Below, one piece after another: positions 1-64,000 of a stretch of DNA of 64,000 nt. The translations under genes and the position numbers were made by a program. The stretch's first letter is position 1, and the number at the start of each line of letters is the position of its first letter. A model generated the notes under the pieces. That model searched no databases. It had not been told where the DNA came from and worked only from the letters and a program-made list of their open reading frames with translations. Source of the DNA: Actinomycetospora termitidis (GTDB lineage Bacteria; Actinomycetota; Actinomycetes; Mycobacteriales; Pseudonocardiaceae); contig NZ_JASVWF010000004.1 in the NCBI RefSeq assembly GCF_030286555.1, positions 372,001 through 436,000 on the forward strand, in the 5' to 3' direction.

Positions 1-1398
1 CTCTACCTCACCGGCGAGGCCACCGCCGCGACCGACGTGTACGCGCTCGGCTGCGTGCTCCACGAGATGCTCTGCGGACGCCGCGCGTTCGCGGCGACCA
101 CGGCCCTGTCCGCCATGCACGCCCACGTGTTCGGGCCGGTGCCCGCCCCCAGCTCGGTTCGCCCGGACCTGGCGCGGTACGACCCCGTGATCGCCCGGGC
201 GCTCGCGAAGGACCCCGCCGAGCGGTACGCCTCGGCCTCGGAGCTGGCGCGTGCCGCACGGGATGCCCGCGCCGCGACCGCCGCACCGGAGCCGCCTCCT
301 GCGAGCCCGGCCCGGCGCCGCGGACCGCTCGTCGCCGCAGCCGCGCTGGTCCTGGTGGTGGCCGTCGTGACGGCGGTCGTGCTCGTCCGCCCGACCGGCG
401 GGACCGGCGACGGCCCCGCTGCCGCCGCGGGGCCACCGGTGAGCGGGGTCACGAACCTGCGTCCGCTCCCGGTGTCGTTCCGGAACGCGAGCGCGGTGAT
501 CGTGGCCGCCGACGGGGGGCGGGCGTACGTCTCGGACCTGCAGCGACGGGGTGTGGTCGTCGTCGACCTCGCGACCGGCCGGGAGGCGGACTTCCTCCCG
601 GCCCGGTTCGGGGCGTTCGCGATGGCGTTGAGCCCGGACGGACGCACCCTCGCCGTCGCGAACCAGGGCTTCGACGACGGGACCGGCTACGGCGTGACCC
701 TGGTCGACCTGCCCACCCGGGTCAGCACGAGCCTGGACCGGAGCGTGGAGCCGGGTCGCGTGCTCTTCACCCCGGACTCCCGGACGGTGTACGTGGGCGA
801 CCACGGCACCACGCAGGAGCCGGGGACCACCGTCTCCGCGCTCGACGTGGCGACCGGCGAGGTCGTCCGGACGATCCCGGTCGACGCCCGGCCCGACGGG
901 ATGGTGCTCTCCCCGGACCGGACCACGCTCTACGTGGCCAGCTCGGGCGGGATCGACGGCCCCACCAGCGGGACGATCGCCGTCATCCCGCTCGACGGCG
1001 GCCCGGTGACCGGGATCCCGACGCCCCGCAGTCCGTCGGCGATGGTGGGGCTCCCGGACGGCACGCTGCGGGTCGTGGTGCAGAACGACGACCCGGCCCG
1101 GGCGGGCGTCGACGTGATCGACCCGCGCAGCCGGACCGCACGCATCCGCACGGAGGCATCGCTGCGCGCGCCCTACGAGCTCGCCGGCACGCCCGACGGG
1201 CGGGTGCTCGCAGTCGCGCAGGACCGGCGGAGTCCCCCCGCGTCGAGCGCGCTCTCCCTCGTCGACGCCGTCTCCGGGGCCACCCGGAGCACGGTGCCCA
1301 CGCCGCCGGGCTCCGGGGGCGTCGCGATCACCCCGGACGGACGCCGGGTCCTCCTGCTCTCCGACACCACGCTCACGGTCGGCGACCTGACGATTTGA
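1..1398 (+). CDS. Ser/Thr protein kinase with extracellular beta-propeller (5' partial)
   Basis: The open frame runs in from before the window, so the N-lobe and catalytic loop are missing. The first residues (TDVYALGCVLHEMLCG) match kinase subdomain IX of PknB-like enzymes, and the rest of the C-lobe ends near residue 90. An Ala/Pro/Arg linker leads to one membrane helix at about residues 109-130. The remaining 320 residues contain repeated short blocks such as VVDLATG and LSPDGRTLAV, typical of YVTN/WD-like propeller blades, and would be outside the cell. The family phosphorylates Ser/Thr on cytoplasmic targets; the propeller is the likely sensor. The FHA-like gene 61 bases downstream is a plausible partner. 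Ligand and substrates cannot be read from the sequence. Confidence 0.9.
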   Translation, partial: LYLTGEATAATDVYALGCVLHEMLCGRRAFAATTALSAMHAHVFGPVPAPSSVRPDLARYDPVIARALAKDPAERYASASELARAARDARAATAAPEPPPASPARRRGPLVAAAALVLVVAVVTAVVLVRPTGGTGDGPAAAAGPPVSGVTNLRPLPVSFRNASAVIVAADGGRAYVSDLQRRGVVVVDLATGREADFLPARFGAFAMALSPDGRTLAVANQGFDDGTGYGVTLVDLPTRVSTSLDRSVEPGRVLFTPDSRTVYVGDHGTTQEPGTTVSALDVATGEVVRTIPVDARPDGMVLSPDRTTLYVASSGGIDGPTSGTIAVIPLDGGPVTGIPTPRSPSAMVGLPDGTLRVVVQNDDPARAGVDVIDPRSRTARIRTEASLRAPYELAGTPDGRVLAVAQDRRSPPASSALSLVDAVSGATRSTVPTPPGSGGVAITPDGRRVLLLSDTTLTVGDLTI

Positions 1399-1459
1399 CG
1401 ACCGGGAGTCGTGCCCTCCGGTCGCGCCGCGGACGACGTCACCGGGCAGGATCCGGCGG

Positions 1460-2296
1460 GTGGCCCCGACCTCCGTCCGCCGCGCGCTGACCCACCTGCC
1501 GCCCGGCGCCGACGCGCGGGTGCGCACCCCGGACGGGACGGACCCGGCGGACGTGCTCTACGTGGTCACCGGCGACGGCGGGGTGCGGGTCGACCCGGGA
1601 GCACGCGAGTTCCGGGAGCGCCCCGTGCTCATCGGTCGCAACCGGCCCGAGGTGGACGTCTACCTCGCTCCCGGTGACGCCGAGGTCGCCCGGGTTCAGG
1701 CCTCGCTGCTCTTCGACGGGGCCACGTGGCAGCTGACGAACCACGGCCCGCTCCCCTGCCGGCTACCTGCGCGCGAGGTCCGTGCCGGGGAGGTGGTCCC
1801 GATCGGCCGGGGGTACCTGACCGTCCACCTCGAGACCCGGATCGGCCGGCACTACCTCGTGGAGATCCGCGTGACCCGCGAGCGGGAGCCCCCGCCTCCC
1901 GCTCCCGTCGACGCGGACGACGAGGCCCGGCTCGAGACCGACGACGTCCGGGTCCGGCGCCGCGACCTCGCACCGGTCGACCGCCTCGTCCTGGTCGCAC
2001 TGGCCCGCCGCTACCTCGCCTTCGAGCCCGACCCCGCCCCGCTGCCGTGGGCGCAGGTCGCGGCCGAGCTGGACGAGGTCGCCCCGGACCGGCTCTGGAG
2101 CCGCCGGGTCGTCGAGAACCGGGTGCGCCGGATCCGGGAGGAGATGGCCGCGGAGGGCCTCGCCGGCCTGCGTGCCGAGGAGATCGCCCCGCCGCTCGGC
2201 AACCAGATCAACCACAACCTCATCCTGTGGCTGATGAACTCGCGCACGATCCGCCCCTCCGACCTGGCCGACCTGGGCTTCGTCGACGAGGACTGA
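1460..2296 (+). CDS. FHA-like domain protein
   Basis: 278 residues from a GTG start. Residues about 55-115 look like a forkhead-associated fold: the VLIGRN strand, a following acidic turn, then ASLLFDGATWQLTNHG. The usual SxxH signature for phosphothreonine contact reads ARVQ here, so phospho-binding may be weakened. The C-terminal 130 residues are charged and helical (RRVVENRVRRIREEMAAEGL) and resemble the winged-helix-like region seen after FHA domains in some actinobacterial kinase-linked proteins; this is a guess. It follows the kinase gene on the same strand and may be its substrate or docking partner. No membrane segment or signal peptide is visible. Confidence 0.7.
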   Translation: MAPTSVRRALTHLPPGADARVRTPDGTDPADVLYVVTGDGGVRVDPGAREFRERPVLIGRNRPEVDVYLAPGDAEVARVQASLLFDGATWQLTNHGPLPCRLPAREVRAGEVVPIGRGYLTVHLETRIGRHYLVEIRVTREREPPPPAPVDADDEARLETDDVRVRRRDLAPVDRLVLVALARRYLAFEPDPAPLPWAQVAAELDEVAPDRLWSRRVVENRVRRIREEMAAEGLAGLRAEEIAPPLGNQINHNLILWLMNSRTIRPSDLADLGFVDED

Positions 2297-2317
2297 CCAC
2301 CGCTCACGGGTGGCCGG

Positions 2318-2494
2318 TCACGCGGTCCTCCGCACGAGCTCCGGGTGCCTCCGGGCGAAGGCCGACGGGGTCCCGAGCAGGACCGACCGCGTCAGGCACC
2401 GCGGGCAGTGCGTGTGGTCCGACGCTCCCCCGGGCGGCCGGTCCCGCTCGAAGTAGCCGCAGCCCGGGCAGCGGTAGGCGTCGACGGCCGTCAC
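2318..2494 (-). CDS. Zinc-ribbon mini-protein (58 aa)
   Basis: A short frame starting with GTG that overlaps the TGA of the upstream NTF2-like gene by four bases (GTGA), which supports real translation by coupling. The product has two knuckles, CPGC at residues 9-12 and CPRC at residues 30-33, spaced as in a small rubredoxin-like or zinc-ribbon fold, with aromatic residues after the first knuckle. The tail is basic (ARRHPELVRRTA). Family unknown; likely roles are metal-dependent protein or nucleic acid contact. It ends 21 bases from the converging FHA-like gene. Confidence rests on the paired Cys motifs and the overlap; no homologue is named. Confidence 0.6.
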   Translation of the reverse strand: MTAVDAYRCPGCGYFERDRPPGGASDHTHCPRCLTRSVLLGTPSAFARRHPELVRRTA

Positions 2495-2946
2495 GAGTCC
2501 CCCGCCCGCACGGTGGTGTCCTCGCCGGCCGCGGCGGCGAGCAGCTTGGCGGTGTCGAGGAAGTGCCGCACCGAGGTGATCGCCCCGGCCTTATCGAACG
2601 TCCACAGGTGGAGCTGTTCGTCGCGGTACCTGCCCCCACCCGGCAGGGTGTAGGCCAGCGCCACCCGGCAGACGACCCGGTCGCCGTCGGCGATCACGTC
2701 GCGGAGTTCCAGCATCGAGAACTCGTTCCGCCCCATCGCGTCGAAGAACGGGCCGAGGTTCGACCGCCCGGAGAACGGACGGTAGAAGGCGGGGCCGCCG
2801 GGACGCTGGGCGAAATTGTCCTCCCAGTCGCTCTCCCAGGCGACGTCCTCGGACAGCATCGCGAGCAGGCCGGGAATGTCGCCGGCGCCGAACACCTCGT
2901 ACACCCGGCGGGCGGTGTCGGCATTCGTGCGAGTGGGTGCGCTCAT
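2491..2946 (-). CDS. SnoaL/NTF2-like domain protein
   Basis: 151 residues with the cone-shaped NTF2-like pattern: an N-terminal helix (ARRVYEVFGAGDIPGLLAML), then SEDVAWESDW, an FFDAMG loop and alternating strands ending in VRHFLDTAKLL. Family members include polyketide cyclases, ketosteroid isomerases and many small-molecule-binding proteins, so the reaction cannot be assigned. The start overlaps the end of the membrane protein gene by four bases (ATGA), and its end overlaps the zinc-ribbon gene by four bases. The three genes therefore form one coupled minus-strand operon. Start ATG at 2946 is fixed by the overlap. Confidence 0.85.
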   Translation of the reverse strand: MSAPTRTNADTARRVYEVFGAGDIPGLLAMLSEDVAWESDWEDNFAQRPGGPAFYRPFSGRSNLGPFFDAMGRNEFSMLELRDVIADGDRVVCRVALAYTLPGGGRYRDEQLHLWTFDKAGAITSVRHFLDTAKLLAAAAGEDTTVRAGDS

Positions 2947-3545
2947 GATCGGTGAATCCCTTCGGGAAGTGGTGTCTCGTCGGTGCGTGTGCTCGCGAGG
3001 GCGGCGCCGAACGCCAGCCAGGTCAGGCCGTAGCCGGCGATCGCGACGAAGTTCGGGGCTCCGGACACGGCGAAGACCGGGATGAGGACCAGGACGGGGT
3101 ACAGCCCGCAGACCAGGGGCGTCACGCGGCCCGGGCCGGTCCAGCGGTGCCCCCACAGGACGGCGATGCCCAGCACGACCATGCCCACGGCCTGGAGGAC
3201 CTGGCCGACCGGGAAGATCGGGGAATCGCTGCGGGAGCCGTCGAGGAACGCGAGGACGTGCGCCACGACGAAGACGAGCGTGCCCAGCAGCGCGACGACG
3301 GCGCCGGTCGTGGCGAGGGGTCCCGGGCCCGCGAGCCGGGCCCGCGCCGTCTCCAGGACGCCCGCGCCGGTCAGCACGATCCCGAGCGCGGCCAGGCCCA
3401 TCCACGGGTCGATGCCGGGCACGGGTGGGCCGACCGCGGAGCCGATCTCGGTCACCGCGAGCACGGTGAGCAGTGCCGCGCCCACCATGCAGAGGCCGCC
3501 GGCGGACCGGTGGGTGGTTCTCGGTGTCTGCGCGCGTGTCGTCAT
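2943..3545 (-). CDS. DUF998-like multi-pass membrane protein
   Basis: About 200 residues with six hydrophobic segments (for example AGGLCMVGAALLTVLAVTEI, TTGAVVALLGTLVFVVAHVL and VGMVVLGIAVLWG). The layout and a conserved-looking SDSPIFPVGQ loop after helix three fit the DUF998 type of integral membrane proteins, whose function is not known. An ATG at 3545 with GAGGAG five bases ahead is preferred over the GTG at 3551, which would overlap that ribosome-binding site. It leads the three-gene minus operon with the NTF2-like and zinc-ribbon genes and is divergent from the sensor-kinase operon at 3715, sharing about 170 bases of promoter region. Confidence 0.75.
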   Translation of the reverse strand: MTTRAQTPRTTHRSAGGLCMVGAALLTVLAVTEIGSAVGPPVPGIDPWMGLAALGIVLTGAGVLETARARLAGPGPLATTGAVVALLGTLVFVVAHVLAFLDGSRSDSPIFPVGQVLQAVGMVVLGIAVLWGHRWTGPGRVTPLVCGLYPVLVLIPVFAVSGAPNFVAIAGYGLTWLAFGAALASTRTDETPLPEGIHRS

Positions 3546-3652
3546 CGGCACTCCTCGTCCCGTCGTCCTGCGGAATGTGTCGGCGAGAAGTGTCGGGAAC
3601 GGCGCGACCGGTCACGAGGGTGTCGACCGGCGGGTGCCCGAGGATGCAGGCA

Positions 3653-3668
3653 CCCCCGGAATCGGGGG
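3653..3668. promoter_or_regulatory. Short GC palindrome in divergent promoter region
   Basis: CCCCCG, four bases, CGGGGG, followed by GGTTTCTCCCC. It lies between the membrane-protein operon and the sensor-kinase operon, about 50 bases before the kinase start. It could be an operator or a weak hairpin; nothing else supports a role. Confidence 0.25.
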
Positions 3669-3714
3669 GTTTCTCCCCTTCGCAGCGCCGGGACCGTGCC
3701 GAAGAATCCGCGGA

Positions 3715-5835
3715 ATGGTCGGCGCGATCGGGCGGGAGCGCAGTGACGACGTCGCGCGTCGCGTCGTGATCGCGCTCTCGGTCCTGGGGTCGATCTGCGC
3801 CCTCGTCGTCGTCGTGCTGATCGTGATCCCGGGTGGAGCGTCCTTCGAGGACACCGACGGCGTGTGGCAGGTGGCGTACCTGGCGTTCCTCGTCGCCGGG
3901 TCGGTCATCGGCGTCCACCGGCCGCGGCACCGGGTCGGGTGGGCGTTCCTGGCGCTCGGCCTCGGCACCCTCGTCCCGAGCGCGATCGTCGCGATCCGGC
4001 TCGGGCTCGTGGGGCGGACGGTGTCCTGGTCGAGCGGGGTGGCGGCCGCTCTGGAGACCGCGGCGGTCTCCGGCCTGCTCACGACGGTGCTGCTGATCTT
4101 CCCGACCGGGCACCTCCTGTCCCGGCGATGGCGGTGGGCCGTCCGGCTCGCGGCGGTGACCGCCCTGCTGGGTGCGTCGGCGGGCTTCGTGACCGGCCGG
4201 TTCGGCGGGCACGACACCGGCGTGCCGCCCGGGAACCTCGCACCGCTCGACGGTGACCTGCGCGGCCTCGGCGACGTGCTGGAGGCCGTCTTCTCGCCGC
4301 TGATGATCGTCTGCTTCCTCCTCGGCTGTCTCTCGCAGGTCCTGCGCTACCGCTGCGCCGGCGCCGACGAACGGCATCAGCTCCGCTGGCTCGCCGCGGC
4401 CGCGGCCGCCCTGCTCGGCACGCTCGTCGTCGGGATCGTCGTCACGGGGTCCCCGGTCGCCGAGGGCGTGTTCGCCTTCGTGACGGCCGGGGTGTTCGTC
4501 CTGATCCCGCTCGGCGCCTGTGTCGCGGTGCTGCGCTACCGGCTCTACGACATCGACGTCGTGCTCTCGAAGGCCGTGGTGTTCGGTGGCCTCGCCGCGC
4601 TCGTGACCGCGCTCTACGTCGTCGTCGTGGGTGGCGTCGGCGCCGTCGTCGGCCGGTCCGGGACGACCCTGCCGCTCTCGATCGCGGTGACGGTGATCGT
4701 CGCGCTCGCGGTGGAGCCCCTGCGGGCCCGGCTGGAGCGGCTCGCGGACCACGTGGTCCACGGACGGCGGGCCGATCCGGCCGACGTCCTCACCGAGCTC
4801 AACGCCGGTCTGGCGGCCACCGCGGACGATCGCGGCCCGGCCCGTCTGGCCCGGTTGCTCGCGGACGGCACGGGCGCGGTGGCGGTGGTGCTGTGGATCC
4901 GGGTCGGCGCGGAGTTCCGTCCCTGGGCGCACGGCTCGACCGACGAGGACGACACCCCGGCGGCGGTCGCCGACCCCGACGAGATCGAGGCCGACCTCGT
5001 CGTCCGCGTCCCCGAGGGCGACGAGCCGCTCGGCGCCCTGTCGCTCGTGAAGGCACGCGGCGAGTCGGTGAGCGCCGCCGACCGGCGGCTGGTCCGCGGC
5101 GCCGCCGCGGGTGCGGCGCTCCTGCTCGGACACCGCCGCCTGCAGATCGAGCTGCAGGAGCGGGCCCGGGAGCTGGCGGCCTCCCGCGTCCGGCTCGTCG
5201 CCGCCCAGGACGCGGAGCGACGCAGCCGCGAGCGCGACCTCCACGACGGCGCCCAGCAGCGCATCGTCGTCCTGCGGCTCCTCCTGGGCATCGGTGCTGA
5301 CGCCGCGCGCGCCGAGTCCGTTCCCGACCTCGCCGCGGACCTCGACGCGGTCTCCGCGGACGTCCAGCACGTCCTGGAGGCGGTGCGGACGATCGCCCGC
5401 GGCCTCCACCCGCCCCTGCTCGCGACCGAGGGGCTGCTCGCGGCCCTGCGCAGCGCCGCGCGTCTGGCCCCCGTGCCGATCGCCCTGGACGTGGCGGTGG
5501 CCGGACGGTTCCCGACCGACGTCGAGACGACGGTCTACCTGGGGGTCCTCGGCTCGGTGGCCCACCTGTCGGGCACGGCGCGGGACCGGCTCGACGTCGT
5601 CGTCCGCACCGACGACGACGGGCTGGTCTTCCGCGTCAGCGGCGCGACCGACGCGCCGGGCGACGGGGACCGGGAGGACACGGCGGACCTCGCCCTCGTC
5701 CGGGACCGGCTGGACGTCCTCGAGGGCGACCTGTGCGTGGAGACCCGCGGCGCCGTCACGACCCTGACCGGCCGGGTGCCCACGCACCGGACCGACGCGA
5801 CGAGGGCCGCCGCACTGGCGGGTGCCGCGTCGTGA
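3715..5835 (+). CDS. Membrane sensor kinase subunit A: phosphoacceptor His present, ATPase degenerate
   Basis: 706 residues. The first 340 residues hold about eight to ten membrane helices, then a GAF-like region (about 365-475), a coiled linker, and a HisKA_3 dimerisation domain with RERDLHDGAQQR, His510 being the phosphoacceptor. The expected HATPase region follows, but its N box reads VLGSVAHLSG with no Asn, the G1 box reads VSGATDAPGD instead of DDGxG, and the G2 region reads TADLALVRDR without the GTGL pattern. It therefore looks unable to bind ATP on its own. The stop overlaps the start of the next gene by four bases (GTGA), whose product has the opposite defects. ATG at 3715 is the first start before the membrane helices. 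Inference: one half of a split histidine kinase. Confidence 0.88.
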   Translation: MVGAIGRERSDDVARRVVIALSVLGSICALVVVVLIVIPGGASFEDTDGVWQVAYLAFLVAGSVIGVHRPRHRVGWAFLALGLGTLVPSAIVAIRLGLVGRTVSWSSGVAAALETAAVSGLLTTVLLIFPTGHLLSRRWRWAVRLAAVTALLGASAGFVTGRFGGHDTGVPPGNLAPLDGDLRGLGDVLEAVFSPLMIVCFLLGCLSQVLRYRCAGADERHQLRWLAAAAAALLGTLVVGIVVTGSPVAEGVFAFVTAGVFVLIPLGACVAVLRYRLYDIDVVLSKAVVFGGLAALVTALYVVVVGGVGAVVGRSGTTLPLSIAVTVIVALAVEPLRARLERLADHVVHGRRADPADVLTELNAGLAATADDRGPARLARLLADGTGAVAVVLWIRVGAEFRPWAHGSTDEDDTPAAVADPDEIEADLVVRVPEGDEPLGALSLVKARGESVSAADRRLVRGAAAGAALLLGHRRLQIELQERARELAASRVRLVAAQDAERRSRERDLHDGAQQRIVVLRLLLGIGADAARAESVPDLAADLDAVSADVQHVLEAVRTIARGLHPPLLATEGLLAALRSAARLAPVPIALDVAVAGRFPTDVETTVYLGVLGSVAHLSGTARDRLDVVVRTDDDGLVFRVSGATDAPGDGDREDTADLALVRDRLDVLEGDLCVETRGAVTTLTGRVPTHRTDATRAAALAGAAS

Positions 5836-7124
5836 GGTCGCTGGTGGCGACCCGGGCGCTGGCCGGGGCGATCCTCGCGGTGGTCGTGATCGGGGTGTAC
5901 GTCGCCGCCCTCGCGATCGCCGCGCTGGTCGGTGGCGAGGCGGCGACGCGGCTCCCGGTGCTCGTCGCGGGCACCGTCGGGGTGGCACTGATCGTGCCGC
6001 GGCTCCGGGGGTGGGCCGGCCGGCTGGCCGCGGAGGTCGTCCTCGGCCGCCGCGCGGCCCCGCACGAGGTGCTGGGCGCGCTCCCGCCCGCTCCCGGTGC
6101 GGCGCTCCCCCTCGACCGCGTCGCCGAGCGGCTCGCCGCGGGCACCGGCGCCGCCGGCGTCACGGTGTGGGCCGGGGACGGGGACACGCTGCGCCCCGTG
6201 GCGTGCTGGCCCGTGCCCCCGGCGACCGTCGCCGGCGAGCCGGCGGAGGGCGTCTCCCGTCGGGTGCCGGTCGTCCACGACGGCGAGGTCCTCGGTGCCC
6301 TGTCGATCACGAAGAGCCGGGCCCGCGGCATCGGTCCCGCGGATGAACGCCTGCTGCGGGCGGTCGCGGGCGGGCTCGGGCTCGCACTGCGCACGAACCT
6401 GCTCACCGCCGACCTCGCCCGGCAGGTCCGTGCGCTCGAGGCCTCCCGCCGTCGGCTCGCGGAGAGCGGTGACCAGGTGCGGCGCCTGCTCGGCCGCGAC
6501 GTGCGGGTCCGCGCTGCGGAGCCCCTGACGGCGGTGCGGGAGCGGCTCGACGACCTCGGCCGGCGGGCCGCCCTGCGCGGCGCCCCTCGGACGGCGGCGC
6601 TCGTCGCCCGGACCGCCGCGGACACCGCGACGGCGCTCGCGGCGCTCGGGGACTTCGCGCGCGGGGTCCACCCGCCGGTGCTCGACGCGGACGGGCTGGC
6701 TCCGGCCCTCCGGGACGCGGCCGCCGTCGCGCCGGTGCCGGTCGTGATCCACGGCCCGGCGCCGGGACGCCGCGATCCGGCGCAGGAGAGCGCGTTGTAC
6801 TTCGGGGTCCTCGAGGCCCTCCAGAACGTCACGAAGCACGCCGGGGCCGCGCGCGTCGACGTCCGGCTGCTCGAGCGGGCGGACGCCCTCGAGGTCGTGG
6901 TCGCCGACGACGGGCGCGGCCTCGCCCCCGGCGCCCACCACCGCGGGACCGGGTTGGCCGGCATCGAGGACCGGCTCGCCGCGGTCGGTGGCGGCCTCCG
7001 CGTGGAGTCGGGCCCGGGCGGGGGCACCGTCCTGACGATGCGGGTGCCGTCACCCGCCGCGTGCCCTCAACCGCCGGCGCCGGACGACTCGGCCAGGAAG
7101 AGCAGCGCGGCCCGGACCCGGTGA
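5832..7124 (+). CDS. Membrane sensor kinase subunit B: ATPase intact, phosphoacceptor His replaced by Arg
   Basis: 430 residues, GTG start overlapping the stop of subunit A. Two N-terminal membrane helices (residues 1-60) are followed by a GAF-like region that parallels subunit A. In the HisKA_3 position the sequence aligns without gaps to subunit A: RDVRVRAAEPL against RDLHDGAQQRI, so the acceptor His is Arg225. The catalytic domain is complete: N box EALQNVTKHAG (Asn332), G1 box ADDGRG (Asp359-Asp360) and G2 GTGLAGIEDRL. The protein should bind ATP but cannot autophosphorylate at the usual site. Expected to pair with subunit A and phosphorylate its His510. The 3' end overlaps the converging response-regulator gene by 58 bases. 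Confidence 0.88.
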   Translation: MRSLVATRALAGAILAVVVIGVYVAALAIAALVGGEAATRLPVLVAGTVGVALIVPRLRGWAGRLAAEVVLGRRAAPHEVLGALPPAPGAALPLDRVAERLAAGTGAAGVTVWAGDGDTLRPVACWPVPPATVAGEPAEGVSRRVPVVHDGEVLGALSITKSRARGIGPADERLLRAVAGGLGLALRTNLLTADLARQVRALEASRRRLAESGDQVRRLLGRDVRVRAAEPLTAVRERLDDLGRRAALRGAPRTAALVARTAADTATALAALGDFARGVHPPVLDADGLAPALRDAAAVAPVPVVIHGPAPGRRDPAQESALYFGVLEALQNVTKHAGAARVDVRLLERADALEVVVADDGRGLAPGAHHRGTGLAGIEDRLAAVGGGLRVESGPGGGTVLTMRVPSPAACPQPPAPDDSARKSSAARTR

Positions 7125-7744
7125 TGGCTACCGGGGTCCGCGGCCAGGCCCAGCTTCGCGAAGATCGCGTTGATGTGCTTCTCCACCGCGCGCACCGTGA
7201 GGACCAGCGCCTCCGCGATCGCGGCGTTGTTGCGGCCCTGCGCGATCCCGGCCAGCACCGCGAGCTCGCGCTCGGTCAGGCGCGAGAGCGGCCCGTCCCC
7301 GCCCCGCCGGCGGGCCGCCACCAGTTCCTCGACGACCCGCGGGTCGACCACCGACCCGCCGGCCGCGACCTCGCGCATCGCCGCGACGACCTGCTCCACG
7401 TCGGACACCCGTTCCTTGAGCAGGTAGGCGCGGCGTCGGGATCCGTCCTCGAACAACTGCGAGGCGTAGTCCGGCTCGACGTACTGGCTCAGCACGACGA
7501 CCCCGAGGTCCGGGTGGGACGACCGGAACCGTCGCGCGGCCCGGAGGCCCTCGTCCGTGCCGGTGGGCGGCATCCGGATGTCGGTCAGGACGACGTCCGG
7601 CGGGTCCGCCGCGACCGCGTCGAGCAGCGTCGGCAGGTCCTCGCAGACCGCGACCAGCTCGAGTTCCGGGCGCGCCTGCACCAGGAGCGTGAGGCCCTCG
7701 CGCAGGAGAACGCCGTCCTCGGCGATCACCACCCGCAGCGGCAT
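7067..7744 (-). CDS. NarL/LuxR-family response regulator
   Basis: 225 residues from the ATG at 7744. The receiver domain keeps the acidic pair (AEDG), the phosphoacceptor Asp in LTDIRMPP, the Ser/Thr switch (VVLSQY) and Lys (LLKERV). The C-terminal LuxR-type helix-turn-helix is clear: LTERELAVLAGIAQGRNNAAIA, then VEKHINAIFAKLGL. It faces the two-subunit sensor kinase and overlaps its 3' end, so it is the likely output of that system, though on the opposite strand. A longer form from 7768 is possible. DNA targets are unknown. Confidence 0.93.
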   Translation of the reverse strand: MPLRVVIAEDGVLLREGLTLLVQARPELELVAVCEDLPTLLDAVAADPPDVVLTDIRMPPTGTDEGLRAARRFRSSHPDLGVVVLSQYVEPDYASQLFEDGSRRRAYLLKERVSDVEQVVAAMREVAAGGSVVDPRVVEELVAARRRGGDGPLSRLTERELAVLAGIAQGRNNAAIAEALVLTVRAVEKHINAIFAKLGLAADPGSHHRVRAALLFLAESSGAGG

Positions 7745-7787
7745 GCCGTCACGGTAGTGGAGCGCCACTCCGGTCTCCCCCGGTTCC

Positions 7788-7837
7788 GAGCGAAGGGCCC
7801 CCTCGGTCGGATAGACGGGCCGTGGGCGCCCTTCGCC
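7788..7837. repeat. Degenerate first copy of hairpin repeat
   Basis: Shares the left arm GAGCGAAGGGC and the loop ATAGA with the perfect hairpin at 7853-7903, 65 bases apart. Its inner stem differs on both arms (CCC with GGG, CGG with CCG) yet still pairs, so structure seems retained while sequence drifted. Outer arms are at 7790-7798 and 7828-7836. Confidence 0.6.
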
Positions 7838-7852
7838 AACCCGGCCCCCGCG

Positions 7853-7903
7853 GAGCGAAGGGCACCTTCGGTCGAATAGATCGACCGAAGGTGCCCTTCG
7901 CTC
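7853..7903. terminator. Perfect 23-bp hairpin, likely terminator
   Basis: Arms 7853-7875 and 7881-7903 are exact inverted complements with loop ATAGA. It sits 12 bases after the stop of the minus-strand membrane protein gene (7916-8413), a good place for a rho-independent-like stop; there is no U-tract, which is usual in high-GC actinomycetes. The length and perfection, and the near copy next to it, also fit a dispersed intergenic repeat family. Confidence 0.65.
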
Positions 7904-7915
7904 AACAACGGGTGG

Positions 7916-8413
7916 TCAGCGCACCCGCTCCAGCGTCATCGCCGGCGCACCGGGGAGCGACCGCGCCCGCGACATCGTCACCAGACCCTGGGCACCGAGG
8001 CTCACCCCGACGAACAGCAGGATGCTCGCGGCGTTGACCGTGGCCGCCGACGGTGCGACGAGCCGGGCCAGGAGATCCAGCCCGACGTGGGCCGCGATCC
8101 CGACGATCCACAGCGCCGCGGTGCCCCAGTGGCCCTGGGTGAACACCGTCCCGTCGGCGACCCAGAGCTTCATCGTCCGCGCCCGCAGCAGACCCAGCAG
8201 GCCGCCGACGACGAGTCCGGTGACCAGCAGCGTCCAGCCGAGGGTCGACACGGGGGCGTCCGCCGCCGCCGACGCGACCTGCACGAGCCCGATCACGCCC
8301 AGGACCGCCGCCACCCGCACCCGGCGCGGGGTGAACTCACGCACCCGCAGCTGGTTGTAGACCACCCAGACCAGCACCGCGATCCCGAGCACCGCCGACA
8401 ACGTCCCGTTCAT
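7916..8413 (-). CDS. CcdC/DUF1453-like membrane protein
   Basis: 165 residues from ATG 8413, preceded by GGGAGG. Four to five membrane helices (for example SAVLGIAVLVWVVYNQLRVR at the N terminus and LGWTLLVTGLVVGGLLGLL in the middle), with a conserved-looking WVADGTVFTQG loop between helices. The N-terminal helix followed by an Arg-rich loop and the four-helix layout resemble the CcdC/DUF1453 group, a family without a settled function. It is divergent from the sensor kinase at 8540, with 126 bases between them, so both may answer to the regulator encoded at 9751. Two hairpins follow its stop codon. Confidence 0.7.
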   Translation of the reverse strand: MNGTLSAVLGIAVLVWVVYNQLRVREFTPRRVRVAAVLGVIGLVQVASAAADAPVSTLGWTLLVTGLVVGGLLGLLRARTMKLWVADGTVFTQGHWGTAALWIVGIAAHVGLDLLARLVAPSAATVNAASILLFVGVSLGAQGLVTMSRARSLPGAPAMTLERVR

Positions 8414-8479
8414 GATCCGTCCCTCCCGTTGGTGTGCTCCGTACGGTCGTCCGCCGGCGGTCCCGGCACGTCGACCCAC

Positions 8480-8499
8480 GGGTGGAGACGGGGTGGAGA
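8480..8499. promoter_or_regulatory. 11-bp-spaced direct repeat before sensor kinase
   Basis: GGGTGGAGA occurs at 8480-8488 and 8491-8499, one helical turn apart, in the promoter region shared by the CcdC-like gene and the kinase at 8540. The spacing is what tandem regulator sites show; the binding protein is unknown. Confidence 0.3.
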
Positions 8500-8539
8500 A
8501 CGGGTGTGTCCGGCGGGGAACGGGTCCAGACTCGGCCCC

Positions 8540-9754
8540 GTGACCGCCACGACCACCGGGCACCGGGAACCCCCGCCCCGCCCCGCGTTCCAGACGGCGG
8601 GGGTGCCGCGCTCCGAGGCGGGCTCCCGCCTGGCGGGGCTCGGGCAGGCCCTGCGACCGCTGCTGTGGCTCTCCGTCATCGCCGGCACCGTCTGGCCGCT
8701 GACCCCCGGCGCGATCGCGGGCGGGGCCGTCGTCCTGGTCGGGGCGCTCTGCGCCGTGGCCGCCGCGCGCGACCCGCGGATCGCCACCGAGCAGGCGCCG
8801 GGCGACGCGTGGCGCACGCTGCTGCTCGTCCTGTGCGCGCTGTCGGGGCTCGTCGCCACCTCGCTGAGCCCGGCCGGGGCGGGCTACGCCACGGTGTTCA
8901 TCGCGGCCGGGCTCGCCGGACGGGTCGTCCTCGACGGGCGCCTGGTCTGGACCCTCGCCGTCGTGGCCGCGGTGGCCCTGTCGGCGGTGTTCGCGCTCTC
9001 TGTCGGCTCGCCGTGGGGGCTGCTGCTCGGCCTGTCGATCCCGGTCCTGGCGTCGCAGTCGCTGAACCGGGCCCGCCTGCACCGCGAGCACGCCCGGGTC
9101 GTCGCCCTGCTCGCGGAGCGGGACGCGCTGCGCGAGGCGGAGATCGCCGGCGCGGCCGCGCAGGAGCGGGCCCGGATCGCCCGCGACCTGCACGACGTCC
9201 TCGCCCACAGCCTGTCCGGGCTCTCGCTGCACCTGCAGGCGATCCGGGCCGTCCTCGCGAAGCGGCTCGGTCCCGACGACGCCGTCGTCGCCTCCGTCGA
9301 CACCGCCGCGGACCTCGCCCGGTCCGGGCTCGCCGAGGCCAAGGAGGCCGTCGCCGCCCTCCGGTCGACGCCCGCCCCGACGACCCCCGACCTGCAGGCG
9401 CTCGTCGACCGCCACGACGCCGGGCTGACCGTCGACGGCGATCTCGACGGGACCGCCCCGGAGGTCCGCGAAGCCGTGTTCGCCGCCGTCCGCGAGGCGC
9501 TCACCAACGCCGGCCGCCACGCCCCGGGCGCCCGGACCGGCGTCACCGTCACCGCGGGCCCGGACACCGTGGAGGCGACGGTGACCAACACGGCCCCGAT
9601 CGGGACACCCGCCGTCGGGGTCGGGGGCGGGAACGGCCTGGTCGGGCTCCGGGAGCGTGCGGCCCTGGTGGGCGGCACCGTCGAGGCCGGCCCGCACGAC
9701 GACGGGTGGCGGGTGGTGCTGCGCGTCCCGGTGTCCGGCAGGCTGATGGCGTGA
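8540..9754 (+). CDS. DesK/LiaS-type sensor histidine kinase
   Basis: 404 residues from a GTG start. After a 40-residue cytoplasmic tail there are about five membrane helices (residues 40-175) with almost no extracellular loops, as in intramembrane-sensing kinases. The HisKA_3 domain has RARIARDLHDVLAHSLSGL with the acceptor His, and the ATPase domain has N box REALTNAGRHAPGA and a glycine-rich GGGNGLVGLRERAALVGG lid. The G1 box reads TNTAPIG, a variant that this subfamily often shows. The stop overlaps the response-regulator start (GTGA), so they are a cognate pair. The membrane-protein gene at 7916-8413 is divergent and may be a target. Confidence 0.93.
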   Translation: MTATTTGHREPPPRPAFQTAGVPRSEAGSRLAGLGQALRPLLWLSVIAGTVWPLTPGAIAGGAVVLVGALCAVAAARDPRIATEQAPGDAWRTLLLVLCALSGLVATSLSPAGAGYATVFIAAGLAGRVVLDGRLVWTLAVVAAVALSAVFALSVGSPWGLLLGLSIPVLASQSLNRARLHREHARVVALLAERDALREAEIAGAAAQERARIARDLHDVLAHSLSGLSLHLQAIRAVLAKRLGPDDAVVASVDTAADLARSGLAEAKEAVAALRSTPAPTTPDLQALVDRHDAGLTVDGDLDGTAPEVREAVFAAVREALTNAGRHAPGARTGVTVTAGPDTVEATVTNTAPIGTPAVGVGGGNGLVGLRERAALVGGTVEAGPHDDGWRVVLRVPVSGRLMA

Positions 9755-10443
9755 CGACGTCGGTGATCGGGATCGTGCTCGCCGACGACCAGGCCGTCGT
9801 CCGCGACGGGCTGTCGATGCTGCTGGGCGCCGCGGACGACCTGACCGTGGTCGCAACGGCGCCGGACGGCCTCGCGGCGGTCGAGACGATCGTCCGCGAG
9901 CACCCCGACGTCGCCCTGGTGGACCTGCGGATGCCCGGCCTGGACGGCGCGCAGGTCACCGCCGAGGTGCGGCGGCGGGCGCCCGAGGTCCGCGTCCTGA
10001 TCCTCACCACCTACGCCGACGACGACGCCGTCCTGCCCGCCCTCCGCGCGGGCGCCGCCGGCTACCTCACCAAGGACACCACCGGCGAGGCGCTGTGCTC
10101 GGCGATCCGGACGGTGGCCGCGGGCGGCTCGGTGCTCGACGCCGCCGTCCAGCAGCGGCTCGTGTCGCTGGCCGGAGACGCAGCGCAGCGGAGCTCGACC
10201 ATCGAGGCCGGCTCACCGGCCGCGGCGCCGCCGGAGCCGGAGATCCCCGAGGGCCTCACCGCCCGGGAGGTGGACACCCTGCGACTGGTGGCCCAGGGGC
10301 TGTCCAACCAGCAGGTCGCGACGAAGCTGGTCGTCAGCGAGGCCACCGTGAAGACGCACGTGAACCACCTGATCTCCAAGCTCGCGGTCGACGGCCGGCC
10401 GGCGCTGGTCGCGTGGGCCTGGCGTCACGGCGTGGTGAGCTGA
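9751..10443 (+). CDS. NarL-family response regulator (cognate of 8540 kinase)
   Basis: 230 residues. Receiver: ADDQ acidic pair, Asp in ALVDLRMPG, Thr in LTTYADDD and Lys in YLTKDT. A 35-residue linker is followed by the LuxR-type DNA-binding domain (LTAREVDTLRLVAQGLSNQQ, then VKTHVNHLISKL). GTG start at 9751 overlaps the kinase stop by four bases. It is the output of the 8540 kinase. Its last 19 bases overlap the converging hydrolase gene. Confidence 0.95.
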   Translation: MTTSVIGIVLADDQAVVRDGLSMLLGAADDLTVVATAPDGLAAVETIVREHPDVALVDLRMPGLDGAQVTAEVRRRAPEVRVLILTTYADDDAVLPALRAGAAGYLTKDTTGEALCSAIRTVAAGGSVLDAAVQQRLVSLAGDAAQRSSTIEAGSPAAAPPEPEIPEGLTAREVDTLRLVAQGLSNQQVATKLVVSEATVKTHVNHLISKLAVDGRPALVAWAWRHGVVS

Positions 10444-11327
10444 GCGGACAGGTCGTCGAGCGCGGCGAGGAGCCACTCCGGGGCCTCCTCGGCGACGAAG
10501 TGCCCCGTCGGCGCGACCCGGGAGGTCAGCCGGTTGGTGTGCGGGGCGAGCTCCCGCCCGACCTCCTCGGCGACCCGCCCCGCTCCCCCGACGGCCAGCA
10601 CCGGCATCGTCAGGGGCCCGCGGGCGAGCATCGCGCGGTTGTCGGCGCCGTCGGTGAGCAGGTCGTGGTACTGCGAGAAGCCGCCGCGCAGGCGGTCGCG
10701 GCCACGGTAGGCCGCGGCGTGCCAGGCGAGGTCGGCCTCGTCGAACGTGCCGGGGTTGCTGAGCGCGGTGAACGTCGCGGTGAAGAACTCCAGCTCGTGG
10801 CCGTCGAACAGCATCTCCGGGATGCCAGGCTGCATGAAGAAGCCGAAGTGCCACATGCCGCCGCGCGCGACGTCCATCGCCTCCTCCAGCCCGAGGCCGG
10901 GCAGGACCACGTCGAGGGTCACCAGCGCCGCGACCTCGTCCGGGTACCGCGCCGCCCACGCGAGCGCGACCATCCCGCCGATGTCGTGCCCGACGACCAC
11001 CGACGGTCCGGCGAGCCCGAGCGCCTCCAGGACCCCGCGGACGTCGTCGGCCTGGTCGATCTTGCGGTAGCCCTCGAGCGGGCGGTCGCTGTCGCCGGCA
11101 CCGCGCAGGTCGGGGACCACGACGGTGTACCGCTGCGCCAGCGGGCCCATCACGTGGCGCCAGGCGCGCCCGGTCTGCGGCCAGCCGTGCAGCAGGACGA
11201 TCACGGGGCCGCCCGTGCGACCGCCGTGCAGGACGGAGAGCGTGGTGCCGTTCGTGGTGAGGCGGTCGCGGGTGAACCCGGCGGGGACCCAGCGGTCGTC
11301 GTCGAGGGCGTCGGTGGCGGTGGTCAT
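10425..11327 (-). CDS. Alpha/beta hydrolase, epoxide-hydrolase-like
   Basis: 300 residues. The oxyanion motif HGWPQ is near residue 48, the nucleophile elbow is GHDIGG with Asp, and GHF near residue 280 supplies the catalytic His. An Asp nucleophile with an HGWP motif is the hallmark of soluble epoxide hydrolases and haloalkane/haloacetate dehalogenases; the exact substrate cannot be told. ATG at 11327 lies 11 bases after the stop of the epimerase gene, making a three-gene minus operon (SDR, epimerase, hydrolase) probably governed by the TetR at 13083. Confidence 0.9.
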   Translation of the reverse strand: MTTATDALDDDRWVPAGFTRDRLTTNGTTLSVLHGGRTGGPVIVLLHGWPQTGRAWRHVMGPLAQRYTVVVPDLRGAGDSDRPLEGYRKIDQADDVRGVLEALGLAGPSVVVGHDIGGMVALAWAARYPDEVAALVTLDVVLPGLGLEEAMDVARGGMWHFGFFMQPGIPEMLFDGHELEFFTATFTALSNPGTFDEADLAWHAAAYRGRDRLRGGFSQYHDLLTDGADNRAMLARGPLTMPVLAVGGAGRVAEEVGRELAPHTNRLTSRVAPTGHFVAEEAPEWLLAALDDLSAQLTTP

Positions 11328-11338
11328 GGCGGTCTCCT

Positions 11339-12244
11339 TCACGGGGTGGGGACGGCGGCGAGCGCGCGCAGGCGGGGCTCGCCGACGGTGGACAGCAGGT
11401 CGGTGTGCACGGGGCGCCAGCCGAGCTCGATGCGGGTCCGGGGGTCGCGGGAGCGGCTGGACGAGCCCAGGACGAGCGCGCCCATCTCGCCCCACACCTC
11501 GACGGCCTCGGCGAGGGTGAGGCTGCGGGTCGGGCGGCCGAGGTCCGCGCCGACGGCCTCGGCGATCCAGCGGTTCGGCACCTCGCCCGCGGCGGCGTGG
11601 TAGACCGCACCGCCCCGAGCCGACGTCAGGACGAGGTCGTACAGCCGGGCGAGGTCGGCCAGGTGGACGTGGGTGTAGGTCGCGAGCCCGTCGCCGACGT
11701 AGCAGGCGGCGCCGGTCGCGGCGACCGAGCGATAGGTGGCGTGGACGTGGCCGTGGTCGCCCGGCCCCCACACCTGCCCGGGCCGGACGACGACGCCGCG
11801 GGAGCGACCGTCCTCGCGCACCATCCGCTCGGCCGCGTACCGGCCGGCGGCGAGCGGCTCGACGTCGAACGGGTCGTCCTCGGCGAAGGAGTCCGGGCTC
11901 CACGCGCCGCCGGTCCGCTGCAGGAGCACGCCGGTGCCGGAGGTGAACAGGAGCGCACGGTCGGTCCCGGCGAGGCCGTCGAGCAGGGCGGCGGTCAGGG
12001 CGAGCTCGTCGGGACCCGGGAGCTGGGCGGCGTAGACGACGGCATCGGCCGCGACCGCCGTCGCGACCACCTCCGCCCGGCCGGCGTCGAGGTCGCCGCG
12101 GTGCGGCTCGACGCCGCGCGCCGCCAGTCTCTCGGCGGCCTCCGCGGTGCGGGCCAGGCCGAGAACGTGGTGGCCCGCGGCGACGAGGTGTGCGGCGATG
12201 CCGCCGCCGACGAACCCGGTCGCCCCGATGACGTAGACCTGCAC
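11339..12244 (-). CDS. NAD(P)-dependent epimerase/dehydratase-like protein
   Basis: 301 residues with an N-terminal Rossmann motif VIGATGFVGGGIAAHL. The extended-SDR pattern continues with GDLD, a strand ending in VVYAAQLPG, and YAAERMV in the position of the catalytic YxxxK, where the Lys appears replaced by Met or Arg; activity may therefore differ from classical epimerases. The later region (HLADLARLYDLVL) is typical of the substrate-binding part. GTG start one base after the SDR stop codon, so the two are probably co-translated. Likely acts on the same compound as the neighbouring hydrolase and SDR, which is not identified. Confidence 0.82.
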   Translation of the reverse strand: MQVYVIGATGFVGGGIAAHLVAAGHHVLGLARTAEAAERLAARGVEPHRGDLDAGRAEVVATAVAADAVVYAAQLPGPDELALTAALLDGLAGTDRALLFTSGTGVLLQRTGGAWSPDSFAEDDPFDVEPLAAGRYAAERMVREDGRSRGVVVRPGQVWGPGDHGHVHATYRSVAATGAACYVGDGLATYTHVHLADLARLYDLVLTSARGGAVYHAAAGEVPNRWIAEAVGADLGRPTRSLTLAEAVEVWGEMGALVLGSSSRSRDPRTRIELGWRPVHTDLLSTVGEPRLRALAAVPTP

Positions 12245-12245
12245 G

Positions 12246-13001
12246 TCAGGCCGCCATCGCGCTGCGCTCGCCGCCGTTGGCGAGGACGACGGTGCCGTTG
12301 AGGTAGCCGCTGCGGGTGTCGTCGACCAGGAAGCCGACGATCTCGGCGATCTCCTCCGGATCGGCCGCGCGCCCGCGGAGCGTGACCTTCCCGAGCAGGT
12401 CGATGTTCTCGCCCAGCATGCCGGTGGTGCCCGCGGTGCGGACCGGTCCCGGCGAGACGGCGTTGACCCGCACGCCGCGCTCACCGAACTCGGCCGCCCA
12501 CGAGCGGGTCAGCAGCTCGATCGCCGCCTTCGAGGCGCCGTATGCCGTCCCGACCGGGGCGGGCGTGGTCGCGGCACTGGAGCTGACGTTGACGATCACC
12601 CCGTGGCCGCGCTCGGCCATCCCGGGCGCCAGCGCGGCGACCAGCAGGAACGGGGCGCGGGTGTTGATCGCGACGTGCCGGTCGAACTCGGCGGCGCTCG
12701 TGGACGGGGTGTCGAGGAAGCGGTAGACGCCGGCGTTGTTCACGAGGACGTCGACCTCGCCGGCGGCCGCGGCCAGGCGCTCGACGTCGGCGACCTCGGC
12801 GAGGTCGGCCGGGACGAACCGCGCGGCCCCGCCGCGCGCGGTGATCGCGGCGACGAGTTCCGCGCCGCGATCGGCGTCCCGCCCCTGCGCGACGACGGTG
12901 GCACCGCGGTCGGCGAGTTGCAGGGCGACGGCGCGGCCGATACCGGCGGTGGCGCCGGTGACGAGGGCGGTACGACCGGTGAGGTCTGACGTGGTGGTCA
13001 T
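12246..13001 (-). CDS. Short-chain dehydrogenase/reductase
   Basis: 251 residues, classical SDR. Cofactor motif TGATAGIGRAVA (TGxxxGxG), NNAG near residue 90, catalytic Ser in VNVSSSA and YGASK supplying Tyr and Lys, then PGPVRT. It is first gene of the minus operon and starts 81 bases from the divergent TetR gene. Two inverted repeats in that gap make it a likely TetR target. Substrate unknown; a ketone or alcohol related to the downstream hydrolase is likely. Confidence 0.93.
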   Translation of the reverse strand: MTTTSDLTGRTALVTGATAGIGRAVALQLADRGATVVAQGRDADRGAELVAAITARGGAARFVPADLAEVADVERLAAAAGEVDVLVNNAGVYRFLDTPSTSAAEFDRHVAINTRAPFLLVAALAPGMAERGHGVIVNVSSSAATTPAPVGTAYGASKAAIELLTRSWAAEFGERGVRVNAVSPGPVRTAGTTGMLGENIDLLGKVTLRGRAADPEEIAEIVGFLVDDTRSGYLNGTVVLANGGERSAMAA

Positions 13002-13014
13002 GGGAAGCCCCTTT

Positions 13015-13062
13015 CTGGGTTGTGCGACCCAGTTTGCTCGCTTTTCTGGGTTCGTCAACCCA
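13015..13062. promoter_or_regulatory. Two TetR operator-like palindromes
   Basis: Site 1 is TGGGTTGTGCGACCCA within 13015-13032 and site 2 is TGGGTTCGTCAACCCA at 13047-13062. Both have the form TGGGTy, four bases, rACCCA. Their centres are 31 bases apart, three helical turns, which would put two dimers on one face. They fill the 81-base gap between the SDR operon and the TetR gene, fitting joint repression and autoregulation. Confidence 0.75.
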
Positions 13063-13082
13063 TTCCGCGTAGGATCGTCGTC

Positions 13083-13682
13083 ATGACCACCGCCCCACGT
13101 CTCACCGCCAAGGGCCGGGCGACCCGCGACCGCATCGTCGCGGCGGCCACCGATCTGATCGCCGTGCGCGGCGTGGCCGGGCTGAGCCTGGACGAGGTGC
13201 GCCGCGCCGCGGAGGTGAGCGGGTCGCAGCTCTACCACTACTTCGACGGCAAACAGGCCCTGATCCGGGCGGTCATCACCCGCCAGGCCACGGCCGGCCC
13301 GAGTCCGGAGATCGGCGCGCTCGACAGCCAGGAGGCGCTCCGCGCCTGGGCGGACGCGGCGATCGAGTACCAGGAGCGCGACCGGGGCGTCGGCGGGTGC
13401 ACGCTCGGCTCCCTCGCGGGCGAACTGGCGGTGGGTGACGACGAGGCCCGCGCCGAGCTGAGCAGCGGGTTCCTGAGCTGGCAGGGCATCCTCCGCGAGG
13501 GCCTGGCGGCGATGTGCGACCGCGGCGACCTGCGCGCCGACGCCGACCTCGACGAGCTGGCACTCGCGCTGCTGGCGGCCCTCGCGGGCGGGAACGTACT
13601 GAGCCGGACGATGCGCACCACCGACCCGCTGCGCGCCGCCCTCGACGCCGCGCTGGCCCGCGTCGCCTCGTTCGCACCCTGA
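13083..13682 (+). CDS. TetR/AcrR-family transcriptional regulator
   Basis: 199 residues. The N-terminal helix-turn-helix is typical: TRDRIVAAATDLIAVRGVAG, LDEVRRAAEVSGSQLYHYF and DGKQALIRAV. The ligand-binding half is helical, with GGCTLGSLAGELA resembling the YcdC/TetR_C_33 style. Divergent from the SDR-epimerase-hydrolase operon across two palindromes, so it probably represses both directions until its ligand appears. ATG at 13083 is the only sensible start after the operators. Confidence 0.93.
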   Translation: MTTAPRLTAKGRATRDRIVAAATDLIAVRGVAGLSLDEVRRAAEVSGSQLYHYFDGKQALIRAVITRQATAGPSPEIGALDSQEALRAWADAAIEYQERDRGVGGCTLGSLAGELAVGDDEARAELSSGFLSWQGILREGLAAMCDRGDLRADADLDELALALLAALAGGNVLSRTMRTTDPLRAALDAALARVASFAP

Positions 13683-13720
13683 CGCGCAACACCCGTCGTC
13701 GGGATGGTGTTCTCCCGGAC

Positions 13721-14269
13721 ATGAGCGACCTGACCGACGCCCTCGTCGAGGATCTCGACGGCGGGTTCGCGCAGGTCGTGCGCTGGTACCAGGGATCGCT
13801 CCTCGGGACCGCGCTACGTCTCACCGGGCACCGCGCGAGCGCCGAGGACCTCACCGCCGAGGCGTTCCTGCGGGCGTTCCGCGCCCTGCGCGACTACGAC
13901 GCCGACCGGATCGCCGCCCTGGACCTGCGGGCCTGGCTGGTCACCGTCCTGCTCAACGAGCACCGCAACACGATCCGGACCGCCACCCGTCGCCCGGCGC
14001 TCTCCGGCGCGCCGCTGCCCGACCGGCCGGCCCACGAGCCGGGACCCGCCGAGGTCGCGGCCCGCGCCGACCCGGACCTCGCCGCCGCCCTGGCCCGCCT
14101 GCCCGCCGTCCAGCGGGAGGCCGTCGTCCTGCGCCACGTCGCCGACCTCGACGTCCCCGCGGTCGCGGCGGCGCTCGGCGTCGGCGAGGGCACCGCCCGC
14201 TCGCACGTCTCCCGCGGCCTCGCCCGGCTGCGGACCCTGCTCGCCTCGCACGATCGGAGTGCCTCGTGA
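13721..14269 (+). CDS. ECF-type RNA polymerase sigma factor
   Basis: 182 residues. Region 2 (about residues 20-90) includes ASAEDLTAEAFLRAFRALRD and LRAWLVTVLLNEHRN; region 4 (about 120-175) includes LPAVQREAVVLRHVADLDVP and GEGTARSHVSRGLARLR. No anti-sigma factor gene is adjacent. Instead the stop overlaps by four bases (GTGA) the start of an alkyl-transferase with an Ada-type zinc domain, so sigma activity may be tied to DNA methylation damage. Start ATG 13721 is preferred; GTG and ATG codons just upstream are alternatives. Confidence 0.9.
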   Translation: MSDLTDALVEDLDGGFAQVVRWYQGSLLGTALRLTGHRASAEDLTAEAFLRAFRALRDYDADRIAALDLRAWLVTVLLNEHRNTIRTATRRPALSGAPLPDRPAHEPGPAEVAARADPDLAAALARLPAVQREAVVLRHVADLDVPAVAAALGVGEGTARSHVSRGLARLRTLLASHDRSAS

Positions 14270-14973
14270 CCGACTCCCTGCTCGCCCGCCTGAGCCCACC
14301 CGCCGTCGAGAAGGATCTCTCCGGCGCGGTGATGGACACCTTCACGACGACGGCCGGTCCGCTCGGCGACGTCCTCGTCGCCTCCTCCGCGGAAGGGGTG
14401 ACCTACCTGCGCCCGGTCGGCGACGTCGACGGCTTCCGCGCCGAGTACCGGCGCCGCCTCGGCCGGCCGCTGGTCCCCGGCACGACCGGACCGTCGATCG
14501 GCGCCCGCACCCCGGTCGACCTCCGCGCGTGCTCGTCGTTCGAGCGCGACGTCCTGGACGCGACGGCGTCGATCCCGGCCGGGCAGACCCGGCCGTACGG
14601 GTGGGTGGCACGGGAGGTCGGGAGCCCGGCGGCCGTCCGGGCGGTCGGCACGGTGCTGGCCCGCAACCCCGTCCCGCTGATCGTGCCGTGCCACCGCGTG
14701 ACGAAGGCCGACGGCTCCCTGGGCCGCTACATGCTCGGTGAGGAGGCCAAGGCCCGGCTGCTCGCCGACGAGGGCGCGGACCTGGAGGGCCTCGCGGCGT
14801 TCACCGCCGCCCGCACGGTGCTCGTCGGGAGCGACACCACCGGCATCGCCTGCCTGCCGTCGTGCCACCACGCCCGGCGGATCACCGACGCCCACCGGGT
14901 GTCGTTCCGCTCCGCCGCGGCCGCCCGGGACGCCGGCTACCGGGGTTGCACGGTGTGCCGTCCCGGCTGGTGA
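14266..14973 (+). CDS. O6-alkylguanine-DNA alkyltransferase with C-terminal Ada-type zinc domain
   Basis: 235 residues. Residues about 25-170 are an Ogt/AGT methyltransferase: the DNA-binding RAVGTVLARNPVPLIVPCHR has the suicide acceptor Cys142 in PCHRV, and an EEAKARLL tail. Residues about 178-235 match the Ada zinc-binding N-terminal domain: C196-LPS-C200 and C228-TV-C231, in the CxxxC...CxxC layout of E. coli Ada, with TGIACLPSC and GCTVCRP. In Ada that domain comes first and is followed by AraC and Ogt parts; here it comes last and no AraC part exists. Coupled to an ECF sigma factor gene. Repairs O6-methylguanine; the zinc domain may take methyl groups from phosphotriesters and act as sensor (inference). 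Confidence 0.9.
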   Translation: MTDSLLARLSPPAVEKDLSGAVMDTFTTTAGPLGDVLVASSAEGVTYLRPVGDVDGFRAEYRRRLGRPLVPGTTGPSIGARTPVDLRACSSFERDVLDATASIPAGQTRPYGWVAREVGSPAAVRAVGTVLARNPVPLIVPCHRVTKADGSLGRYMLGEEAKARLLADEGADLEGLAAFTAARTVLVGSDTTGIACLPSCHHARRITDAHRVSFRSAAAARDAGYRGCTVCRPGW

Positions 14974-15010
14974 GCACCTGTTGTGGGTATGGCGACAACA
15001 AGTGCTCACC
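14969..15010. terminator. Bidirectional terminator hairpin
   Basis: Arms 14969-14984 and 14995-15010 pair over 16 bp with one mismatch and a 10-base loop. The stem covers the stop codon of the alkyltransferase gene and ends five bases before the stop of the converging SDR gene, so it can serve both. Confidence 0.65.
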
Positions 15011-15015
15011 TGTGC

Positions 15016-15738
15016 TCACAACGTCTGGCCGCCGTCGATCGTGATCGTCTGACCCGTGATGGCCCGCGAGGTCACGAGCCCGACGACGGCGGCCGCCACG
15101 TCCTCGACCGTCGTCTCCCGCCCGACGATCGCGTTCGACGCCAGCGCCCGGCCCTGCTCCTCCTTGCCCGCCCACCAGCGGGTGATGACGAGGCCCGGCC
15201 AGACCTCGTTCACCCGCACCGGGGCGAGCGCGTTCGCCAGCGCCCGGGTCAGGCCCGACAGAGCCGCCTTCGAGACGACGTAGGGCACCGACGAGCCGCG
15301 CCCGGACGCGACCGACGCGCTGCCGACGTTGACCACGCACCCGTCGTCGGCCGCGCGCAGGTCGTCGGCGCAGACCTTCGCGACGTGCCAGGCCGAGAGC
15401 GCGTTGAGCCGGAACAGCCGCTCGAAGACCTCGTCGGTGGCGGCGTCGAGGTCGGCCAGCGGGATGTGCTCGGTGCCGCCGGCGTTGTTCACCAGCACCG
15501 TGACCGAGCCGAGCGACTCGCGCACCGCGGCGGCCGCGGCGCGCACCGAGGCCTCGTCCGTCACGTCGGCCCGGAACGCCTCGGCCCGCCCACCGGCGGA
15601 GGTGATCGCCTCGACGGTCCGCTGCGCGTCGTCGGCCGATCGGCTGTAGACCACGGCGACCGGATGCCCCAGCCCCGCCAGCGCCTCCGAGATCGCCCGT
15701 CCGATGCCCGTGCCCCCGCCGGTGACCAGTGCCGTCAT
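15016..15738 (-). CDS. Short-chain dehydrogenase/reductase (FabG-like)
   Basis: 240 residues. TGGGTGIGRAIS cofactor motif, NNAGGTEH, catalytic Ser in NVGSASVA, YVVSK for Tyr and Lys, WPGLVITRWW, and a C-terminal TGQTITIDGG, which is classic for FabG-like and acetoacetyl-CoA-type reductases. Substrate not assignable. ATG at 15738 lies back-to-back with the GNAT start at 15737, so at least one of these genes may begin a little further inside; no promoter room exists between them as drawn. Confidence 0.9.
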   Translation of the reverse strand: MTALVTGGGTGIGRAISEALAGLGHPVAVVYSRSADDAQRTVEAITSAGGRAEAFRADVTDEASVRAAAAAVRESLGSVTVLVNNAGGTEHIPLADLDAATDEVFERLFRLNALSAWHVAKVCADDLRAADDGCVVNVGSASVASGRGSSVPYVVSKAALSGLTRALANALAPVRVNEVWPGLVITRWWAGKEEQGRALASNAIVGRETTVEDVAAAVVGLVTSRAITGQTITIDGGQTL

Positions 15739-16231
15739 GACCGACGATGATCGCGTGTCCGTCACCATCCGACCAGCCGAGCCCGACGACGTCCCGATCC
15801 TCGTCCGCTTCGTCCACGAGCTCGCCGCCTACGAGCGCGAGCCGGAGTCGTGCCGGCTCACCGAGGCGCAGCTGGACGCCGCGCTGTTCGGTCCCTCGCC
15901 CGCGGTCTTCGCGACGGTGGCCCGGGTCGGTGGGGAGGTGGCCGGCGTCGCGATCTGGTTCCTCACGTACTCCACCTGGACCGGGGTGCACGGCATCCAC
16001 CTCGAGGACCTCTACGTCTCCCCCGACCACCGCCGCCACGGCGTGGCCCGCGCCCTGCTGGCCGACCTCGCACGCACCTGCGTCGACCGCGGCTACGAAC
16101 GCCTGGAGTGGGCGGTCCTCGACTGGAACACCCCGGCGCTCGACTTCTACGCGACGCTCTCCTCGACCCCGCAGGACGGTTGGACGACCCACCGGGTCGA
16201 CGGCGACGCGCTGCAGGCCCTCGCCGGCTGA
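15737..16231 (+). CDS. GNAT-family N-acetyltransferase
   Basis: 164 residues. Begins with the usual TIRPAEPDDVPILVRFVHEL, and the acetyl-CoA motif A reads LEDLYVSPDHRRHGVARALL (the R/Q-x-x-G-x-A loop). Motif B near WAVLDWNTPALDFY matches the diamine acetyltransferase-like (SSAT) branch. Acetyl acceptor unknown. A GTG at 15755 (VSVTIRP) is an alternative start that would relieve the overlap with the divergent SDR gene. Confidence 0.92.
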   Translation: MTDDDRVSVTIRPAEPDDVPILVRFVHELAAYEREPESCRLTEAQLDAALFGPSPAVFATVARVGGEVAGVAIWFLTYSTWTGVHGIHLEDLYVSPDHRRHGVARALLADLARTCVDRGYERLEWAVLDWNTPALDFYATLSSTPQDGWTTHRVDGDALQALAG

Positions 16232-16232
16232 G

Positions 16233-16790
16233 TCAGGCGCGCAGGCGTCCGACCGCGGGGACCACGAGCCCGACCAGCATGACCACGCCGGTCAGGAAGC
16301 CCGCGACGAAGGCTGCGACCGGTTGCGAGGCCGGGCCCCCGAGGATCCCGACGACCCCACCCGCGACCGCGAGCACCGTCATCACCCCGCCGATCACGAG
16401 GAACGCCCGGGCCCCGTCCCGGCCGCCCCGGGCCGCGGCCTCGGTCCCGTCCGGCCACCAGCGGGCGAAGGCGAGGAAGTGCACCCCGACGACGAGGACG
16501 ATCCACGGCACGGTGAGCTGTGGGGCGAGCCGGCCGCACACCACGATCCCGACGACGAGGGCGACGACCTCGACGGTGACGATCACCCGGTAGGCGCGCG
16601 TCATCGCGAACATCCCCGCCGAGCCGCGGGCCGCACGGCTCCGCAGATAGGCGAGCACGACGACGGCCGCAGCGACCAGGGCGAGCACCACGGCGACGAC
16701 GTGGCCCACCGTGCCCAGCAGCCCGGCGTTCAGGACGACGAACAGCACGGCGAAGAAGGTCCCGACGAGGTGCTCGACGCCGAACTCCAT
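16233..16790 (-). CDS. Multi-pass membrane protein of unknown family
   Basis: 185 residues with about six hydrophobic helices (for example TFFAVLFVVLNAGLLGTVGH, IVTVEVVALVVGIVVCG and LVIGGVMTVLAVAGGVVGIL). A conserved-looking FARWWPDGTEA loop joins helices four and five. I do not recognise the family. It ends two bases from the converging GNAT gene and starts five bases from the sortase stop, so it is likely the last gene of the sortase operon and may be expressed with it. Confidence 0.7.
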   Translation of the reverse strand: MEFGVEHLVGTFFAVLFVVLNAGLLGTVGHVVAVVLALVAAAVVVLAYLRSRAARGSAGMFAMTRAYRVIVTVEVVALVVGIVVCGRLAPQLTVPWIVLVVGVHFLAFARWWPDGTEAAARGGRDGARAFLVIGGVMTVLAVAGGVVGILGGPASQPVAAFVAGFLTGVVMLVGLVVPAVGRLRA

Positions 16791-16795
16791 GCCGC

Positions 16796-17428
16796 TCACC
16801 GTAGGGGCGGGGAGGACTCCCGGGCGAACACGACGGTGTTGTCGCGGTAGTTGCGCGAGGCCGCGTCGAACGAGCCGCTGCACGTGATCAGGCGCAGTTC
16901 CGGGCCGGGGGTGCCGGCGTAGACGTCGTCGGTCGGGAACGCGTCCTTGGGGAACGCCCGCGTCGCGTAGACGGTGAAGGTGACGACGCGACCGTCCGCG
17001 CGGGTCACGTCGATCGTGTCCCCGGGGGCCAGCGCGCCGAGGCGGAAGAACACCGAGGGGCCGTTCTCCGCGGAGTCGATGTGCCCGATGATCACCGACG
17101 GCCCCTGCTGCCCCGGCGTGACGGAGTAGCGGTACCAGGCGGCGAGGTCGAACAGCGGTCCCTTGGCCGGGACCTCCATGGTGCGGTCCGGGTTCAGCCC
17201 GACGGATTCGACGCGGGAGTCGACCCCGATCTTCCCGACGACGATGCGTGCCGGCGGCGAGGCGGGTGGACCGGCCGGGGTGGTGGAGGTGGTCGTGACC
17301 GGCGGGGGCGGCGCGGGCAGGACACCCGCGTCCTGCTCGGCGGGCGGGCGCTGCTGCAGGACGACGGCGGCGACGATCGCGACGATCCCGACGACGGCGA
17401 GCAGGGCCGCCACGGCGAGCAGCACCAC
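16796..17428 (-). CDS. Class F sortase
   Basis: The C-terminal 150 residues are a sortase: IIGHIDS with the catalytic His, TCSGSFD with the catalytic Cys, and a following NTVVFARE strand with an Arg in SRNYRDN before it. An N-terminal membrane helix is followed by a Pro/Thr linker. Class F enzymes are the short actinobacterial type and lie near their substrates, here the Gly-rich anchored protein just upstream. The start is uncertain: no ATG, GTG or TTG lies between the neighbour's stop and the membrane helix except GTG 17428, which drops the preceding Arg cluster; a CTG at 17497, one base after the TGA, would restore it. Confidence 0.85.
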   Translation of the reverse strand: MVLLAVAALLAVVGIVAIVAAVVLQQRPPAEQDAGVLPAPPPPVTTTSTTPAGPPASPPARIVVGKIGVDSRVESVGLNPDRTMEVPAKGPLFDLAAWYRYSVTPGQQGPSVIIGHIDSAENGPSVFFRLGALAPGDTIDVTRADGRVVTFTVYATRAFPKDAFPTDDVYAGTPGPELRLITCSGSFDAASRNYRDNTVVFARESSPPLR

Positions 17429-17498
17429 CCGTCGTCGGGACGGACGGGCGGACGGTGCCGACGCCGGGGCGTCGGCACCGTCCGGGGAGCTCGTCAGC

Positions 17499-18131
17499 TC
17501 AGTCCTCGGCCCGACGACGACGGGTCGCGGCGACCGCGACACCGCCGGCCGCGAGCAGCGCGACGCCGCCCAGCCCGAACAGCTCGGGGTGCTCCACGCC
17601 GGTCGTGCTGCCGCCGCCGGTCTGGACGCCGCCCGACGGGGTCTGGCTCGGCGCACCGCCGGAGCCCGAGCCGGAGCCCGATCCCGAGCCGCTGCCCGAG
17701 CCCGAGCCGCTGCCGGAACCGTCGGCCGAGCCGCCCGTGCCCGCGGCGCCGCCCTGACCGGCCGCACCGCCCTGGCCGTCGGTCCCGCCCTGGCCTGCGG
17801 CGCCGCCCTGACCGGCCGCACCGCCCTGGCCCTCGGTGCCCGGCTGCCCGGCGGCGCCACCAGCGGCGCCCCCCGCGGCCCCGCCGGCAGCGCCACCCTC
17901 GGCGCCGGGCTGTCCGGGAGCGGGCTGCCCCGGCGCACCGGGCTGGCCCGGCTGACCACCCTGGCCCGGGATCCCCGGGATGTTGGGCAGGTTCGACGGC
18001 ACCGCCGTCGGCACGCCCGACGGCACGTTCGGGAGCTGCGGCGGCTGCCCGCTCGAGCACGCCCCCAGGGCACCGATCGACAGCGCGGCGGCGGCCACGG
18101 CGTAGCCGGCGCGGCGGGTCGTCCGCGTCAT
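17499..18131 (-). CDS. Gly-rich cell-envelope protein, likely sortase substrate
   Basis: 210 residues. An N-terminal signal ending in IGALGACSSG carries a lipobox (LGAC), then comes a long Pro/Gly/Gln-rich low-complexity region with GGAAGQGG-type units and a GSGSGS run. The C-terminus has a sorting-signal shape: GGVQTGGGS, a helix (LFGLGGVALLAAGGVAVAA), then RRRRAED. No canonical LPxTG is present; VQTG is the best candidate motif. Both a lipid anchor and a sortase anchor seem encoded, which is odd. It is followed directly by a class F sortase gene. GAGGAACC precedes the ATG at 18131. Confidence 0.85.
   Translation of the reverse strand: MTRTTRRAGYAVAAAALSIGALGACSSGQPPQLPNVPSGVPTAVPSNLPNIPGIPGQGGQPGQPGAPGQPAPGQPGAEGGAAGGAAGGAAGGAAGQPGTEGQGGAAGQGGAAGQGGTDGQGGAAGQGGAAGTGGSADGSGSGSGSGSGSGSGSGSGSGGAPSQTPSGGVQTGGGSTTGVEHPELFGLGGVALLAAGGVAVAATRRRRAED
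17661..17720. repeat. Gly-Ser dipeptide-coding repeat
   Basis: A run of six-base Gly-Ser units (complement of GAGCCC/GAGCCG) encoding about nine GS pairs. Such tracts are prone to slippage and length change. Confidence 0.8.
17743..17836. repeat. 54-bp tandem duplication in Gly/Gln-rich region
   Basis: The stretch beginning at 17743 recurs at 17797 with almost no change, an 18-residue period (GGAAGQGG units). It extends the stalk of the envelope protein by whole codons, so length variants stay in frame. Confidence 0.7.
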
Positions 18132-18178
18132 GGTTCCTCCTCGATCTCGTTCAGATCACGGTCGAGGAGGTTCCTACC

Positions 18179-18196
18179 CTCTCAGCAAGCTCTCAG
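18179..18196. promoter_or_regulatory. Direct repeat, 11-bp period, upstream of envelope protein gene
   Basis: CTCTCAG at 18179-18185 and again at 18190-18196, 48 bases before the minus-strand ATG at 18131. One-turn-spaced direct repeats near a promoter are what OmpR/PhoB-type regulators bind. No such regulator is in the window. Confidence 0.4.
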
Positions 18197-18239
18197 TCAC
18201 CCGTGCGATCGCGTTTCGCGCAATCGACCGGGAATTTGT

Positions 18240-19034
18240 TCAGTGGTCACTCTTCTCGCCGGCGTCCACCGCCACGTCCAGCACGTTCTCCGCCGGGGGC
18301 AGCGGGCAGGTGGCGAACGCGGTGAGGGCACAGGGGAGGTTCACCGTGCGGTTGAAGTCGATGACGAGCGAGCCGTCGCCGGCCGCGTCGTCGGTTCGCA
18401 GGATGCGCCCGCCGCCGTAGGTCGTCGTGCCGCTCGTCGCGTCCCGGAAGTGCAGGGACAGGCCGCCGTCCTTGCCGGCGAGCGCGGTCAGTTGCTGCTC
18501 GACGCCGTCGACGGTGAACCGCACGGTGCCGACCGCGGTCGGGAAGTGCTGCAGCCCGTCGACGACCGCGCCGACGGTGATCCGCTGCGGCTCCGCATAC
18601 GGCTCGTAGCGACCCGTGACCACCCAGCGGGGATCGACCGGGAAGGCCGGGACGCCGGTGAAGTCGCGCCGGGTGGGCGCCTCGGGGTCGCGGACGCGCA
18701 GGACGTACGCGTCGGTCCGCCGCGCGAGCTCGACGACCTTGTCCCCGACGGTGACCAGTACGCCCGGCGCTCCGTCGACCGGGGTCACGGCCACGGAGCC
18801 GTCGACCATCGTGCCGTCCACCTCGACGCCGTCGGCCGCCGCGGCCGTCACGACCACCGTGCCGTCGCCCGGCGCCGCCCACGTCCCGGGCAGAGCGTCG
18901 ATCGCGCGCGGGGTGGGCTGGAGCCACTCCAGCGCGGTCAGCGAGAGCCAGCCGTGCGGGTCGCGCAGCGTCTCCTCGCGCTCGTCGTGCCAGCGCTGCC
19001 ACTCGGTGGTCAGGTCCTCCGCGACGCTCGTCAT
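18240..19034 (-). CDS. DUF1684 family protein
   Basis: 264 residues with the features of the DUF1684 family: an N-terminal WRWHDER-like helix (TEWQRWHDEREETL), GWLSLTALEWL, GKV-like strands, then DFNRTVNLPCALTAFATCPL and PPAENVLDVAVDAGEK near the end. The NxxxNxPCAxxxxxxCPLPP block is the family signature. Function is unknown. No signal peptide or membrane helix. It precedes the envelope-protein gene on the same strand, separated by 108 bases that hold a direct repeat. Confidence 0.85.
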   Translation of the reverse strand: MTSVAEDLTTEWQRWHDEREETLRDPHGWLSLTALEWLQPTPRAIDALPGTWAAPGDGTVVVTAAAADGVEVDGTMVDGSVAVTPVDGAPGVLVTVGDKVVELARRTDAYVLRVRDPEAPTRRDFTGVPAFPVDPRWVVTGRYEPYAEPQRITVGAVVDGLQHFPTAVGTVRFTVDGVEQQLTALAGKDGGLSLHFRDATSGTTTYGGGRILRTDDAAGDGSLVIDFNRTVNLPCALTAFATCPLPPAENVLDVAVDAGEKSDH

Positions 19035-19072
19035 ACCCGGGACAACCCCTCGCGGTCGGCGACGATTCCTGC

Positions 19073-20545
19073 TCAGCCCAGCGTGAACGGGTCCCGGGTG
19101 CCGCCCGTGAGCTCCACCCACACCGACTTCGTCTCCAGGTAGGGCTCGAGGCCGGCGTGGCCGTTCTCCCGGCCCAGCCCGGACATCTTGTAGCCTCCGA
19201 AGGGCACGCTCGGGGCCACGGCGCGGTAGGCGTTGATCCACACCGTGCCGGCCCGGATCCGCCCGGCGACCCGGTGCCCGCGGTGGATGTCCTTGGTCCA
19301 GACCGCGCCCGCGAGGCCGTAGGGGGTGTCGTTGGCGAGCTTCACCGCCTCGTCCTCGTCGGTGAAGGTCACCGCCGAGAGGACCGGCCCGAAGACCTCC
19401 TCGCGGAAGACCGTGTCGGTCGGCTTGACCGTGAGTACGGTCGGCTTCACGAAGTACCCGCCGAGCGCCTCCTCGGCCGACCCGCCGTACTGGATGGTGG
19501 CCCCCTCGTCCCGCGCCGTCTCGAGGTAGCCCAGGACCTTCTCGTACTGGGGCCCGTTGGCCACCGGGCCCATCTCGGTGTCCTCACCGAAGGGGTCACC
19601 GAGCTTGATCTGCGAGGCGCGCTCGGCCACGAGCCGGACGAGCTCGTCGTGCACGTCGGCGTGGACCACGAGCCGGGAGCCGGCCATGCAGGTCTGCCCG
19701 GTGGCGGCGAAGACCCCCGCGACGAGGCCGTTCGCGGCGGCCTGCAGGTCGGCATCCGGGAACACGACCTGCGGCGACTTGCCGCCGAGCTCCAGGGTGA
19801 CCGGGTTGAGGTTGTCCATCGCCGCGTGCCCGACCTTGATGCCGGTCGCGGTCGAGCCGGTGAAGGCGACCTTGTCGACGCCGGGGTGCGCGGCCAGGTG
19901 CGCGCCGACCTCGCCGCGCAGGGAGGTGACCACGTTGACCACGCCCGCCGGGATGCCCGCCTGCTCGATCAGCTCGGCGAACCCGAGGGTGGAGCCGGGC
20001 GCGTGCTCGCTGGGTTTGATCACCACGGTGCAGCCCGCGGCCAGTGCGGGCGCGACCTTCCAGCTCATCAGCAGCAGCGGCGAGTTCCACGGCGTGATCG
20101 CGGCGACGACCCCGACCGGCTCCCGCCGCGTGTAGACGAGGTAGTTCGGGTTCGGCGACGGCGGCTGAGCGCCCTCGATCGCCGTCGCGAGGCCCGCGTA
20201 GTAGTGGTACCAGCCGCCGAGCGCGTTGAGCTGGCCGAGCATCTCGCGGTAGAGCTTGCCGGAGTCGTTGACCTCGAGGCGCGCGAGGCGCTCCGCGTTC
20301 TCGGTGATCAGGTCGCCGAGCCGGCGCAGGCACGCGGCGCGGGCGAACGGCGTCGTCGAACCCCACTCCCCGTCGAAGGCCGAGCGGGCCGCCGCGACGG
20401 CCGCGTCGACGTCGTCGGTGTCCCCGTCGGGGATCACCGCCCACGGCTGCCCGGTGTACGGGTTCTGTGACTCGAACGTCTTGCCGGAGATCGCGTCGAC
20501 GGGCTTGCCGCCGATCACCATGCGCAGGGTCTCGAGCTCGCTCAC
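19073..20545 (-). CDS. NAD(P)-dependent aldehyde dehydrogenase
   Basis: 490 residues, normal length for the family. TPWNSPLLLMSWKVAPAL, the GSTATG cofactor turn, catalytic Glu in LELGGKSP, and the nucleophile Cys in TGQTCMAGSR are all present, as is EEVFGPVL. Oxidises an aldehyde to the acid with an unassigned substrate. The GTG start at 20545 has GGAGG seven bases upstream. The next minus-strand gene is DUF1684, 38 bases downstream, possibly cotranscribed. Confidence 0.95.
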   Translation of the reverse strand: MSELETLRMVIGGKPVDAISGKTFESQNPYTGQPWAVIPDGDTDDVDAAVAAARSAFDGEWGSTTPFARAACLRRLGDLITENAERLARLEVNDSGKLYREMLGQLNALGGWYHYYAGLATAIEGAQPPSPNPNYLVYTRREPVGVVAAITPWNSPLLLMSWKVAPALAAGCTVVIKPSEHAPGSTLGFAELIEQAGIPAGVVNVVTSLRGEVGAHLAAHPGVDKVAFTGSTATGIKVGHAAMDNLNPVTLELGGKSPQVVFPDADLQAAANGLVAGVFAATGQTCMAGSRLVVHADVHDELVRLVAERASQIKLGDPFGEDTEMGPVANGPQYEKVLGYLETARDEGATIQYGGSAEEALGGYFVKPTVLTVKPTDTVFREEVFGPVLSAVTFTDEDEAVKLANDTPYGLAGAVWTKDIHRGHRVAGRIRAGTVWINAYRAVAPSVPFGGYKMSGLGRENGHAGLEPYLETKSVWVELTGGTRDPFTLG

Positions 20546-20622
20546 GGGGTCCTCCGGGTCGGCGGTGACGTGTCGACGGGGACTCTGCCAGGACCCCCCG
20601 ACACTGTCCCCCGGAGACGCCG

Positions 20623-20661
20623 CGGGGCCGGCGCCCCGTCGGTGACGGGACGCCGGCCCCG
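20623..20661 (-). terminator. Strong GC hairpin after DUF1508 gene
   Basis: Arms 20623-20640 and 20644-20661 pair over 18 bp with a single mismatch and a three-base loop. It lies 18 bases beyond the stop of the small DUF1508 gene and before the ALDH ribosome-binding site, so it probably insulates the two. Confidence 0.75.
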
Positions 20662-20679
20662 GGCCGGTGGAGCCGGTGG

Positions 20680-20856
20680 TCAGACCTCGGTGACGGGCGC
20701 GCCCTCGGCCGCCTTCTGCACCGACTCGCAGCCCTTCTTGGCCGCGGCACGGGTCTCGTAGGCCTCGCCGCTGGCGACGATCTGGCCGTTGCTCGCCTTC
20801 AGCCGGAAGCGGAACTTCCCCGACTTGTCCTCGTACACCTCGAACTTGCCCGCCAT
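20680..20856 (-). CDS. DUF1508/YegP-like small protein (58 aa)
   Basis: The reverse strand encodes MAGKFEVYEDKSGKFRFRLK and continues with ASNGQIVASGEAYETRAAAK, then KGCESVQKAA. This is a single copy of the DUF1508 beta-beta-beta-alpha fold (YegP-like), whose hallmark is KFRFRLKAxNGQxIAxSExY. Proteins of this family are often induced by stress, but no function is established. A GAGG element lies before the ATG at 20856. It stands alone between tryptophan dioxygenase and ALDH, with a hairpin behind it. Confidence 0.88.
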   Translation of the reverse strand: MAGKFEVYEDKSGKFRFRLKASNGQIVASGEAYETRAAAKKGCESVQKAAEGAPVTEV

Positions 20857-20958
20857 GACGGCCTCCTGTGCCCAGGCTGTGGTTGAACCTGCTGGTCAGC
20901 GGCGCACGCTAGCGCGAACGGACGCACGGCGTGAACTCCCCGCGTCCGGCGCGTCGAT

Positions 20959-21798
20959 CTAGAGCGCGGTCCGCACCGCGTACAGCTCCGGGAAGAAGGT
21001 CAGTTCCAGCGCGCGGCGCAGGAATCCGGCGCCGCTCGACCCGCCCGTCCCGGTGCGGAAACCGATCGTGCGTTCCACGGTCTTGAGGTGGCGGAAGCGC
21101 CAGAACTGCACGTTCTCCTCGATGTCGACGAGCTCCTCGCACGCCTCGTAGAGGTCCCAGTACCGCTCCGGGTCGGCGTAGATGCCCCGGAACACCTCCA
21201 CCAGCCCCGCGTTCTCGACGTGGGCCGTCGTCAGGTCCCGGTCGAGCAGCTCGGCCGGCACCGGGTGGCCGTGCCGCGCGAGCAGCCGCAGGAACTCGTC
21301 GTAGAGGCTCGGCCGTTCGAGGGCCTCGGTGAGCACCCGCTGCGCCGTCGGGTCGTCGGCGAAGAGCTCGAGCATCGCGGCGTTCTTGTTGCCGAGTACG
21401 AACTCCACCGCGCGGTACTGGTAGCTCTGGAAGCCCGAGGAGGTGCCCAGGAACCCCCGGAACTCGTGGTACTCGCTCGGGGTCAGGGTGGCGAGCACCG
21501 ACCACTGCTCGATCAGTTGGCGTTGCACGTGCTTGACCCGCGCGAGGCGCTTGAGGGCGAGCGCGAGGTCGTCGCGGGCGAGGTCGTCACAGGCCCCCGA
21601 CAGCTCGTGGAGTGCCAGCTTCAGCCACAGCTCCGAGGTCTGGTGCTGGATGACGAACAGCATCTCGTCGTGGTGCTCGCTGCGTGGGTGCTGCGCCGCG
21701 AGCAGCTCGTCGAGGTGCAGGTAGCGCCCGTAGGACAGGTTCTCGGTGAAGTCCCGGACGATGCCCGACTCCAGCGGGCGCGTGTTCTCGGCCGACAT
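20959..21798 (-). CDS. kynA: Tryptophan 2,3-dioxygenase
   Basis: 279 residues. Family blocks are clear: [35 protein letters not shown] (substrate and haem pocket), [20 protein letters not shown], and [20 protein letters not shown], which carries the distal haem region, with GTGGS. Opens the indole ring of tryptophan to N-formylkynurenine with haem and O2, the first step of the kynurenine route. No kynurenine formamidase or kynureninase is next to it. The ATG at 21798 has GGGAG upstream and starts 51 bases from the divergent LLM gene. Confidence 0.95.
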
Positions 21799-21849
21799 GG
21801 CTCCCAGAGTGCCGCAGCACCTGCCGTCCGGAACGGAGAGACTGCTCGT

Positions 21850-22959
21850 GTGCGCCTGGAGACACTGCTCCCGCTCGGCAAGGTCGATCCCGGGCTGCGG
21901 GCCCCGGAGACGCCGCTGGACCTGCACGCGGTCGCGGACACGGCCCGGTTCCTCGAGGAGATCGGCTACGGCGGGATCGCCGTGGAGGAGACGAAGGACG
22001 ACCCGTTCGTCGTCCTCGCGCTCGCCGCCACCGCGACGCAGCGGCTCCGGACCACCACCGCCGTGACGATCGCCTTCCCCCGCAGCCCCACGGTGATGGC
22101 GCTGCAGGCGTGGACGCAGCAGAAGCTCTCCGGCGGACGGTTCACGCTCGGCCTCGGGACGCAGGTCCGCGGGCACATCCGCCGTCGCTACGGGGTGGAG
22201 TGGCACCCGCCGGCCCCGTGGATGCGGGAGTACGTGCAGGCGGTGCGGGCGGTGTGGGACACCTGGCAGCACGGCACGCCGCTGGCCTTCCACGGCGAGC
22301 ACTACGACCTCGACCTCATGGTGCCGCTGTTCGACGCCGGTCCGATCGAGCACCCGGCGATCCCGGTGCACCTCGCCGCGGTGAACCCGTTCATGTGCGC
22401 CGTGGCCGGCGAGGTCGCCGACGGGATCCGCCCCCACCCGGTGTGCACCCCGAGCTACATCGCCGAGGTGATGCTGCCGTCGGTACGCCGCGGGGCCGCG
22501 CGCTCGGGCCGCTCGCTGGAGGACTTCCGGGTGTGCATGAAGCCGCTCGTGGCCTCGGCCCGCACCGACGAGGAACTGGCGCGCAAGATCGAGGACGCCC
22601 GGGCCCGGATCGCCTTCTACGCGTCGACCCCCGGGTACCGGGCCGCCTTCGACCACGTCGGGCTGTCGGACCTGGCCGCCGCGGCGAAGGAACTGTCGAA
22701 GGCGCAGCGCTGGGACGAGCTCCCGGGCATGATCGACGACGAGACGCTGCACCGCTTCGTCGTGATCGGGCGGCACGACGAGATCGGCCGGCGGCTGCTG
22801 GAGAGGTACGCGTCGGTGGTGACCGACGTGGAGTTCTCGATCGCGGTGCGGGACGACGACGACCGGTCGACGCTGGCCGACCTCGCCGCCGTGGTGCAAG
22901 GTGCCGATGATCGCGCGGCGCGGGCCGCCGTCGTCGGGAAGGGGTCTGCTGGTGTCTGA
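21850..22959 (+). CDS. LLM-class F420-dependent oxidoreductase
   Basis: 369 residues with the luciferase-like TIM barrel: [40 protein letters not shown] and [18 protein letters not shown] are typical of the F420-dependent LLM group, and [20 protein letters not shown] fits the TIGR03617-like subset. The substrate is unknown. GTG start at 21850. The end overlaps the next gene by eight bases, so it is coupled with an enoyl-CoA hydratase and may act on an acyl-CoA-linked or terpenoid substrate (inference). Confidence 0.9.
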
Positions 22960-23731
22960 CGAGGTGCGGGTCGAGACGACGGACGGGATCACCGTCATCA
23001 CCCTCGACCGACCGAAGGCCCTCAACGCGATCAACTCCTCGGTCGCGACGGCGCTCGGGCGGGCGCTGCAGGCGGCCGACGACGACGAGGCGGTGCGCGC
23101 GATCGTCGTGACCGGCACCGGCCGGGCGTTCAGCGCCGGCGCCGACCTCAAGGCGGTCGCGCAGGGCGACACGCTCTCCGACGCCGACCACCCGGAGTGG
23201 GGCTTCGGCGGGTTCGCGCAGCACCCGATCGCCACGCCGACGATCGCCGCGGTCAACGGTCTCGCCTTCGGCGGCGGCTGCGAGCTGATGCTCTCCTGCG
23301 ACCTCGCGATCGTCGACGAGAACGCCCAGATCGGCCTGCCGGAGGTCACACGCGGGCTGGTCGCGGCGGCGGGCGGGCTGATCCGGCTGCCGCAGCGGAT
23401 CCCGCGGGCGGTGGCGCTCGAGATCGCGATGACCGGTCAGCCGATCAGCGCCGCCCGGGCGTACGAGCTCGGGCTGGTCAACCGGGTGGTGCCGGCGGGC
23501 ACCAGTCTCGAGGGCGCGCGGTCGATCGCCGCGACCATCGTCGCGAACGCCCCGCTCGCCGTCCGCGAGTCGAAGGCCCTCATGATCGCCGCGGCCCACG
23601 ACGACGAGCTCGGTGCGGACGCGTGGGCGGCGAACAGCGCGACCCGCAACCGGATCTTCGCCAGCGAGGACGCGAAGGAGGGTCCGCGGGCGTTCGCGGA
23701 GAAGCGCGCGCCGCAGTGGACGGGCCGCTGA
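22952..23731 (+). CDS. Enoyl-CoA hydratase/isomerase family protein
   Basis: 259 residues of the crotonase fold: [25 protein letters not shown] forming the first oxyanion-hole strand, [19 protein letters not shown] for the second, and [20 protein letters not shown]. The family's catalytic Glu pair is represented by Glu in CELML and LPEVTRG. Most likely hydrates an enoyl-CoA. GTG at 22952 overlaps the LLM stop and follows GGGAAGGGG. Confidence 0.92.
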
Positions 23732-23780
23732 GTAGTTCCGCGGTGCTCGGGCCCGGGCCCTCCCCGCGAGGCTCGGCGCC

Positions 23781-24128
23781 ATGGTCGTGCTGGCGTGGGT
23801 CAACGTCGTCGTGCTCGCGGGTGTGGGCGGGCTGTTCGGGATCGTCGCGCTGATCCCGTTCGCGATGGCCAACGACGACCCGGCCTCCGGGCCCCTGGTG
23901 CGGCACGGTCTGCTGCAGCTCGTGGCCTACGTCGGACTGTGGGTGTGGTTGGTGCTCGGCGTGTGGCAGGCGTCCGGGGCGCTGGACGCGGTCGGCTGGA
24001 GCGCGGTCGGCGTGGGCGCGCTGGGCTGGGCGGTGTGGGTCGGCGGGGTCGTCGTGACGATGGCGGCGTTCTTCGGGCTGGCGCGGCTGGACATGGCCCT
24101 CGGGCGTTCCCGCCGGCGGGACGGATAG
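23781..24128 (+). CDS. Small membrane protein
   Basis: 115 residues with three membrane helices: VLAWVNVVVLAGVGGLFGIV, LVAYVGLWVWLVLGVWQASG and a Trp-rich third (GWAVWVGGVVVTMAAFF). The C terminus is Arg-rich (SRRRDG), suggesting a cytoplasmic tail. I do not recognise the family. It follows the enoyl-CoA hydratase by 49 bases and precedes the HD-like gene by 11 bases, so it may be cotranscribed with one or both. Confidence 0.6.
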   Translation: MVVLAWVNVVVLAGVGGLFGIVALIPFAMANDDPASGPLVRHGLLQLVAYVGLWVWLVLGVWQASGALDAVGWSAVGVGALGWAVWVGGVVVTMAAFFGLARLDMALGRSRRRDG

Positions 24129-24139
24129 CGTCGCGGTCC

Positions 24140-24673
24140 GTGCCGTCCGACCTGCCGTCGTTCGCCGAGTCGCGGGCCCTGGCCGAGACCCTGCTCGCGG
24201 ACCACCTCCCGGAGCGGTGGCGCCGGGCGCAGGCGATCGCCCGCGAGGCGGTGCGGTTGGCGGGGTTGCCGGAGGTCGACCGGGAGCCGCTGATCCACGC
24301 CGCGGTCCTCCTCGACGTCGGCCGCTCCCCCGTCGCCGCCCGGACGGGGTTCCCGTCGCTCGACGCCGCCCGCTTCCTCCGCGCGCGGCGCTATCCCGAC
24401 CGGCTGCTCGCCCTGGTGGCCCACCAGCTCGCGTCCGGCGTCGAGGCCGAGGTGGCGGGGCTCGACCTCGGCGGGCTCACCGACGAGGAGTCCGCCACCC
24501 GCGACACCCTGTGGTGGTGCGCGCTCGTCGCCGATGCCGGAGCCGCACCCCTGGTGTCCGGCCCCGACGGTCGCACCGACACCGACGGTCGCCGCCGCGA
24601 CGCCACCCGGGCCGCCGTCGCCCGGACCCGGTCGCGGATCGACGCCGTCGGCCTGGCCGTCGCCGCGTCGTAG
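24140..24673 (+). CDS. Degenerate HD-domain-like protein
   Basis: 177 residues from GTG 24140. The middle part resembles small HD phosphohydrolases: RRAQAIAREAVRLAGLP, HAAVLLDVGRSPVAARTGF, LDAARFLRARRYPDRLLALV and AHQLASGVEAEVAGL. In true HD enzymes the first block ends in a His-Asp pair (LLHDIG); here it reads LLDVG, so one metal ligand is absent. It is more likely a non-catalytic binder, if expressed. The gene ends at the repeat-rich stretch. Confidence 0.65.
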   Translation: MPSDLPSFAESRALAETLLADHLPERWRRAQAIAREAVRLAGLPEVDREPLIHAAVLLDVGRSPVAARTGFPSLDAARFLRARRYPDRLLALVAHQLASGVEAEVAGLDLGGLTDEESATRDTLWWCALVADAGAAPLVSGPDGRTDTDGRRRDATRAAVARTRSRIDAVGLAVAAS

Positions 24674-25129
24674 CGGGCCCGCCGGATCGACGATGGCGAG
24701 CTGCTCCCACCGGATGCGAGCAGATCGCCATCCGCCGCCGGGCCGTCGCCGCACCGATGATCAACGGGCACTGAGCGCTGCTCGAAGGCACCCGCAGGGC
24801 CCGCCCGGCGCCGGAGCGGCCCGGCGCCGGATCGACGATGGCGAGCTGCTCCCACCGGATGCGAGCAGATCGCCATCCACCGCCCGACCGAAGGCCCGAG
24901 CGCTGCCCGAAGCCACCCGCAGGGCCCACCCGGCGCCGGAGCGGCCCGGCGCCCGTCGACGATGGCGAGCTGCTCCCACCGGATGCGTGCAGATCGCCAT
25001 CCACCGTCGGGCCGTCGCCGCGCCGATGATCAACGGGCACGGAGCGCTGCTCGACCGCACCCGCAGGGCCCGCTCGGCGCCGGCGAATCTCCGGTGCGCC
25101 CCCGACGCGGGACCGCGACGATCCCTCCC
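24674..25129. repeat. Gene-free stretch with three tandem palindromic repeat units
   Basis: 456 bases with no supported gene. Three copies of a unit of about 124-145 bases start near 24684, 24829 and 24954. Each begins with a hairpin of 15-bp arms, GATGGCGAgCTGCTC facing GAGCAGaTCGCCATC around an 11-base loop (24692-24732, 24837-24877, 24961-25001). Copies 1 and 3 also hold CCGATGATCAACGG, a near-palindrome at 24755 and 25023, which copy 2 lacks through a deletion of some 20 bases. Copies 1 and 2 end in a third hairpin around GGCGCCGGAGCGGCCCGGCG. Open frames crossing this region are by-products of high GC. A GNAT gene starts immediately after. Confidence 0.85.
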
Positions 25130-25609
25130 GTGCCACTGACGATCCGGCCCTTCGCCGACGGCGACCTCGACACCCTGGTCGCCCTCTCCCTCCGCGCGTT
25201 CGCGCCGGTCCACGCCTCGCTGGAGCAGGTCCTGGGCGACACCGGCGGGTACCGCCAGATGCACCCCGACTGGCGCGCGGGGCAGCGGGAGACCGTGGAG
25301 ACCGTGTGTCGCGAGCACCCGACGTGGGTCGCCGAGGTCGACGGCACCCTCGCCGGTTACGTGAGCGCCCAGCTCGACCGCGAACCCGGCCTCGGTGAGA
25401 TCGTGATCATCGCGGTCGACCCGGCACACCAGGGACAGGACGTCGGCTCGGCCCTCACGTCGCACGCCCTGACCTGGCTCACCGATCACGGCATGACGGT
25501 CGCCATGGTCGAGACGGGCGGGGACCCGGGCCACGCGCCGGCCCGCCGCCTCTACGAGAGCGAGGGCTTCGTGCTCCTGCCGATCGCCCGGTACTTCCGC
25601 AGGCTCTGA
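25130..25609 (+). CDS. GNAT-family N-acetyltransferase
   Basis: 159 residues. LTIRPFADGDLDTLVALSLR at the N terminus and the acetyl-CoA loop in VIIAVDPAHQGQDVGSALTS (motif A, Q-x-x-D-V-G in place of the usual Q-x-x-G-x-G/A), then ETGGDPGHAPARRLYESEGF, the C-terminal motif of the family. Acceptor substrate unknown. GTG at 25130 gives the tightest N-terminus; the preceding 450 bases are repeats. Ends two bases before the converging MFS gene. Confidence 0.9.
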   Translation: MPLTIRPFADGDLDTLVALSLRAFAPVHASLEQVLGDTGGYRQMHPDWRAGQRETVETVCREHPTWVAEVDGTLAGYVSAQLDREPGLGEIVIIAVDPAHQGQDVGSALTSHALTWLTDHGMTVAMVETGGDPGHAPARRLYESEGFVLLPIARYFRRL

Positions 25610-25610
25610 C

Positions 25611-27203
25611 TCACGCCTCGACGACGGCGGGCCCACCCGACGCGGGGGCGGGTCCGCTGCGCAGGAAGAACGCCAGGACCACGCCCACCACCGTGAGGCC
25701 CGCGGTCACCATCATCAGGTCGTCCAGCGCCGTCACGAAGGCCGCGGACTGCACCTTCCCGTACATCGAGTACTCGGTCAGCAGTGCGGCCGGGCCGCCC
25801 CCGCCGGTGGACGCGGGCATCGTCGTCACCGCGCCGGAGTCCGACATCTGCTGGGCCTGCCGCGACCCCAACAGGGCGGTGAGCGCCGCCAGACCCATCG
25901 CCGAGGCCGTGCGTTGGGTGACGTTGTTGAACGCGCTCGCCCCCGACACGCGGTCGGCGGGCACCGCGGAGATCCCGCCGGTCATGATCGGCATCATCGC
26001 CAGCCCCATCCCGACCGCCCGGAACGCGAGGATCCAGCGCAGCTCGGTCCACGAGGTGTCGACGGACAGGTCGCGCAGCATCCACGTGCCGAGCGCCAGG
26101 ATCGACAGCCCGATCACCGCCGGCCACCGCGGCCCGAACCGGTCGTAGATTCGTCCCGCGACCGGCATCAGGATGCCCATGACGATCGCCTGCGGGAGCA
26201 GCAGCAGACCGGTGTCGAAGGCGCCGAGGCCCTGGGTCTGCTGCAGGAAGAGCGGCACGAAGAACAGCACGCCGAACAGGCCGACGGAGAGCACGGCGAT
26301 CAGCAGCAGCGAGTTCGTGAAGGCCCAGTACCGGAAGACCCGGACGTCGAGCAGGGGCTCGTCCACCTCGAGCTCGATCACGACGAACAGCGCGAGTGCG
26401 AGCAGGCCGACGGTGATCAGGATCATCACGGGATAGGACGTCCACCCCCACGACTCCCCCTCCGACAGCGCGAGGAGCAGCGAGAACAGCCCCGTCGCGA
26501 TCGCGAGGAAGCCCAGCACGTCGAAGCGCTTCCCGCGGGCACCTCGCGCCATGGGCAGCCAGATGATCGCGGCGGCGGCGCCGAGCACGCCGATCGGCAC
26601 GTTGATGAAGAAGATCAGCCGCCAGTCGACGTACTCGACGAGGTACCCGCCGAGCGTCGGCCCGACGGCGGGCGCGAAGACGATGCCGAGGCCGTAGAGA
26701 CCCATGGCCGCGCCGATCCGCTCGCGCGGGACGATCTGGTAGACCATCGACAGCGCGACGACGGGGATGATCCCGCCGGGGATGGCCTGCAGCACCCGGA
26801 AGACGATCATCGAGTTGATGTCCCACGCCAACCCGCACAGCGCCGAGCCGACGCCGAACGCGACCAGCGAGATGACGTAGGCCCGCCCCAGCCCGAGACG
26901 CGCGCCCAGCCACGCGCTGACCGGCACGATGACGCCGAGCGCGAGCGAGTACGCCGTCGACACCCACTGGATGTCGTCGGTGGTGACGCCGAAGTCCTTC
27001 TGCATCGCCGGGATCGCGACGTTGACGATGCTGACGTCCAGCACCGACATGAACATCCCGGTCACCAGGACGAGCAGCGACACGATCCACGGCGTGCCCG
27101 ACGAGCGCGGCGCCTCTCGCTCCGGGGCCGGCCGGACGGGCGTCGCACTGCGTTCCGGAGCACGGGTCGGCGCCGTGTCGGGCGCGTCCGTGGTCGTCGT
27201 CAT
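25611..27203 (-). CDS. DHA2-family MFS drug efflux transporter
   Basis: 530 residues with about 14 membrane helices, the EmrB/QacA size. Motifs include LDVSIVNVAIPAM in helix 1, the motif A loop AWLGARLGLGRAYV and motif C GIVFAPAVGPTLGGYLVEYV. Likely exports hydrophobic drugs or metabolites by proton antiport. It lies 97 bases beyond a TetR gene on the same strand, which may regulate it. Start ATG at 27203 is followed by a Thr/Pro-rich 35-residue cytoplasmic tail. Confidence 0.94.
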   Translation of the reverse strand: MTTTTDAPDTAPTRAPERSATPVRPAPEREAPRSSGTPWIVSLLVLVTGMFMSVLDVSIVNVAIPAMQKDFGVTTDDIQWVSTAYSLALGVIVPVSAWLGARLGLGRAYVISLVAFGVGSALCGLAWDINSMIVFRVLQAIPGGIIPVVALSMVYQIVPRERIGAAMGLYGLGIVFAPAVGPTLGGYLVEYVDWRLIFFINVPIGVLGAAAAIIWLPMARGARGKRFDVLGFLAIATGLFSLLLALSEGESWGWTSYPVMILITVGLLALALFVVIELEVDEPLLDVRVFRYWAFTNSLLLIAVLSVGLFGVLFFVPLFLQQTQGLGAFDTGLLLLPQAIVMGILMPVAGRIYDRFGPRWPAVIGLSILALGTWMLRDLSVDTSWTELRWILAFRAVGMGLAMMPIMTGGISAVPADRVSGASAFNNVTQRTASAMGLAALTALLGSRQAQQMSDSGAVTTMPASTGGGGPAALLTEYSMYGKVQSAAFVTALDDLMMVTAGLTVVGVVLAFFLRSGPAPASGGPAVVEA

Positions 27204-27300
27204 GTTCGGGAGTGTGCCACCGAACGGCCCCGAACGACCCCCTCACCGGGTGAATCGTCGCAGGTCAGAGCACGATCGGCCCGTTTCGTCCGCTTCGTCG

Positions 27301-27861
27301 TCATGACGCCGGGTCGGGCCCGTCGGTGCGCAGACTCCCGGCGGCGAGGTCGAGGAGCCGCTCGGCCTGCGGCCCGTCCGGCACCCGCCAGACCGAGCTC
27401 ATGAGCATCAGGACGTCGTCGGGATCCAGACCGGCGCGCAGGCTCCCGTCGGCCTCGCCCGCGGCGAGCAGGGCGGCGATCGCGCCGATCACCGGGCCGT
27501 ACGACTCGGCGGTCGCCACCTCGTGGTTCGCCGCGGTCAGGGCGTCGCCCAGTCCCCGCTTCAGGCGGATCAGAGCGGCCAGCTGCGCGAACCAGGTCCG
27601 CAGCGCCGACCGGGGCGGCTCGGCGGCCAGGAACTCGGGGACACGGTCCACGAGGCGCTGCACCTCCGCCCGGTAGACGGCCAGCACGAGCGCCTCCCGA
27701 TTCGGGAAGTGCCGGTACAGCGTCCCCGCGCCGACGCCGGCCGACTTCGCGACCGAGTTCAGCGACGCGTCGCCGTCGCGGGCGAGCGCCTCGGCGGCGA
27801 CCTCCAGGATCCGCGCCCGGTTCTGCCGCGCGTCGGCACGCGCCGGTCCCTGCTCGGTCAT
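27301..27861 (-). CDS. TetR/AcrR-family transcriptional regulator
   Basis: 186 residues. DNA-binding part: NRARILEVAAEALARDGDAS, NSVAKSAGVGAGTLYRHFPN and REALVLAVYRAEV, matching the actinobacterial TetR group with a C-terminal TetR_C_33-like pocket. It lies divergent from an aldo/keto reductase, with two 14-bp palindromes in between, and upstream of the MFS pump, so it probably controls one or both. Start ATG 27861. Confidence 0.93.
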   Translation of the reverse strand: MTEQGPARADARQNRARILEVAAEALARDGDASLNSVAKSAGVGAGTLYRHFPNREALVLAVYRAEVQRLVDRVPEFLAAEPPRSALRTWFAQLAALIRLKRGLGDALTAANHEVATAESYGPVIGAIAALLAAGEADGSLRAGLDPDDVLMLMSSVWRVPDGPQAERLLDLAAGSLRTDGPDPAS

Positions 27862-27878
27862 TGCCCTCCTCGACGAAA

Positions 27879-27924
27879 CGGAGAATTCTCCGCTAACGTT
27901 GTCGGCGATACGGAGAACTCTCCG
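27879..27924. promoter_or_regulatory. Two TetR operator-like palindromes
   Basis: CGGAGAATTCTCCG at 27879-27892 is a perfect 14-bp palindrome. CGGAGAACTCTCCG at 27911-27924 matches it in 13 of 14 bases. The centres are 32 bases apart, three helical turns, between the TetR gene and the aldo/keto reductase gene. Confidence 0.8.
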
Positions 27925-27953
27925 CATCGCACCACGATCCCGGAGCACCCGCA

Positions 27954-29003
27954 ATGGACCACGTGAAGCTCGGCTCGACCGGCCTGGACGTCTCCCCCGT
28001 CGCGATCGGCGCGATGACCTACGGGGAGCCCGACCGCGGGCACCCGGTCTGGTCCCTCGGTGAGGAGGACGCCCGCCCGCTGATCAAGCACGCCCTCGAG
28101 GTCGGCATCAACGTCTTCGACACCGCGAACATGTACTCGCACGGCTCCAGCGAGGAGATCCTCGGCCGCGCGCTGCGCGACTTCGCCGACCGGGACGCCG
28201 TCGTCATCGCGACGAAGCTGCGCCACCCGATGCGCACGGGCCCGAACAGCAGCGGCCTGTCCCGCAAGGCGATCATGACGGAGGTCGACCACAGCCTCGC
28301 GCGCCTCGGCACCGACTACATCGACCTCTACCAGGTCCACCGCAACGACCACGCCACACCGCTGGAGGAGACCCTCCAGGCCCTCGACGACCTCGTCCGT
28401 GCCGGCAAGGTCCGCTACCTCGGCGCGTCCTCGATGCACGCCTGGGAGTTCGCCAAGGCGCTGCACCTGCAGGCCGCCCACGGGTGGGCCCGCTTCGTGT
28501 CGATGCAGGACCACTACAACCTGCTCGCCCGCGAGGAGGAGCGCGAGATGATCCCGCTCTGCCTCGACGAGGGCGTCGGCACGATCGTCTGGAGCCCGCT
28601 CGCCCGCGGCCGCCTCGCCCGCCCGTGGGACGACGCGAGGTCCACCGCCCGGGCCGAGACCGACGGCGCCTACGCGGACCTCCTCTACTCCCCAGCGACC
28701 GAGGCGGCGGACCGCGCGATCGTCGACGCCGTCGGGCGGATCGCCGAGGCGCGCGGAGTGTCCCGCGCGCAGATCGCCCTGGCGTGGCTGCACCGGCAGC
28801 CCGTCGTCACCGCTCCCCTGGTCGGCGCCGGGAGCATCGCGCAGATCGACGACGCGGTCGCCTCGCTGGACCTCGAGCTCACCGACGACGAGGTCCGCGC
28901 GCTCGAGGCGCCGTACACCCCGCGGCACGACGTCCAGGGTGTGTCCGACGAGCGGGAGATGGCCGCGATCCGCGCCCGCGTCCCCGGGATGGCGCCGGCC
29001 TGA
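27954..29003 (+). CDS. Aldo/keto reductase
   Basis: 349 residues of the aldo/keto reductase barrel. The catalytic tetrad is visible: Asp in FDTANMYSHG with the Tyr four residues later, Lys in IATKLRHP and His in YQVHRND. NADPH-site signatures GSTGLDVSPVAIGAMTYG and AWLHRQPVVTAPLVGAGS are present. Reduces an unknown carbonyl. It begins 30 bases after the second operator palindrome, so transcription is likely repressed by the TetR at 27301. It ends four bases from the converging phosphoglycerate-mutase-like gene. Confidence 0.94.
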   Translation: MDHVKLGSTGLDVSPVAIGAMTYGEPDRGHPVWSLGEEDARPLIKHALEVGINVFDTANMYSHGSSEEILGRALRDFADRDAVVIATKLRHPMRTGPNSSGLSRKAIMTEVDHSLARLGTDYIDLYQVHRNDHATPLEETLQALDDLVRAGKVRYLGASSMHAWEFAKALHLQAAHGWARFVSMQDHYNLLAREEEREMIPLCLDEGVGTIVWSPLARGRLARPWDDARSTARAETDGAYADLLYSPATEAADRAIVDAVGRIAEARGVSRAQIALAWLHRQPVVTAPLVGAGSIAQIDDAVASLDLELTDDEVRALEAPYTPRHDVQGVSDEREMAAIRARVPGMAPA

Positions 29004-29006
29004 CGG

Positions 29007-30278
29007 TCACTCGTCGACGATCACCGGCTCCGGGTCGTCCGGCAGCGCGAGCGTCCGACGGGGCGTGGGACGGTGGCCGAGGAAGTCCGGACGGTTCGCG
29101 TGGCCGAAGAGGAGCGGCAGCAGCTCCGCGGCGGTGATCCGGCCGTACCAGCCCGACGCCGCGGACGACTCGCCGAACGCCGTGACCGGGTCGGGGCGGA
29201 CGGTCGGGCCCGCGACGACGAGCGGGGTCGGGTCCCCGGTGTGCAGGACCCCGTCGACGGACGGCGTGGCGTGGTCGCCGGTCACGGCGACGACCGCGCG
29301 GTCGGCGAGGTCGAGCAGCCCGGCGAGCCCGGGGTCGGCGGCCTCCAGGACGTCGAGCTTGGCCCGCGGCTCCTTGGTGTGGCCGGCCTCGTCGGTGGCC
29401 TTGGTGTGGACGTGGACGAAGCGGGCTCCGTCATCGATCAGCTCCTGCGTGACGACGAGCCGCGCGGCCAGGTCCTCCCCGACGTCGGCGACCGGCGCGA
29501 CGTGCCGGGACGCCATCCCGAGCAGCGTCGCGATCCCGCGGTAGAGGCGGGTGCTGGTGACGGCGGCGCCCGCGACCCCGGTCTGCTCGACGAAGGTCGG
29601 GAGCGGGTCGCGGCGGCCGGACCACTTCGTCGTCAGGACGTCGAGGGCGGGCCGTGCCCAGCGGGAGCGGTTGACGGGGTGGGAGACCAGCAGGCGTCGG
29701 GCGTCGAGCAGGAAGGCGTGGAGCCGGTCGGCGGTGGCCGGCGACGACGAGCACGGACGCACCCGCAGCCACGGGTGGCGGTCCTCGAAGAACGGATCGG
29801 AGTCGGTGACGGCGCCGTCGTCGCATCCGGGCAGCACCAGCAGCGCCTCGCCGCGCCCGCCCAGCGGGGTCAGCTCCACGTCGTGCGCCGCCGCGACCGG
29901 CCGGAGTGCCTCGAACAGCGCCGCCGCGTCGGCCGCGTCGTCGGGGGCGGCCCGGCCGGTGATCCACACCCGTCCGTCCTCGACCCGCGAGGTCCGCAGC
30001 GCCGCGTGGCACACGGCGACCCCGGGCGGCACCTCCACCCCCGCCCCCAGCGCCTCGAGCACCGCCCGCCCGGGGAACGGCACGTCGGAGAACCCGAACA
30101 TCGCCCAGTGCGCGAGCTCCGACGCCGGCGCCCTCCCCCAGCCGAACGGCAGGTGCCATCCCGAGCACCCGCGGGCGGCGAGCGCGTCGAGCACCGGGGT
30201 CCGCGCCGCCTCGGCCGGGGTGCGCCCGCCGAGCGCGGGGACGGCCCGGTCCCCCAGCCCGTCGAGGACGACGAGCAC
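29007..30278 (-). CDS. Archaeal-type cofactor-independent phosphoglycerate mutase homologue
   Basis: 423 residues of the ApgM type: LVVLDGLGDRAVPALGGRTP at the N terminus (metal-binding Asp), then APASELAHWAMFGF with the nucleophile Ser, VHTKATDEAGH and VTGDHATPS supplying the remaining metal ligands. The family interconverts 2- and 3-phosphoglycerate or similar phosphates. No ATG, GTG or TTG start exists between the upstream stop and GTG 30278. A CTG at 30332 would overlap the TGA (CTGA) and extend the N-terminus by 18 residues; it is the better coupled option but needs proof. It follows a NadM-like gene, a pairing also found in phosphinothricin biosynthesis as phpF and phpH. Confidence 0.85.
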   Translation of the reverse strand: MLVVLDGLGDRAVPALGGRTPAEAARTPVLDALAARGCSGWHLPFGWGRAPASELAHWAMFGFSDVPFPGRAVLEALGAGVEVPPGVAVCHAALRTSRVEDGRVWITGRAAPDDAADAAALFEALRPVAAAHDVELTPLGGRGEALLVLPGCDDGAVTDSDPFFEDRHPWLRVRPCSSSPATADRLHAFLLDARRLLVSHPVNRSRWARPALDVLTTKWSGRRDPLPTFVEQTGVAGAAVTSTRLYRGIATLLGMASRHVAPVADVGEDLAARLVVTQELIDDGARFVHVHTKATDEAGHTKEPRAKLDVLEAADPGLAGLLDLADRAVVAVTGDHATPSVDGVLHTGDPTPLVVAGPTVRPDPVTAFGESSAASGWYGRITAAELLPLLFGHANRPDFLGHRPTPRRTLALPDDPEPVIVDE

Positions 30279-30328
30279 GACCGGCAGCCGGTCGTCGTCG
30301 AGCCGCGGCTGGGTCTCGCCGTAGGCGA

Positions 30329-30847
30329 TCAGAGCAGGCTCCTCAGGACGGGCACCGTCGACGGCGGCACCAGGTCGACCCAGGACCCGTCGTCGAAACG
30401 GGCCCGGATGTCGGTGGCGTCGAGCTTCGTCGTCGGGTCGCCGTCGAGCACCTGCACGGGATAGACGGACCCGAGCTGCGCGGCCTTGTCCCGCTCCCAC
30501 GCCGAGTACGCGCGGACGTACTGGACGGCGTGCGACGGCACGTACTCCGGCCAGAGGTGCGGGCGGGTGAGGTCGAACGGGACGACGACCGCGCGCTCCG
30601 CCAGGCCCGCGCCGGCCAGCGCGGCGCGCAACAGCCGGACCCGCTCGTAGTAGGTGAACGGATTCGCGGCGTCGGTGTGCCGGTGATCGGACGTGCGTTC
30701 CGGACGACGGGCGCCGCTGTCCGGGTTGGTCACGGCCACCACCAGCTCGTCGTGGGCCTCGAGCGCGAGGGCGAACAGCTCGAGGTGCTGGTCGTGCACC
30801 GGCTGGAACCGGCCCGTGACGGCGGCCAGACCGTCGAGCAGGGTCAC
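30329..30847 (-). CDS. Archaeal NadM-like nucleotidyltransferase
   Basis: 172 residues. The nucleotidyltransferase signature reads GRFQPVHDQH, where the usual pattern is HxGH, so Gly is replaced by Gln. The block AANPFTYYERVRLLRAALA and LDATDIRARF near the end match the NMN adenylyltransferase family of archaeal type (the second resembles the ISxTxxR motif). It may join a nucleotide to NMN or, by analogy with PhpF of phosphinothricin biosynthesis, to a phosphonate. GTG at 30847 overlaps the acyl-CoA dehydrogenase stop by four bases. Substrate not determined. Confidence 0.82.
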   Translation of the reverse strand: MTLLDGLAAVTGRFQPVHDQHLELFALALEAHDELVVAVTNPDSGARRPERTSDHRHTDAANPFTYYERVRLLRAALAGAGLAERAVVVPFDLTRPHLWPEYVPSHAVQYVRAYSAWERDKAAQLGSVYPVQVLDGDPTTKLDATDIRARFDDGSWVDLVPPSTVPVLRSLL

Positions 30848-32064
30848 CGCAGCAGCCCGCGGGCGATCGCGTTGCGCTGGATCTCGACGGTGCCCGCCGG
30901 GATCCGCAGGTTGCGCGCGACCCGGAACAGCTTCTCCTCCGGCGACCCCTTGCGCAGACCGGCACCGCCGTGGACCTGCATCGCGCGGTCGGCCACGCGT
31001 TGGAACGCCTCGTCGTTGACCAGCTTGATCAGGCTCATCAGCCGTGGGGCCTCGGGGTGCAGGGGGAGCCCGGACGCCCCGCCGGGCAGCGCGTCGAGCT
31101 CGGTCTGGATCTGCAGCGACGCCGCGCGGGCGGTGTACACGTCGAGGTCCATGTCGGCGAGCATGTGCGCGACGACCTGCTGCTCGGCGATCGGCCGCCC
31201 ACCGGAGGTCCGCGTGCGGGCGCGCTCGACGGCGCGTTCCAGCAGCCACGACCCCCACCCGGCGCACATCCCGCCGCGCGCCATCCGCCGCCAGTTGATC
31301 CACGTCATCGCGAGCGCGAACCCGTCGCCGGGCTCGCCGACGACGTCCTCGGGAGCGACCCGGACGCCGTCGAAGTGCAGCTCGCCGGTCAGGCCGTCGT
31401 CGAGCATCGTCGGGATGTCGCGGCCGCGGGTGACGCCGGGCGCGGTCGCGTCGACCAGGAACATCGAGAGGCTCCGCGTGCCCGCGCCGGGCTCGGTGAC
31501 GGCGGTGACCTGGATGACGTCGCAGAAGTGCGCGTTGGTGATCCAGGCCTTGTGCCCGTGGAGGATCCAGTCGTCGCCGTCGCGCTCGGCGTGGGTCTCC
31601 ATGGCGAGGACGTCGGTGCCGACGGAGATCTCGGTGTTCGCGAACGCCGCGGTGATCCCGGCGGCGAGCAGCGGCTCGAGCCAGCGCTCCCGCGCCGTGG
31701 CCGAGCATTGCTCGATCGCGGTGTTCGGCCCCTCGGTCCACGCCAGCGCAGCGAGCCCGAGGCCGAGCCCGCTGCGGTGGTAGACGAACTCCTCGACGTG
31801 CTGCATCTCCGCGCGGGTGAACCCGCCGCCCGACGGCACGTGCGGGGCGTACAGCCCGGCCGCCGCCGAACGGCGCTGCACCTCCCGGCGCGCCTCCCAG
31901 ACCGCGGGGTGCATCCGACCGGCCTCGTCGAGTCGCGGATTGAACGCCGTCCCGACGTCCTGGCGCGCGAGGTCCTCCTCCAGCGGCGCCACCTCGTCCG
32001 TCAGGAACGCCCCGAACCGCTCGACGTAGCGCTCGACCCGGTAGGTCCATCCCGCGGTGGTCAT
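30844..32064 (-). CDS. Acyl-CoA dehydrogenase family protein
   Basis: 406 residues, usual length. Flavoprotein motifs: ANTEISVGTDVLAMET and WILHGHKAWITNAHF in the middle strand, and VHGGAGLRKGSPEEKLFRVA near the C terminus. In place of the common IYEGT with catalytic Glu the sequence has IPAGTVEIQR, the form seen in a large subgroup that uses another base, so substrate class is open. Leads a three-gene minus operon with the NadM-like and ApgM-like genes. Divergent from the N-demethylase operon across a 143-base region with nested palindromes. Confidence 0.9.
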   Translation of the reverse strand: MTTAGWTYRVERYVERFGAFLTDEVAPLEEDLARQDVGTAFNPRLDEAGRMHPAVWEARREVQRRSAAAGLYAPHVPSGGGFTRAEMQHVEEFVYHRSGLGLGLAALAWTEGPNTAIEQCSATARERWLEPLLAAGITAAFANTEISVGTDVLAMETHAERDGDDWILHGHKAWITNAHFCDVIQVTAVTEPGAGTRSLSMFLVDATAPGVTRGRDIPTMLDDGLTGELHFDGVRVAPEDVVGEPGDGFALAMTWINWRRMARGGMCAGWGSWLLERAVERARTRTSGGRPIAEQQVVAHMLADMDLDVYTARAASLQIQTELDALPGGASGLPLHPEAPRLMSLIKLVNDEAFQRVADRAMQVHGGAGLRKGSPEEKLFRVARNLRIPAGTVEIQRNAIARGLLR

Positions 32065-32131
32065 GCCCGGTGATCTACTCCGTCGATCCGTGCGGCGCCA
32101 CCCCGCTCGGCGGCACGAAGATCCTGTTCCG

Positions 32132-32201
32132 GGGAGCGGACAGGGGCGGGGACCGATCGGTCCGCTCCTGCCGATCAGATCTTGACCGTCCGCGTACGGT
32201 C
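32132..32201. promoter_or_regulatory. Nested palindromes in divergent promoter region
   Basis: GGAGCGGAC (32133-32141) faces GTCCGCTCC (32160-32168). Inside is the perfect 14-mer GGACCGATCGGTCC (32150-32163). GACCGT...ACGGTC with a six-base gap lies at 32184-32201, seven bases before the GTG at 32208. These sit between the acyl-CoA dehydrogenase operon and the N-demethylase operon and may be operators for either. Confidence 0.5.
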
Positions 32202-32207
32202 GGACGG

Positions 32208-32720
32208 GTGCCGGCGCTGACCGCGGGGTCCTCCAGCCTCCTCGTCGTCGACCTGCAGGAACGGCTGATGCCGGCGATCTCCGGCGCGACCGGGGTGCTG
32301 CGCAACGCCGGCCGGCTGGTCCGGGCGGCGACCCGGCTCGGGGTCGACGTGACGACGACCGAGCAGGATCCGGCGAAGCTCGGCCCGACCGTCGGCGAGA
32401 TCGCGGAGCTGCTGCCGGCACCCGCCGTCACGAAGTCGACCTTCGCGGCGGAGCTGACGTTCGACGCGCGGGTCGTCGTCTGCGGCTGCGAGGCGCACGT
32501 GTGCGTGCTGCAGACCGTGCTGGCCCTGCGCGCGGGCGGGCACGACGTGGCCGTCGTCGCCGACGCGGTCGGCAGCCGGTCCGAGCACGACCGCGACGCG
32601 GCGATCGCCCGGATGCGCGACCACGGCGTCGAGGTGGTCACGACGGAGATGGTCGTGTTCGAGTGGCTGGGCGCGAGCACGAACCCGGCCTTCCGCGAGG
32701 TGCAGGGGCTGATCAAGTGA
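32208..32720 (+). CDS. Isochorismatase-family cysteine hydrolase
   Basis: 170 residues. The catalytic triad of the family is present: Asp in LLVVDLQERL, Lys in VTKSTFAAEL and Cys in CEAHVCVLQT. Members hydrolyse amides such as N-carbamoyl groups, nicotinamide or isochorismate. GTG start at 32208. Its stop overlaps the next gene start (GTGA), so it is the first gene of the putative N-demethylation operon and may act on an amide intermediate or by-product. Confidence 0.9.
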   Translation: MPALTAGSSSLLVVDLQERLMPAISGATGVLRNAGRLVRAATRLGVDVTTTEQDPAKLGPTVGEIAELLPAPAVTKSTFAAELTFDARVVVCGCEAHVCVLQTVLALRAGGHDVAVVADAVGSRSEHDRDAAIARMRDHGVEVVTTEMVVFEWLGASTNPAFREVQGLIK

Positions 32721-33106
32721 GTGCTCCGCACCTGGTCCTGGCCGTGGACGGGGCCGAGGTCCGCCCGGGCCCCCACGAGCGGGTCCGGGAACTGTCCCCC
32801 GACGAGGCCGGAGCCGTCCTCGACGACGAGCTCCCCCGGCTGACGACGGGCTGGCGCCTCCGGATCGTCGGCACCCCGCGCGCGGGCCTGCTCGTCCGCG
32901 CCGCCGCGCTCGCGCGGGGCGCGCTGGACGAGGAGATCACCGTCGAGGCGGTCGGCGACGACGGCCGCACCGTCTTCTGCGCCCACTGCCACCACGTCTT
33001 CCCGACGGCGGGTCGCTCCGTCGGGTGCCCGGCCTGCGAGCTCGCCCTGGTCGTCGACGACCACGTGTCCCCGCGGCACGGCGCCCACCTCGGCGTGCCG
33101 GTCTGA
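32717..33106 (+). CDS. DmmA-like dimethylamine monooxygenase subunit
   Basis: 129 residues. The C-terminal 45 residues form a zinc-ribbon-like unit with FCAHCHHVFPT and CPACELALVVDDHV, then SPRHGAHLGV. This is the pattern of the DmmA-like C-terminal domain, known in bacterial dimethylamine monooxygenase clusters. The N-terminal half has no obvious motif. It overlaps the cysteine hydrolase by four bases and is followed, with a one-base TGATG overlap, by the reductase gene. Inference: a structural subunit of a haem N-demethylase complex. Start GTG 32717; GTG 32721 is in another frame. Confidence 0.8.
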   Translation: MSAPHLVLAVDGAEVRPGPHERVRELSPDEAGAVLDDELPRLTTGWRLRIVGTPRAGLLVRAAALARGALDEEITVEAVGDDGRTVFCAHCHHVFPTAGRSVGCPACELALVVDDHVSPRHGAHLGVPV

Positions 33107-33978
33107 TGCTGGACCTGCGGGTCGCGCACGTGGCGACGCCCGCCCCGGACGTGCGGTCGGTGACGCTGGTCGGCGACCTCCCGGCCCACCCGCCCGGCGC
33201 GCACCTCCCGGTCGAGTGGGCGCCGGGGAGGGTCAACCCGTACTCGCTGACCGGGCTCGGGATCGCCCCGGAGACCTACCGGATCAGCGTGGCCCACCGC
33301 TCCGGGGGTTCCCGGTGGGTGCACGAGCTGGCGGTGGGCGACCGGGTGCGGGCGCTGCCGCCGCGCTCGTCGTTCCCGCCGGTGGAGACCGCGGCGCACC
33401 ACGTGCTGGTGGCGGGCGGGATCGGGGTGACGCCGCTGCTGTCGCACGCGCGGTGGCACGCGTTCTGGGGGCACTCGTTCGAGGTGCTCGCCGTGGGCAC
33501 CCCGCACCTCGCGGAGCTACGGGAACTCGGGCCGGTCACCCTCGCGCGGGACCGGGCCGACATGCGGGACCGACTCGGACCCGTCGTCGGGAACGCGCCG
33601 TGGAACAGCCACCTCTACGTCTGCGGGCCGCCCGGCCTGATCGCGGCGGTCGCGGCCGCCGCCCGGGCCGCGCACTGGGTCGACGCCCGGGTGCACGCCG
33701 AGCCGTTCGTGGCCGCCATGCCGCCGGGCGAGCCGTTCACCGCGCGGCTGCGGTCGGGCGCGGCCGTGGAGGTGGCCGCGACCGAGTCCCTGCTCGACGC
33801 CCTGCTCCGGGCCGGGCTCGCTCCGCCGCACCTGTGCCGGCAGGGGGTGTGCGGCGAGTGCGTGACCGGCCTGCTCTCAGGACGCGCCGAGCACCGCGAC
33901 CACGTCGACGCGGCCGGCGGGGGCGGGATCGCCCTGTGCGTGTCCCGGGCCAGCGGAACGGTGGAGCTGGACCTGTGA
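33106..33978 (+). CDS. VanB-type flavin/[2Fe-2S] reductase subunit
   Basis: 290 residues. The N-terminal part is an NAD(P)H/flavin reductase: HPPGAHLPVEWAPGRVNPYS, AGGIGVTPLLSHARW and YVCGPPGLI. The last 90 residues form a plant-type ferredoxin with CRQGVCGEC and a later LCVSRA, giving the C-x4-C-x2-C...C set. Such proteins pass electrons from NAD(P)H to an oxygenase. It lies between DmmA-like and DUF3445 genes, with start and stop overlaps, so its partner is the downstream haem N-demethylase. Confidence 0.92.
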   Translation: MLDLRVAHVATPAPDVRSVTLVGDLPAHPPGAHLPVEWAPGRVNPYSLTGLGIAPETYRISVAHRSGGSRWVHELAVGDRVRALPPRSSFPPVETAAHHVLVAGGIGVTPLLSHARWHAFWGHSFEVLAVGTPHLAELRELGPVTLARDRADMRDRLGPVVGNAPWNSHLYVCGPPGLIAAVAAAARAAHWVDARVHAEPFVAAMPPGEPFTARLRSGAAVEVAATESLLDALLRAGLAPPHLCRQGVCGECVTGLLSGRAEHRDHVDAAGGGGIALCVSRASGTVELDL

Positions 33979-34874
33979 GCTTCCCGTTCCCGCTCGCCCA
34001 CGACACCTACCGGATCAGCGCCAACGTGGAGCCGGCGACGGCGCCGATCCTGCACGTCGGCGCGTCGCACGAGGCGGTCCTGCAGGCGCGCTCGGCGATC
34101 CTCGACCGCGAGCCGCGCCGGTTCGTGGCCGCCCCGCACGCGGGCCCGGCGTCGTGGGACGCGCTGGTGTGGTTGCTCGGCCGGACGGCGGTCGAGCGGC
34201 CGGCCGAGGTGTCGCTGGAGCGCGACGGGCACGCCTACCGCTGGCACGATGCGCGGCTCGGTGTGGAGCAGGAGTTCGTCCTCGGCGAGGACTCGACGCT
34301 GCCCGAGCACCCGCTGGCCTTCGCCGGACGGCGGGTCGAGGAGGACGTCGTCGTGCTCGGGGCGCGGGACGACCGGCTCTGGCTCGACGCCGGGATGGTC
34401 GTGTTCGCCTCGGTCTGGTCGCTGGCGTTCGACGCCGGGATGAGCTTCGCGGAGCTGCACGGCCCGGTCCCCTCGCCCGAGGTGTTCGTGCGGGCGGAGC
34501 GGTTCCTGCTGCGGCTGCACCCCGGCGACGCCTACCGCAGACTGAACTGGGGCCTGCAGCTCGACGACCGCCCGGACCTGTCGCTGGACGCGTTCCCGGA
34601 GTGGGGCCTCCGCCGGGCCGCGCTCCGGGTCGCCGACGTGGGCGCCGAGGTCCACCTCCGCACCGAGGTGCAGCACCTGGTCCGGCTCCCGATGACCGGC
34701 GCGGTGCTGTTCCTCATCGGCGTCCGCACCCTGCCGCTCGCCGAGGTCGCGGCCGTGCCGAGCTGGCGCACGCGGCTGGTGTCCGTGCTGGACACGCTGC
34801 CGCCGGAGGTCCGCGACTACAAGGACCTCGGGGTGCTCGGCCCGCTCGCGGCGGACTGGCTGCGCGACCGCTGA
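33975..34874 (+). CDS. DUF3445 haem-dependent oxidative N-demethylase family protein
   Basis: 299 residues of the DUF3445 family. Typical regions are PRRFVAAPHAGPASWDALVW, a WLDAGMVVFASVWSL strand, the substrate-cleft block FAELHGPVPSP, RLNWGLQLDD and RTEVQHLVRLPMTGAVLF. Members are described as haem-dependent oxidative N-demethylases and supply the catalytic subunit of dimethylamine monooxygenase. GTG start overlaps the reductase stop (GTGA). With the two preceding genes it makes a complete Dmm-like set; the amine used is not known. Start and length agree with family norm. Confidence 0.88.
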   Translation: MSFPFPLAHDTYRISANVEPATAPILHVGASHEAVLQARSAILDREPRRFVAAPHAGPASWDALVWLLGRTAVERPAEVSLERDGHAYRWHDARLGVEQEFVLGEDSTLPEHPLAFAGRRVEEDVVVLGARDDRLWLDAGMVVFASVWSLAFDAGMSFAELHGPVPSPEVFVRAERFLLRLHPGDAYRRLNWGLQLDDRPDLSLDAFPEWGLRRAALRVADVGAEVHLRTEVQHLVRLPMTGAVLFLIGVRTLPLAEVAAVPSWRTRLVSVLDTLPPEVRDYKDLGVLGPLAADWLRDR

Positions 34875-34890
34875 CGGCGACCCGGGCCGG

Positions 34891-35298
34891 TCACCGCGGC
34901 GTCGCCGCGAACTTCGTGACGGCGTCGTCGGAGACCGGCGTGAAGAGGTTGACCAGCGTGCCGTCGGGGTCGCGGAAGAGCAGGGCACGGTTGCCCCACG
35001 GCATCGTCGTCGGCTCCGTGACGAACTCACCGATCCAGGTGCGGAGTCGCGCGAACTCGGCGTCGACGTCGGGGACGATGAACTCGAGGATCGCCGAGCG
35101 GTTCGCGCCGGCCTCCGCCGAGCCGGGCCCGAACAGCCCGACCGTGCGGGTGCTGCCGATCGCGAGGGTCCCGGACGTCGTCACCAGCTCCGCGAAGTCC
35201 GGGGTCGACCAGGTCGCCGACCCGCCCGTGACCCGCTCGTAGAACGCGACGAGGCGGGCGACGTCGTCGGTGATCACGCGGACGGAGACGAGGTTCAT
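34891..35298 (-). CDS. VOC (glyoxalase-like) family protein
   Basis: 135 residues with two beta-alpha-beta-beta-beta modules: VRVITDDVARLVAFYERVTG and LEFIVPDVDAEFARLRTW, ending in FRDPDGTLVNLF, the hallmark of glyoxalase/bleomycin-resistance folds. Could be a metal-dependent lyase or a drug-binding protein. Converges on the N-demethylase operon (17 bases apart). Starts 165 bases from the divergent SARP-type regulator. Confidence 0.92.
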   Translation of the reverse strand: MNLVSVRVITDDVARLVAFYERVTGGSATWSTPDFAELVTTSGTLAIGSTRTVGLFGPGSAEAGANRSAILEFIVPDVDAEFARLRTWIGEFVTEPTTMPWGNRALLFRDPDGTLVNLFTPVSDDAVTKFAATPR

Positions 35299-35463
35299 GG
35301 TGGGTCCTCTCCATAGGGGCTGCGAACGAGGAGGACGGTAGGAGCGCATCTGGTCAGGTTCCGCCCGGATTCACGAAACCGGGCCGGGGTTGCTCCGGGC
35401 CGCGAGCACCGTGTCGCGGACCGCCCCCGGCTGGTTCGATCGGACGGAGGTCGTGCGGGACCG

Positions 35464-38124
35464 GTGGAGGGGGCCGTGGTGCTTCGCTGCGGGGTCCTCG
35501 GGGAGGTCGCGCTGTCCGACGGGTCGCGGACCGTGACCTTCCGCAGCACGCGGACGGCGGAGGTCCTCGCCGCGCTGCTCGTGGAGCCGGGGCACCCCCG
35601 CTCGGTCGACGACCTCGTCCACGTGGTGTGGGGCGCCGATCCGCCGAGGAGTGCCCCGACGATGGTCCACGCCGCGGTGCAGCGCCTCCGGGACGCGGCC
35701 TTCCCCGGGCGGGGCCACGACGGCGGTGCTCTCGTGCTGTCCCGGGGCGGGAGGTACGTCCTCGACCCGGACGTCGTGGTCGACGCGGACGAGTTCGAGC
35801 ATCTGGTGGAGCAGGCCCGCCCGTGCGTGACCTCGTCGCCCGCACGGGCGGCGCACCTGCTCGGCGAGGCGCTCGCTCTCTGGCGCGGCCCCGCCTACGC
35901 CGGCATCGAGCTGCCGTACGTCCGCGACGAGGCGACGCGTCTCGACGAGCTCCGCCTGCGCGCCACGGAGTTGCTCGCCGACGCCGAGCTCGGGCGGGAC
36001 GACCCGGAACGGGCGGTGCGCGTGCTGGAGCCGCACGTGGCCGCCCACCCGACGCGTGAGCACGCCGCGGAACGGCTCGCGGAGGCGCTCGCCCGGTCGT
36101 GCCGTACGGGTGATGCGCTCAAGGTCCTGCGCCGTGCCCGGGCGGCGCTCGCCGGGACGCTGGGGGTCGACCCCGGGCGCGGGCTACAGGACCTCGAGTC
36201 CGCCCTCCGCCGCGGCGTCGTCCCCCGGGGCCCGCGGCGACGGCCGGAGCGGCCACCCGCGCCGATCGACACCTTCGTCGGCCGGGTCGACGACCTGTCC
36301 CGGCTCGCCGCGCTCTCGGAGGCCCACCGGCTGGTCACGGTGACCGGACCGGGCGGGACGGGGAAGACCCGGCTCGCGATCGAGGCGACCCGCCGCGTCG
36401 GCCTCCGCGCCGTGTTCGTCGACCTCACGCGCGCGTCGGGGGCGGAGCGCTTCGACGACACCGTGGCCGACGCGCTCGGCATCCGGTTGTCCGGGGCGCA
36501 CCTCGCGGGCGCCGTCGCGGACGCGCTCGCCGGGGAGCGGACGCTCGTCGTGTTGGACAACGCGGAGCACGTCCTCGATGCCTGCGCCGACCTCGCCCGC
36601 GGGCTCCTCGGGCGCGACCCCGACCTCCGGGTCCTGGCGACCAGCCGGGAGCGTCTCGGGGTCCCGGGTGAGCTCGTGTACCTGCTCGACCCACTGCCCC
36701 TCGCGGACGCGGTCCGGCTGTTCCTCGACCGTGCCGCGACCGTCTCGGGCAGCCGGTTCGACGCCACGGAGGTCGCCGGCCTCTGCACCGCCCTCGACGG
36801 CCTGCCGCTCGCCGTCGAGCTGGCCGCCGCGCGGACGTCGTCGTTGTCCGTCGACGCCCTGGCCGCCGGCCTGGGCGACCGCTTCCGCCTGCTCTCCCCC
36901 TCGCACCGGCACGCGACGGCCTCGCGACGTGACGGCCTGGCCGCCACCCTGGCGTGGAGCCGGGACCTCCTCGACGAGGACGAGCACCGCCTGTTCGGCC
37001 GGCTCGGCGTCTTCCCCGCGAGCTTCGACGCCGCGGCGGTCGGCGCGGTCGCGGGCGCCGACGCTTCGACGCTCGGACGGCTCGTGGAGACCAGCCTGGT
37101 GCAGGTCGTGGACCGCTCCGCCTCCCGGTGGCGCTACCGACTGCTGGAGTCGACGCGCGAGTTCGCCCGCACCGGCCTCCCGGCCGGCGAGCGCGCCGCG
37201 CTGCGGCACCGGCACGCCCACCACTACCTCGGTGTCGTCCGTGCCGTCGGGCCGGCCCTGCAGCGCGCCGGGGCCGGCCCGCACCTGGACGCGTTGCACG
37301 CGGACCGGGACAACCTGCGGGCCGCGCTCACCTGGGCCTGCGACCACGAGGGCGACACCGCGGTCCTCGTCGGGCTGGTCGGGGTCCTGTGGCACTACTG
37401 GGACGTGCGCGGGTCGCGCGACGAGGGGCTGCGCTGGTCGACGGCGGCGCTGGGCGCGGTCGGTCCGGACCATCCGGACCGGCCGGCCCTGCTGTCGGGA
37501 TGCGCGCTGCTCCACCTCGGGCGCGGCGAGTTCGACGACACCGAGCGGGTCGCGGCCGAGCAGTACCGGGTCGCCCGCGAGCGTGGCCAGCCGGGCTGGG
37601 AGGGCGACGCCCAGGCCCTGCGCGCGACCGCGGACTGGGCCCGCGGCCGGTTCGACCGCGCCCAGCATCGCTACGAGGACGCCGTGGCCGCCTCCCTCGC
37701 CGGTGGGGACGTCTGGCGCGCCGCGATGGAGGAGGCGCAGCTCGCCCGGCTGCACCGCGATCGCGGACAGCCCGACGCGGCCCGCGTGCTCGCGCTGCGC
37801 GCCGCCGGCCATGCGGACGACGTCGGCGAGGACCTCGCCCGGGGCCTCGCCGCCGACGTGCTCGCCTCGATCGAACTGCGGTGGGGCGACCGTGCCCGGG
37901 CCGACCGACTCGCGGGCACCGCCCTGGCCCACTACCGCCTCGTCGGCTACCGCGAAGGGGAGGCGTCGGCGGCGATGCTCCACGGGCGTATCGCACGCGC
38001 CATCGGCGACGTGGACCGGGCGCGGGAATCCTTCGAGCTCGCCCTCGCGATCCACCGGCGCATCGGTCACCGCAGCGGGGTCAACGCCGCCCTGCAGGAC
38101 CTGGAGGAACTCACCGGCGGTTAG
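35464..38124 (+). CDS. SARP/AfsR-like transcriptional regulator with ATPase and TPR domains
   Basis: 886 residues. An OmpR-type winged-helix DNA-binding domain (about 1-100) is followed by a bacterial transcriptional activation domain (about 100-245, DADEFEHLVEQAR and LDELRLRATELL). Next is an NB-ARC/AAA ATPase with Walker A TGPGGTGKTRLA near residue 295 and Walker B-like TLVVLDNAEHVL. The last third is tetratricopeptide-like repeats. Such large regulators switch on secondary metabolite or catabolic genes in response to nucleotide and partner binding. Starts GTG at 35464 or 35476 are both possible. The berberine-type oxidase gene follows after 35 bases and is a likely target. Confidence 0.92.
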   Translation: MEGAVVLRCGVLGEVALSDGSRTVTFRSTRTAEVLAALLVEPGHPRSVDDLVHVVWGADPPRSAPTMVHAAVQRLRDAAFPGRGHDGGALVLSRGGRYVLDPDVVVDADEFEHLVEQARPCVTSSPARAAHLLGEALALWRGPAYAGIELPYVRDEATRLDELRLRATELLADAELGRDDPERAVRVLEPHVAAHPTREHAAERLAEALARSCRTGDALKVLRRARAALAGTLGVDPGRGLQDLESALRRGVVPRGPRRRPERPPAPIDTFVGRVDDLSRLAALSEAHRLVTVTGPGGTGKTRLAIEATRRVGLRAVFVDLTRASGAERFDDTVADALGIRLSGAHLAGAVADALAGERTLVVLDNAEHVLDACADLARGLLGRDPDLRVLATSRERLGVPGELVYLLDPLPLADAVRLFLDRAATVSGSRFDATEVAGLCTALDGLPLAVELAAARTSSLSVDALAAGLGDRFRLLSPSHRHATASRRDGLAATLAWSRDLLDEDEHRLFGRLGVFPASFDAAAVGAVAGADASTLGRLVETSLVQVVDRSASRWRYRLLESTREFARTGLPAGERAALRHRHAHHYLGVVRAVGPALQRAGAGPHLDALHADRDNLRAALTWACDHEGDTAVLVGLVGVLWHYWDVRGSRDEGLRWSTAALGAVGPDHPDRPALLSGCALLHLGRGEFDDTERVAAEQYRVARERGQPGWEGDAQALRATADWARGRFDRAQHRYEDAVAASLAGGDVWRAAMEEAQLARLHRDRGQPDAARVLALRAAGHADDVGEDLARGLAADVLASIELRWGDRARADRLAGTALAHYRLVGYREGEASAAMLHGRIARAIGDVDRARESFELALAIHRRIGHRSGVNAALQDLEELTGG

Positions 38125-38159
38125 CCGTGGCTTAGCCGGGACCCCGAGCCTCGGCGGGC

Positions 38160-39479
38160 ATGACGAGCCTCGACCTGCTCCGCCCCGACGACGTCGGCTA
38201 CGACACCGCCCGGACGGTCTTCAACGCCATGATCGACCGACGACCCGCCGCGATCGTCCGCTGTCACGACGCCGCCGACGTCGCCCGCGGCATCGCCCTC
38301 GCCCGCGAACGGGATCTGGCGCTCTCGGTCCGCGGCGGAGGACACAACGTCGCCGGCACCGCGGTCTGCGACGGCGGGGTCATGCTCGACCTCTCCCCGA
38401 TGCGTTCGGTCCACGTCGACCCCGGCCGGCGCACCGCGGTCGCCGGTGCGGGCTGCCTGCTCGCCGACCTCGACCGAGCGACCGCACCAGAGGGCCTGGC
38501 CGCACCGACCGGGGTCATGTCCGGCACCGGCCTCGGCGGGCTCACCCTCGGCGGCGGGCTCGGGTGGCTGGGCGGGCGGTTCGGGCTGGCCTGCGACAAC
38601 CTGCTCGCCGCCGAGGTGGTCACGGTCGACGGCGACCTGCGCCGCGTGGACGGCGACCACGACCCGGACCTGCTGTGGGGCCTGCGCGGCGGGGGCGGGA
38701 ACCTCGGGGTGGTCACCGCGTTCACCTACCGGCTGCACCCCGTGGACACGGTGCTCGCCGGCGCCGTGACCTGGCCGTGGTCGGCGGCCGCGGACGTGCT
38801 GCGGTTCCACGACGAGCTGGTCGCCGACGGCCCGGACGAGCTGGCGACGATCGTCTCGCTCGGCCGCGACCCGGTCGCCGGACCGCAGGTCACGATCGTG
38901 CTGTGCTGGTCGGGCGACGCCGAGACGGGCCGGCGGGTCCTCGCGCCGCTGCGGTGCTTCGCGGGCCCCGTCGCGGACACCGTCGCCCCGGTCCCCTTCG
39001 TGACGTGGCAGCGGGCGCCGGACGCCGGCTACCCCCTCGGCCGCCGGCACCACTGGAAGTCCGGCTACCTCCCGCACCTCACGGACGACGCCGTCGCGGT
39101 CCTGCTCGACCTGGTCCCGCGGATCCCGTCCTCCACGACCGGGATCGGGCTCCAGGGGCTGCGGGGCGCGGCCGCCCGCGTCCCCGTGGACGCGACCGCG
39201 TTCCCGCACCGCAGGCCCCAGTACGACCTGCTCGTCCTCGGGCAGTGGGACGACCCGGCCGACGACGAGCGGAACATCGCCTTCGGCCGCCGGGCCTACG
39301 ACGCGCTCTCCCCGCATCTGGCCGATGCGGTCTACGTCAACAACCTCGGGGTCGAGGGCCCCGATCGCGTCCGCGCGGCCTACGGGGTCAACCACGACCG
39401 ACTCGCCGCCCTGAAGGCGAGCTGGGACCCGGACAACGTCCTGCGCCTGAACCAGAACGTCACCCCGCGGGCACGTTGA
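38160..39479 (+). CDS. FAD-linked berberine bridge enzyme-like oxidase
   Basis: 439 residues. The FAD-binding PCMH domain has LSVRGGGHNVAG, with the His that is covalently attached to FAD in this family, and GTGLGGLTLGGGLGWLGGRF. The C terminus has YGVNHDRLAALKASWDPDNV, the BBE motif. Oxidises alcohols, sugars or alkaloid-like compounds with O2. No secretion signal, so it acts inside the cell. Sits 35 bases after the SARP-type gene and overlaps the converging phosphatase gene by 20 bases. Confidence 0.92.
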   Translation: MTSLDLLRPDDVGYDTARTVFNAMIDRRPAAIVRCHDAADVARGIALARERDLALSVRGGGHNVAGTAVCDGGVMLDLSPMRSVHVDPGRRTAVAGAGCLLADLDRATAPEGLAAPTGVMSGTGLGGLTLGGGLGWLGGRFGLACDNLLAAEVVTVDGDLRRVDGDHDPDLLWGLRGGGGNLGVVTAFTYRLHPVDTVLAGAVTWPWSAAADVLRFHDELVADGPDELATIVSLGRDPVAGPQVTIVLCWSGDAETGRRVLAPLRCFAGPVADTVAPVPFVTWQRAPDAGYPLGRRHHWKSGYLPHLTDDAVAVLLDLVPRIPSSTTGIGLQGLRGAAARVPVDATAFPHRRPQYDLLVLGQWDDPADDERNIAFGRRAYDALSPHLADAVYVNNLGVEGPDRVRAAYGVNHDRLAALKASWDPDNVLRLNQNVTPRAR

Positions 39480-40068
39480 GGGCCCGCAGCGCGGCCGGTC
39501 CGTCCACCGCCGGGACGATCACCGTCCGCGCTGCCGGGTCCAGCCGCGGGAACACGGCGCGGTAGTGGTCGAGCGGCAGGCCGAGGTAGTCGCAGAGGAG
39601 CAGGCGCAGCAGCGTCTGGTGGGCGACGACGAGGACCCGGGCGTCCGGCCGCTGCGCGACGACCCCGTCGAGCACCCGGCGGGCCCGTGTCACCGCGACG
39701 TCGCCGCGCTCCCCGCCGGGGAACGGGTGCGAGGACGGCGCGGCGAGGAAGGCGGCGAGGGCGTCGGGGAACCGGTCGGCCATCTCGTCGCGGGTCAGGC
39801 CGTCGCCGGCACCGAAGTCGACCTCGACCAGACCGGCCTCCACGACCAGCGGACACCCCGCCGCCGCGGCCGCCGGCTCGGCGGTGCGCCGGGCCCGGGA
39901 GAGCGGCGAGCTCAGCACGAGGTCCGGGCCGGCCCCCGCCGCCCAGGTCGCGAGCGCCCCCGCCTGCTCGACCCCGCGGGCGGTCAGGGCCACGTCGGTG
40001 CGCCCGGCGTAGCGGTTCTCCGCGTGCCACTCGGTCTCGCCGTGTCGCACGAACACCAGCTCCGTCAC
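39460..40068 (-). CDS. Histidine phosphatase family protein
   Basis: 202 residues. LVFVRHGETEW supplies the phosphohistidine (RHG), SPLSRARRTAEP and EVDFGAGDGLTRDEM carry the Arg and Glu of the pocket, and VVAHQTLLRLLL supplies the second His. Dephosphorylates a small phosphate ester, perhaps of the same sugar as the kinase. GTG 40068 overlaps the FGGY kinase stop by four bases; ATG 40080 is an alternative. Last gene of the minus arm of the catabolic locus. Confidence 0.9.
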   Translation of the reverse strand: MTELVFVRHGETEWHAENRYAGRTDVALTARGVEQAGALATWAAGAGPDLVLSSPLSRARRTAEPAAAAAGCPLVVEAGLVEVDFGAGDGLTRDEMADRFPDALAAFLAAPSSHPFPGGERGDVAVTRARRVLDGVVAQRPDARVLVVAHQTLLRLLLCDYLGLPLDHYRAVFPRLDPAARTVIVPAVDGPAALRALNVPAG

Positions 40069-41552
40069 CGGTCCACCCATCCCCGATCCACCAGCGCGGC
40101 GCGGAACCGCCCGTAGCGGTCGTCGAGCGCCGCGTCCGGTCGCGGCTCGTAGGTCCGTCCGCCCGCGGCATCCCGCACGGCGCCGGCCGCCGCCACGAGG
40201 TCCGGCTCGTCCCCGTCCGCCGTCGTCGCGGCGCGCGCCAGGACCGCCATCCCGACGGCGGGTTCGGCGTGCTCGGGCCGGCGGAGCGGCACCCCGAGGA
40301 CGTCCGCGCGGCGCTGGTTCCACCACCGGTTCGCCGCGGCCCCGCCGGTGATCGACCGTGCGCCCGAGACGTCCGCGCCGAGCGCCGCGACCCGCTCGAA
40401 CGCCAGGCGCTCCAGGAACGCGATCCCCTCGGCCACCCCGGCGAACGCCGCCTCCTCCCCCACGGCCGCGAGGAGGTCGCCGAGCGGGCGTACAGCGCCG
40501 TCGTCGTGGAACCAGAAGCCCTCGGCCGAGGGTGCCTCGATGGGAAACCGTTCCCCGCGCCCCGGCAGCGGCAGCACCACCGGCGGCCGCACCGGGTCCC
40601 GGTCCAACGAGGCCGTGAGGGCCTCGAACCGCGACGGATCGACCAGGTCGGCGAGGACGGCCGCACCGGTGTTCGACGCACCGCCGGGCCACCACCAGCC
40701 GCCCTGCGGCCCGCGGTGGCAGTACACGGTGCCGCCCGGGTCGCGGACCAGGTGGTCGGCCACCCCCTTGAGCACCAGCGTCGTCCCGAGCACGACGTTC
40801 CACTGCCCCGGGGCGACGGCCCCGGCGGCCACCTGGGCCGCGCACCCGTCGGTCATCCCGGCGACGACCGGGACCCCGGCGGCGAGCCCGGTCCGCTCGG
40901 CGGCCCCCGCCCCGATCCCGCCGAGCACCGTGCCCGGCGGGACCACCGCGGGCAGCGTCGCCGGGTCCAGGCCGAGCTCGGCCAGCACCTCGACCGGCCA
41001 GCGGCCCTCGAGCGCGTCGTAGCCGGTCTTCAGCGAGGTCGAGGCGTCCGACGCGGTCGGCGCCCCCACCAGGTGCGCGGTGACGACGTCGGTCTGGTGG
41101 CGGTGGCCCGGGGCGGGGCCGAGGGCGAGCAGCGTCGGGAGGGCCCACGAGCCCCCGACCCGGTACCCGAGGCGGGCCCAGACCTCGGCGCCGACCTCGC
41201 GGACCCGCTCGACGTGCCCCTGGCCGCGGGCGTCGTCGTACATGATCCCGGGCGCGCACGGACGCCCCGCGCCGTCGACCGCCACGACCGTCCCGGACGT
41301 CCCGTCGACCGCGACACCGCCGACGGCCGCCGGGTCCGGGAGGCCGGCCACGAGTTCGCCGACGACCTCGTCGACCGCGGCGCACCAGGCGGCCGGGTCC
41401 TGCTCGTGGCGGGCGGAACCGTCCTCGGCGCGCCACCGAGTGCTGCGCAGGGGCCGCGAGGCGACGCCCGGGCGCGGACCGTCGTCGTCGACGGCCGCGG
41501 CCCGGACGCTCTGGGTCCCGAGGTCGACCCCGATCCAGACCGCTCCGCTCAC
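40065..41552 (-). CDS. FGGY-family carbohydrate kinase (ribulokinase-like)
   Basis: 495 residues. IGVDLGTQSVRAAAVDDDG is the phosphate-1 loop; AVDGTSGTVVAVDGAGRP and APGIMYDDARG match the ribulokinase/ribitol kinase branch; GMTDGCAAQVAAGA and SITGGAAANRWWN form the adenosine-binding parts. It phosphorylates a ketose or polyol brought in by the upstream permease. GTG overlaps the permease stop (GTGA) and the stop overlaps the phosphatase start. A second, more distant FGGY kinase lies at 47836. Substrate not fixed by sequence. Confidence 0.9.
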   Translation of the reverse strand: MSGAVWIGVDLGTQSVRAAAVDDDGPRPGVASRPLRSTRWRAEDGSARHEQDPAAWCAAVDEVVGELVAGLPDPAAVGGVAVDGTSGTVVAVDGAGRPCAPGIMYDDARGQGHVERVREVGAEVWARLGYRVGGSWALPTLLALGPAPGHRHQTDVVTAHLVGAPTASDASTSLKTGYDALEGRWPVEVLAELGLDPATLPAVVPPGTVLGGIGAGAAERTGLAAGVPVVAGMTDGCAAQVAAGAVAPGQWNVVLGTTLVLKGVADHLVRDPGGTVYCHRGPQGGWWWPGGASNTGAAVLADLVDPSRFEALTASLDRDPVRPPVVLPLPGRGERFPIEAPSAEGFWFHDDGAVRPLGDLLAAVGEEAAFAGVAEGIAFLERLAFERVAALGADVSGARSITGGAAANRWWNQRRADVLGVPLRRPEHAEPAVGMAVLARAATTADGDEPDLVAAAGAVRDAAGGRTYEPRPDAALDDRYGRFRAALVDRGWVDR

Positions 41553-42895
41553 GCGGGGACGTCCCGGGCCGCGACCGCGGCCTCGTGCTCGCGCTGCCGC
41601 GCGACGGCCGGGTCGATCTCGGAGTGGATCACCAGCGAGAGCACGGCGACCAGCAGGTACATCACGCAGTAGGCGATCACCACGCCGCCGCCCCCGAACA
41701 GCGGGAACAGGGCGGTGACGGTGAGCGGACCGAGGAGCGCCGCCCCGCCCGCCCCGGTGTTGAGGACCGCGAGCGCGGCGCCCTTGTCCTTGAGCTCGAC
41801 CATGGACGGCATCAGCGCCGAGAGCGGGACGAAGCCCGCGAGGACGATGCCGTACACCGCGCCCAGGATCGCGGTGAGCAGGAAGCTCTGCGAGGCGATC
41901 GCGCCGAAGTACCAGAGCGGGACCGCGACCGCGCAGCCCAGGCAGCCGAACACCGTGACGGTGCGGCGCCACCCGAAGCGGTCACCGAACACCCCGAAGA
42001 ACAGGTTCGCCCCGATGTTCGCGGCGTAGGCGACCGTCGCGAGGACGGCGACCTGCGCCGTCGTCAGGAAGCCCCCACCCGGGGTCTCGGGGCCGAACAC
42101 GAAGGGGAACATCGCGAAGAAACCGTACTGCGGGGCGGTGTTCACGAGCCGGACGAAGAAGCCGGCGATCGTCCGCCGGTCGCGCCAGAGGATGTCCACG
42201 CCCTCGGTGAGGCGGCGCAGGCTCGTCGGGTGCGGGGTGGTCTCGTCCGCGATCGGGCGCAGACCCTGCGGCTCGGTGACCGCGAAGCAGCCGATCGCGG
42301 CGCCCACCGCGACGAGGACGAGCGAGATCACCAACGTCCCGTACTCGCTGATCCCCAGCGGGCCCACCGCGATCGCCGCGAGGGCGGCGCCCAAGGTCGG
42401 CAGGCCCCCGGTGAAGGCGAACCAGAACCAGCCCGCCGCGGACCCTCGCATCCGCGGCTTCGCGATCGTCTGGATCCAGACCAGGAACGCGAAGGCGAAC
42501 AGCGGGTAGGCCAGGCCGCGGACCGCGTAGGTGGTGATGATCAGCGTCGCGTCCTGGGCCGGGATCGCCACGAACAGGAACAGGATCTCCAGGACGATCC
42601 AGATCGCCGCGCCCAGCCACATCACGCGGCGTGGGCCCCAGATCGCCGAGAGGGTCCCGGAGAACCACGACGCGACCAGCGCGGCGACGCCGTACAGCGT
42701 CACGGTGGCGAACGAGGCCTGGGCGCCGTCGAGCGCCCCGCCCGCCGGATCGGCGAGGTAGGCGGACAGGAAGCTGGTCTCCACGCCGTCGCCGATCATG
42801 AAGATCAGGACCCCGACGAACCCCCAGCGCAGCGGGTACGGGATGCCCCAGCGTTCGATGCCCGTCAGCGGGCCGTCCGCGGTCGACGTGGTCAT
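41549..42895 (-). CDS. MFS transporter, polyol-permease type
   Basis: 448 residues, 12 membrane helices. WGIPYPLRWGFVGVLIFMIG and AYLADPAGGALDGAQASFAT at the N terminus, a loop GVFGDRFGWRRTVTVFG (motif A-like) and the overall layout resemble ribitol and arabinitol permeases such as RbtT and DalT. Probably proton-coupled uptake of a polyol or sugar. Preceded by the DeoR gene; a shared 13-base motif lies 50 bases before its ATG at 42895. First gene of the minus arm. Confidence 0.9.
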   Translation of the reverse strand: MTTSTADGPLTGIERWGIPYPLRWGFVGVLIFMIGDGVETSFLSAYLADPAGGALDGAQASFATVTLYGVAALVASWFSGTLSAIWGPRRVMWLGAAIWIVLEILFLFVAIPAQDATLIITTYAVRGLAYPLFAFAFLVWIQTIAKPRMRGSAAGWFWFAFTGGLPTLGAALAAIAVGPLGISEYGTLVISLVLVAVGAAIGCFAVTEPQGLRPIADETTPHPTSLRRLTEGVDILWRDRRTIAGFFVRLVNTAPQYGFFAMFPFVFGPETPGGGFLTTAQVAVLATVAYAANIGANLFFGVFGDRFGWRRTVTVFGCLGCAVAVPLWYFGAIASQSFLLTAILGAVYGIVLAGFVPLSALMPSMVELKDKGAALAVLNTGAGGAALLGPLTVTALFPLFGGGGVVIAYCVMYLLVAVLSLVIHSEIDPAVARQREHEAAVAARDVPA

Positions 42896-42944
42896 GTCTG
42901 CGCCCTTCCTCGACAGTGCGGCGCATCACATGTATCAGCGTCTC

Positions 42945-42957
42945 TGTTAATTTCACA
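42945..42957. promoter_or_regulatory. Shared motif TGTTAATTTCACA before permease gene
   Basis: This 13-mer matches the one at 43868-43880 (consensus TGTTAAyTTCrCA). AT-rich and unlike the surrounding GC-rich DNA. It lies in the 73-base gap between the permease start and the DeoR stop, so it probably marks a DeoR operator or promoter. Confidence 0.65.
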
Positions 42958-42968
42958 AGGGCAGTGCG

Positions 42969-43781
42969 TCAGTTCTTGCCGGATGCCACCGTCACCCGGG
43001 TGTGCTCGCGCATCTCCTCGAGGAGGTCCGCGGGCACGCCGTCGTCGACGACGAGGTCGTCGAAGGCCGACAGCGGACGCAGCTGGTGCAACGCACGCCG
43101 CGGCGCCTTGCTGGAGTCCATCAGCAGGACCCGGCGGGTCGCGATGTCGAGCATCGCCCGTTTCACCGCCACGATCTCCTGCTCCTGGTGGAAGGTCATC
43201 GAGCCGGTCATCGACGACGTCGAGACGAAGGCCGCGTCGACCGACATGGCCGCGATCGCCTCGAGGCAGCCGATGCCGCCGAAGGAGTCGTGGGTGCGCG
43301 AGTAGTCGCCGCCGAGGGCGATCAACCGGACCTCCGGCATGGTCTTGAGCGTCTCCAGTGCCGGGAGGTAGTTGGTCACGACGGTCAGCGGCCCGACCTC
43401 GGGCAGGCGGTCGACCAGCGTCAACGCCGTCGACGAGTCGTCGAGGACGATCGACGACCCGGGCTCGACGAGCGCCACGGCCGCGTCCGCGATCGCGTTC
43501 TTCTCCGCGAGGCGCACCGTGCGGCGGTACTCCGAGTGCGACTCGAACACCGAGGTCGGTTGCGCCGACACCCCGCCCCGGTACTTCCGCACGAGTCCCC
43601 GGCGCACGAGCTCGTCGACGTCGCGGTGGACGGTCATGAGGCTCACGCCGGTCAGCTCGACGAGCTCGGTCGCGCTCGCGGAGCCGGCCGCGAGGACGTG
43701 GTCGACGATCCGCTGCTGGCGGGTGCTGCGCGCGTGGCCGCCCTTCGTCGAGGTCGTTTCGGTGCTCACGCCGACCAGCAT
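42969..43781 (-). CDS. DeoR/GlpR-family transcriptional regulator
   Basis: 270 residues. The N-terminal winged helix is standard: RQQRIVDHVLAAGSASATEL, LTGVSLMTVHRDVDELVRRG and KYRGGV. The C-terminal sugar-phosphate sensor domain has LDDSSTALTLVDRL, VVTNYLPALETL, ALGGDYS and MDSSKAPRRAL. Such regulators repress sugar catabolic genes until a phosphorylated intermediate binds. It sits between the two arms. Start 43781 (ATG) or 43769 (GTG). Confidence 0.94.
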   Translation of the reverse strand: MLVGVSTETTSTKGGHARSTRQQRIVDHVLAAGSASATELVELTGVSLMTVHRDVDELVRRGLVRKYRGGVSAQPTSVFESHSEYRRTVRLAEKNAIADAAVALVEPGSSIVLDDSSTALTLVDRLPEVGPLTVVTNYLPALETLKTMPEVRLIALGGDYSRTHDSFGGIGCLEAIAAMSVDAAFVSTSSMTGSMTFHQEQEIVAVKRAMLDIATRRVLLMDSSKAPRRALHQLRPLSAFDDLVVDDGVPADLLEEMREHTRVTVASGKN

Positions 43782-43857
43782 CGCCGATCACCGCACCGCG
43801 ACCGAGCACCCGCGCCCGGACGGCATGACCCGGATCACGCGAACGCCTTCCTTGATC

Positions 43858-43880
43858 ACATTTTGAATGTTAACTTCGCA
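43858..43880. promoter_or_regulatory. Second shared motif and inverted repeat before HAD operon
   Basis: TGTTAACTTCGCA at 43868-43880 matches the permease motif. It overlaps ACATTTTGAATGT (43858-43870), an inverted repeat with 5-bp arms. It lies 24 bases before the HAD start and 78 bases from the DeoR start. Confidence 0.65.
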
Positions 43881-43903
43881 TCGTCGCTGGGAGGAGATCG
43901 ACG

Positions 43904-44587
43904 ATGACGAACCGCCCGCCCACCGCCGTGGTGTTCGACCTCGACGGGGTGCTCATCGAGAGCGAGCACCTCTGGGAGGAGATGTGGACGCGCTACGCGG
44001 CCCGGTACGAGGTCACCTGGACCGCGGAGGACACCGGACACGTCCAGGGCATGAGCGCCCCGGAGTGGTCGTCCTACCTGGCCGAGCGGGCCGGGGGCCA
44101 CGACGACGCGGCGACCTGTGAGCGCGCGGTCGTCGACGACATGGTCGACGCGCTCGCCCAGGGCCGGATGGAGCCCTACGCCGGCGCGGTGGACATGGTC
44201 CGCGACGTCGCCGGACGGGTCCCGGTGGCGCTCGCGACCTCGGCCCCGCGGCGTCTGATCGACGCCGTGCTGGAGGCGAACGGCCTGACGTCGTCGTTCG
44301 GCGCGACCGTCTCCTCGGCCGAGGTCGAGCGCGGCAAGCCCGGACCGGACGTCTACCTGGAGGCGGCCCGCCGCCTCGACGTCGACCCGGCGCGGTGCGT
44401 GGGGGTGGAGGACTCGAGCAACGGCATCCGGGCCGCCGCGGCCGCGGGGATGACCGTCGTCGCGATCCCGAACCCGACCTACCCCCCGAAGCCGGACGCC
44501 CTGGCCCTCGCCGCCCGCAGCGCGGACGGCGTGGCGTCCGCGCACGCCGAGATCGTGGACCTGCTCGCGGTGGAGGCGGTCCGATGA
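43904..44587 (+). CDS. HAD-superfamily hydrolase (beta-phosphoglucomutase-like)
   Basis: 227 residues. VVFDLDGVLIESEHLWEEMW is the nucleophile Asp motif I with a cap domain, LATSAPRRL motif II, then GKPGPDVYL (Lys motif III) and VGVEDSSNGIRAAAAAGM (motif IV). Belongs to the phosphatase/phosphomutase branch of class I cap enzymes. Probably dephosphorylates or isomerises a sugar phosphate of the pathway. GGGAGGAG precedes the ATG. Its stop overlaps the DhaK-like gene start (ATGA), so it opens the plus arm. Confidence 0.93.
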   Translation: MTNRPPTAVVFDLDGVLIESEHLWEEMWTRYAARYEVTWTAEDTGHVQGMSAPEWSSYLAERAGGHDDAATCERAVVDDMVDALAQGRMEPYAGAVDMVRDVAGRVPVALATSAPRRLIDAVLEANGLTSSFGATVSSAEVERGKPGPDVYLEAARRLDVDPARCVGVEDSSNGIRAAAAAGMTVVAIPNPTYPPKPDALALAARSADGVASAHAEIVDLLAVEAVR

Positions 44588-46320
44588 GCAGCACGACCCT
44601 CTCCGAGCCGACCACCTTCAAGCAGCGCTGGATGGCCGGGCTCTGCGCCGCCTACTCCCGCACCGTCCGCCCGGCACCGGGGGCGTTCGGGGTGCTCTCG
44701 AACGTCGCGCCACGCCGCGGCAAGGTCGCCGTGATCATCGGTGGCGGGTGCGGGCACTACCCCGCCTTCGCGGGCCTCGTCGGGCCGGGACTGGCCGACG
44801 CGGCCGTCGTCGGCGACGTCTTCACCAGCCCGTCCGCGGAGCAGGCCTACCGGACCGCCCGGGCCGTCGACGGCGGGGCCGGCGTCGTCTTCTCCTACGG
44901 CAACTACGCCGGCGACGTCATGCACTTCGGCCTCGCGGGCCGACGCCTGGCCGCCGACGGCATCGACGCGCGCCAGATGATCGTCACCGACGACGTCGCG
45001 AGCGCTCCGGCCGACCGGGCCTCCGACCGCCGTGGGGTCGCGGGGGACTTCTTCGTGTTCAAGGCGCTCGGGGCCGCCGCCGAGCGGGGCGACGACCTGG
45101 ACGCCGTGATGGCCGCCGGCGAGCGCGCGAACGCGGCCACCCGCACCTTCGGCGCCGCGTTCGACGGGTGCACGCTGCCGGGGGCGGACGAGCCGCTGTT
45201 CACGGTCGCGCCGGGCTCGATCGAGCTCGGCCTCGGTATCCACGGCGAGCCGGGCATGCGGACGACCGAGGCGATGGACGCCCACGAGCTCGCCGACGCC
45301 CTCGTCGACCAGCTCCTCCCCCAGCTGCCGGACACCGGCGACGGCCGGGTCGCGGTGCTGCTCAACGGCCTGGGCTCCACGACCTACGAGGACCTGTTCA
45401 TCACCTACGGACGGGTCGACGAGCGGCTGCGGCAGGCCGGCCTCACGCCCCACCGCCCGGAGGTCGGCGAGTTCGTGACGAGCATGGACATGGCCGGGCT
45501 CTCCCTGACCCTGATGCCGCTGGACGACGAGCTCGCCGCGCTCTACGACGCCCCGTGCGAGACCCCCGGCTTCCGGCTCCCGGCCGGCGGCACGCTCGCC
45601 GCGGCGGGCGACCGACTCCGGGACCAGGACGCCACCGTGTCGTCGCTGCCCGAACTGGACGACACCGATCCCGCGCAGGGAGGAATCGCAGCCCGGGTGC
45701 TGACCGCGGCCCTCGGCGCCGTCACCGAGCACGAGGACGAGCTGGGACGCCTCGACGCGGTGGCTGCCGACGGCGACCACGGGCAGGGCATCGTGCGCGG
45801 GATGCGCGCCGCGGTCGCCGCCGCCCGCACGTCCGGGTCGGACGGCGACGGCGTGAGTGCGGTCGGGACCGCTCTCCTCGCCGCCGGCACCGCCCTCGCC
45901 GACGCCGCGGGCGGGGCGTCCGGCGCGCTGTTCGGGCTCCTGCTCACCGAGACCGGCGGCCGCCTCACCCCGCACGGGGAGGGTCCCGTGACGACCGCGG
46001 CCCTGGCCGACGCCCTGGACAGCGCCCAGCGCGCCGTCACCGAGCTCGGCGGCGCCCGGCCCGGCGACAAGACCATGGTCGACGCGCTCGACGCGTTCAC
46101 CACGACGCTGCGCGAGCACACCGACGAGCCGGTCACCCGCGCCTGGCGGGCCGCCGCCGACACGGCACGGCGCGCTGCGGAGGACACCGCCGACCTGACG
46201 CCGGCCGTCGGCCGGGCCGCCCGGCTCGGCGACCGCGGTCGTGGCAGCCCCGATCCCGGCGCCACGTCGTTCGCGCTCATGGCCGTGGCGGTCGCAGCCG
46301 CCCTGGAGGAGGAGAAGTGA
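44584..46320 (+). CDS. DhaK-DhaL fusion ketose kinase
   Basis: 578 residues. The N-terminal DhaK domain (about 1-330) has IGGGCGHYPAFAGLVG and GDVFTSPSAEQAY, with the covalent-substrate His expected within GELGLGIHGEPG. A linker leads to a DhaL domain (about 365-578) with VAADGDHGQGIVRGM, DAAGGASGALFG and GATSFALMAV, the ATP and Mg site. Fusions of this kind use ATP and phosphorylate dihydroxyacetone or erythrulose; in Mycobacterium smegmatis LerK and DerK act on L- and D-erythrulose. Overlaps HAD and RpiB genes by four bases each. The specific ketose is not proven. Confidence 0.93.
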   Translation: MSSTTLSEPTTFKQRWMAGLCAAYSRTVRPAPGAFGVLSNVAPRRGKVAVIIGGGCGHYPAFAGLVGPGLADAAVVGDVFTSPSAEQAYRTARAVDGGAGVVFSYGNYAGDVMHFGLAGRRLAADGIDARQMIVTDDVASAPADRASDRRGVAGDFFVFKALGAAAERGDDLDAVMAAGERANAATRTFGAAFDGCTLPGADEPLFTVAPGSIELGLGIHGEPGMRTTEAMDAHELADALVDQLLPQLPDTGDGRVAVLLNGLGSTTYEDLFITYGRVDERLRQAGLTPHRPEVGEFVTSMDMAGLSLTLMPLDDELAALYDAPCETPGFRLPAGGTLAAAGDRLRDQDATVSSLPELDDTDPAQGGIAARVLTAALGAVTEHEDELGRLDAVAADGDHGQGIVRGMRAAVAAARTSGSDGDGVSAVGTALLAAGTALADAAGGASGALFGLLLTETGGRLTPHGEGPVTTAALADALDSAQRAVTELGGARPGDKTMVDALDAFTTTLREHTDEPVTRAWRAAADTARRAAEDTADLTPAVGRAARLGDRGRGSPDPGATSFALMAVAVAAALEEEK

Positions 46321-46784
46321 CCGGTCGCATCCGCATCGCCGTCGCCGCGGACAACGCGGGCGTCGCGCTGAAGGACACCCTCGCCCGGATGATGCGCGAG
46401 GACGACCGCGTCGCCGAGGTGACCGACTTCGGCGTCCCGGACGACTCCGACGACCGCGCCTACCCGCTCCTCGGCCTGGCTGCGGCCCAGGCGGTCGCGC
46501 ACGGCGAGGCCGACCGGGCCGTGCTGGTGTGCGGCACCGGCATCGGCATGGCGATCTCCGCGAACAAGGTCGAGGGGATCCGCGCGACGGTCGCCCACGA
46601 CAGCTACTCCGCCGAGCGCTCGATCCGCTCCAACGACTGCCAGGTGCTCTGCCTGGGTGGCCGGGTCATCGGCCCGGAACTGGCGAAGAAGATCGTCGAC
46701 GAGTGGCTCGGCTACGAGTTCGACCCCACCTCGGCGAGCGCCGAGAAGGTCGCCCACATCACCGCGTTCGAGCAGGACAGCTGA
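46317..46784 (+). CDS. RpiB/LacAB-family sugar-phosphate isomerase
   Basis: 155 residues. AVAADNAGVALKDTLARMM, VLVCGTGIGMAISANKV with the catalytic Cys loop (CGTGIG), ARATVAHDSYSAERSIRSND-like region and VLCLGGRVIGPELAK are characteristic. The family isomerises ribose 5-phosphate; the DerI/EryI subgroup isomerises D-erythrulose 4-phosphate to D-erythrose 4-phosphate. Position after DhaK-DhaL supports the four-carbon role. GTG start overlaps the kinase stop (GTGA). A 17-base gap with GAGAGGAG follows. Confidence 0.92.
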   Translation: MTGRIRIAVAADNAGVALKDTLARMMREDDRVAEVTDFGVPDDSDDRAYPLLGLAAAQAVAHGEADRAVLVCGTGIGMAISANKVEGIRATVAHDSYSAERSIRSNDCQVLCLGGRVIGPELAKKIVDEWLGYEFDPTSASAEKVAHITAFEQDS

Positions 46785-46801
46785 GCGAGAGGAGCCACCC
46801 G

Positions 46802-47839
46802 ATGTTGCGTGTGCTCGCCGCGGGCGACCACTTCGTCGCCCCGGACCTGTTCCTGGACGCCCTGCGCACCGAGGGCGCCGCCGAGTTCGACGGGCGGACC
46901 CTGACCGCCGGGTGGCCGACCGAGCCGTTCGGTCCCGTCGGCACCGGTGACAGCGTCGTCGACGAGGCCTCCGGTACCGAGGACGACCTGATCGCCGCGC
47001 TCGACGGCGTCCGGGTCTGTCTGACCCAGATGGCGCCCTTCACCGCCCGGGTCTTCGAGGCCCGACCCGAGCTCGAGATGGTCGCGGTGTGCCGGGGCGG
47101 CCCGGTCAACGTCGACCTCGCGGCCGCCGACGCCGCGGGGGTCGCGGTCGCGCAGGCGCCGGGGCGCAACGCGGCCGCGGCCGCGGAGTTCGCGGTCGGG
47201 ATGATGCTCGCGGCCCTGCGCCATATCCCGCTGGCCGACGGCGAGCTGCGGGACGGGCGCTGGCGCGGCGACTTCTACGCCTACGACGAGGCCGGGCTGG
47301 AGCTCGACGGCGCGACCGTCGGGCTCGTCGGCTACGGCGCCATCGGGCGGATCGTCGCGCGGGTGCTGCGGGCCTTCGGCGCGACCGTGCTGGTCTCGGA
47401 CCCGTACGCCCCGGCGGAGGACGGCATCGAGCTGACCGACCTCGACGACCTGCTGCGCCGCGCGAGTGTGGTGTCGCTGCACGCGCGGCTCACCGACGAG
47501 ACGCGGGGGCTGATCGGTACCCGCGAGCTGGACCTGCTCCCCCACGGGGCCGTGCTGGTCAACACCGCCCGCGGCGGGCTGCTGGACTACGGGGCGCTGC
47601 CCGCGGCACTGGAGTCGGGACGGCTCGGCGGGCTCGCGCTCGACGTCTACGACGTCGAGCCGCCGCCGCCGGACTGGCCGCTGCACCGCGCGCCGAACGT
47701 CGTCGCGACCCCGCATCTCGCCGGCGCGACCCGGCAGACCGCCCACCGGGCGGCCGCGATCGCCGCCGGTGAGGCCGCCCGGTTCCTGCGTGGCGAGGCA
47801 CTCGCGCACCCGGCCAACACGGTCGGGAGCACGCGATGA
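46802..47839 (+). CDS. D-isomer-specific 2-hydroxyacid dehydrogenase family protein
   Basis: 345 residues. NAD-binding motif GLVGYGAIGRIVARVLRAFG, then NTARGGLLDYGAL with the catalytic Arg, DVYDVEP with the Glu and TPHLAGATRQT with the His. The N-terminal 100 residues differ from typical family members. Reduces a 2-keto acid or oxidises a hydroxyacid in the catabolic route; its exact place is open. It overlaps the FGGY kinase start (ATGA). GAGAGGAG precedes the ATG. Confidence 0.93.
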   Translation: MLRVLAAGDHFVAPDLFLDALRTEGAAEFDGRTLTAGWPTEPFGPVGTGDSVVDEASGTEDDLIAALDGVRVCLTQMAPFTARVFEARPELEMVAVCRGGPVNVDLAAADAAGVAVAQAPGRNAAAAAEFAVGMMLAALRHIPLADGELRDGRWRGDFYAYDEAGLELDGATVGLVGYGAIGRIVARVLRAFGATVLVSDPYAPAEDGIELTDLDDLLRRASVVSLHARLTDETRGLIGTRELDLLPHGAVLVNTARGGLLDYGALPAALESGRLGGLALDVYDVEPPPPDWPLHRAPNVVATPHLAGATRQTAHRAAAIAAGEAARFLRGEALAHPANTVGSTR

Positions 47840-49338
47840 TCATCGGGGTCGACGTCGGCACGTCGATGACCAAGGCGGACGCCTACGACGACGACGGGTC
47901 GAAGCTCGCCTCCGCCGAGCGCGCGTCGCGGCTCGAGCAGTACGACGACGGGCGGGTCGAGCAGGACCTCGAGGACGTCCTCGCGAGCGCGGCCGACGTG
48001 ATCCGGCGGGTCTCCGACGAGGTCGGGGACCGGCCGGTCCGGGTCCTCGCGATCACCGGGCAGGGCGACGGCCTGTGGCTGCGCGACGCCGACGGGCACG
48101 CCACCCGCCCGCCGATCTCCTGGCTCGACGACCGGGCCGGCGACGTCGTCCGGCGCTGGCAGGACGACGGCACGGTGCACGAGGTCTACCGGCGCACCGG
48201 CTCCGGGCTCTTCCCCGGCTGCCACGCGCCGCTGATCCACCACCTCGCCCGTCACGAGCCGGAGGCACTCGGCGGTGCGGCCGTCGCCGGCTACTGCGTG
48301 GACGCCCTGATCCAGCGGCTGACCGGGGAGATCACGGTCGACGCCTCCGACGCGTCCCTGCCCTTCCTCGACGTCGCGACCCGCCGCTACGACGACGCGG
48401 CGATCGCGGCCTGTGGGATCGAGGAGTACCGGCACCTGCTCGCCGATCCGGCGCCGGCCGGGACGGTCCTCGCCCTCGACCGGCGCGGCGCGGAGATCAC
48501 CGGCCTCCCCGTCGGCACTCCCGTCACCGGCGGACCGTTCGACCTGCCCGCGTGCGCGGTGGGTGCCGGTCTGTCGCGACCCGGCGACGGGCTGCTGATC
48601 ATCGGCACGACGTTGGCCTGCGAGGTCTTCACCGACACGGTCGACATCGGCGCCGCGAGCGAGCCGGCCGGGATGTGGCTGTGCACGCCGGAGCCGGACC
48701 GGTGGCTGCGGGCGATGCCGGCGATGGTCGGGACCGCCGGACTGGACTGGCTGCTCGACTTCCTCGGTGTCGGGATCGACGCGCTCTCCGAGCTGCTCGA
48801 CGGCACGATGCCCGGCGCGGGCGGGGTCTCGGCGCTGCCGTTCCTGTCCGCCTCCGGCGAGCGGGCGCCGTTCGTCGACACCCGGGCGCGCGGCCAGGTC
48901 GAGGGCGTCACGCTCTCCACCACGCGCGGCCAGGTGGTCCGGGCGGTGTGCGAGGGGATCGCCTACACGGCCCGGAACTGCTTCGAGCGGGCGGCCGAGG
49001 CGTCGCACGTGCAGGGGCGACTGGTGGCGTGCGGTGGCGGGTCACGCTCCGGCCCGTGGGCGCAGATCTTCGCGGACGTGCTGAACGTGCCGCTGGTGGT
49101 CCCGGACGACCCCGGCCTGGGCACCCGCGGCGCCGCCGTCACCGCCCTGCGGGCGCTCGGCGAGGACGTGGACCCCGCCGACTGGGCGGCGCCGTCGCGC
49201 ACCGTCGAGCCGAGCGCGCACGCCGACGACTGCTACGAGCCCGGGTACCGGCGCTACCGGGCCCACGTCGACACGGCGCGGGAGTTCTGGGCGCGGCAGG
49301 CACAGGACTTCGCGCTCTCTGGTACGACGCTGCCGTGA
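47836..49338 (+). CDS. FGGY-family carbohydrate kinase (xylulokinase/erythritol kinase branch)
   Basis: 500 residues. IIGVDVGTSMTKADAYDDDG phosphate loop, ITGQGDGLWLRDADG, ISWLDDRAGD, LLIIGTTLACE and CGGGSRSGPWAQIFADVLN are present. GQGDGLWL is the feature that sets this gene apart from the kinase at 40065. In contrast with the ribulokinase-like enzyme the substrate may be a polyol or a different ketose. It comes just before a class II aldolase, so together they could phosphorylate a ketose and split it. Both flanking overlaps are four bases. Confidence 0.9.
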   Translation: MIIGVDVGTSMTKADAYDDDGSKLASAERASRLEQYDDGRVEQDLEDVLASAADVIRRVSDEVGDRPVRVLAITGQGDGLWLRDADGHATRPPISWLDDRAGDVVRRWQDDGTVHEVYRRTGSGLFPGCHAPLIHHLARHEPEALGGAAVAGYCVDALIQRLTGEITVDASDASLPFLDVATRRYDDAAIAACGIEEYRHLLADPAPAGTVLALDRRGAEITGLPVGTPVTGGPFDLPACAVGAGLSRPGDGLLIIGTTLACEVFTDTVDIGAASEPAGMWLCTPEPDRWLRAMPAMVGTAGLDWLLDFLGVGIDALSELLDGTMPGAGGVSALPFLSASGERAPFVDTRARGQVEGVTLSTTRGQVVRAVCEGIAYTARNCFERAAEASHVQGRLVACGGGSRSGPWAQIFADVLNVPLVVPDDPGLGTRGAAVTALRALGEDVDPADWAAPSRTVEPSAHADDCYEPGYRRYRAHVDTAREFWARQAQDFALSGTTLP

Positions 49339-49985
49339 CCGGCCTCGACGATCCCGCCCTCGCCGCCGCCCGGTCCTCGGTCGCCGAGCACGCCCGGCGG
49401 CTGGTCGCCGACCGGCTCGTGGCCGGGACGGCGGGCAACCTCAGCGTGCGGGTCGGCGACCTGGTCGCGGTCACCGCGTCCGGGGTCGCCTACGACACGA
49501 TGACCGCCGACGACGTCTGCGTGGTCGACCTGGCCGGCGCACCCGTCGTCGGGACCCTGCGGCCGACGAGCGAGCTGCCGCTGCACCTGCTCTGCTACGC
49601 CCGCCACGGGGCGTCCGCCGTGGTCCACACGCACTCGGCCGCTGCGGTGGCGCTGTCGCTGGTGCGCGACGACGTGCCGCTGGTGCACTACCAGACCGCG
49701 ATCTTCGGCGGTGGGGTGTCGGTGGCCGAGTACGCGCCCTACGGCACCGACGAGCTGGCCGAGAACACCTCGGCCGCCCTGGCCGACCGCACGGCCGCGG
49801 TCATGCGCCACCACGGGACGATCGTGCTCGGCTCCTCGCTGCGCGCGGCCTACGACGGCGCCGCCCACCTGGAGTGGCTCTGCGACGTCTGGCTGCGGGC
49901 GTCCGCCGTCGGGACCCCGCGGCTGCTCGACGCCGACCAGGTCGCGGACGTCGTCGAACGGCTCCGTGGCTACGGTCAGCGCTGA
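49335..49985 (+). CDS. Class II aldolase/adducin-family protein (FucA/AraD-like)
   Basis: 216 residues. AGTAGNLSVRVGDLVAVTAS, then HTHSAAAVALSLV (first metal His pair), VAEYAPYGTDELA and MRHHGTIVLG (second His). Such zinc enzymes cleave ketose 1-phosphates to DHAP and an aldehyde, or epimerise ribulose phosphates. Last gene of the plus arm. GTG overlaps the kinase stop (GTGA); the 3' end overlaps the converging ligase gene by 10 bases. Confidence 0.92.
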   Translation: MTGLDDPALAAARSSVAEHARRLVADRLVAGTAGNLSVRVGDLVAVTASGVAYDTMTADDVCVVDLAGAPVVGTLRPTSELPLHLLCYARHGASAVVHTHSAAAVALSLVRDDVPLVHYQTAIFGGGVSVAEYAPYGTDELAENTSAALADRTAAVMRHHGTIVLGSSLRAAYDGAAHLEWLCDVWLRASAVGTPRLLDADQVADVVERLRGYGQR

Positions 49986-51478
49986 GACGCCCGCGCCAGG
50001 ATCGCGGCGCGGTCCGGCTTTCCCTGCTCGGTGAGCGGGAGCTCCTCCATCGGGACGACGAGCGTGGCCGCCACCGCCTCGCCGTGCGCGGCCGCCACCG
50101 CGTCGCGGCAGGCCCGGGCGTCCACCTCGGAGCCGGCCCACGGCAGCACCGCTGCGACCCGCCGGTCGTGCGGGAGGTCGGACACGACCACGGCGTAGCG
50201 GACCGTCGGCAGCCCCATCAGGGTCTCCTCGATCGCGGTGGGGGTCACCAGCCGGCCGTCGACCACGGCGCAGTCGACCGCCCGGCCGAGGATGTGCAGG
50301 TGGCCGTCCGCGCCGAGGCGGCCGAGGTCGCCGGTGCGGTACCAACCGGCGACGAAGTGCTCGGCCTGCTCCTGCGGTCGGTTGCGGTAGCCGTGCGCCA
50401 TCGCCGGCGAGCGGACCTCGATGCTTCCGGACGTCGGGTCGAGGGTCCCGTCCGCGGCGCGGAAGCGGACGTCGACCCCGGGGAGGATGCGGCCGGCACT
50501 CGTGGCCCGCTCGTCCTCGGTCGGGTCGTACTCGTCCGGCCGCAGCGCGCTCACGATGCCCATCTCGCTGGCGCCGTAGGTGTGCTGCAGGACCGGTCCG
50601 AGCCGCTCGTGGGCCCGGCGGCGCAGCGCGGGCGGGGCCGAGGCACCGATGTGCGTGAGGGTCCGCAGGCTCGAGAGGTCGCGCCGCTCGACGTCGGGGT
50701 GGTCGATCAGCTCGACCAGCTGCGACTCGACGAGGAACAGGTCGGTGATCCGCTCGGCCTCGATCTGCTCGAGCAACGCGGCAGGCTCGGAGTCGTCGCG
50801 GAGCACGACCGTCCCGCCGCCGATGATCGTCTGCGCGACGAGGATCTGTGTCAGGTACGCCTCGGCCCCGGATGCGAGCTGGCGGCGCTCCGGACGGTGC
50901 GGGGTGGCCACGGCCGCGGCCCACGCGGCGACGTCGCGGACGCTGGCCTTGGGGATGCCCGTCGTCCCGCCGGAGGACAGCACCGTCCCCAGGTCGCCGA
51001 GCCGTGAGCGCGACGCGAACGGCTCGGCGGACGCCCCGGCGGCCAGCTCGTCGAGGCGCGCCTCGACGCCGTCGACCGGGCCGACCGACGCGACCGGGGC
51101 CGTCGTCTCCGGCAGCCAGTGCGCGGTCTGTGGGAACACCACCACCAGCCGCGGGTCGATCTGCTCGAGCTGGCGGGCCCGGCGGTCGGCCCCGGGCGGC
51201 GCCGACAGGTACACCGCGGCCGCGTCGATCAGGTGCGTCGCGTAGCGCACGGCCAGCGCCTCGGGCCGGTTCGGGGCGTACTGCGCCACCAGGTCGCCGG
51301 AGCCGATGCCCAGCGCGTCCAGCGCCCGCGCGTAGCGGTGGATCGCCGCCAGGAGCTCGGCCCCGGTGGTCCGGCCGTCGGGGTGGACCAGGACGATCCG
51401 GTCGCCCGCGGCCTCGAGGGCGGTGACGATCTGCTCGACGGACGGGTGGACCTCGGGCGCGGCGACGGTGTCGGTCAC
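49976..51478 (-). CDS. AMP-dependent acyl-CoA ligase-like protein
   Basis: 500 residues. The phosphate-binding loop is LSSGGTTGIPKA, the A5 motif is HTYGASEMGIVSA, WYRTGDLGRLGADGHL is A7 and the catalytic Lys lies in LTEQGKPDRAAI. Activates a carboxylic acid with ATP; substrate unknown. Opposes the plus arm and ends inside its last gene. Divergent from the secreted protein gene at 51673. No siblings (thioesterase, carrier) are adjacent. Confidence 0.93.
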   Translation of the reverse strand: MTDTVAAPEVHPSVEQIVTALEAAGDRIVLVHPDGRTTGAELLAAIHRYARALDALGIGSGDLVAQYAPNRPEALAVRYATHLIDAAAVYLSAPPGADRRARQLEQIDPRLVVVFPQTAHWLPETTAPVASVGPVDGVEARLDELAAGASAEPFASRSRLGDLGTVLSSGGTTGIPKASVRDVAAWAAAVATPHRPERRQLASGAEAYLTQILVAQTIIGGGTVVLRDDSEPAALLEQIEAERITDLFLVESQLVELIDHPDVERRDLSSLRTLTHIGASAPPALRRRAHERLGPVLQHTYGASEMGIVSALRPDEYDPTEDERATSAGRILPGVDVRFRAADGTLDPTSGSIEVRSPAMAHGYRNRPQEQAEHFVAGWYRTGDLGRLGADGHLHILGRAVDCAVVDGRLVTPTAIEETLMGLPTVRYAVVVSDLPHDRRVAAVLPWAGSEVDARACRDAVAAAHGEAVAATLVVPMEELPLTEQGKPDRAAILARASQR

Positions 51479-51544
51479 GCTTCGTACCGTTCCTCCCGGT
51501 TCCGAGCAGATCCATCGTCCGGACGGGTGACGGCAGACTCCGGT

Positions 51545-51562
51545 GTCCTCCGACGGGAGGAC
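51545..51562. promoter_or_regulatory. Inverted repeat in divergent intergenic region
   Basis: GTCCTCC, four bases, GGAGGAC. It lies 66 bases upstream of the ligase start and 110 bases before the secreted-protein start, and could be an operator for either. Confidence 0.3.
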
Positions 51563-51672
51563 GGAGCGTTCCCCCGGAGCGCGGGCCCGTCGGGGGACAG
51601 GACCGGAGGCCCCGGCGCCGGACGCTTCCCGGGACGCACCGCACCGCGCGGTGCCCCGAGAGGAGACCTCCC

Positions 51673-52977
51673 TTGACCGCCGACACGAGCGTCGACGTCA
51701 CCCCTCCCCCACGTCCCCGGCGGCGGCGCCGCGCCGGACTCGTCCTCGCCGCCGTCGTCACCGGACTCGTCGGACTCGCCGCGCCGGCCGAGGCCGGCAT
51801 CCCCGAGATCCCGGAGCGCGGCTCGACCGCCCCCGGACACCCGCCCGTCTCGTCGTGCACCTCGGAGTTCGTCGAGGAGTACCGGTACCCGACCGAGGGC
51901 TACCGGGTCCGCGCCGCCTGCAGTTCCCTCGCTCCGTGGACCGAGGCGCGCGGCATCTCGACGTTCCCGATCGACGGTCACGCCGCGACCGAGTGGTTCT
52001 GGCGCGTGGACACCGACCAGTGGTCGGAGTGGAAGCCCCAGATGCGCCTGCCCGTCGGCTCGCTGCACCCCCGCGACACCAAGGTGGAGTACCGGTCGAC
52101 CGGCCCGGGTCTGACGCTCTACAAGGGCGACACCCCGGCGAACGGCGACGAGGCCCGCACCGTCACCGTCGCGATGCCCTCCGACGCGTCGGGCACCGCG
52201 GAGATCTACTGGGAGCGGTCCTGGGCCGACCACGTGAAGCTCGGCGAGGCGCCCGTCGTGGACGGCCGCGCCACCGTCCGCATCCCGCCCGGCGCGATCG
52301 AGGCCGGGTCCAACCAGGCCATCCTCGCCACGTACTCCGGCGACGCGACGTACCCCGCGATGCGGACGTCCTCGGGCGGCATCTCGGTGCCGAAGCCGAC
52401 GGCGCGGCCCACCGTGACCACGCCCTTCACCCACGTCACCCCGGGCACGGACGCCGAGCTCACGGTGACGCTGCCCTACGCCGAAGGACCCGTCGACGTG
52501 TTGGAGGGCGACCGCGTCGTGGGCACCGTCGAGCTGCACGCCGGCCGCGGGTGGCTGGCGGTCCCGCTGTCGGAGGGCGAGCACCAACTCCGCGTCGTCC
52601 ACCGCGGCGACGCCCGCTACCTCCCCGGCGAGTCGGCCGCCACGCCGGTGACGGTGTTCGCCCAGACCATCGAGCTCGAGTCGACGACGCTGCAGCCCGG
52701 CGACGAGCTCCGCGCGACGGCCACCCTGCCGTCGGCAGCCTCCGGGCGCGTGCAGTTCCTCATGACCTGGCCGGGGAACGTGGCCGGGATCGGGTCGGCG
52801 GACGTCGTCGACGGCCGGGCCACGTTCACGATCCCCGTCGACCGCATCGGGACCGGGACCTTCGGCCTCGCCGCCGACCACCGGGGCGGGAACGGGTTCA
52901 TGCCGTCCCGCACCGAGCCGGCGTTGTTCACCGTGGCCGCCACGGACGCCGCCCCCTCGCCGGAGGAGGCGCCGTAG
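51673..52977 (+). CDS. Secreted protein with Ig-like repeats
   Basis: 434 residues from a TTG start that has GAGAGGAG ten bases upstream. The signal peptide is RRRRRAGLVLAAVVTGLVGL with AAPAEA as the cleavage site. The mature protein has a Cys-containing N-terminal region, then three or four repeated beta-sandwich modules; similar blocks include VVDGRATVRIP and VVDGRATFTIP, and YSGDATYPA against HRGDARYLPG. These fit Big_3-like Ig domains used for envelope display. No C-terminal anchor, so secreted or wall-associated. Role unknown. Confidence 0.85.
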   Translation: MTADTSVDVTPPPRPRRRRRAGLVLAAVVTGLVGLAAPAEAGIPEIPERGSTAPGHPPVSSCTSEFVEEYRYPTEGYRVRAACSSLAPWTEARGISTFPIDGHAATEWFWRVDTDQWSEWKPQMRLPVGSLHPRDTKVEYRSTGPGLTLYKGDTPANGDEARTVTVAMPSDASGTAEIYWERSWADHVKLGEAPVVDGRATVRIPPGAIEAGSNQAILATYSGDATYPAMRTSSGGISVPKPTARPTVTTPFTHVTPGTDAELTVTLPYAEGPVDVLEGDRVVGTVELHAGRGWLAVPLSEGEHQLRVVHRGDARYLPGESAATPVTVFAQTIELESTTLQPGDELRATATLPSAASGRVQFLMTWPGNVAGIGSADVVDGRATFTIPVDRIGTGTFGLAADHRGGNGFMPSRTEPALFTVAATDAAPSPEEAP

Positions 52978-53038
52978 GCGAGGAGGTGCGCGACTCCCGG
53001 CGCTCGACCCGGATGCGCCGTCGTGCCACGGTTCCCCC

Positions 53039-54835
53039 GTGATCGACGGGAGGACGCGCACCGGCGCACACCGCACGCTGCGCCTCGCGCTCCTCGCCCT
53101 GCTCGGCGCGGCCGTGCTCGTCGTCGCGATCGAGATGGTCCTGCTGGTCGGGAGCCCCGAGGCGCCCTACGGGCTGCTCGTGCTGCTCCCGCTCACGGGG
53201 CTGATCTACGTCGCGGTCGGCGCGGTGGCGTGGGAGCGGCGACCCAGCAACCGCATCGGGGCCCTGCTCGTCGCCGGCGGCCTCGCCTGGCTCGTCGCGG
53301 GCCTCGTGAACACGCTCGTGCCGGCGTTGATCGCCGCCGGGCAGATCGTCGCGTGGGTCCCGGTCGCGGTCGTGGTGCACGCGCTCCTCGCGTTCCCGTC
53401 CGGACGCCTCGCCGGCCGCTCTCCGACCTCCGGCGCGGCGGCTCCGCCCCGTCTCGTGGCACACGGCCCCCGGATCCTGGTCGCGCTGGCCTACGTCGTC
53501 GCCGTGGTGCCGCAACCCGTGCGGTACGCGGCGACGCCGGCGCGGCCTCCCTACGACCCGTTGTTCGTCGCGAACCGGCCGGACGTCGCGGCGGCCGCGT
53601 CGGTGGTGCAGTCGGTCGCCGCGGCCCTCCTCGTGGCGGTCGTGGCCGTCGTGCTGGTGCGCCGCCTGGTGGCCGCCGACCGGGCCCGCCGCCACGCGCT
53701 GGCCCCCGTGTACGCCTACGGGGCCGCCGCGATCCTCGGTGTGGCCGTGCTCAGTGCCCTGACCCGCTACGCCGGGGTCGACCCGATCGTCGTGCCGCTC
53801 GTCCAGCTGCTCGTGCAGGCCGGCGTGCCGGTGGCGTTCACGGCGGCGATGCTCGGCGGCGGGTTCGCGCGGACCGGGGAGCTCGAGGAGCTCGCCGCGT
53901 GGCTCGCCCGCCCGGGCCGCGGGGGCGACCTGCGCGGGGCCCTGGCCCGTGCCCTCGGCGACCCCTCGCTGGCTCTCGCCTTCCGGGTCGAGCACCCCGA
54001 GGGGCCGACCGGGGAGTGGGTCGACGAGTCGGGCACGGCGGTCGCGCTCCCCACCCCCGGCGCCGACCGGGTCGCGATGCCGGTCGTGCTCGCGGACCGC
54101 GAGGTCGCCGTCGTGATCCACGACCGCGCGCTGCTGCCCGACCCCGGGCCCGTCCGGGCCGCCGGGCGCATCGTGGCGCTCGCGGCCGACCGGGAGCGGC
54201 TCACCGCCGAGCTGCTCGCCAGCCGTGACGAGCTGCGCGCCTCCCGCGCCCGCCTGCTGAGCTCCGGCGACAGCGAACGCCGTCGGCTCGCGCGGGACCT
54301 GCACGACCGGCTGCAGAGCCGCCTCGTGCTGCTCGCGATCACCGCCTCCGACGCCGCGATCGCCGAGGAGGGGTCGCTCGCGGCGGTGCGTCGGGGCATC
54401 GAGGACGCCGTCACCGAGCTGCGGGAGCTGGTCCAGGGGGTGATGCCGGCCCTGCTGCTCGAGCGCGGTCTCGTCGCCGCGGTGGAGGACCTCGCCCGTC
54501 GCAGCCCGCTGCCGGTGCTCCTCGTGACCGGGCCGGGCGTGGACCAGGATCTGCCGCCGGCGGTGGAGAGCACCGTCTACCACCTCGTCGTCGAGGCGGT
54601 CACGAACGCGGTGAAGCACGCACGGGCCACCAAGGTCGACGTGGACCTCGCCCGCGTGGGCGGCCGGCTGCGGGTGACGGTCGCCGACGACGGGATCGGT
54701 GGTGCCGCGGTCGGCCGGGGCGCCGGGCTGCGGGGCATCGCCGACCGCGCCGGCGCGCTGGGCGGGACGGTCGTGCTCGACAGCCCGGACGGGCGAGGCA
54801 CGCGGCTGGTGCTGGAGGCGCCCTCCGGGTGGTGA
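53039..54835 (+). CDS. Orphan sensor histidine kinase
   Basis: 598 residues. About seven membrane helices (residues 15-270), a linker with a GAF-like part, then HisKA_3 with RRRLARDLHDRLQSRLVLL (acceptor His) and a full ATPase domain: VVEAVTNAVKHARA, VADDGIGGAAVGRGAGLRG and an intact lid. In contrast to the pair at 3715-7124, all motifs lie in one chain. No response regulator is adjacent. Start is GTG 53039. A strong hairpin follows the stop. Confidence 0.92.
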   Translation: MIDGRTRTGAHRTLRLALLALLGAAVLVVAIEMVLLVGSPEAPYGLLVLLPLTGLIYVAVGAVAWERRPSNRIGALLVAGGLAWLVAGLVNTLVPALIAAGQIVAWVPVAVVVHALLAFPSGRLAGRSPTSGAAAPPRLVAHGPRILVALAYVVAVVPQPVRYAATPARPPYDPLFVANRPDVAAAASVVQSVAAALLVAVVAVVLVRRLVAADRARRHALAPVYAYGAAAILGVAVLSALTRYAGVDPIVVPLVQLLVQAGVPVAFTAAMLGGGFARTGELEELAAWLARPGRGGDLRGALARALGDPSLALAFRVEHPEGPTGEWVDESGTAVALPTPGADRVAMPVVLADREVAVVIHDRALLPDPGPVRAAGRIVALAADRERLTAELLASRDELRASRARLLSSGDSERRRLARDLHDRLQSRLVLLAITASDAAIAEEGSLAAVRRGIEDAVTELRELVQGVMPALLLERGLVAAVEDLARRSPLPVLLVTGPGVDQDLPPAVESTVYHLVVEAVTNAVKHARATKVDVDLARVGGRLRVTVADDGIGGAAVGRGAGLRGIADRAGALGGTVVLDSPDGRGTRLVLEAPSGW

Positions 54836-54848
54836 CCCGGGTTCAGCG

Positions 54849-54896
54849 CGCGACCCGACCGTCCACGAGGGCGTCATGGACAGGAGTCGGGTCGCG
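54849..54896 (+). terminator. Two-part hairpin after sensor kinase
   Basis: CGCGACCCGAC at 54849-54859 pairs perfectly with 54886-54896, and inside it GTCCA (54861-54865) pairs with TGGAC (54877-54881). It begins 14 bases past the kinase stop, a likely terminator. Confidence 0.6.
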
Positions 54897-54979
54897 GACG
54901 GGACCTGGACCCATGCCGCGTCGTCGTCGGGGTGCCTAGCGTCGGACCGGTCCCTCCCCCTCGTCCCCGAGGAGCCGGC

Positions 54980-56239
54980 ATGCGCCGTGCCCGCCTCGCC
55001 GCCGCCGTCCTCGTGACGGCCGTGGTGCTCGCCGGATGCAGCACGGCGGCCCCGGCTCCCCCGCCCCCGACGGGGCCCGCCCCGCAGGACCCGGCCGTCT
55101 TCGAGCCCCTGGTGATCACGCCGCTCGACCAGCCGCCGGCACCCGTGCGCGGGACGGACGGCCGCTACCACCTGGTCTACGAGCTCCAGGTGCTCAACGC
55201 CGGGCCCCGGGCCGCGACCCTGACCTCCGTCGACTCGCTCGCCGACGGCCCCGGGGGCCGGGTGGTCGGGAGCGTGGCCGGCCCGGAGGTGACCGCCCGG
55301 TCACTGCTCGTCGGGGACTACACGCTCCCGCCGGTCCCGGTCGCGGAGGTCCCCGGTGGACGCACGATCCTGCTGATCCTGGAGGACGTGTACGACACGC
55401 CGGAGGCGGTACCCGTCGCGACGGTGCACCGGGTCCGGGCGACCTACGGACCTCTCCCGCCCGGGCAGGCGACGTTCGCCGGGAACTTCCCGACGACGAG
55501 TGAGCAGGTCACCCGGCAGCCGGTCCGCGCGGACGGCCGGCCTCCCACCGTGATCGGACCTCCGTTGAGCGGACCGGACTGGGTGGCGGTGAACGCGTGC
55601 TGCGAACTGTCGCCGCACCGGGGCGCGATGGTGCCGCTCGACGGCCGCATCAACGGCGGGGAGCGCTACGCCGTGGACTGGTCGCGCTTCGACCTGACCG
55701 CGCGGCCGATCGTCGACCTGACCGCGGGCACCCAGGCCACCTTCCGCGGCGATCCCACGCGCAACGAGGACTACCTCACGTTCGACCAGCCGGTGCTCGC
55801 CGTCGGGGACGCGACCGTGGTCGCCGTCGTCGGGGACCTCCCCGAGGCGCCGCCGCACCAGTTCCTGACCCTCCCCGTGAACGACCTGGGCGGGAACCGC
55901 GTCGTGCTGGACCTCGGCAACGGGGTGTACGCCTTCTACGCCCACCTGAGGACGGGGTCGCCGGAGGTCCGCGTCGGCGACCGGGTCCGACGCGGGCAGG
56001 AGATCGCGCGCACCGGGAACTCCGGCAACACCAGTGAGTCCCACCTGCACTTCGGGCTGATGGACTCGCCGCAGCCGCTCACCGCCACCAACCTCCCGTG
56101 GGTGATCGACTCGCTGACCTACGTCGGCACCGTGACACCGGAGACCGTGCTCACGCAGCCGCCACCCGGTCCGCGGTCCGGAGAACTCCCGCTGATCTAC
56201 AGCGCCGTCGACTTCCCGCCCGTCCCGCCGTCCAGCTGA
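54980..56239 (+). CDS. M23-family lipoprotein peptidase
   Basis: 419 residues. The lipoprotein signal is AAAVLVTAVVLAGCST. A long all-beta linker domain follows, then a LytM domain in which HRGAMVPLDG opens the fold, ERYAVDW carries the metal Asp region, and FYAHLRTGSPEVRVGDRVRR and ESHLHFGLMD supply the typical H-x-H motif. It probably cuts peptidoglycan cross-bridges at the cell surface or serves as a binder. GGAGCCGGC precedes the ATG. It stands alone. Confidence 0.9.
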   Translation: MRRARLAAAVLVTAVVLAGCSTAAPAPPPPTGPAPQDPAVFEPLVITPLDQPPAPVRGTDGRYHLVYELQVLNAGPRAATLTSVDSLADGPGGRVVGSVAGPEVTARSLLVGDYTLPPVPVAEVPGGRTILLILEDVYDTPEAVPVATVHRVRATYGPLPPGQATFAGNFPTTSEQVTRQPVRADGRPPTVIGPPLSGPDWVAVNACCELSPHRGAMVPLDGRINGGERYAVDWSRFDLTARPIVDLTAGTQATFRGDPTRNEDYLTFDQPVLAVGDATVVAVVGDLPEAPPHQFLTLPVNDLGGNRVVLDLGNGVYAFYAHLRTGSPEVRVGDRVRRGQEIARTGNSGNTSESHLHFGLMDSPQPLTATNLPWVIDSLTYVGTVTPETVLTQPPPGPRSGELPLIYSAVDFPPVPPSS

Positions 56240-56309
56240 GGAACCAGCCTCTTACACCGGGTGCAGTGAACACCGGTCATCCGCGCCCGGTACGTCACCT
56301 GGTCGGCCG

Positions 56310-57569
56310 ATGATGAGGGATCGTCGAGACGTCGATGCTGACGCTGTGTCAAACATCGTCCTCGACGACGACCTCTTCGACGCCCAGTTCGTCCGGGCGC
56401 TCGCCTACGTGCGGTCCGGCGGCGCGGAGCTCGGCGAGTGCCTCGGGACCGCGCGGCGGATCACGAAGACCGACGGCGAGCTCTGGTACCGCGAGTGGCT
56501 GGCCACGGCGGAGCGCGCCGAGGCGGCCGCGCACGCCGCCACCACGGCCGGCGACCGGGTCGGCGCCCGCGGCGCGTACCTCCGCGCCTCGAACTACTTC
56601 CGGACCGCCGGCCTGTTCCTCATGGGCAAGCCGGTCGACGAACGGTTCCGGGACACCTCCCACCGGCAGACCGCCGCGTTTCGCGCGGGCGCGGCCCTGT
56701 TCGACTCCCCTCCGGAGATCCTCGCGATCCCCTACGAGGGCACGACGTTGCCCGGGTACTTCTTCCGCGCCGGCGACCCGGACGACCGGACACCGCGGGC
56801 GACCATGATGCTCACCAACGGATACGACGGCACCGTCGAGGAGCTGTACTTCGCCAACGCGGCCGCCGCCCTGGAGCGCGGCTACCACGTCCTGGCCTTC
56901 GACGGGCCGGGACAGGGCTCGGTGATCCTCGACCAGGGCATCCCCTTCCGCCCGGACTGGGAGAACGTCGTCACGCCCGTCGTCGACGTCGCCGTGGCCC
57001 GGCCGGAGGTGGACGCCGACCGGCTGGTGCTCGTCGGCTGGAGCTTCGGCGGCTACACCGCGGCACGTGCGGCCACCGGCGAGCACCGGCTCGCGGCCTG
57101 CGTCGCGGACTCCGGCCCGTACGACCTCTACGACGCCACCGTCTCCCGCATCCCCGGGGTCCTCGCCCACCAGCTCCCCGACGGCAACCGGCTCGCGCTG
57201 GGGGTGTTGGAGAAGGCGATGGAGTCGACGATGCGCAAGCCCTCCGCGGGCTGGGCGCTGCGCCGCAACCTGTGGGTGCACGACGTCGCCGACCCGATGG
57301 CCTTCATCGAGCTCGCCCGGGACTACACGATGAAGGGCCGCGAGCACCTGGTGCGCTGCCCGACCTTCGTCGCCCACACCCTCGGCGACGACATCAGCGC
57401 GGACGCCCCGAAGCTCGCCGCCGCATTGACCTGCCCCGTCGAGTACGCGGAGTTCGGGCACGACGACGACGTCACCGGCCACTGCGAGATGACGGGACGC
57501 GCCGTGTTCCACGAGCGCCTCTTCCGCTGGCTCGACGGCGTCCTCGGACAGCACCCGGAGGCGCCATGA
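56310..57569 (+). CDS. Alpha/beta hydrolase with N-terminal helical domain
   Basis: About 419 residues. The N-terminal 130 residues are helical (AYVRSGGAELGECLGTARRI, RASNYFRTAGLFL), and the hydrolase core has FDGPGQGSVILDQGIPFRPD, then the nucleophile elbow GWSFGGYTAA and a late His in GHDDDVTGHCEMT. This arrangement fits the 2,6-dihydropseudooxynicotine hydrolase-like group, which cleaves C-C bonds. The second hydrolase of this operon (58017) shows the same plan and is a paralogue. Start 56310 (ATG) or GTG 56346. Its stop overlaps the next gene (ATGA). Confidence 0.9.
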   Translation: MMRDRRDVDADAVSNIVLDDDLFDAQFVRALAYVRSGGAELGECLGTARRITKTDGELWYREWLATAERAEAAAHAATTAGDRVGARGAYLRASNYFRTAGLFLMGKPVDERFRDTSHRQTAAFRAGAALFDSPPEILAIPYEGTTLPGYFFRAGDPDDRTPRATMMLTNGYDGTVEELYFANAAAALERGYHVLAFDGPGQGSVILDQGIPFRPDWENVVTPVVDVAVARPEVDADRLVLVGWSFGGYTAARAATGEHRLAACVADSGPYDLYDATVSRIPGVLAHQLPDGNRLALGVLEKAMESTMRKPSAGWALRRNLWVHDVADPMAFIELARDYTMKGREHLVRCPTFVAHTLGDDISADAPKLAAALTCPVEYAEFGHDDDVTGHCEMTGRAVFHERLFRWLDGVLGQHPEAP

Positions 57570-58020
57570 CCACCGTGCTCCGCGAGGACCGCACCCGCCT
57601 GTTCGAGAACCTCGCGCATCCGGAGACGATCCCCGCCTTCTTCCGCCGGGTCGCCGACGACGTCGACTGGACCGTGCAGGGCACCCACCCCCTCGCGGGG
57701 CGGTGGACCGACAGGACGACGTTCGTGGCACAGACTTCGGACGGCTCGGCCCCCTGATGCGCGACGAGGTCCACCTCGCGCTGGAGCACCTGTTCGTCGA
57801 CGGGGTGACGGTGATCGCCGAGCTGCGCGGCCTGTCCACCACGCTCGACGGGGCGCCCTACGACAACACCTTCTGCTGGGTCTGCCGCTTCGACTCCGAC
57901 GAGCCGGGGGCGCGGATCGTCGAGGTCCGCGCCTACCTCGACTCCGCCATGGTCGCGTGGACGGTCATGCGCAACGAGAAACCCCACGGCTCGACCGGGC
58001 ACCAGGGAGCACGAGCATGA
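57566..58020 (+). pseudogene. SnoaL/NTF2-like gene with single-base frameshift
   Basis: The first half, from ATG 57566, reads RLFENLAHPETIPAFFRRVA and VDWTVQGTHPLAGRW in one frame. The second half reads FGRLGPLMRDEVHLALEHLF and VEVRAYLDSAMVAWTVMRNE in the frame one base over. Both halves belong to one NTF2-like protein of about 150 residues. The switch is near 57733-57736, where CAGAC meets TTCGG and one base seems missing. As read, the first frame stops at 57757. Real mutation, sequencing error or recoding are all possible. Flanking 4-base overlaps are intact, so the gene was, or is, part of the operon. Confidence 0.8.
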
Positions 58021-59261
58021 GCACGAACGCCAGGCACACGTTCTTCTCCGACGACGGGTTCCAGTACGGGGTCGAGTGCACCCTCGGCGCCGTCCTCCAC
58101 GGGGCCGCCGACGTCGGCGAGGTGCTGGCGACCATCGCCCGCATCCCCGACGGCAAGCCCGAGGCGTGGGTCGCCGAGTGGACCGCCACCGCCGACCGCG
58201 TCGCCGACGAGGCCCGCACCGCCGAGACCGCCGGCCACCTCCGCTCCGCCGCCGCCCGGTGGCTGCGGGCCTCGAACTACTACGCGCGGGCGACCGACTC
58301 CGCCGACACGACCGAGGCGTTCACGGGCGTCTGGGAGCACCACCGCGACGCCTGGGACCGGTTCGCGGAGCTGACCACGCGGATCGGCGAGACCACGATC
58401 GAGCCGATCACCGTCCCCTACGAGGACACCACCCTGCCCGGGTACGTGTTCGGCACCCCGGGCAGCGGACCGCGACGCACGCTGATCTTCGTCAACGGCA
58501 GTGACGGGTCCGTGGTCAGCGCCTGGACCGACTGTGCCGTCGACGCGCTCCGGCGCGGCTGGACGGTCGTCACCGTCGACGGGCCGGGACAGAACGCCGC
58601 CCTCGTCCGCCAGGGGATCCCCTTCCGCCCGGACTGGGAGGTCGTCCTCACCCCGCTGATCGACCATGTCAGCGCCCGCCCGGACGTCGACCCGGACCGC
58701 GTCGCGGTGCTGGGCCTGAGCCAGGGCGGCTTCTGGGTGCCGCGGGCGATCGCCCACGAGCACCGCGTCGCCGCCGCCGTCGTCGACCCCGGCGTCATGG
58801 ACGTCTCCACGGCCATGACGTCGAACCTCCCCGGCTTCCTGCGCAAGGTCCTCGACGCCGGCGACCAGGTGAAGTTCGACAAGGAGATGTCCTGGGGGCT
58901 GCGGTTCTCGCGCGGCGGCCTGGCGACGATGCTCGCCTGGCGGATGCGGCCCTACGGGGTCACCTCGCCCTACGAGTTCTTCACCGCCGCCCGCGCGTAC
59001 CGGCTCACCCCCGAGGAGATGGCGGCGATCCGCTGTCCGGTGCTGATCACCGACCCCGAGCACGAGCAGTTCTGGCCCGGGCAGTCCGCCCGGCTCGCCG
59101 AGGCGCTGACCTGCCCGGTCACCCGGATGTCCTTCACCGCGGTCGAGGGCGCCGACCGGCACTGCGAGCCCCTCGCGCCGGCCCTGCGCGGCGAGCGCAT
59201 CTTCGACTGGCTCGACGAGACCGTTCCCGACGGCGGGTCCGGGCGAGGAGGTGCGGCGTGA
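58017..59261 (+). CDS. Alpha/beta hydrolase, paralogue of 56310
   Basis: 414 residues. Helical N-terminal domain (ADRVADEARTAETAGHLRSA, RWLRASNYYARATDS) and the core: VDGPGQNAALVRQGIPFRPD, nucleophile elbow GLSQGGFWVPRAI and a late His in GADRHCEPL. Shares RASNYY/F, DGPGQ and QGIPFRPDWE with the gene at 56310. The nucleophile is Ser in both. Different substrates or steps are likely. Overlaps its neighbours by four bases each (ATGA, GTGA). Confidence 0.9.
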   Translation: MSTNARHTFFSDDGFQYGVECTLGAVLHGAADVGEVLATIARIPDGKPEAWVAEWTATADRVADEARTAETAGHLRSAAARWLRASNYYARATDSADTTEAFTGVWEHHRDAWDRFAELTTRIGETTIEPITVPYEDTTLPGYVFGTPGSGPRRTLIFVNGSDGSVVSAWTDCAVDALRRGWTVVTVDGPGQNAALVRQGIPFRPDWEVVLTPLIDHVSARPDVDPDRVAVLGLSQGGFWVPRAIAHEHRVAAAVVDPGVMDVSTAMTSNLPGFLRKVLDAGDQVKFDKEMSWGLRFSRGGLATMLAWRMRPYGVTSPYEFFTAARAYRLTPEEMAAIRCPVLITDPEHEQFWPGQSARLAEALTCPVTRMSFTAVEGADRHCEPLAPALRGERIFDWLDETVPDGGSGRGGAA

Positions 59262-60073
59262 GCCAGGTGGAGAGCACGAGGACCGGCCGGAGGGATTCGG
59301 AGGCGCCGCCGCGCGTCGCGCGCTGGACGTGGATCGTCGTCCTCGTCGTCGGGATCGTGCTGTTCGAGCTGGTCCGACGGACCCTCGTCGCGACCCAGAA
59401 CCCGAACTTCCTGCCCTCGCTGATCCTGCTCGGCGCCGCCGTCGTGCCGGCCGCCTTCCTCACCTTCGTCGCGAGCCGCCGCCTCCCGACCGACCTCGGC
59501 TCCGGCCCGATCGTGGTCGCGGCCCTGCTCGGCGGCGTCATCGGTACCGTCGTCGCCGGGACCCTCGAGTACGACGCGATGCAACGCCTCGGCGGGCTGC
59601 CGATGCTGGCCGTGGCGCTCATCGAGGAGGCGGCGAAGCTGATCATCCCGGCCGCCATGCTGGCCGTCGCCCGCTTCCGGCACGGCCCGGCGAACGGCCT
59701 GGTGCTCGGCGTCGCCTCGGGTGCGGGCTTCGCCGCGCTGGAGACGATGGGCTACGCGCTGACCGTGCTGGTCCAGACCCGCGGGAACATCGCCGCCGTC
59801 GACGGCGAGCTGCTGCTCCGCGGGCTGCTCAGCCCGGCCGCGCACATGGCCTGGACCGGGCTGACCGCGGCGGCGCTCTGGCGGTGGACCCGGCTCGGGC
59901 ACGGCCTGTGGTGGTTCCTCGGCACCTACGTCGTCGCCGTCGTGCTGCACACCGTCTGGGACTCGGTCGGCGGGCTGATCGTCTACGTCGTGCTGGCGAT
60001 CGTCGCGTTCACACTGCTGATCCTCACGACCCACCGGCTGGGTCGTGCCCCGACCGGGAGCGAGGCCCGATGA
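59258..60073 (+). CDS. PrsW-family intramembrane metalloprotease-like protein
   Basis: 271 residues with about eight membrane helices. Conserved PrsW-type blocks: ALIEEAAKLIIPA (EExxK), GFAALETMGYAL, LLSPAAHMAWTGLTAA and VVLHTVWDSV, containing the Glu and His metal ligands. PrsW proteases cleave membrane proteins such as anti-sigma factors. No sigma or anti-sigma gene is adjacent, and the position inside a hydrolase-monooxygenase operon is unusual. GTG start overlaps the hydrolase stop, and the stop overlaps the monooxygenase start. Confidence 0.88.
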   Translation: MSQVESTRTGRRDSEAPPRVARWTWIVVLVVGIVLFELVRRTLVATQNPNFLPSLILLGAAVVPAAFLTFVASRRLPTDLGSGPIVVAALLGGVIGTVVAGTLEYDAMQRLGGLPMLAVALIEEAAKLIIPAAMLAVARFRHGPANGLVLGVASGAGFAALETMGYALTVLVQTRGNIAAVDGELLLRGLLSPAAHMAWTGLTAAALWRWTRLGHGLWWFLGTYVVAVVLHTVWDSVGGLIVYVVLAIVAFTLLILTTHRLGRAPTGSEAR

Positions 60074-61623
60074 CGGACGACGTCCTGGTGGTCGGCGCCG
60101 GGCCCGTGGGCCTGACGACGGCCTGCCAGCTGGCCCGGCTCGGCGTCGCGGTGCGCGTGGTCGACCGGCTCGGGGAACCGACGACCGAGTCCCGCGCGGT
60201 CGGGGTGCACCCCCGCAGCCTCGAGATGCTCGTGTCGCTGGGCGTGCTGCCGCGGCTGGAGGCCCGCGGGCGCCGGATCGGGGGGCTCGAGATGCTCGAC
60301 GGCACCTCCGGTCGCACCCGCGCCCGGATGGACTTCGACCAGGTGCCGAGCCGTCACCCCTGCATGCTCGACATCGCCCAGCCCGACACGGAGGCCGTGC
60401 TGGCCGAGCGTGCCGCGGAGCTCGGCGTCGTCGTGGAGCGGGGCGTCGAGCTCACGGCCCTGGCGCAGGGCGACGACGGCGTCGAGGTCACCCTGCGCGC
60501 GGCGGGCGGGGAGCAGCGTCGGCGCGTCGGCTGGGTGGTGGGCGCGGACGGCGGCCACAGCACCACCCGGCAGCTGGTCGGGACGCAGCTCGAGGGCGGC
60601 TTCCACGGCCAGCACTTCGCGATGGCGGACGTCGAGGTCGACACCGACCTCTCGCCCGACACGATCCGGATGTTCACCCACGACGAGGGCATCGCGATGC
60701 TCTTCCCCCTGGCCGGCCGTCGCGCCCGCACCATCTTCCTCGTCGACCCGCCGCCCGCGGGGGTCGAGGCGCCGACGCTGGCGGAGGTGCAGGCCCTGGC
60801 CGACGTGCGGATGGGTGGGCGGGTGCGGATGCGGGACCCGCTCTGGCTGACCTACTTCGAGGTCCACCACGCCCAGGTCCCCCGCTACCGGCACGGTCGC
60901 GTGTTCCTGGCCGGCGACGCCGCCCACATCCACAGCCCCGCGGGCGCGCAGGGCATGAACACCGGCATCCAGGACGCCGCGAACCTCGCCTGGAAGCTGG
61001 CGACGGTCGCCCGGGGCGGGGCGGACGCGCGCCTGCTCGACACCTACCACGACGAACGCCACCCCGTGGGCGCGGACGTCGTCCGGACCACCACCGTGCT
61101 CACCGCCGTCGGCACCGCGACCGGCGCGGAGGCCGCCGTGCGGAATCTCGCGCTGTACCTCGTGGGCCACGTCCGGCGGGTCGCGGACGCCGTCGCTGCC
61201 AAGACCACCGAGGTCACCGTCTCCTATCGCGACAGCGTCCTCTCGGTCCAGCACGCCCCGCACCACCACGGCGCGGCACAGGCCGGCGACCACGCTCCCG
61301 ACCCGTTCGGGCTGACCCGGTCCGACGGCACGACGGTCGCCGTCGAGGACCTCGCGACCGCCCCCGGGTTCCTCGCCCTGGTCCGGTGCGACGACCCGGC
61401 CCGGGTCGACGAGCTGCGCCACGGCCTGGGCGACCTCGGCACCCTCGTGGAGCTCGCCGAGTCCGACGGGCTCCTGCGACGGCACTACGGGTTCGGCTCC
61501 GAGGGGATCGCCCTCGTCCGGCCCGACGGCTACCTCGGGCTCGTCGACGACACCGTCGCGCCCGAGCACCTGCGCCGCTACCTGACGGAGACCCTCCACC
61601 TCGCCACGCCGGCGACGACGTGA
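60070..61623 (+). CDS. FAD-dependent aromatic monooxygenase (PHBH-like)
   Basis: 517 residues. DVLVVGAGPVGLTTACQLAR is the FAD dinucleotide fold; GADGGHSTTRQ and FLAGDAAHIHSPAGAQGMNT are the second and third flavin motifs; the last 120 residues form a thioredoxin-like tail. Such enzymes hydroxylate phenols with NAD(P)H and O2. Last of the five-gene operon with the two hydrolases, fitting oxidative opening of a ring followed by hydrolysis. Ends 19 bases from the converging TetR gene. Confidence 0.93.
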   Translation: MTDDVLVVGAGPVGLTTACQLARLGVAVRVVDRLGEPTTESRAVGVHPRSLEMLVSLGVLPRLEARGRRIGGLEMLDGTSGRTRARMDFDQVPSRHPCMLDIAQPDTEAVLAERAAELGVVVERGVELTALAQGDDGVEVTLRAAGGEQRRRVGWVVGADGGHSTTRQLVGTQLEGGFHGQHFAMADVEVDTDLSPDTIRMFTHDEGIAMLFPLAGRRARTIFLVDPPPAGVEAPTLAEVQALADVRMGGRVRMRDPLWLTYFEVHHAQVPRYRHGRVFLAGDAAHIHSPAGAQGMNTGIQDAANLAWKLATVARGGADARLLDTYHDERHPVGADVVRTTTVLTAVGTATGAEAAVRNLALYLVGHVRRVADAVAAKTTEVTVSYRDSVLSVQHAPHHHGAAQAGDHAPDPFGLTRSDGTTVAVEDLATAPGFLALVRCDDPARVDELRHGLGDLGTLVELAESDGLLRRHYGFGSEGIALVRPDGYLGLVDDTVAPEHLRRYLTETLHLATPATT

Positions 61624-61642
61624 CCGGCGGCGGGGCACCCGG

Positions 61643-62257
61643 TCACGCGAGCCCGGGGTCGCTCGCGAGGTAGAGGCGGGCGAGGCGCTTCCAGACGCCC
61701 AGCAGGGGATCGACGGTGTGCTCGCGGGCCGCGAACGTGTAGGTCAACGCCGCGCCGCGGAGGCTGGTGAGCAGGACGGAGACGAAGTCGCCGAACCACG
61801 GCCGACCCGCGATCTCCGGGCCGAACATCTCGGCGACGGCGCCCCGGATCGCCCGGCCCAGCTCGTGCTCACGGGGGGCCAGGGCGGTCGCCAGGTCGGG
61901 GTGGTTCTTGGCGGCCACCCACAGTTCGAGGGTGGCCGCGAACAGCGTGCCGTGGTGGGAGTTCCACAGCGCGTCGATCGAGGCGTCGACGTCACCGCGC
62001 TCGAAGGGCGGGGCGTCGAGCGTGGCGGTGCGCGCGGCCGCGAGGTGCTGCACCGCGGCGATGAGCAGGTCCTCCCGGGACGGGAACTGGTGGAGCAGGC
62101 TGCCGCGCGACACCCCGGACCGCGCCTGGATGCGCGAGGTGGTGGCCGCCGCGTACCCGTCCTCGGCCAGGCAGGTGACCGCGGCGCCGAGGATGCGCTC
62201 GCGGGTCTCCCAGGCGCGCTGCTGCACCGGGAGCGGGGCGTTCGTGGAAGCCGGCAC
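61643..62257 (-). CDS. TetR/AcrR-family transcriptional regulator
   Basis: 204 residues. WETRERILGAAVTCLAEDGY, TSRIQARSGVSRGSLLHQFP and REDLLIAAVQHL make the DNA-binding part; the effector part is helical. GTG start at 62257. Divergent from the acyl-CoA ligase at 62344 across 86 bases with two ACTAGT-centred sites, so a regulator of that fatty acid-like catabolic unit is likely. Confidence 0.93.
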   Translation of the reverse strand: MPASTNAPLPVQQRAWETRERILGAAVTCLAEDGYAAATTSRIQARSGVSRGSLLHQFPSREDLLIAAVQHLAAARTATLDAPPFERGDVDASIDALWNSHHGTLFAATLELWVAAKNHPDLATALAPREHELGRAIRGAVAEMFGPEIAGRPWFGDFVSVLLTSLRGAALTYTFAAREHTVDPLLGVWKRLARLYLASDPGLA

Positions 62258-62276
62258 CGGGTCACCGTACCCGCTG

Positions 62277-62296
62277 ACTAGTACGCCTTGACTAGT
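62277..62296. promoter_or_regulatory. Paired TGACTAGT sites, possible TetR operator
   Basis: TGACTAGTACG and TGACTAGTTCG occur with ACTAGT at 62277-62282 and 62291-62296, 14 bases apart. TTGACT at 62288-62293 could also be a -35 element of the ligase promoter, so a bound repressor would block it. Confidence 0.5.
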
Positions 62297-62343
62297 TCGA
62301 GGCGTGATGTGAGGTTGTAGTCCTCTCGACGAAGAGGTGACCG

Positions 62344-63888
62344 ATGCGCCTGACCCAGGGGCCGACCCGCGCCGCCCAGCAGACCCCCGACCTCGCCGCC
62401 ACCGTGTTCGGCGGCCGGACCCGGACGTGGCGGGAGAGCCAGGACCGCGTCGCCCGGTTCGCCGCGGCGCTCCGCGCGCTCGGGGTCGAGACCGGCGACC
62501 GCGTCGCGATCCTCTCGCTCAACCGGGACGACTACCACGAGGTCCAGTTGGCGGTGCCGTGGTCGGGCGGCGTGACCGTCCCGGTCAACACCCGCTGGAG
62601 CGTCGAGGAGATCGCCTTCTCCTTGGCCGACTCGGGCACCCGGGTCCTGATCGTCGAGCACACCTTCCGGACGATGGTCCCCGGCATCCTGGAGCGCGCA
62701 CCCGGCGTCGGGACCGTCATCCACGTCGGGGACGACGTCGGAGACGGCGAGCACGCCTACGAGGACCTGATCGCGCGGCACGATCCGGTGCCGGACGCGC
62801 TGCGCGGCGGGGACGACCTCGCCGCGATCTACTACACCGGCGGCACGACCGGGCGCCCCAAGGGCGTCATGCTGAGCCACGCCAACCTGCTGAGCTCCGC
62901 ACTCGGCACCGCAGCGACGGAGCACTTCCTGGTGCCGGGTGGGCGGCTCCTGCACACCGCGCCGATGTTCCACCTCGCCGACGGGGCCGCCTGGGTGGCG
63001 CGCAACCTCGTCGGCGGCACGCACGTGATCGTCCCCGGGTTCGACCCGGTCGGGGTGGGCTCCGCCGTCGCGGAGCACGAGGTCACCGACGCGCTGCTGG
63101 TCCCGACGATGATCCAGATGCTGGTGGACTCGCCGGAGGCGGCGTCGTACGACCTGTCCAGCTTCCAGCGCGTCGTGTACGGCGCGAGCCCGATCAGCGA
63201 GGCCGTCCTGGACCGCGCCGCGAAGCGCCTGCCCACCGCCGAGTTCTCCCAGCTCTACGGGATGACCGAGTTGTCACCGGTGTGCACGATCCTCACGCCG
63301 GACGACCACGGTCGCGACGGGCTGCGTCGCTCCGCCGGACGGGCCGCCCCGCACAGCGAGGTCCGGGTCGTCGACGACGAGGACCGGGACGTGCCGCCCG
63401 GCACCGTCGGCGAGATCGTCTCGCGGGGCCCGCACGTGATGCTGGGCTACTGGAACCGCCCGGAGGAGACCGACACCGCGCTGCGCGGCGGGTGGATGCA
63501 CACCGGGGACGGCGGCTTCCTCGACGAGCACGGCTACCTGTTCGTCGTCGACCGCATCAAGGACATGATCGTGTCGGGCGGGGAGAACGTGTACTCCGCC
63601 GAGGTCGAGAACGCGCTCGCCCGCCACCCCGCCGTCAGCAGCTGCGCCGTCATCGGGGTACCGGACGAGCAGTGGGGCGAGCGGGTGCACGCCGTCGTCG
63701 TCATCGCACCGGGGGCGTCGACCACCGCCGAGGAGCTGCGGGACCACTGCCGCGCGCTGATCGCCGGCTACAAGTGCCCGCGCAGCGTGGAGTTCGTCGA
63801 GGCCCTGCCGATCTCGGGCGCCGGGAAGATCCTCAAGCGCGAGCTCCGAGCGCCGTACTGGGAGACTGCCGGGCGTGGCGTCTCCTGA
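62344..63888 (+). CDS. Acyl-CoA synthetase (AMP-forming)
   Basis: 514 residues. YYTGGTTGRPKGVMLSH is the P-loop, LYGMTELSP the A5 motif, GWMHTGDGGFLDEHGYL A7, DRIKDMIVSGGENVYS the linker and SGAGKILKREL holds the catalytic Lys. The size and motifs fit long-chain fatty acid or aromatic acid CoA ligases. ATG is preceded by GAAGAGG. Overlaps the enoyl-CoA hydratase start by 14 bases, so it feeds an acyl-CoA into beta-oxidation-type steps. Confidence 0.94.
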   Translation: MRLTQGPTRAAQQTPDLAATVFGGRTRTWRESQDRVARFAAALRALGVETGDRVAILSLNRDDYHEVQLAVPWSGGVTVPVNTRWSVEEIAFSLADSGTRVLIVEHTFRTMVPGILERAPGVGTVIHVGDDVGDGEHAYEDLIARHDPVPDALRGGDDLAAIYYTGGTTGRPKGVMLSHANLLSSALGTAATEHFLVPGGRLLHTAPMFHLADGAAWVARNLVGGTHVIVPGFDPVGVGSAVAEHEVTDALLVPTMIQMLVDSPEAASYDLSSFQRVVYGASPISEAVLDRAAKRLPTAEFSQLYGMTELSPVCTILTPDDHGRDGLRRSAGRAAPHSEVRVVDDEDRDVPPGTVGEIVSRGPHVMLGYWNRPEETDTALRGGWMHTGDGGFLDEHGYLFVVDRIKDMIVSGGENVYSAEVENALARHPAVSSCAVIGVPDEQWGERVHAVVVIAPGASTTAEELRDHCRALIAGYKCPRSVEFVEALPISGAGKILKRELRAPYWETAGRGVS

Positions 63889-64000
63889 GCCCGTCCGGCT
63901 GACCGTCGACGACCGCGGGGTCGCGGTCGTCGAGCTGAACCGTCCCGAGGCCTCGAACAGCATCGACGTCGCGACGGCGACCGCCCTGGGCACCGCCGCA
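63875..64000 (+). CDS. Enoyl-CoA hydratase/isomerase (3' partial)
   Basis: 42 residues are visible. VRLTVDDRGVAVVELNRPEA and SNSIDVATATALG match the N-terminal strand and first helix of crotonase-fold enzymes (ELNRPEASN). The gene runs past the window. Start GTG 63875 lies inside the ligase gene. It likely acts on the acyl-CoA made by the ligase. Confidence 0.8.
   Translation, partial: MASPEPVRLTVDDRGVAVVELNRPEASNSIDVATATALGTAA

Follow-up and report, generated by a model that had tools for sequence, protein, structure and literature searches.

Split kinases as such are already known, although they are rare. In Mycobacterium tuberculosis two kinase proteins, Rv0600c and Rv0601c, cooperate with one regulator, TcrA; they belong to another histidine kinase class than the pair described here, and their domains are divided between the chains, rather than the chains being reciprocally decayed paralogues. 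This system is mentioned in passing in PMC9274095 (excerpt). In group A Streptococcus, two membrane kinase-like sensors, FasB and FasC, share one regulator, FasA; FasC supplies the histidine (H246), its own kinase domain being dispensable, FasB supplies the kinase domain, and a FasB-FasC heterodimer was detected by two-hybrid analysis (excerpts of PMC12675982). In Rhodobacter sphaeroides neither CheA3 nor CheA4 autophosphorylates alone, one acting as the ATPase and the other contributing the histidine and a phosphatase (excerpts of PMC3591291).

The locus analyzed here lies in a 64,000-nucleotide stretch of Actinomycetospora termitidis DNA (the window) and comprises two kinase genes, A and B, and a regulator gene (Table 1). 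The coordinates and the sequence confirm the overlapping kinase genes with a start coupled through GTGA that the first-pass annotation had proposed, and the NarL-type regulator that it had placed head-on to them is confirmed by Pfam matches to Response_reg (48.5 bits) and GerE (41.5 bits), indicating a receiver and a LuxR-type HTH. The 3' end of the regulator gene overlaps that of B by 58 nt, and a complete HisKA_3 kinase of an unrelated class, with its own regulator, adjoins the locus. The main rival to a working pair of kinases is that this is a dying locus, in which a kinase tandem lost function piecemeal and the two chains, decaying independently, became complementary by chance; we consider this unlikely. 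The receiver of the regulator argues against it, since Glu9/Asp10, Asp55, Ser86 and Lys110, the residues typical of receiver domains, are all present. The frames of A and B are open, with a steady third-position GC of 0.93-0.99 in 11 of 11 full 100-codon blocks, which also speaks against decay, although long open frames by themselves say little at high G+C.

Table 1. Features of the A/B locus (positions in the window)
Feature	Position	Strand	Description
Subunit A gene	3715-5835	+	Codes for 706 aa; has membrane segments (all within residues 1-340), a GAF-like region, a DHp bearing the phospho-acceptor and a degenerate CA
A His510	5242-5244	+	Phospho-acceptor in ERDLHDGAQQR (sequence/alignment)
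A N box remnant	5539-5574	+	LGVLGSVAHLS---G; no Glu or Asn, and a three-residue deletion
A G1 box remnant	5629-5661	+	FRVSGATDAPG; DxG lost
A G2 box remnant	5674-5700	+	EDTADLALV; GxGL lost
A/B junction	5832-5835	+	GTGA: GTG start of B within stop codon of A
Subunit B gene	5832-7124	+	Codes for 430 aa; has two hydrophobic segments, a GAF-like region, a DHp lacking the acceptor and an intact CA
B Arg225	6504-6506	+	At histidine site (GRDVRVRAAEP), aligned to A His510
B N box	6813-6845	+	EALQNVTKHAG, intact
B G1 box	6903-6920	+	ADDGRG, intact
B G2 box	6945-6962	+	GTGLAG, intact
Regulator gene	7067-7744	-	225 aa, NarL/LuxR-type response regulator, head-on to A/B

The two kinases had been said to carry complementary losses. 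Against the Pfam profiles, A matched HisKA_3 (residues 501-568, 32.2 bits, cut-off 24), with no HATPase family match up to E 10, and B matched HATPase_c (residues 319-407, 42.7 bits, cut-off 26.4), with no HisKA_3 match up to E 10 even though B can be aligned across the whole family core. The alignment agrees with the positions claimed for His510 of A and the corresponding Arg225 of B. The acceptor box of A also retains Asp511 and Gln515, the DxxxQ phosphatase motif (for its meaning see excerpts of PMC8199190 and PMC6798134), while at the aligned sites of B Val226 replaces the Asp and Glu230 the Gln. Neither chain unites the HisKA_3 acceptor with the N, G1 and G2 boxes of HATPase_c. In B the three ATP boxes have all been kept, and in A the three acceptor-box residues, while each chain has lost its other half; this argues against piecemeal decay.

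DHp and CA profiles were built from 146 complete kinases (out of 185 non-identical rows). The retained halves score like complete kinases, the DHp of A reaching 96.2 bits (18th percentile) and the CA of B 112.2 bits (25th percentile), which again counts against a dying locus. The CA of A is heavily altered, as decay would have it, and at 33.5 bits falls under all 146 (lowest 74.1); the DHp of B, at 56.3 bits, lies at the 3rd percentile (lowest 48.7). Six ordinary kinases of the same genome that the G1 filter excluded from the profile set scored 57.9-81.1 bits for CA and 38.9-55.1 bits for DHp, so that the CA of A is below these six as well, whereas the DHp of B is above them and, though low, not under distant working-type kinases. 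The loss in B is therefore shown by its residues (His, Asp and Gln) and not by its score. The complementary losses are thus borne out by Pfam and motifs, and by domain score for A only; at the level of sequence, the reciprocal loss is confirmed as real.

Both chains had also been credited with GAF-like and membrane parts. By hydropathy, A has about nine hydrophobic segments and B two, but the GAF label is weak, as Pfam GAF gave no match in A and scores slightly below the cut-offs in B; the label rests on homology, a related kinase at the locus designated G307 passing PF01590. A search of PHROGs with A gave no match at E 0.001, and a sequence search of solved structures with A gave none at E 0.01; for B, the best match among solved structures was DesK.

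A and B are 39% identical over 400 aa, and the possibility that they are one gene cut in two was rejected because they are paralogues over that length. The NCBIfam MctS model spans the core of both (A 485-694, 38.3 bits; B 202-410, 67 bits), matches that indicate homology only since both scores are far below the cut-off of 700. A frameshift or sequencing artefact was likewise rejected: with family profiles run over the CA stretch of A and the DHp stretch of B, only their own frame rose above noise, and no remnants of the lost parts were found in the other frames. In the predicted structures of both cores a CA comes after a DHp hairpin (mean pLDDT 81.3 for A and 79.6 for B, the two models not being independent because both input alignments held the same six rows, A and B included), and the closest structure for each is a DesK entry. 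The split kinase claimed earlier therefore stands as a division of catalytic residues but not of domains, since both chains align through the whole core; the partition of domains seen in CheA3/CheA4 is not found here, each chain keeping DHp and CA in alignment and models. As neither chain is a truncated half and the two are paralogous, the split arose through reciprocal decay.

Related loci contain one complete kinase, two complete kinases, a complete and a His-less kinase, or a complete and a dead one. The G307 locus is arranged like that of the window, with two kinases overlapping by 4 nt (ATGA at the equivalent of the A/B junction) and a head-on regulator that scores 265.5 bits to that of the window; its first kinase is His-less and its second complete. 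In five loci two complete kinases adjoin such a regulator (227-251 bits). The finding that the first-pass annotation would have taken as a refutation, related genomes with only one of the two genes, is partly borne out: relatives with a single kinase and the same kind of regulator do exist (G245, G021 and G714), but that kinase is complete, and so bears on the ancestor and does not contradict the pair. Among the nine other same-strand tandem loci found, a count that leaves out the His-only/dead/complete loci mentioned below, all nine have at least one complete chain and none shows complementary loss. Only the window tandem has no complete kinase, acceptor histidine and ATPase being on separate proteins as judged from the sequence. 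Tandem kinases beside such regulators thus recur among related loci, and we counted this in support of the heteromer proposed below.

The conservation across related genomes that might have been expected of the pair did not emerge; the exact pair was seen in the window only. At the cut-offs used, no orthologues of it were found in the genus (18 genomes including the window's own), nor in the family (390), order draw (397) or class draw (394), the last three being searches in which misses are possible because only the top candidates per genome were scored (2 with P0001, 4 with P0002). A had no close orthologue in the rest of the genus (17 genomes, of which three are <85% complete), and a scan of genome contigs with B gave six loci, the best at 36% identity. 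This restriction to one genome, together with the frequency of degenerate partners in this kinase family, favors decay of the locus. In trees of the window kinases and the G307 pair (g1 and g2), none of the five tested groupings was rejected (p-AU 0.099-0.178), so that the trees match neither A nor B to a particular G307 kinase; the best-tree groupings are weakly supported (A+g2 71/82, B+g1 82/69). By parts, the membrane and GAF region of A is closest to g1, and its DHp to G021 and g2.

Because each chain has lost the half that the other kept, A and B can probably signal only together. We think it probable that they form a heteromer in which B phosphorylates His510 of A in trans and A passes the phosphate to the regulator. 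A and B would both derive from one HisKA_3 sensor kinase, having diverged and decayed reciprocally until they function only as a heteromer, with ATP bound by the intact CA of B and Asp55 of the head-on regulator as the presumed final acceptor. Since A retains Asp511-x-x-x-Gln515, a phosphatase activity is predicted for the acceptor chain, and A probably also dephosphorylates the regulator while B is not engaged. We infer pairing through the DHp bundle, transfer to the regulator and the trans mode. Sequence alone does not tell cis from trans; in DesK, another HisKA_3-class kinase, each protomer's CA touches the DHp helix of its partner (excerpt of PMC5231405), so that a trans geometry is possible. 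Of the obligate heteromer put forward in the first-pass annotation, the complementary loss thus holds, and the proposed heteromer is still the simplest reading.

Two further alternatives concern the partners. A has a DHp with His and a degenerate CA, by motifs and domain scores, which is the make-up of Spo0B and ChpT. Both of these are listed as DHp-bearing in PMC5231405 (excerpt). A might then be a phosphotransferase that receives its phosphate from some other kinase or regulator, and B a pseudokinase that regulates a different complete kinase of the cell. HisKA_3 matches at E 0.001 or better number 25 in this genome, and loci where a short His-only protein adjoins a regulator, a dead kinase and a complete one occur repeatedly in the genus. 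We nevertheless regard this arrangement as quite improbable: the CA of B scores normally, B is coupled to A, and its three intact boxes would presumably not be needed by a regulatory pseudokinase. It is more doubtful still that separate A2 and B2 homodimers come together briefly, with B using A as a substrate and no stable DHp heterodimer forming. The characterized CheA3/CheA4 pair works so (excerpts of PMC3591291), and both predicted models keep the DHp hairpin; duplication from a homodimer should make mixed DHp bundles the default, however, and FasB/FasC gave hetero- but no homodimer signals by two-hybrid (excerpts of PMC12675982).

If the heteromer of A and B is real, it represents a natural kinase with acceptor and ATPase on two different membrane sensors, and its output therefore needs both chains. 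Modelling of CheA3/CheA4 indicates that a split and bifunctional kinase can yield ultrasensitive or bistable output (excerpts of PMC3591291), and A/B is a candidate for such output outside chemotaxis because A keeps the phosphatase motif. The pair may descend, we infer, from two complete kinases in tandem, of which versions damaged in one chain survive elsewhere; the related loci show possible steps toward the split kinase of the window. More speculatively, and at somewhat less than even odds, a duplicated homodimeric sensor kinase sharing one regulator may in this actinobacterial family be driven stepwise to obligate heteromers, from complete with complete, through complete with His-less or dead, to the reciprocal loss of the window, where two membrane sensors with different inputs would make up a single AND-gate kinase. 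Duplication, degeneration and complementation within a single enzyme active site would then be caught at different stages in the present loci, with the recurrent His-only/dead/complete locus of the genus as a second product of this tendency. With these graded relatives, the passage from homodimer to obligate heteromer could be tested within one protein family.

Among the known systems, CheA3/CheA4 differs from A/B in being a chemotaxis CheA pair of a cytoplasmic cluster, with P1 missing from CheA4 and P3 and P4 from CheA3 (excerpts of PMC3591291). AbrC1/AbrC2/AbrC3 of Streptomyces coelicolor resembles the window in having two actinobacterial kinases near one regulator; unlike A and B, its genes are spaced by gaps long enough for promoters of their own, single deletions affect antibiotic production differently, and the term heterodimer is absent from the text (PMC4428217). 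In Corynebacterium glutamicum the ChrS pseudokinase, like A, lacks a working CA and acts via a paralogous kinase, HrrS; ChrS-HrrS heterodimers were detected by two-hybrid, an assay in which the truncated form gave no sign of binding, and, unlike A, this is a laboratory-evolved mutant in which the histidine is not involved and the phosphate comes from the non-cognate HrrS (excerpts of PMC9491836). Sequence-fixed reciprocal loss in the HisKA_3/NarL class was not found in print in the open-licence literature. Membrane sensors on both chains, which had been thought new, have a precedent in FasB/FasC, where, as in A/B, two membrane sensors serve one regulator with His and kinase function on different chains. 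FasA, however, is a ComE-like regulator and the system hence of another class, the putative DHp of FasB still contains histidines, and it was by truncation that the FasC kinase domain proved dispensable (excerpts of PMC12675982); the two losses in the window are sequence-fixed and fall in the HisKA_3/NarL class.

The two overlapping sensor kinase genes, A and B, and the regulator encoded head-on to them are listed in the table. The stop of A and the start of B overlap as GTGA, and the 3' ends of B and the regulator overlap by 58 nt. The first-pass annotation had A keeping the acceptor His and B the ATPase, and both the Pfam matches and the motif alignment bear this complementary loss out. The HisKA_3 and HATPase profiles that it advised were run on both chains; A gave HisKA_3 only (32.2 bits; no HATPase family up to E 10) and B gave HATPase_c only (42.7 bits; no HisKA_3 up to E 10). 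In the alignment, the acceptor box of A (ERDLHDGAQQR) has His510, Asp511 and Gln515, and that of B (GRDVRVRAAEP) has Arg225, Val226 and Glu230 at those sites. The loss in B therefore extends to all three residues, including the Gln of DxxxQ, a phosphatase motif according to excerpts of two papers (PMC8199190, PMC6798134). B has the ATP boxes EALQNVTKHAG, ADDGRG and GTGL, while the corresponding sites of A read GSVAHLS (with a three-residue deletion), VSGATD and TADL. There are about nine hydrophobic segments in A versus two in B, whose N-terminus is shorter. The receiver residues of the regulator are intact, Asp55 included. We regard a heteromeric kinase of A and B as the best reading of this real, unusual locus, and as a probable one.

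Features of the window and of related loci
Feature	Location	Strand	Remarks
Subunit A	3715-5835	+	706 aa; coding frame
Subunit B	5832-7124	+	430 aa; GTG start
Regulator	7067-7744	-	225 aa; NarL-type, head-on to B
Palindromic unit	7788-7836		49 nt
Palindromic unit	7853-7901		49 nt
Second HisKA_3 kinase	7880-10443	+	ordinary-looking; NarL-type regulator directly adjoining
Kinase-core frame	52766-54832	+	same family; acceptor box ARDLHDRLQSR
Same acceptor box (L126)	G000:C1:1471000-1477500		own genome
Recurring locus (L111)	G000:C11:784000-794500		own genome, outside the window
Most similar locus (L137)	2717-9675		G307; two kinases, head-on regulator

Separate profiles for the domain with the acceptor His (DHp) and the ATPase domain (CA) were built from 146 kinases with intact His, Asp, N-box and G1 patterns, out of the 185 non-identical family rows collected up to that point. 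Kept out were 39 rows: A and B themselves, a shortened copy of B, further degenerate chains, a fragment from the edge of a contig and, for a G1 box that the filter did not accept, six ordinary kinases from the own genome. Against the 146 complete kinases, the DHp of A (96.2 bits) lies at the 18th percentile, the CA of B (112.2 bits) at the 25th and the DHp of B (56.3 bits) at the 3rd, and the CA of A (33.5 bits) falls under all of them, the lowest being 74.1. The CA of A is also under the six set-aside kinases (CA 57.9-81.1, DHp 38.9-55.1 bits), but the DHp of B is not. In the case of B, then, the score by itself is no proof, and the argument has to be made from the absent His, Asp and Gln. 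That the kept part of each chain is normal, and the lost part is what the other chain has kept, is the strongest point for the heteromer over its main rival, decay of the locus, which we consider unlikely.

Third-position GC is 0.93-0.99 in the 11 full 100-codon blocks, and codon-position composition is steady along A and B, including the lost CA of A. Over the CA of A and the DHp of B, only the gene's own frame rose above noise with the family profiles. A and B are paralogues (39% over B 5-408 and A 283-690), and the NCBIfam MctS core aligns with both, far under the model cut-off. Core models of A 463-706 (mean pLDDT 81.3) and B 178-430 (79.6), both made from the same six alignment rows with A and B among them, each predict a DHp hairpin followed by a mixed helix/strand CA, and the best Foldseek match of each predicted core was a DesK entry. 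Whole-chain TM-scores to DesK were low (0.4-0.5) because the CA is placed differently on the DHp; the B model matched the CA-only DesK entry 3ehg well (target TM 0.78). The split is thus a reciprocal decay of paralogues, not a partition of domains.

Conservation of the pair was another advised check. None of the genus's 17 other genomes, of which three are less than 85% complete, gave a close orthologue of A; the best match reached 103 bits versus 1467 for the self-match. This is the weakest point of the heteromer, and the side on which decay gains: one genome, and no orthologue to show selection. The tandem layout does occur in another genus of the family (G307), where two kinases overlapping by ATGA face a regulator scoring 265.5 bits against that of the window. 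The first G307 kinase (g1) is His-less (EADLAGGARAH) with all ATP boxes present and the second (g2) is complete, a candidate half-way stage. Regulators of this kind (193-251 bits) occur in other relatives too. Five loci (G746, G841, G763, G832, G899) have one beside two complete kinases; in the stretches extracted from G245, G021 and G714 it adjoins a single complete kinase, and in G305 and G755 its neighbours are one complete and one dead kinase. Within the genus of G763, 11 of 12 genomes have the regulator at 242 bits or more, four with the two-kinase tandem (G746, G841, G763, G832), four with a single kinase in the extracted stretch (G922, G850, G868, G823) and three truncated where the contig stops (G778, G813, G906). 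In a draw of 268 genomes from the own family, 14, the own included, gave a match at E 1e-60 or better; G307 is absent from that match list.

A census of the gathered loci took in kinase members on the same strand at a spacing of 600-3500 nt. These loci are a non-random sample, picked for their resemblance to A, B or the regulator, and in each genome few candidates were scored; 'complete' meant His plus the N-box pattern, and the window, present in two overlapping loci, was counted once. The ten tandems counted were the window, five of two complete kinases (all with the variant G2 box SHGF), one His-less with complete, and three complete with dead (G054 among them). Each of the nine outside the window keeps a complete kinase; the window has none, and it is the only complementary tandem. 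Over the shared region, the best tree groups B with g1 (82/69) and A with g2 (71/82), both forks being weak, and none of five other groupings was rejected (p-AU: A+B 0.178, A+g1 0.154, B+g2 0.099, g1+g2 0.175, all four 0.109). The membrane and GAF region of A is nearest to g1, its DHp to the G021 kinase and g2, and gene order would pair A with g1 and B with g2. Given these weak forks and conflicting matches we limit our claim to recurrence, and claim no order of losses: tandem kinases beside such regulators recur, as do damaged partners.

The own genome (6.56 Mb, 30 contigs) is probably that of a high-G+C actinomycete, judging by named relatives of the kinases and by codon composition. It also holds the first of eleven recurring loci (L111-L121), left out of the census. 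In ten of them a NarL-type regulator is accompanied by a complete kinase, a kinase-like protein that lacks both the His and the ATPase boxes, and a short HisKA_3 protein that has the His but not the boxes; L121 shows only the dead and complete kinases. Eight of the 18 genus genomes contribute L111-L118, and two further genera of the family contribute L119 and L120. The short protein keeps its His in all ten loci and resembles a Spo0B-type phosphotransferase. The window also holds two palindromic units at a spacing of 65 nt, and the arms of one of them are perfect over 23 nt (RNA fold z -10). The 21-base arm pattern occurs at 73 places in the own genome (up to two mismatches) versus none for the reversed control; the palindromes are a dispersed REP-like element.

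For the heteromeric kinase, we infer pairing of A with B, phosphorylation in trans and transfer to the regulator. Most likely the CA of B would load ATP and phosphorylate His510 of A inside a mixed DHp bundle, and A would hand the phosphate to Asp55 and may double as phosphatase. Phosphorylation of A by B would need trans reach. In DesK, of the same class, the CA of one protomer touches the DHp helix of the other (excerpt of PMC5231405), and NarQ and NarX may be exceptions to the general cis/trans loop rule (excerpt of PMC8199190).

Split kinases are an accepted but rare kind. Rv0600c/Rv0601c/TcrA of M. tuberculosis, cited in the first-pass annotation, is reportedly one with a single regulator. 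In excerpts of the literature, the M. tuberculosis split kinase is mentioned in passing (PMC9274095), Hik36/Hik43 of Synechocystis is termed a split kinase (PMC7656254), CheA3 and CheA4 function only jointly, and 1556 of 42417 HisKA-domain proteins lack a HATPase match, some of which, the authors suggest, could be split kinases (PMC3591291). The annotation's claim of novelty narrows accordingly: the kind is already known, a split membrane pair for one regulator included, and what searches of open-licence papers did not turn up is the variant in which two membrane kinases of the HisKA_3/NarL class have lost residues reciprocally. Nearest in working, according to an excerpt of PMC12675982, is FasB/FasC, two membrane kinases with one regulator, in which one chain supplies the His and the other the kinase domain, and which form a heterodimer in a two-hybrid assay.
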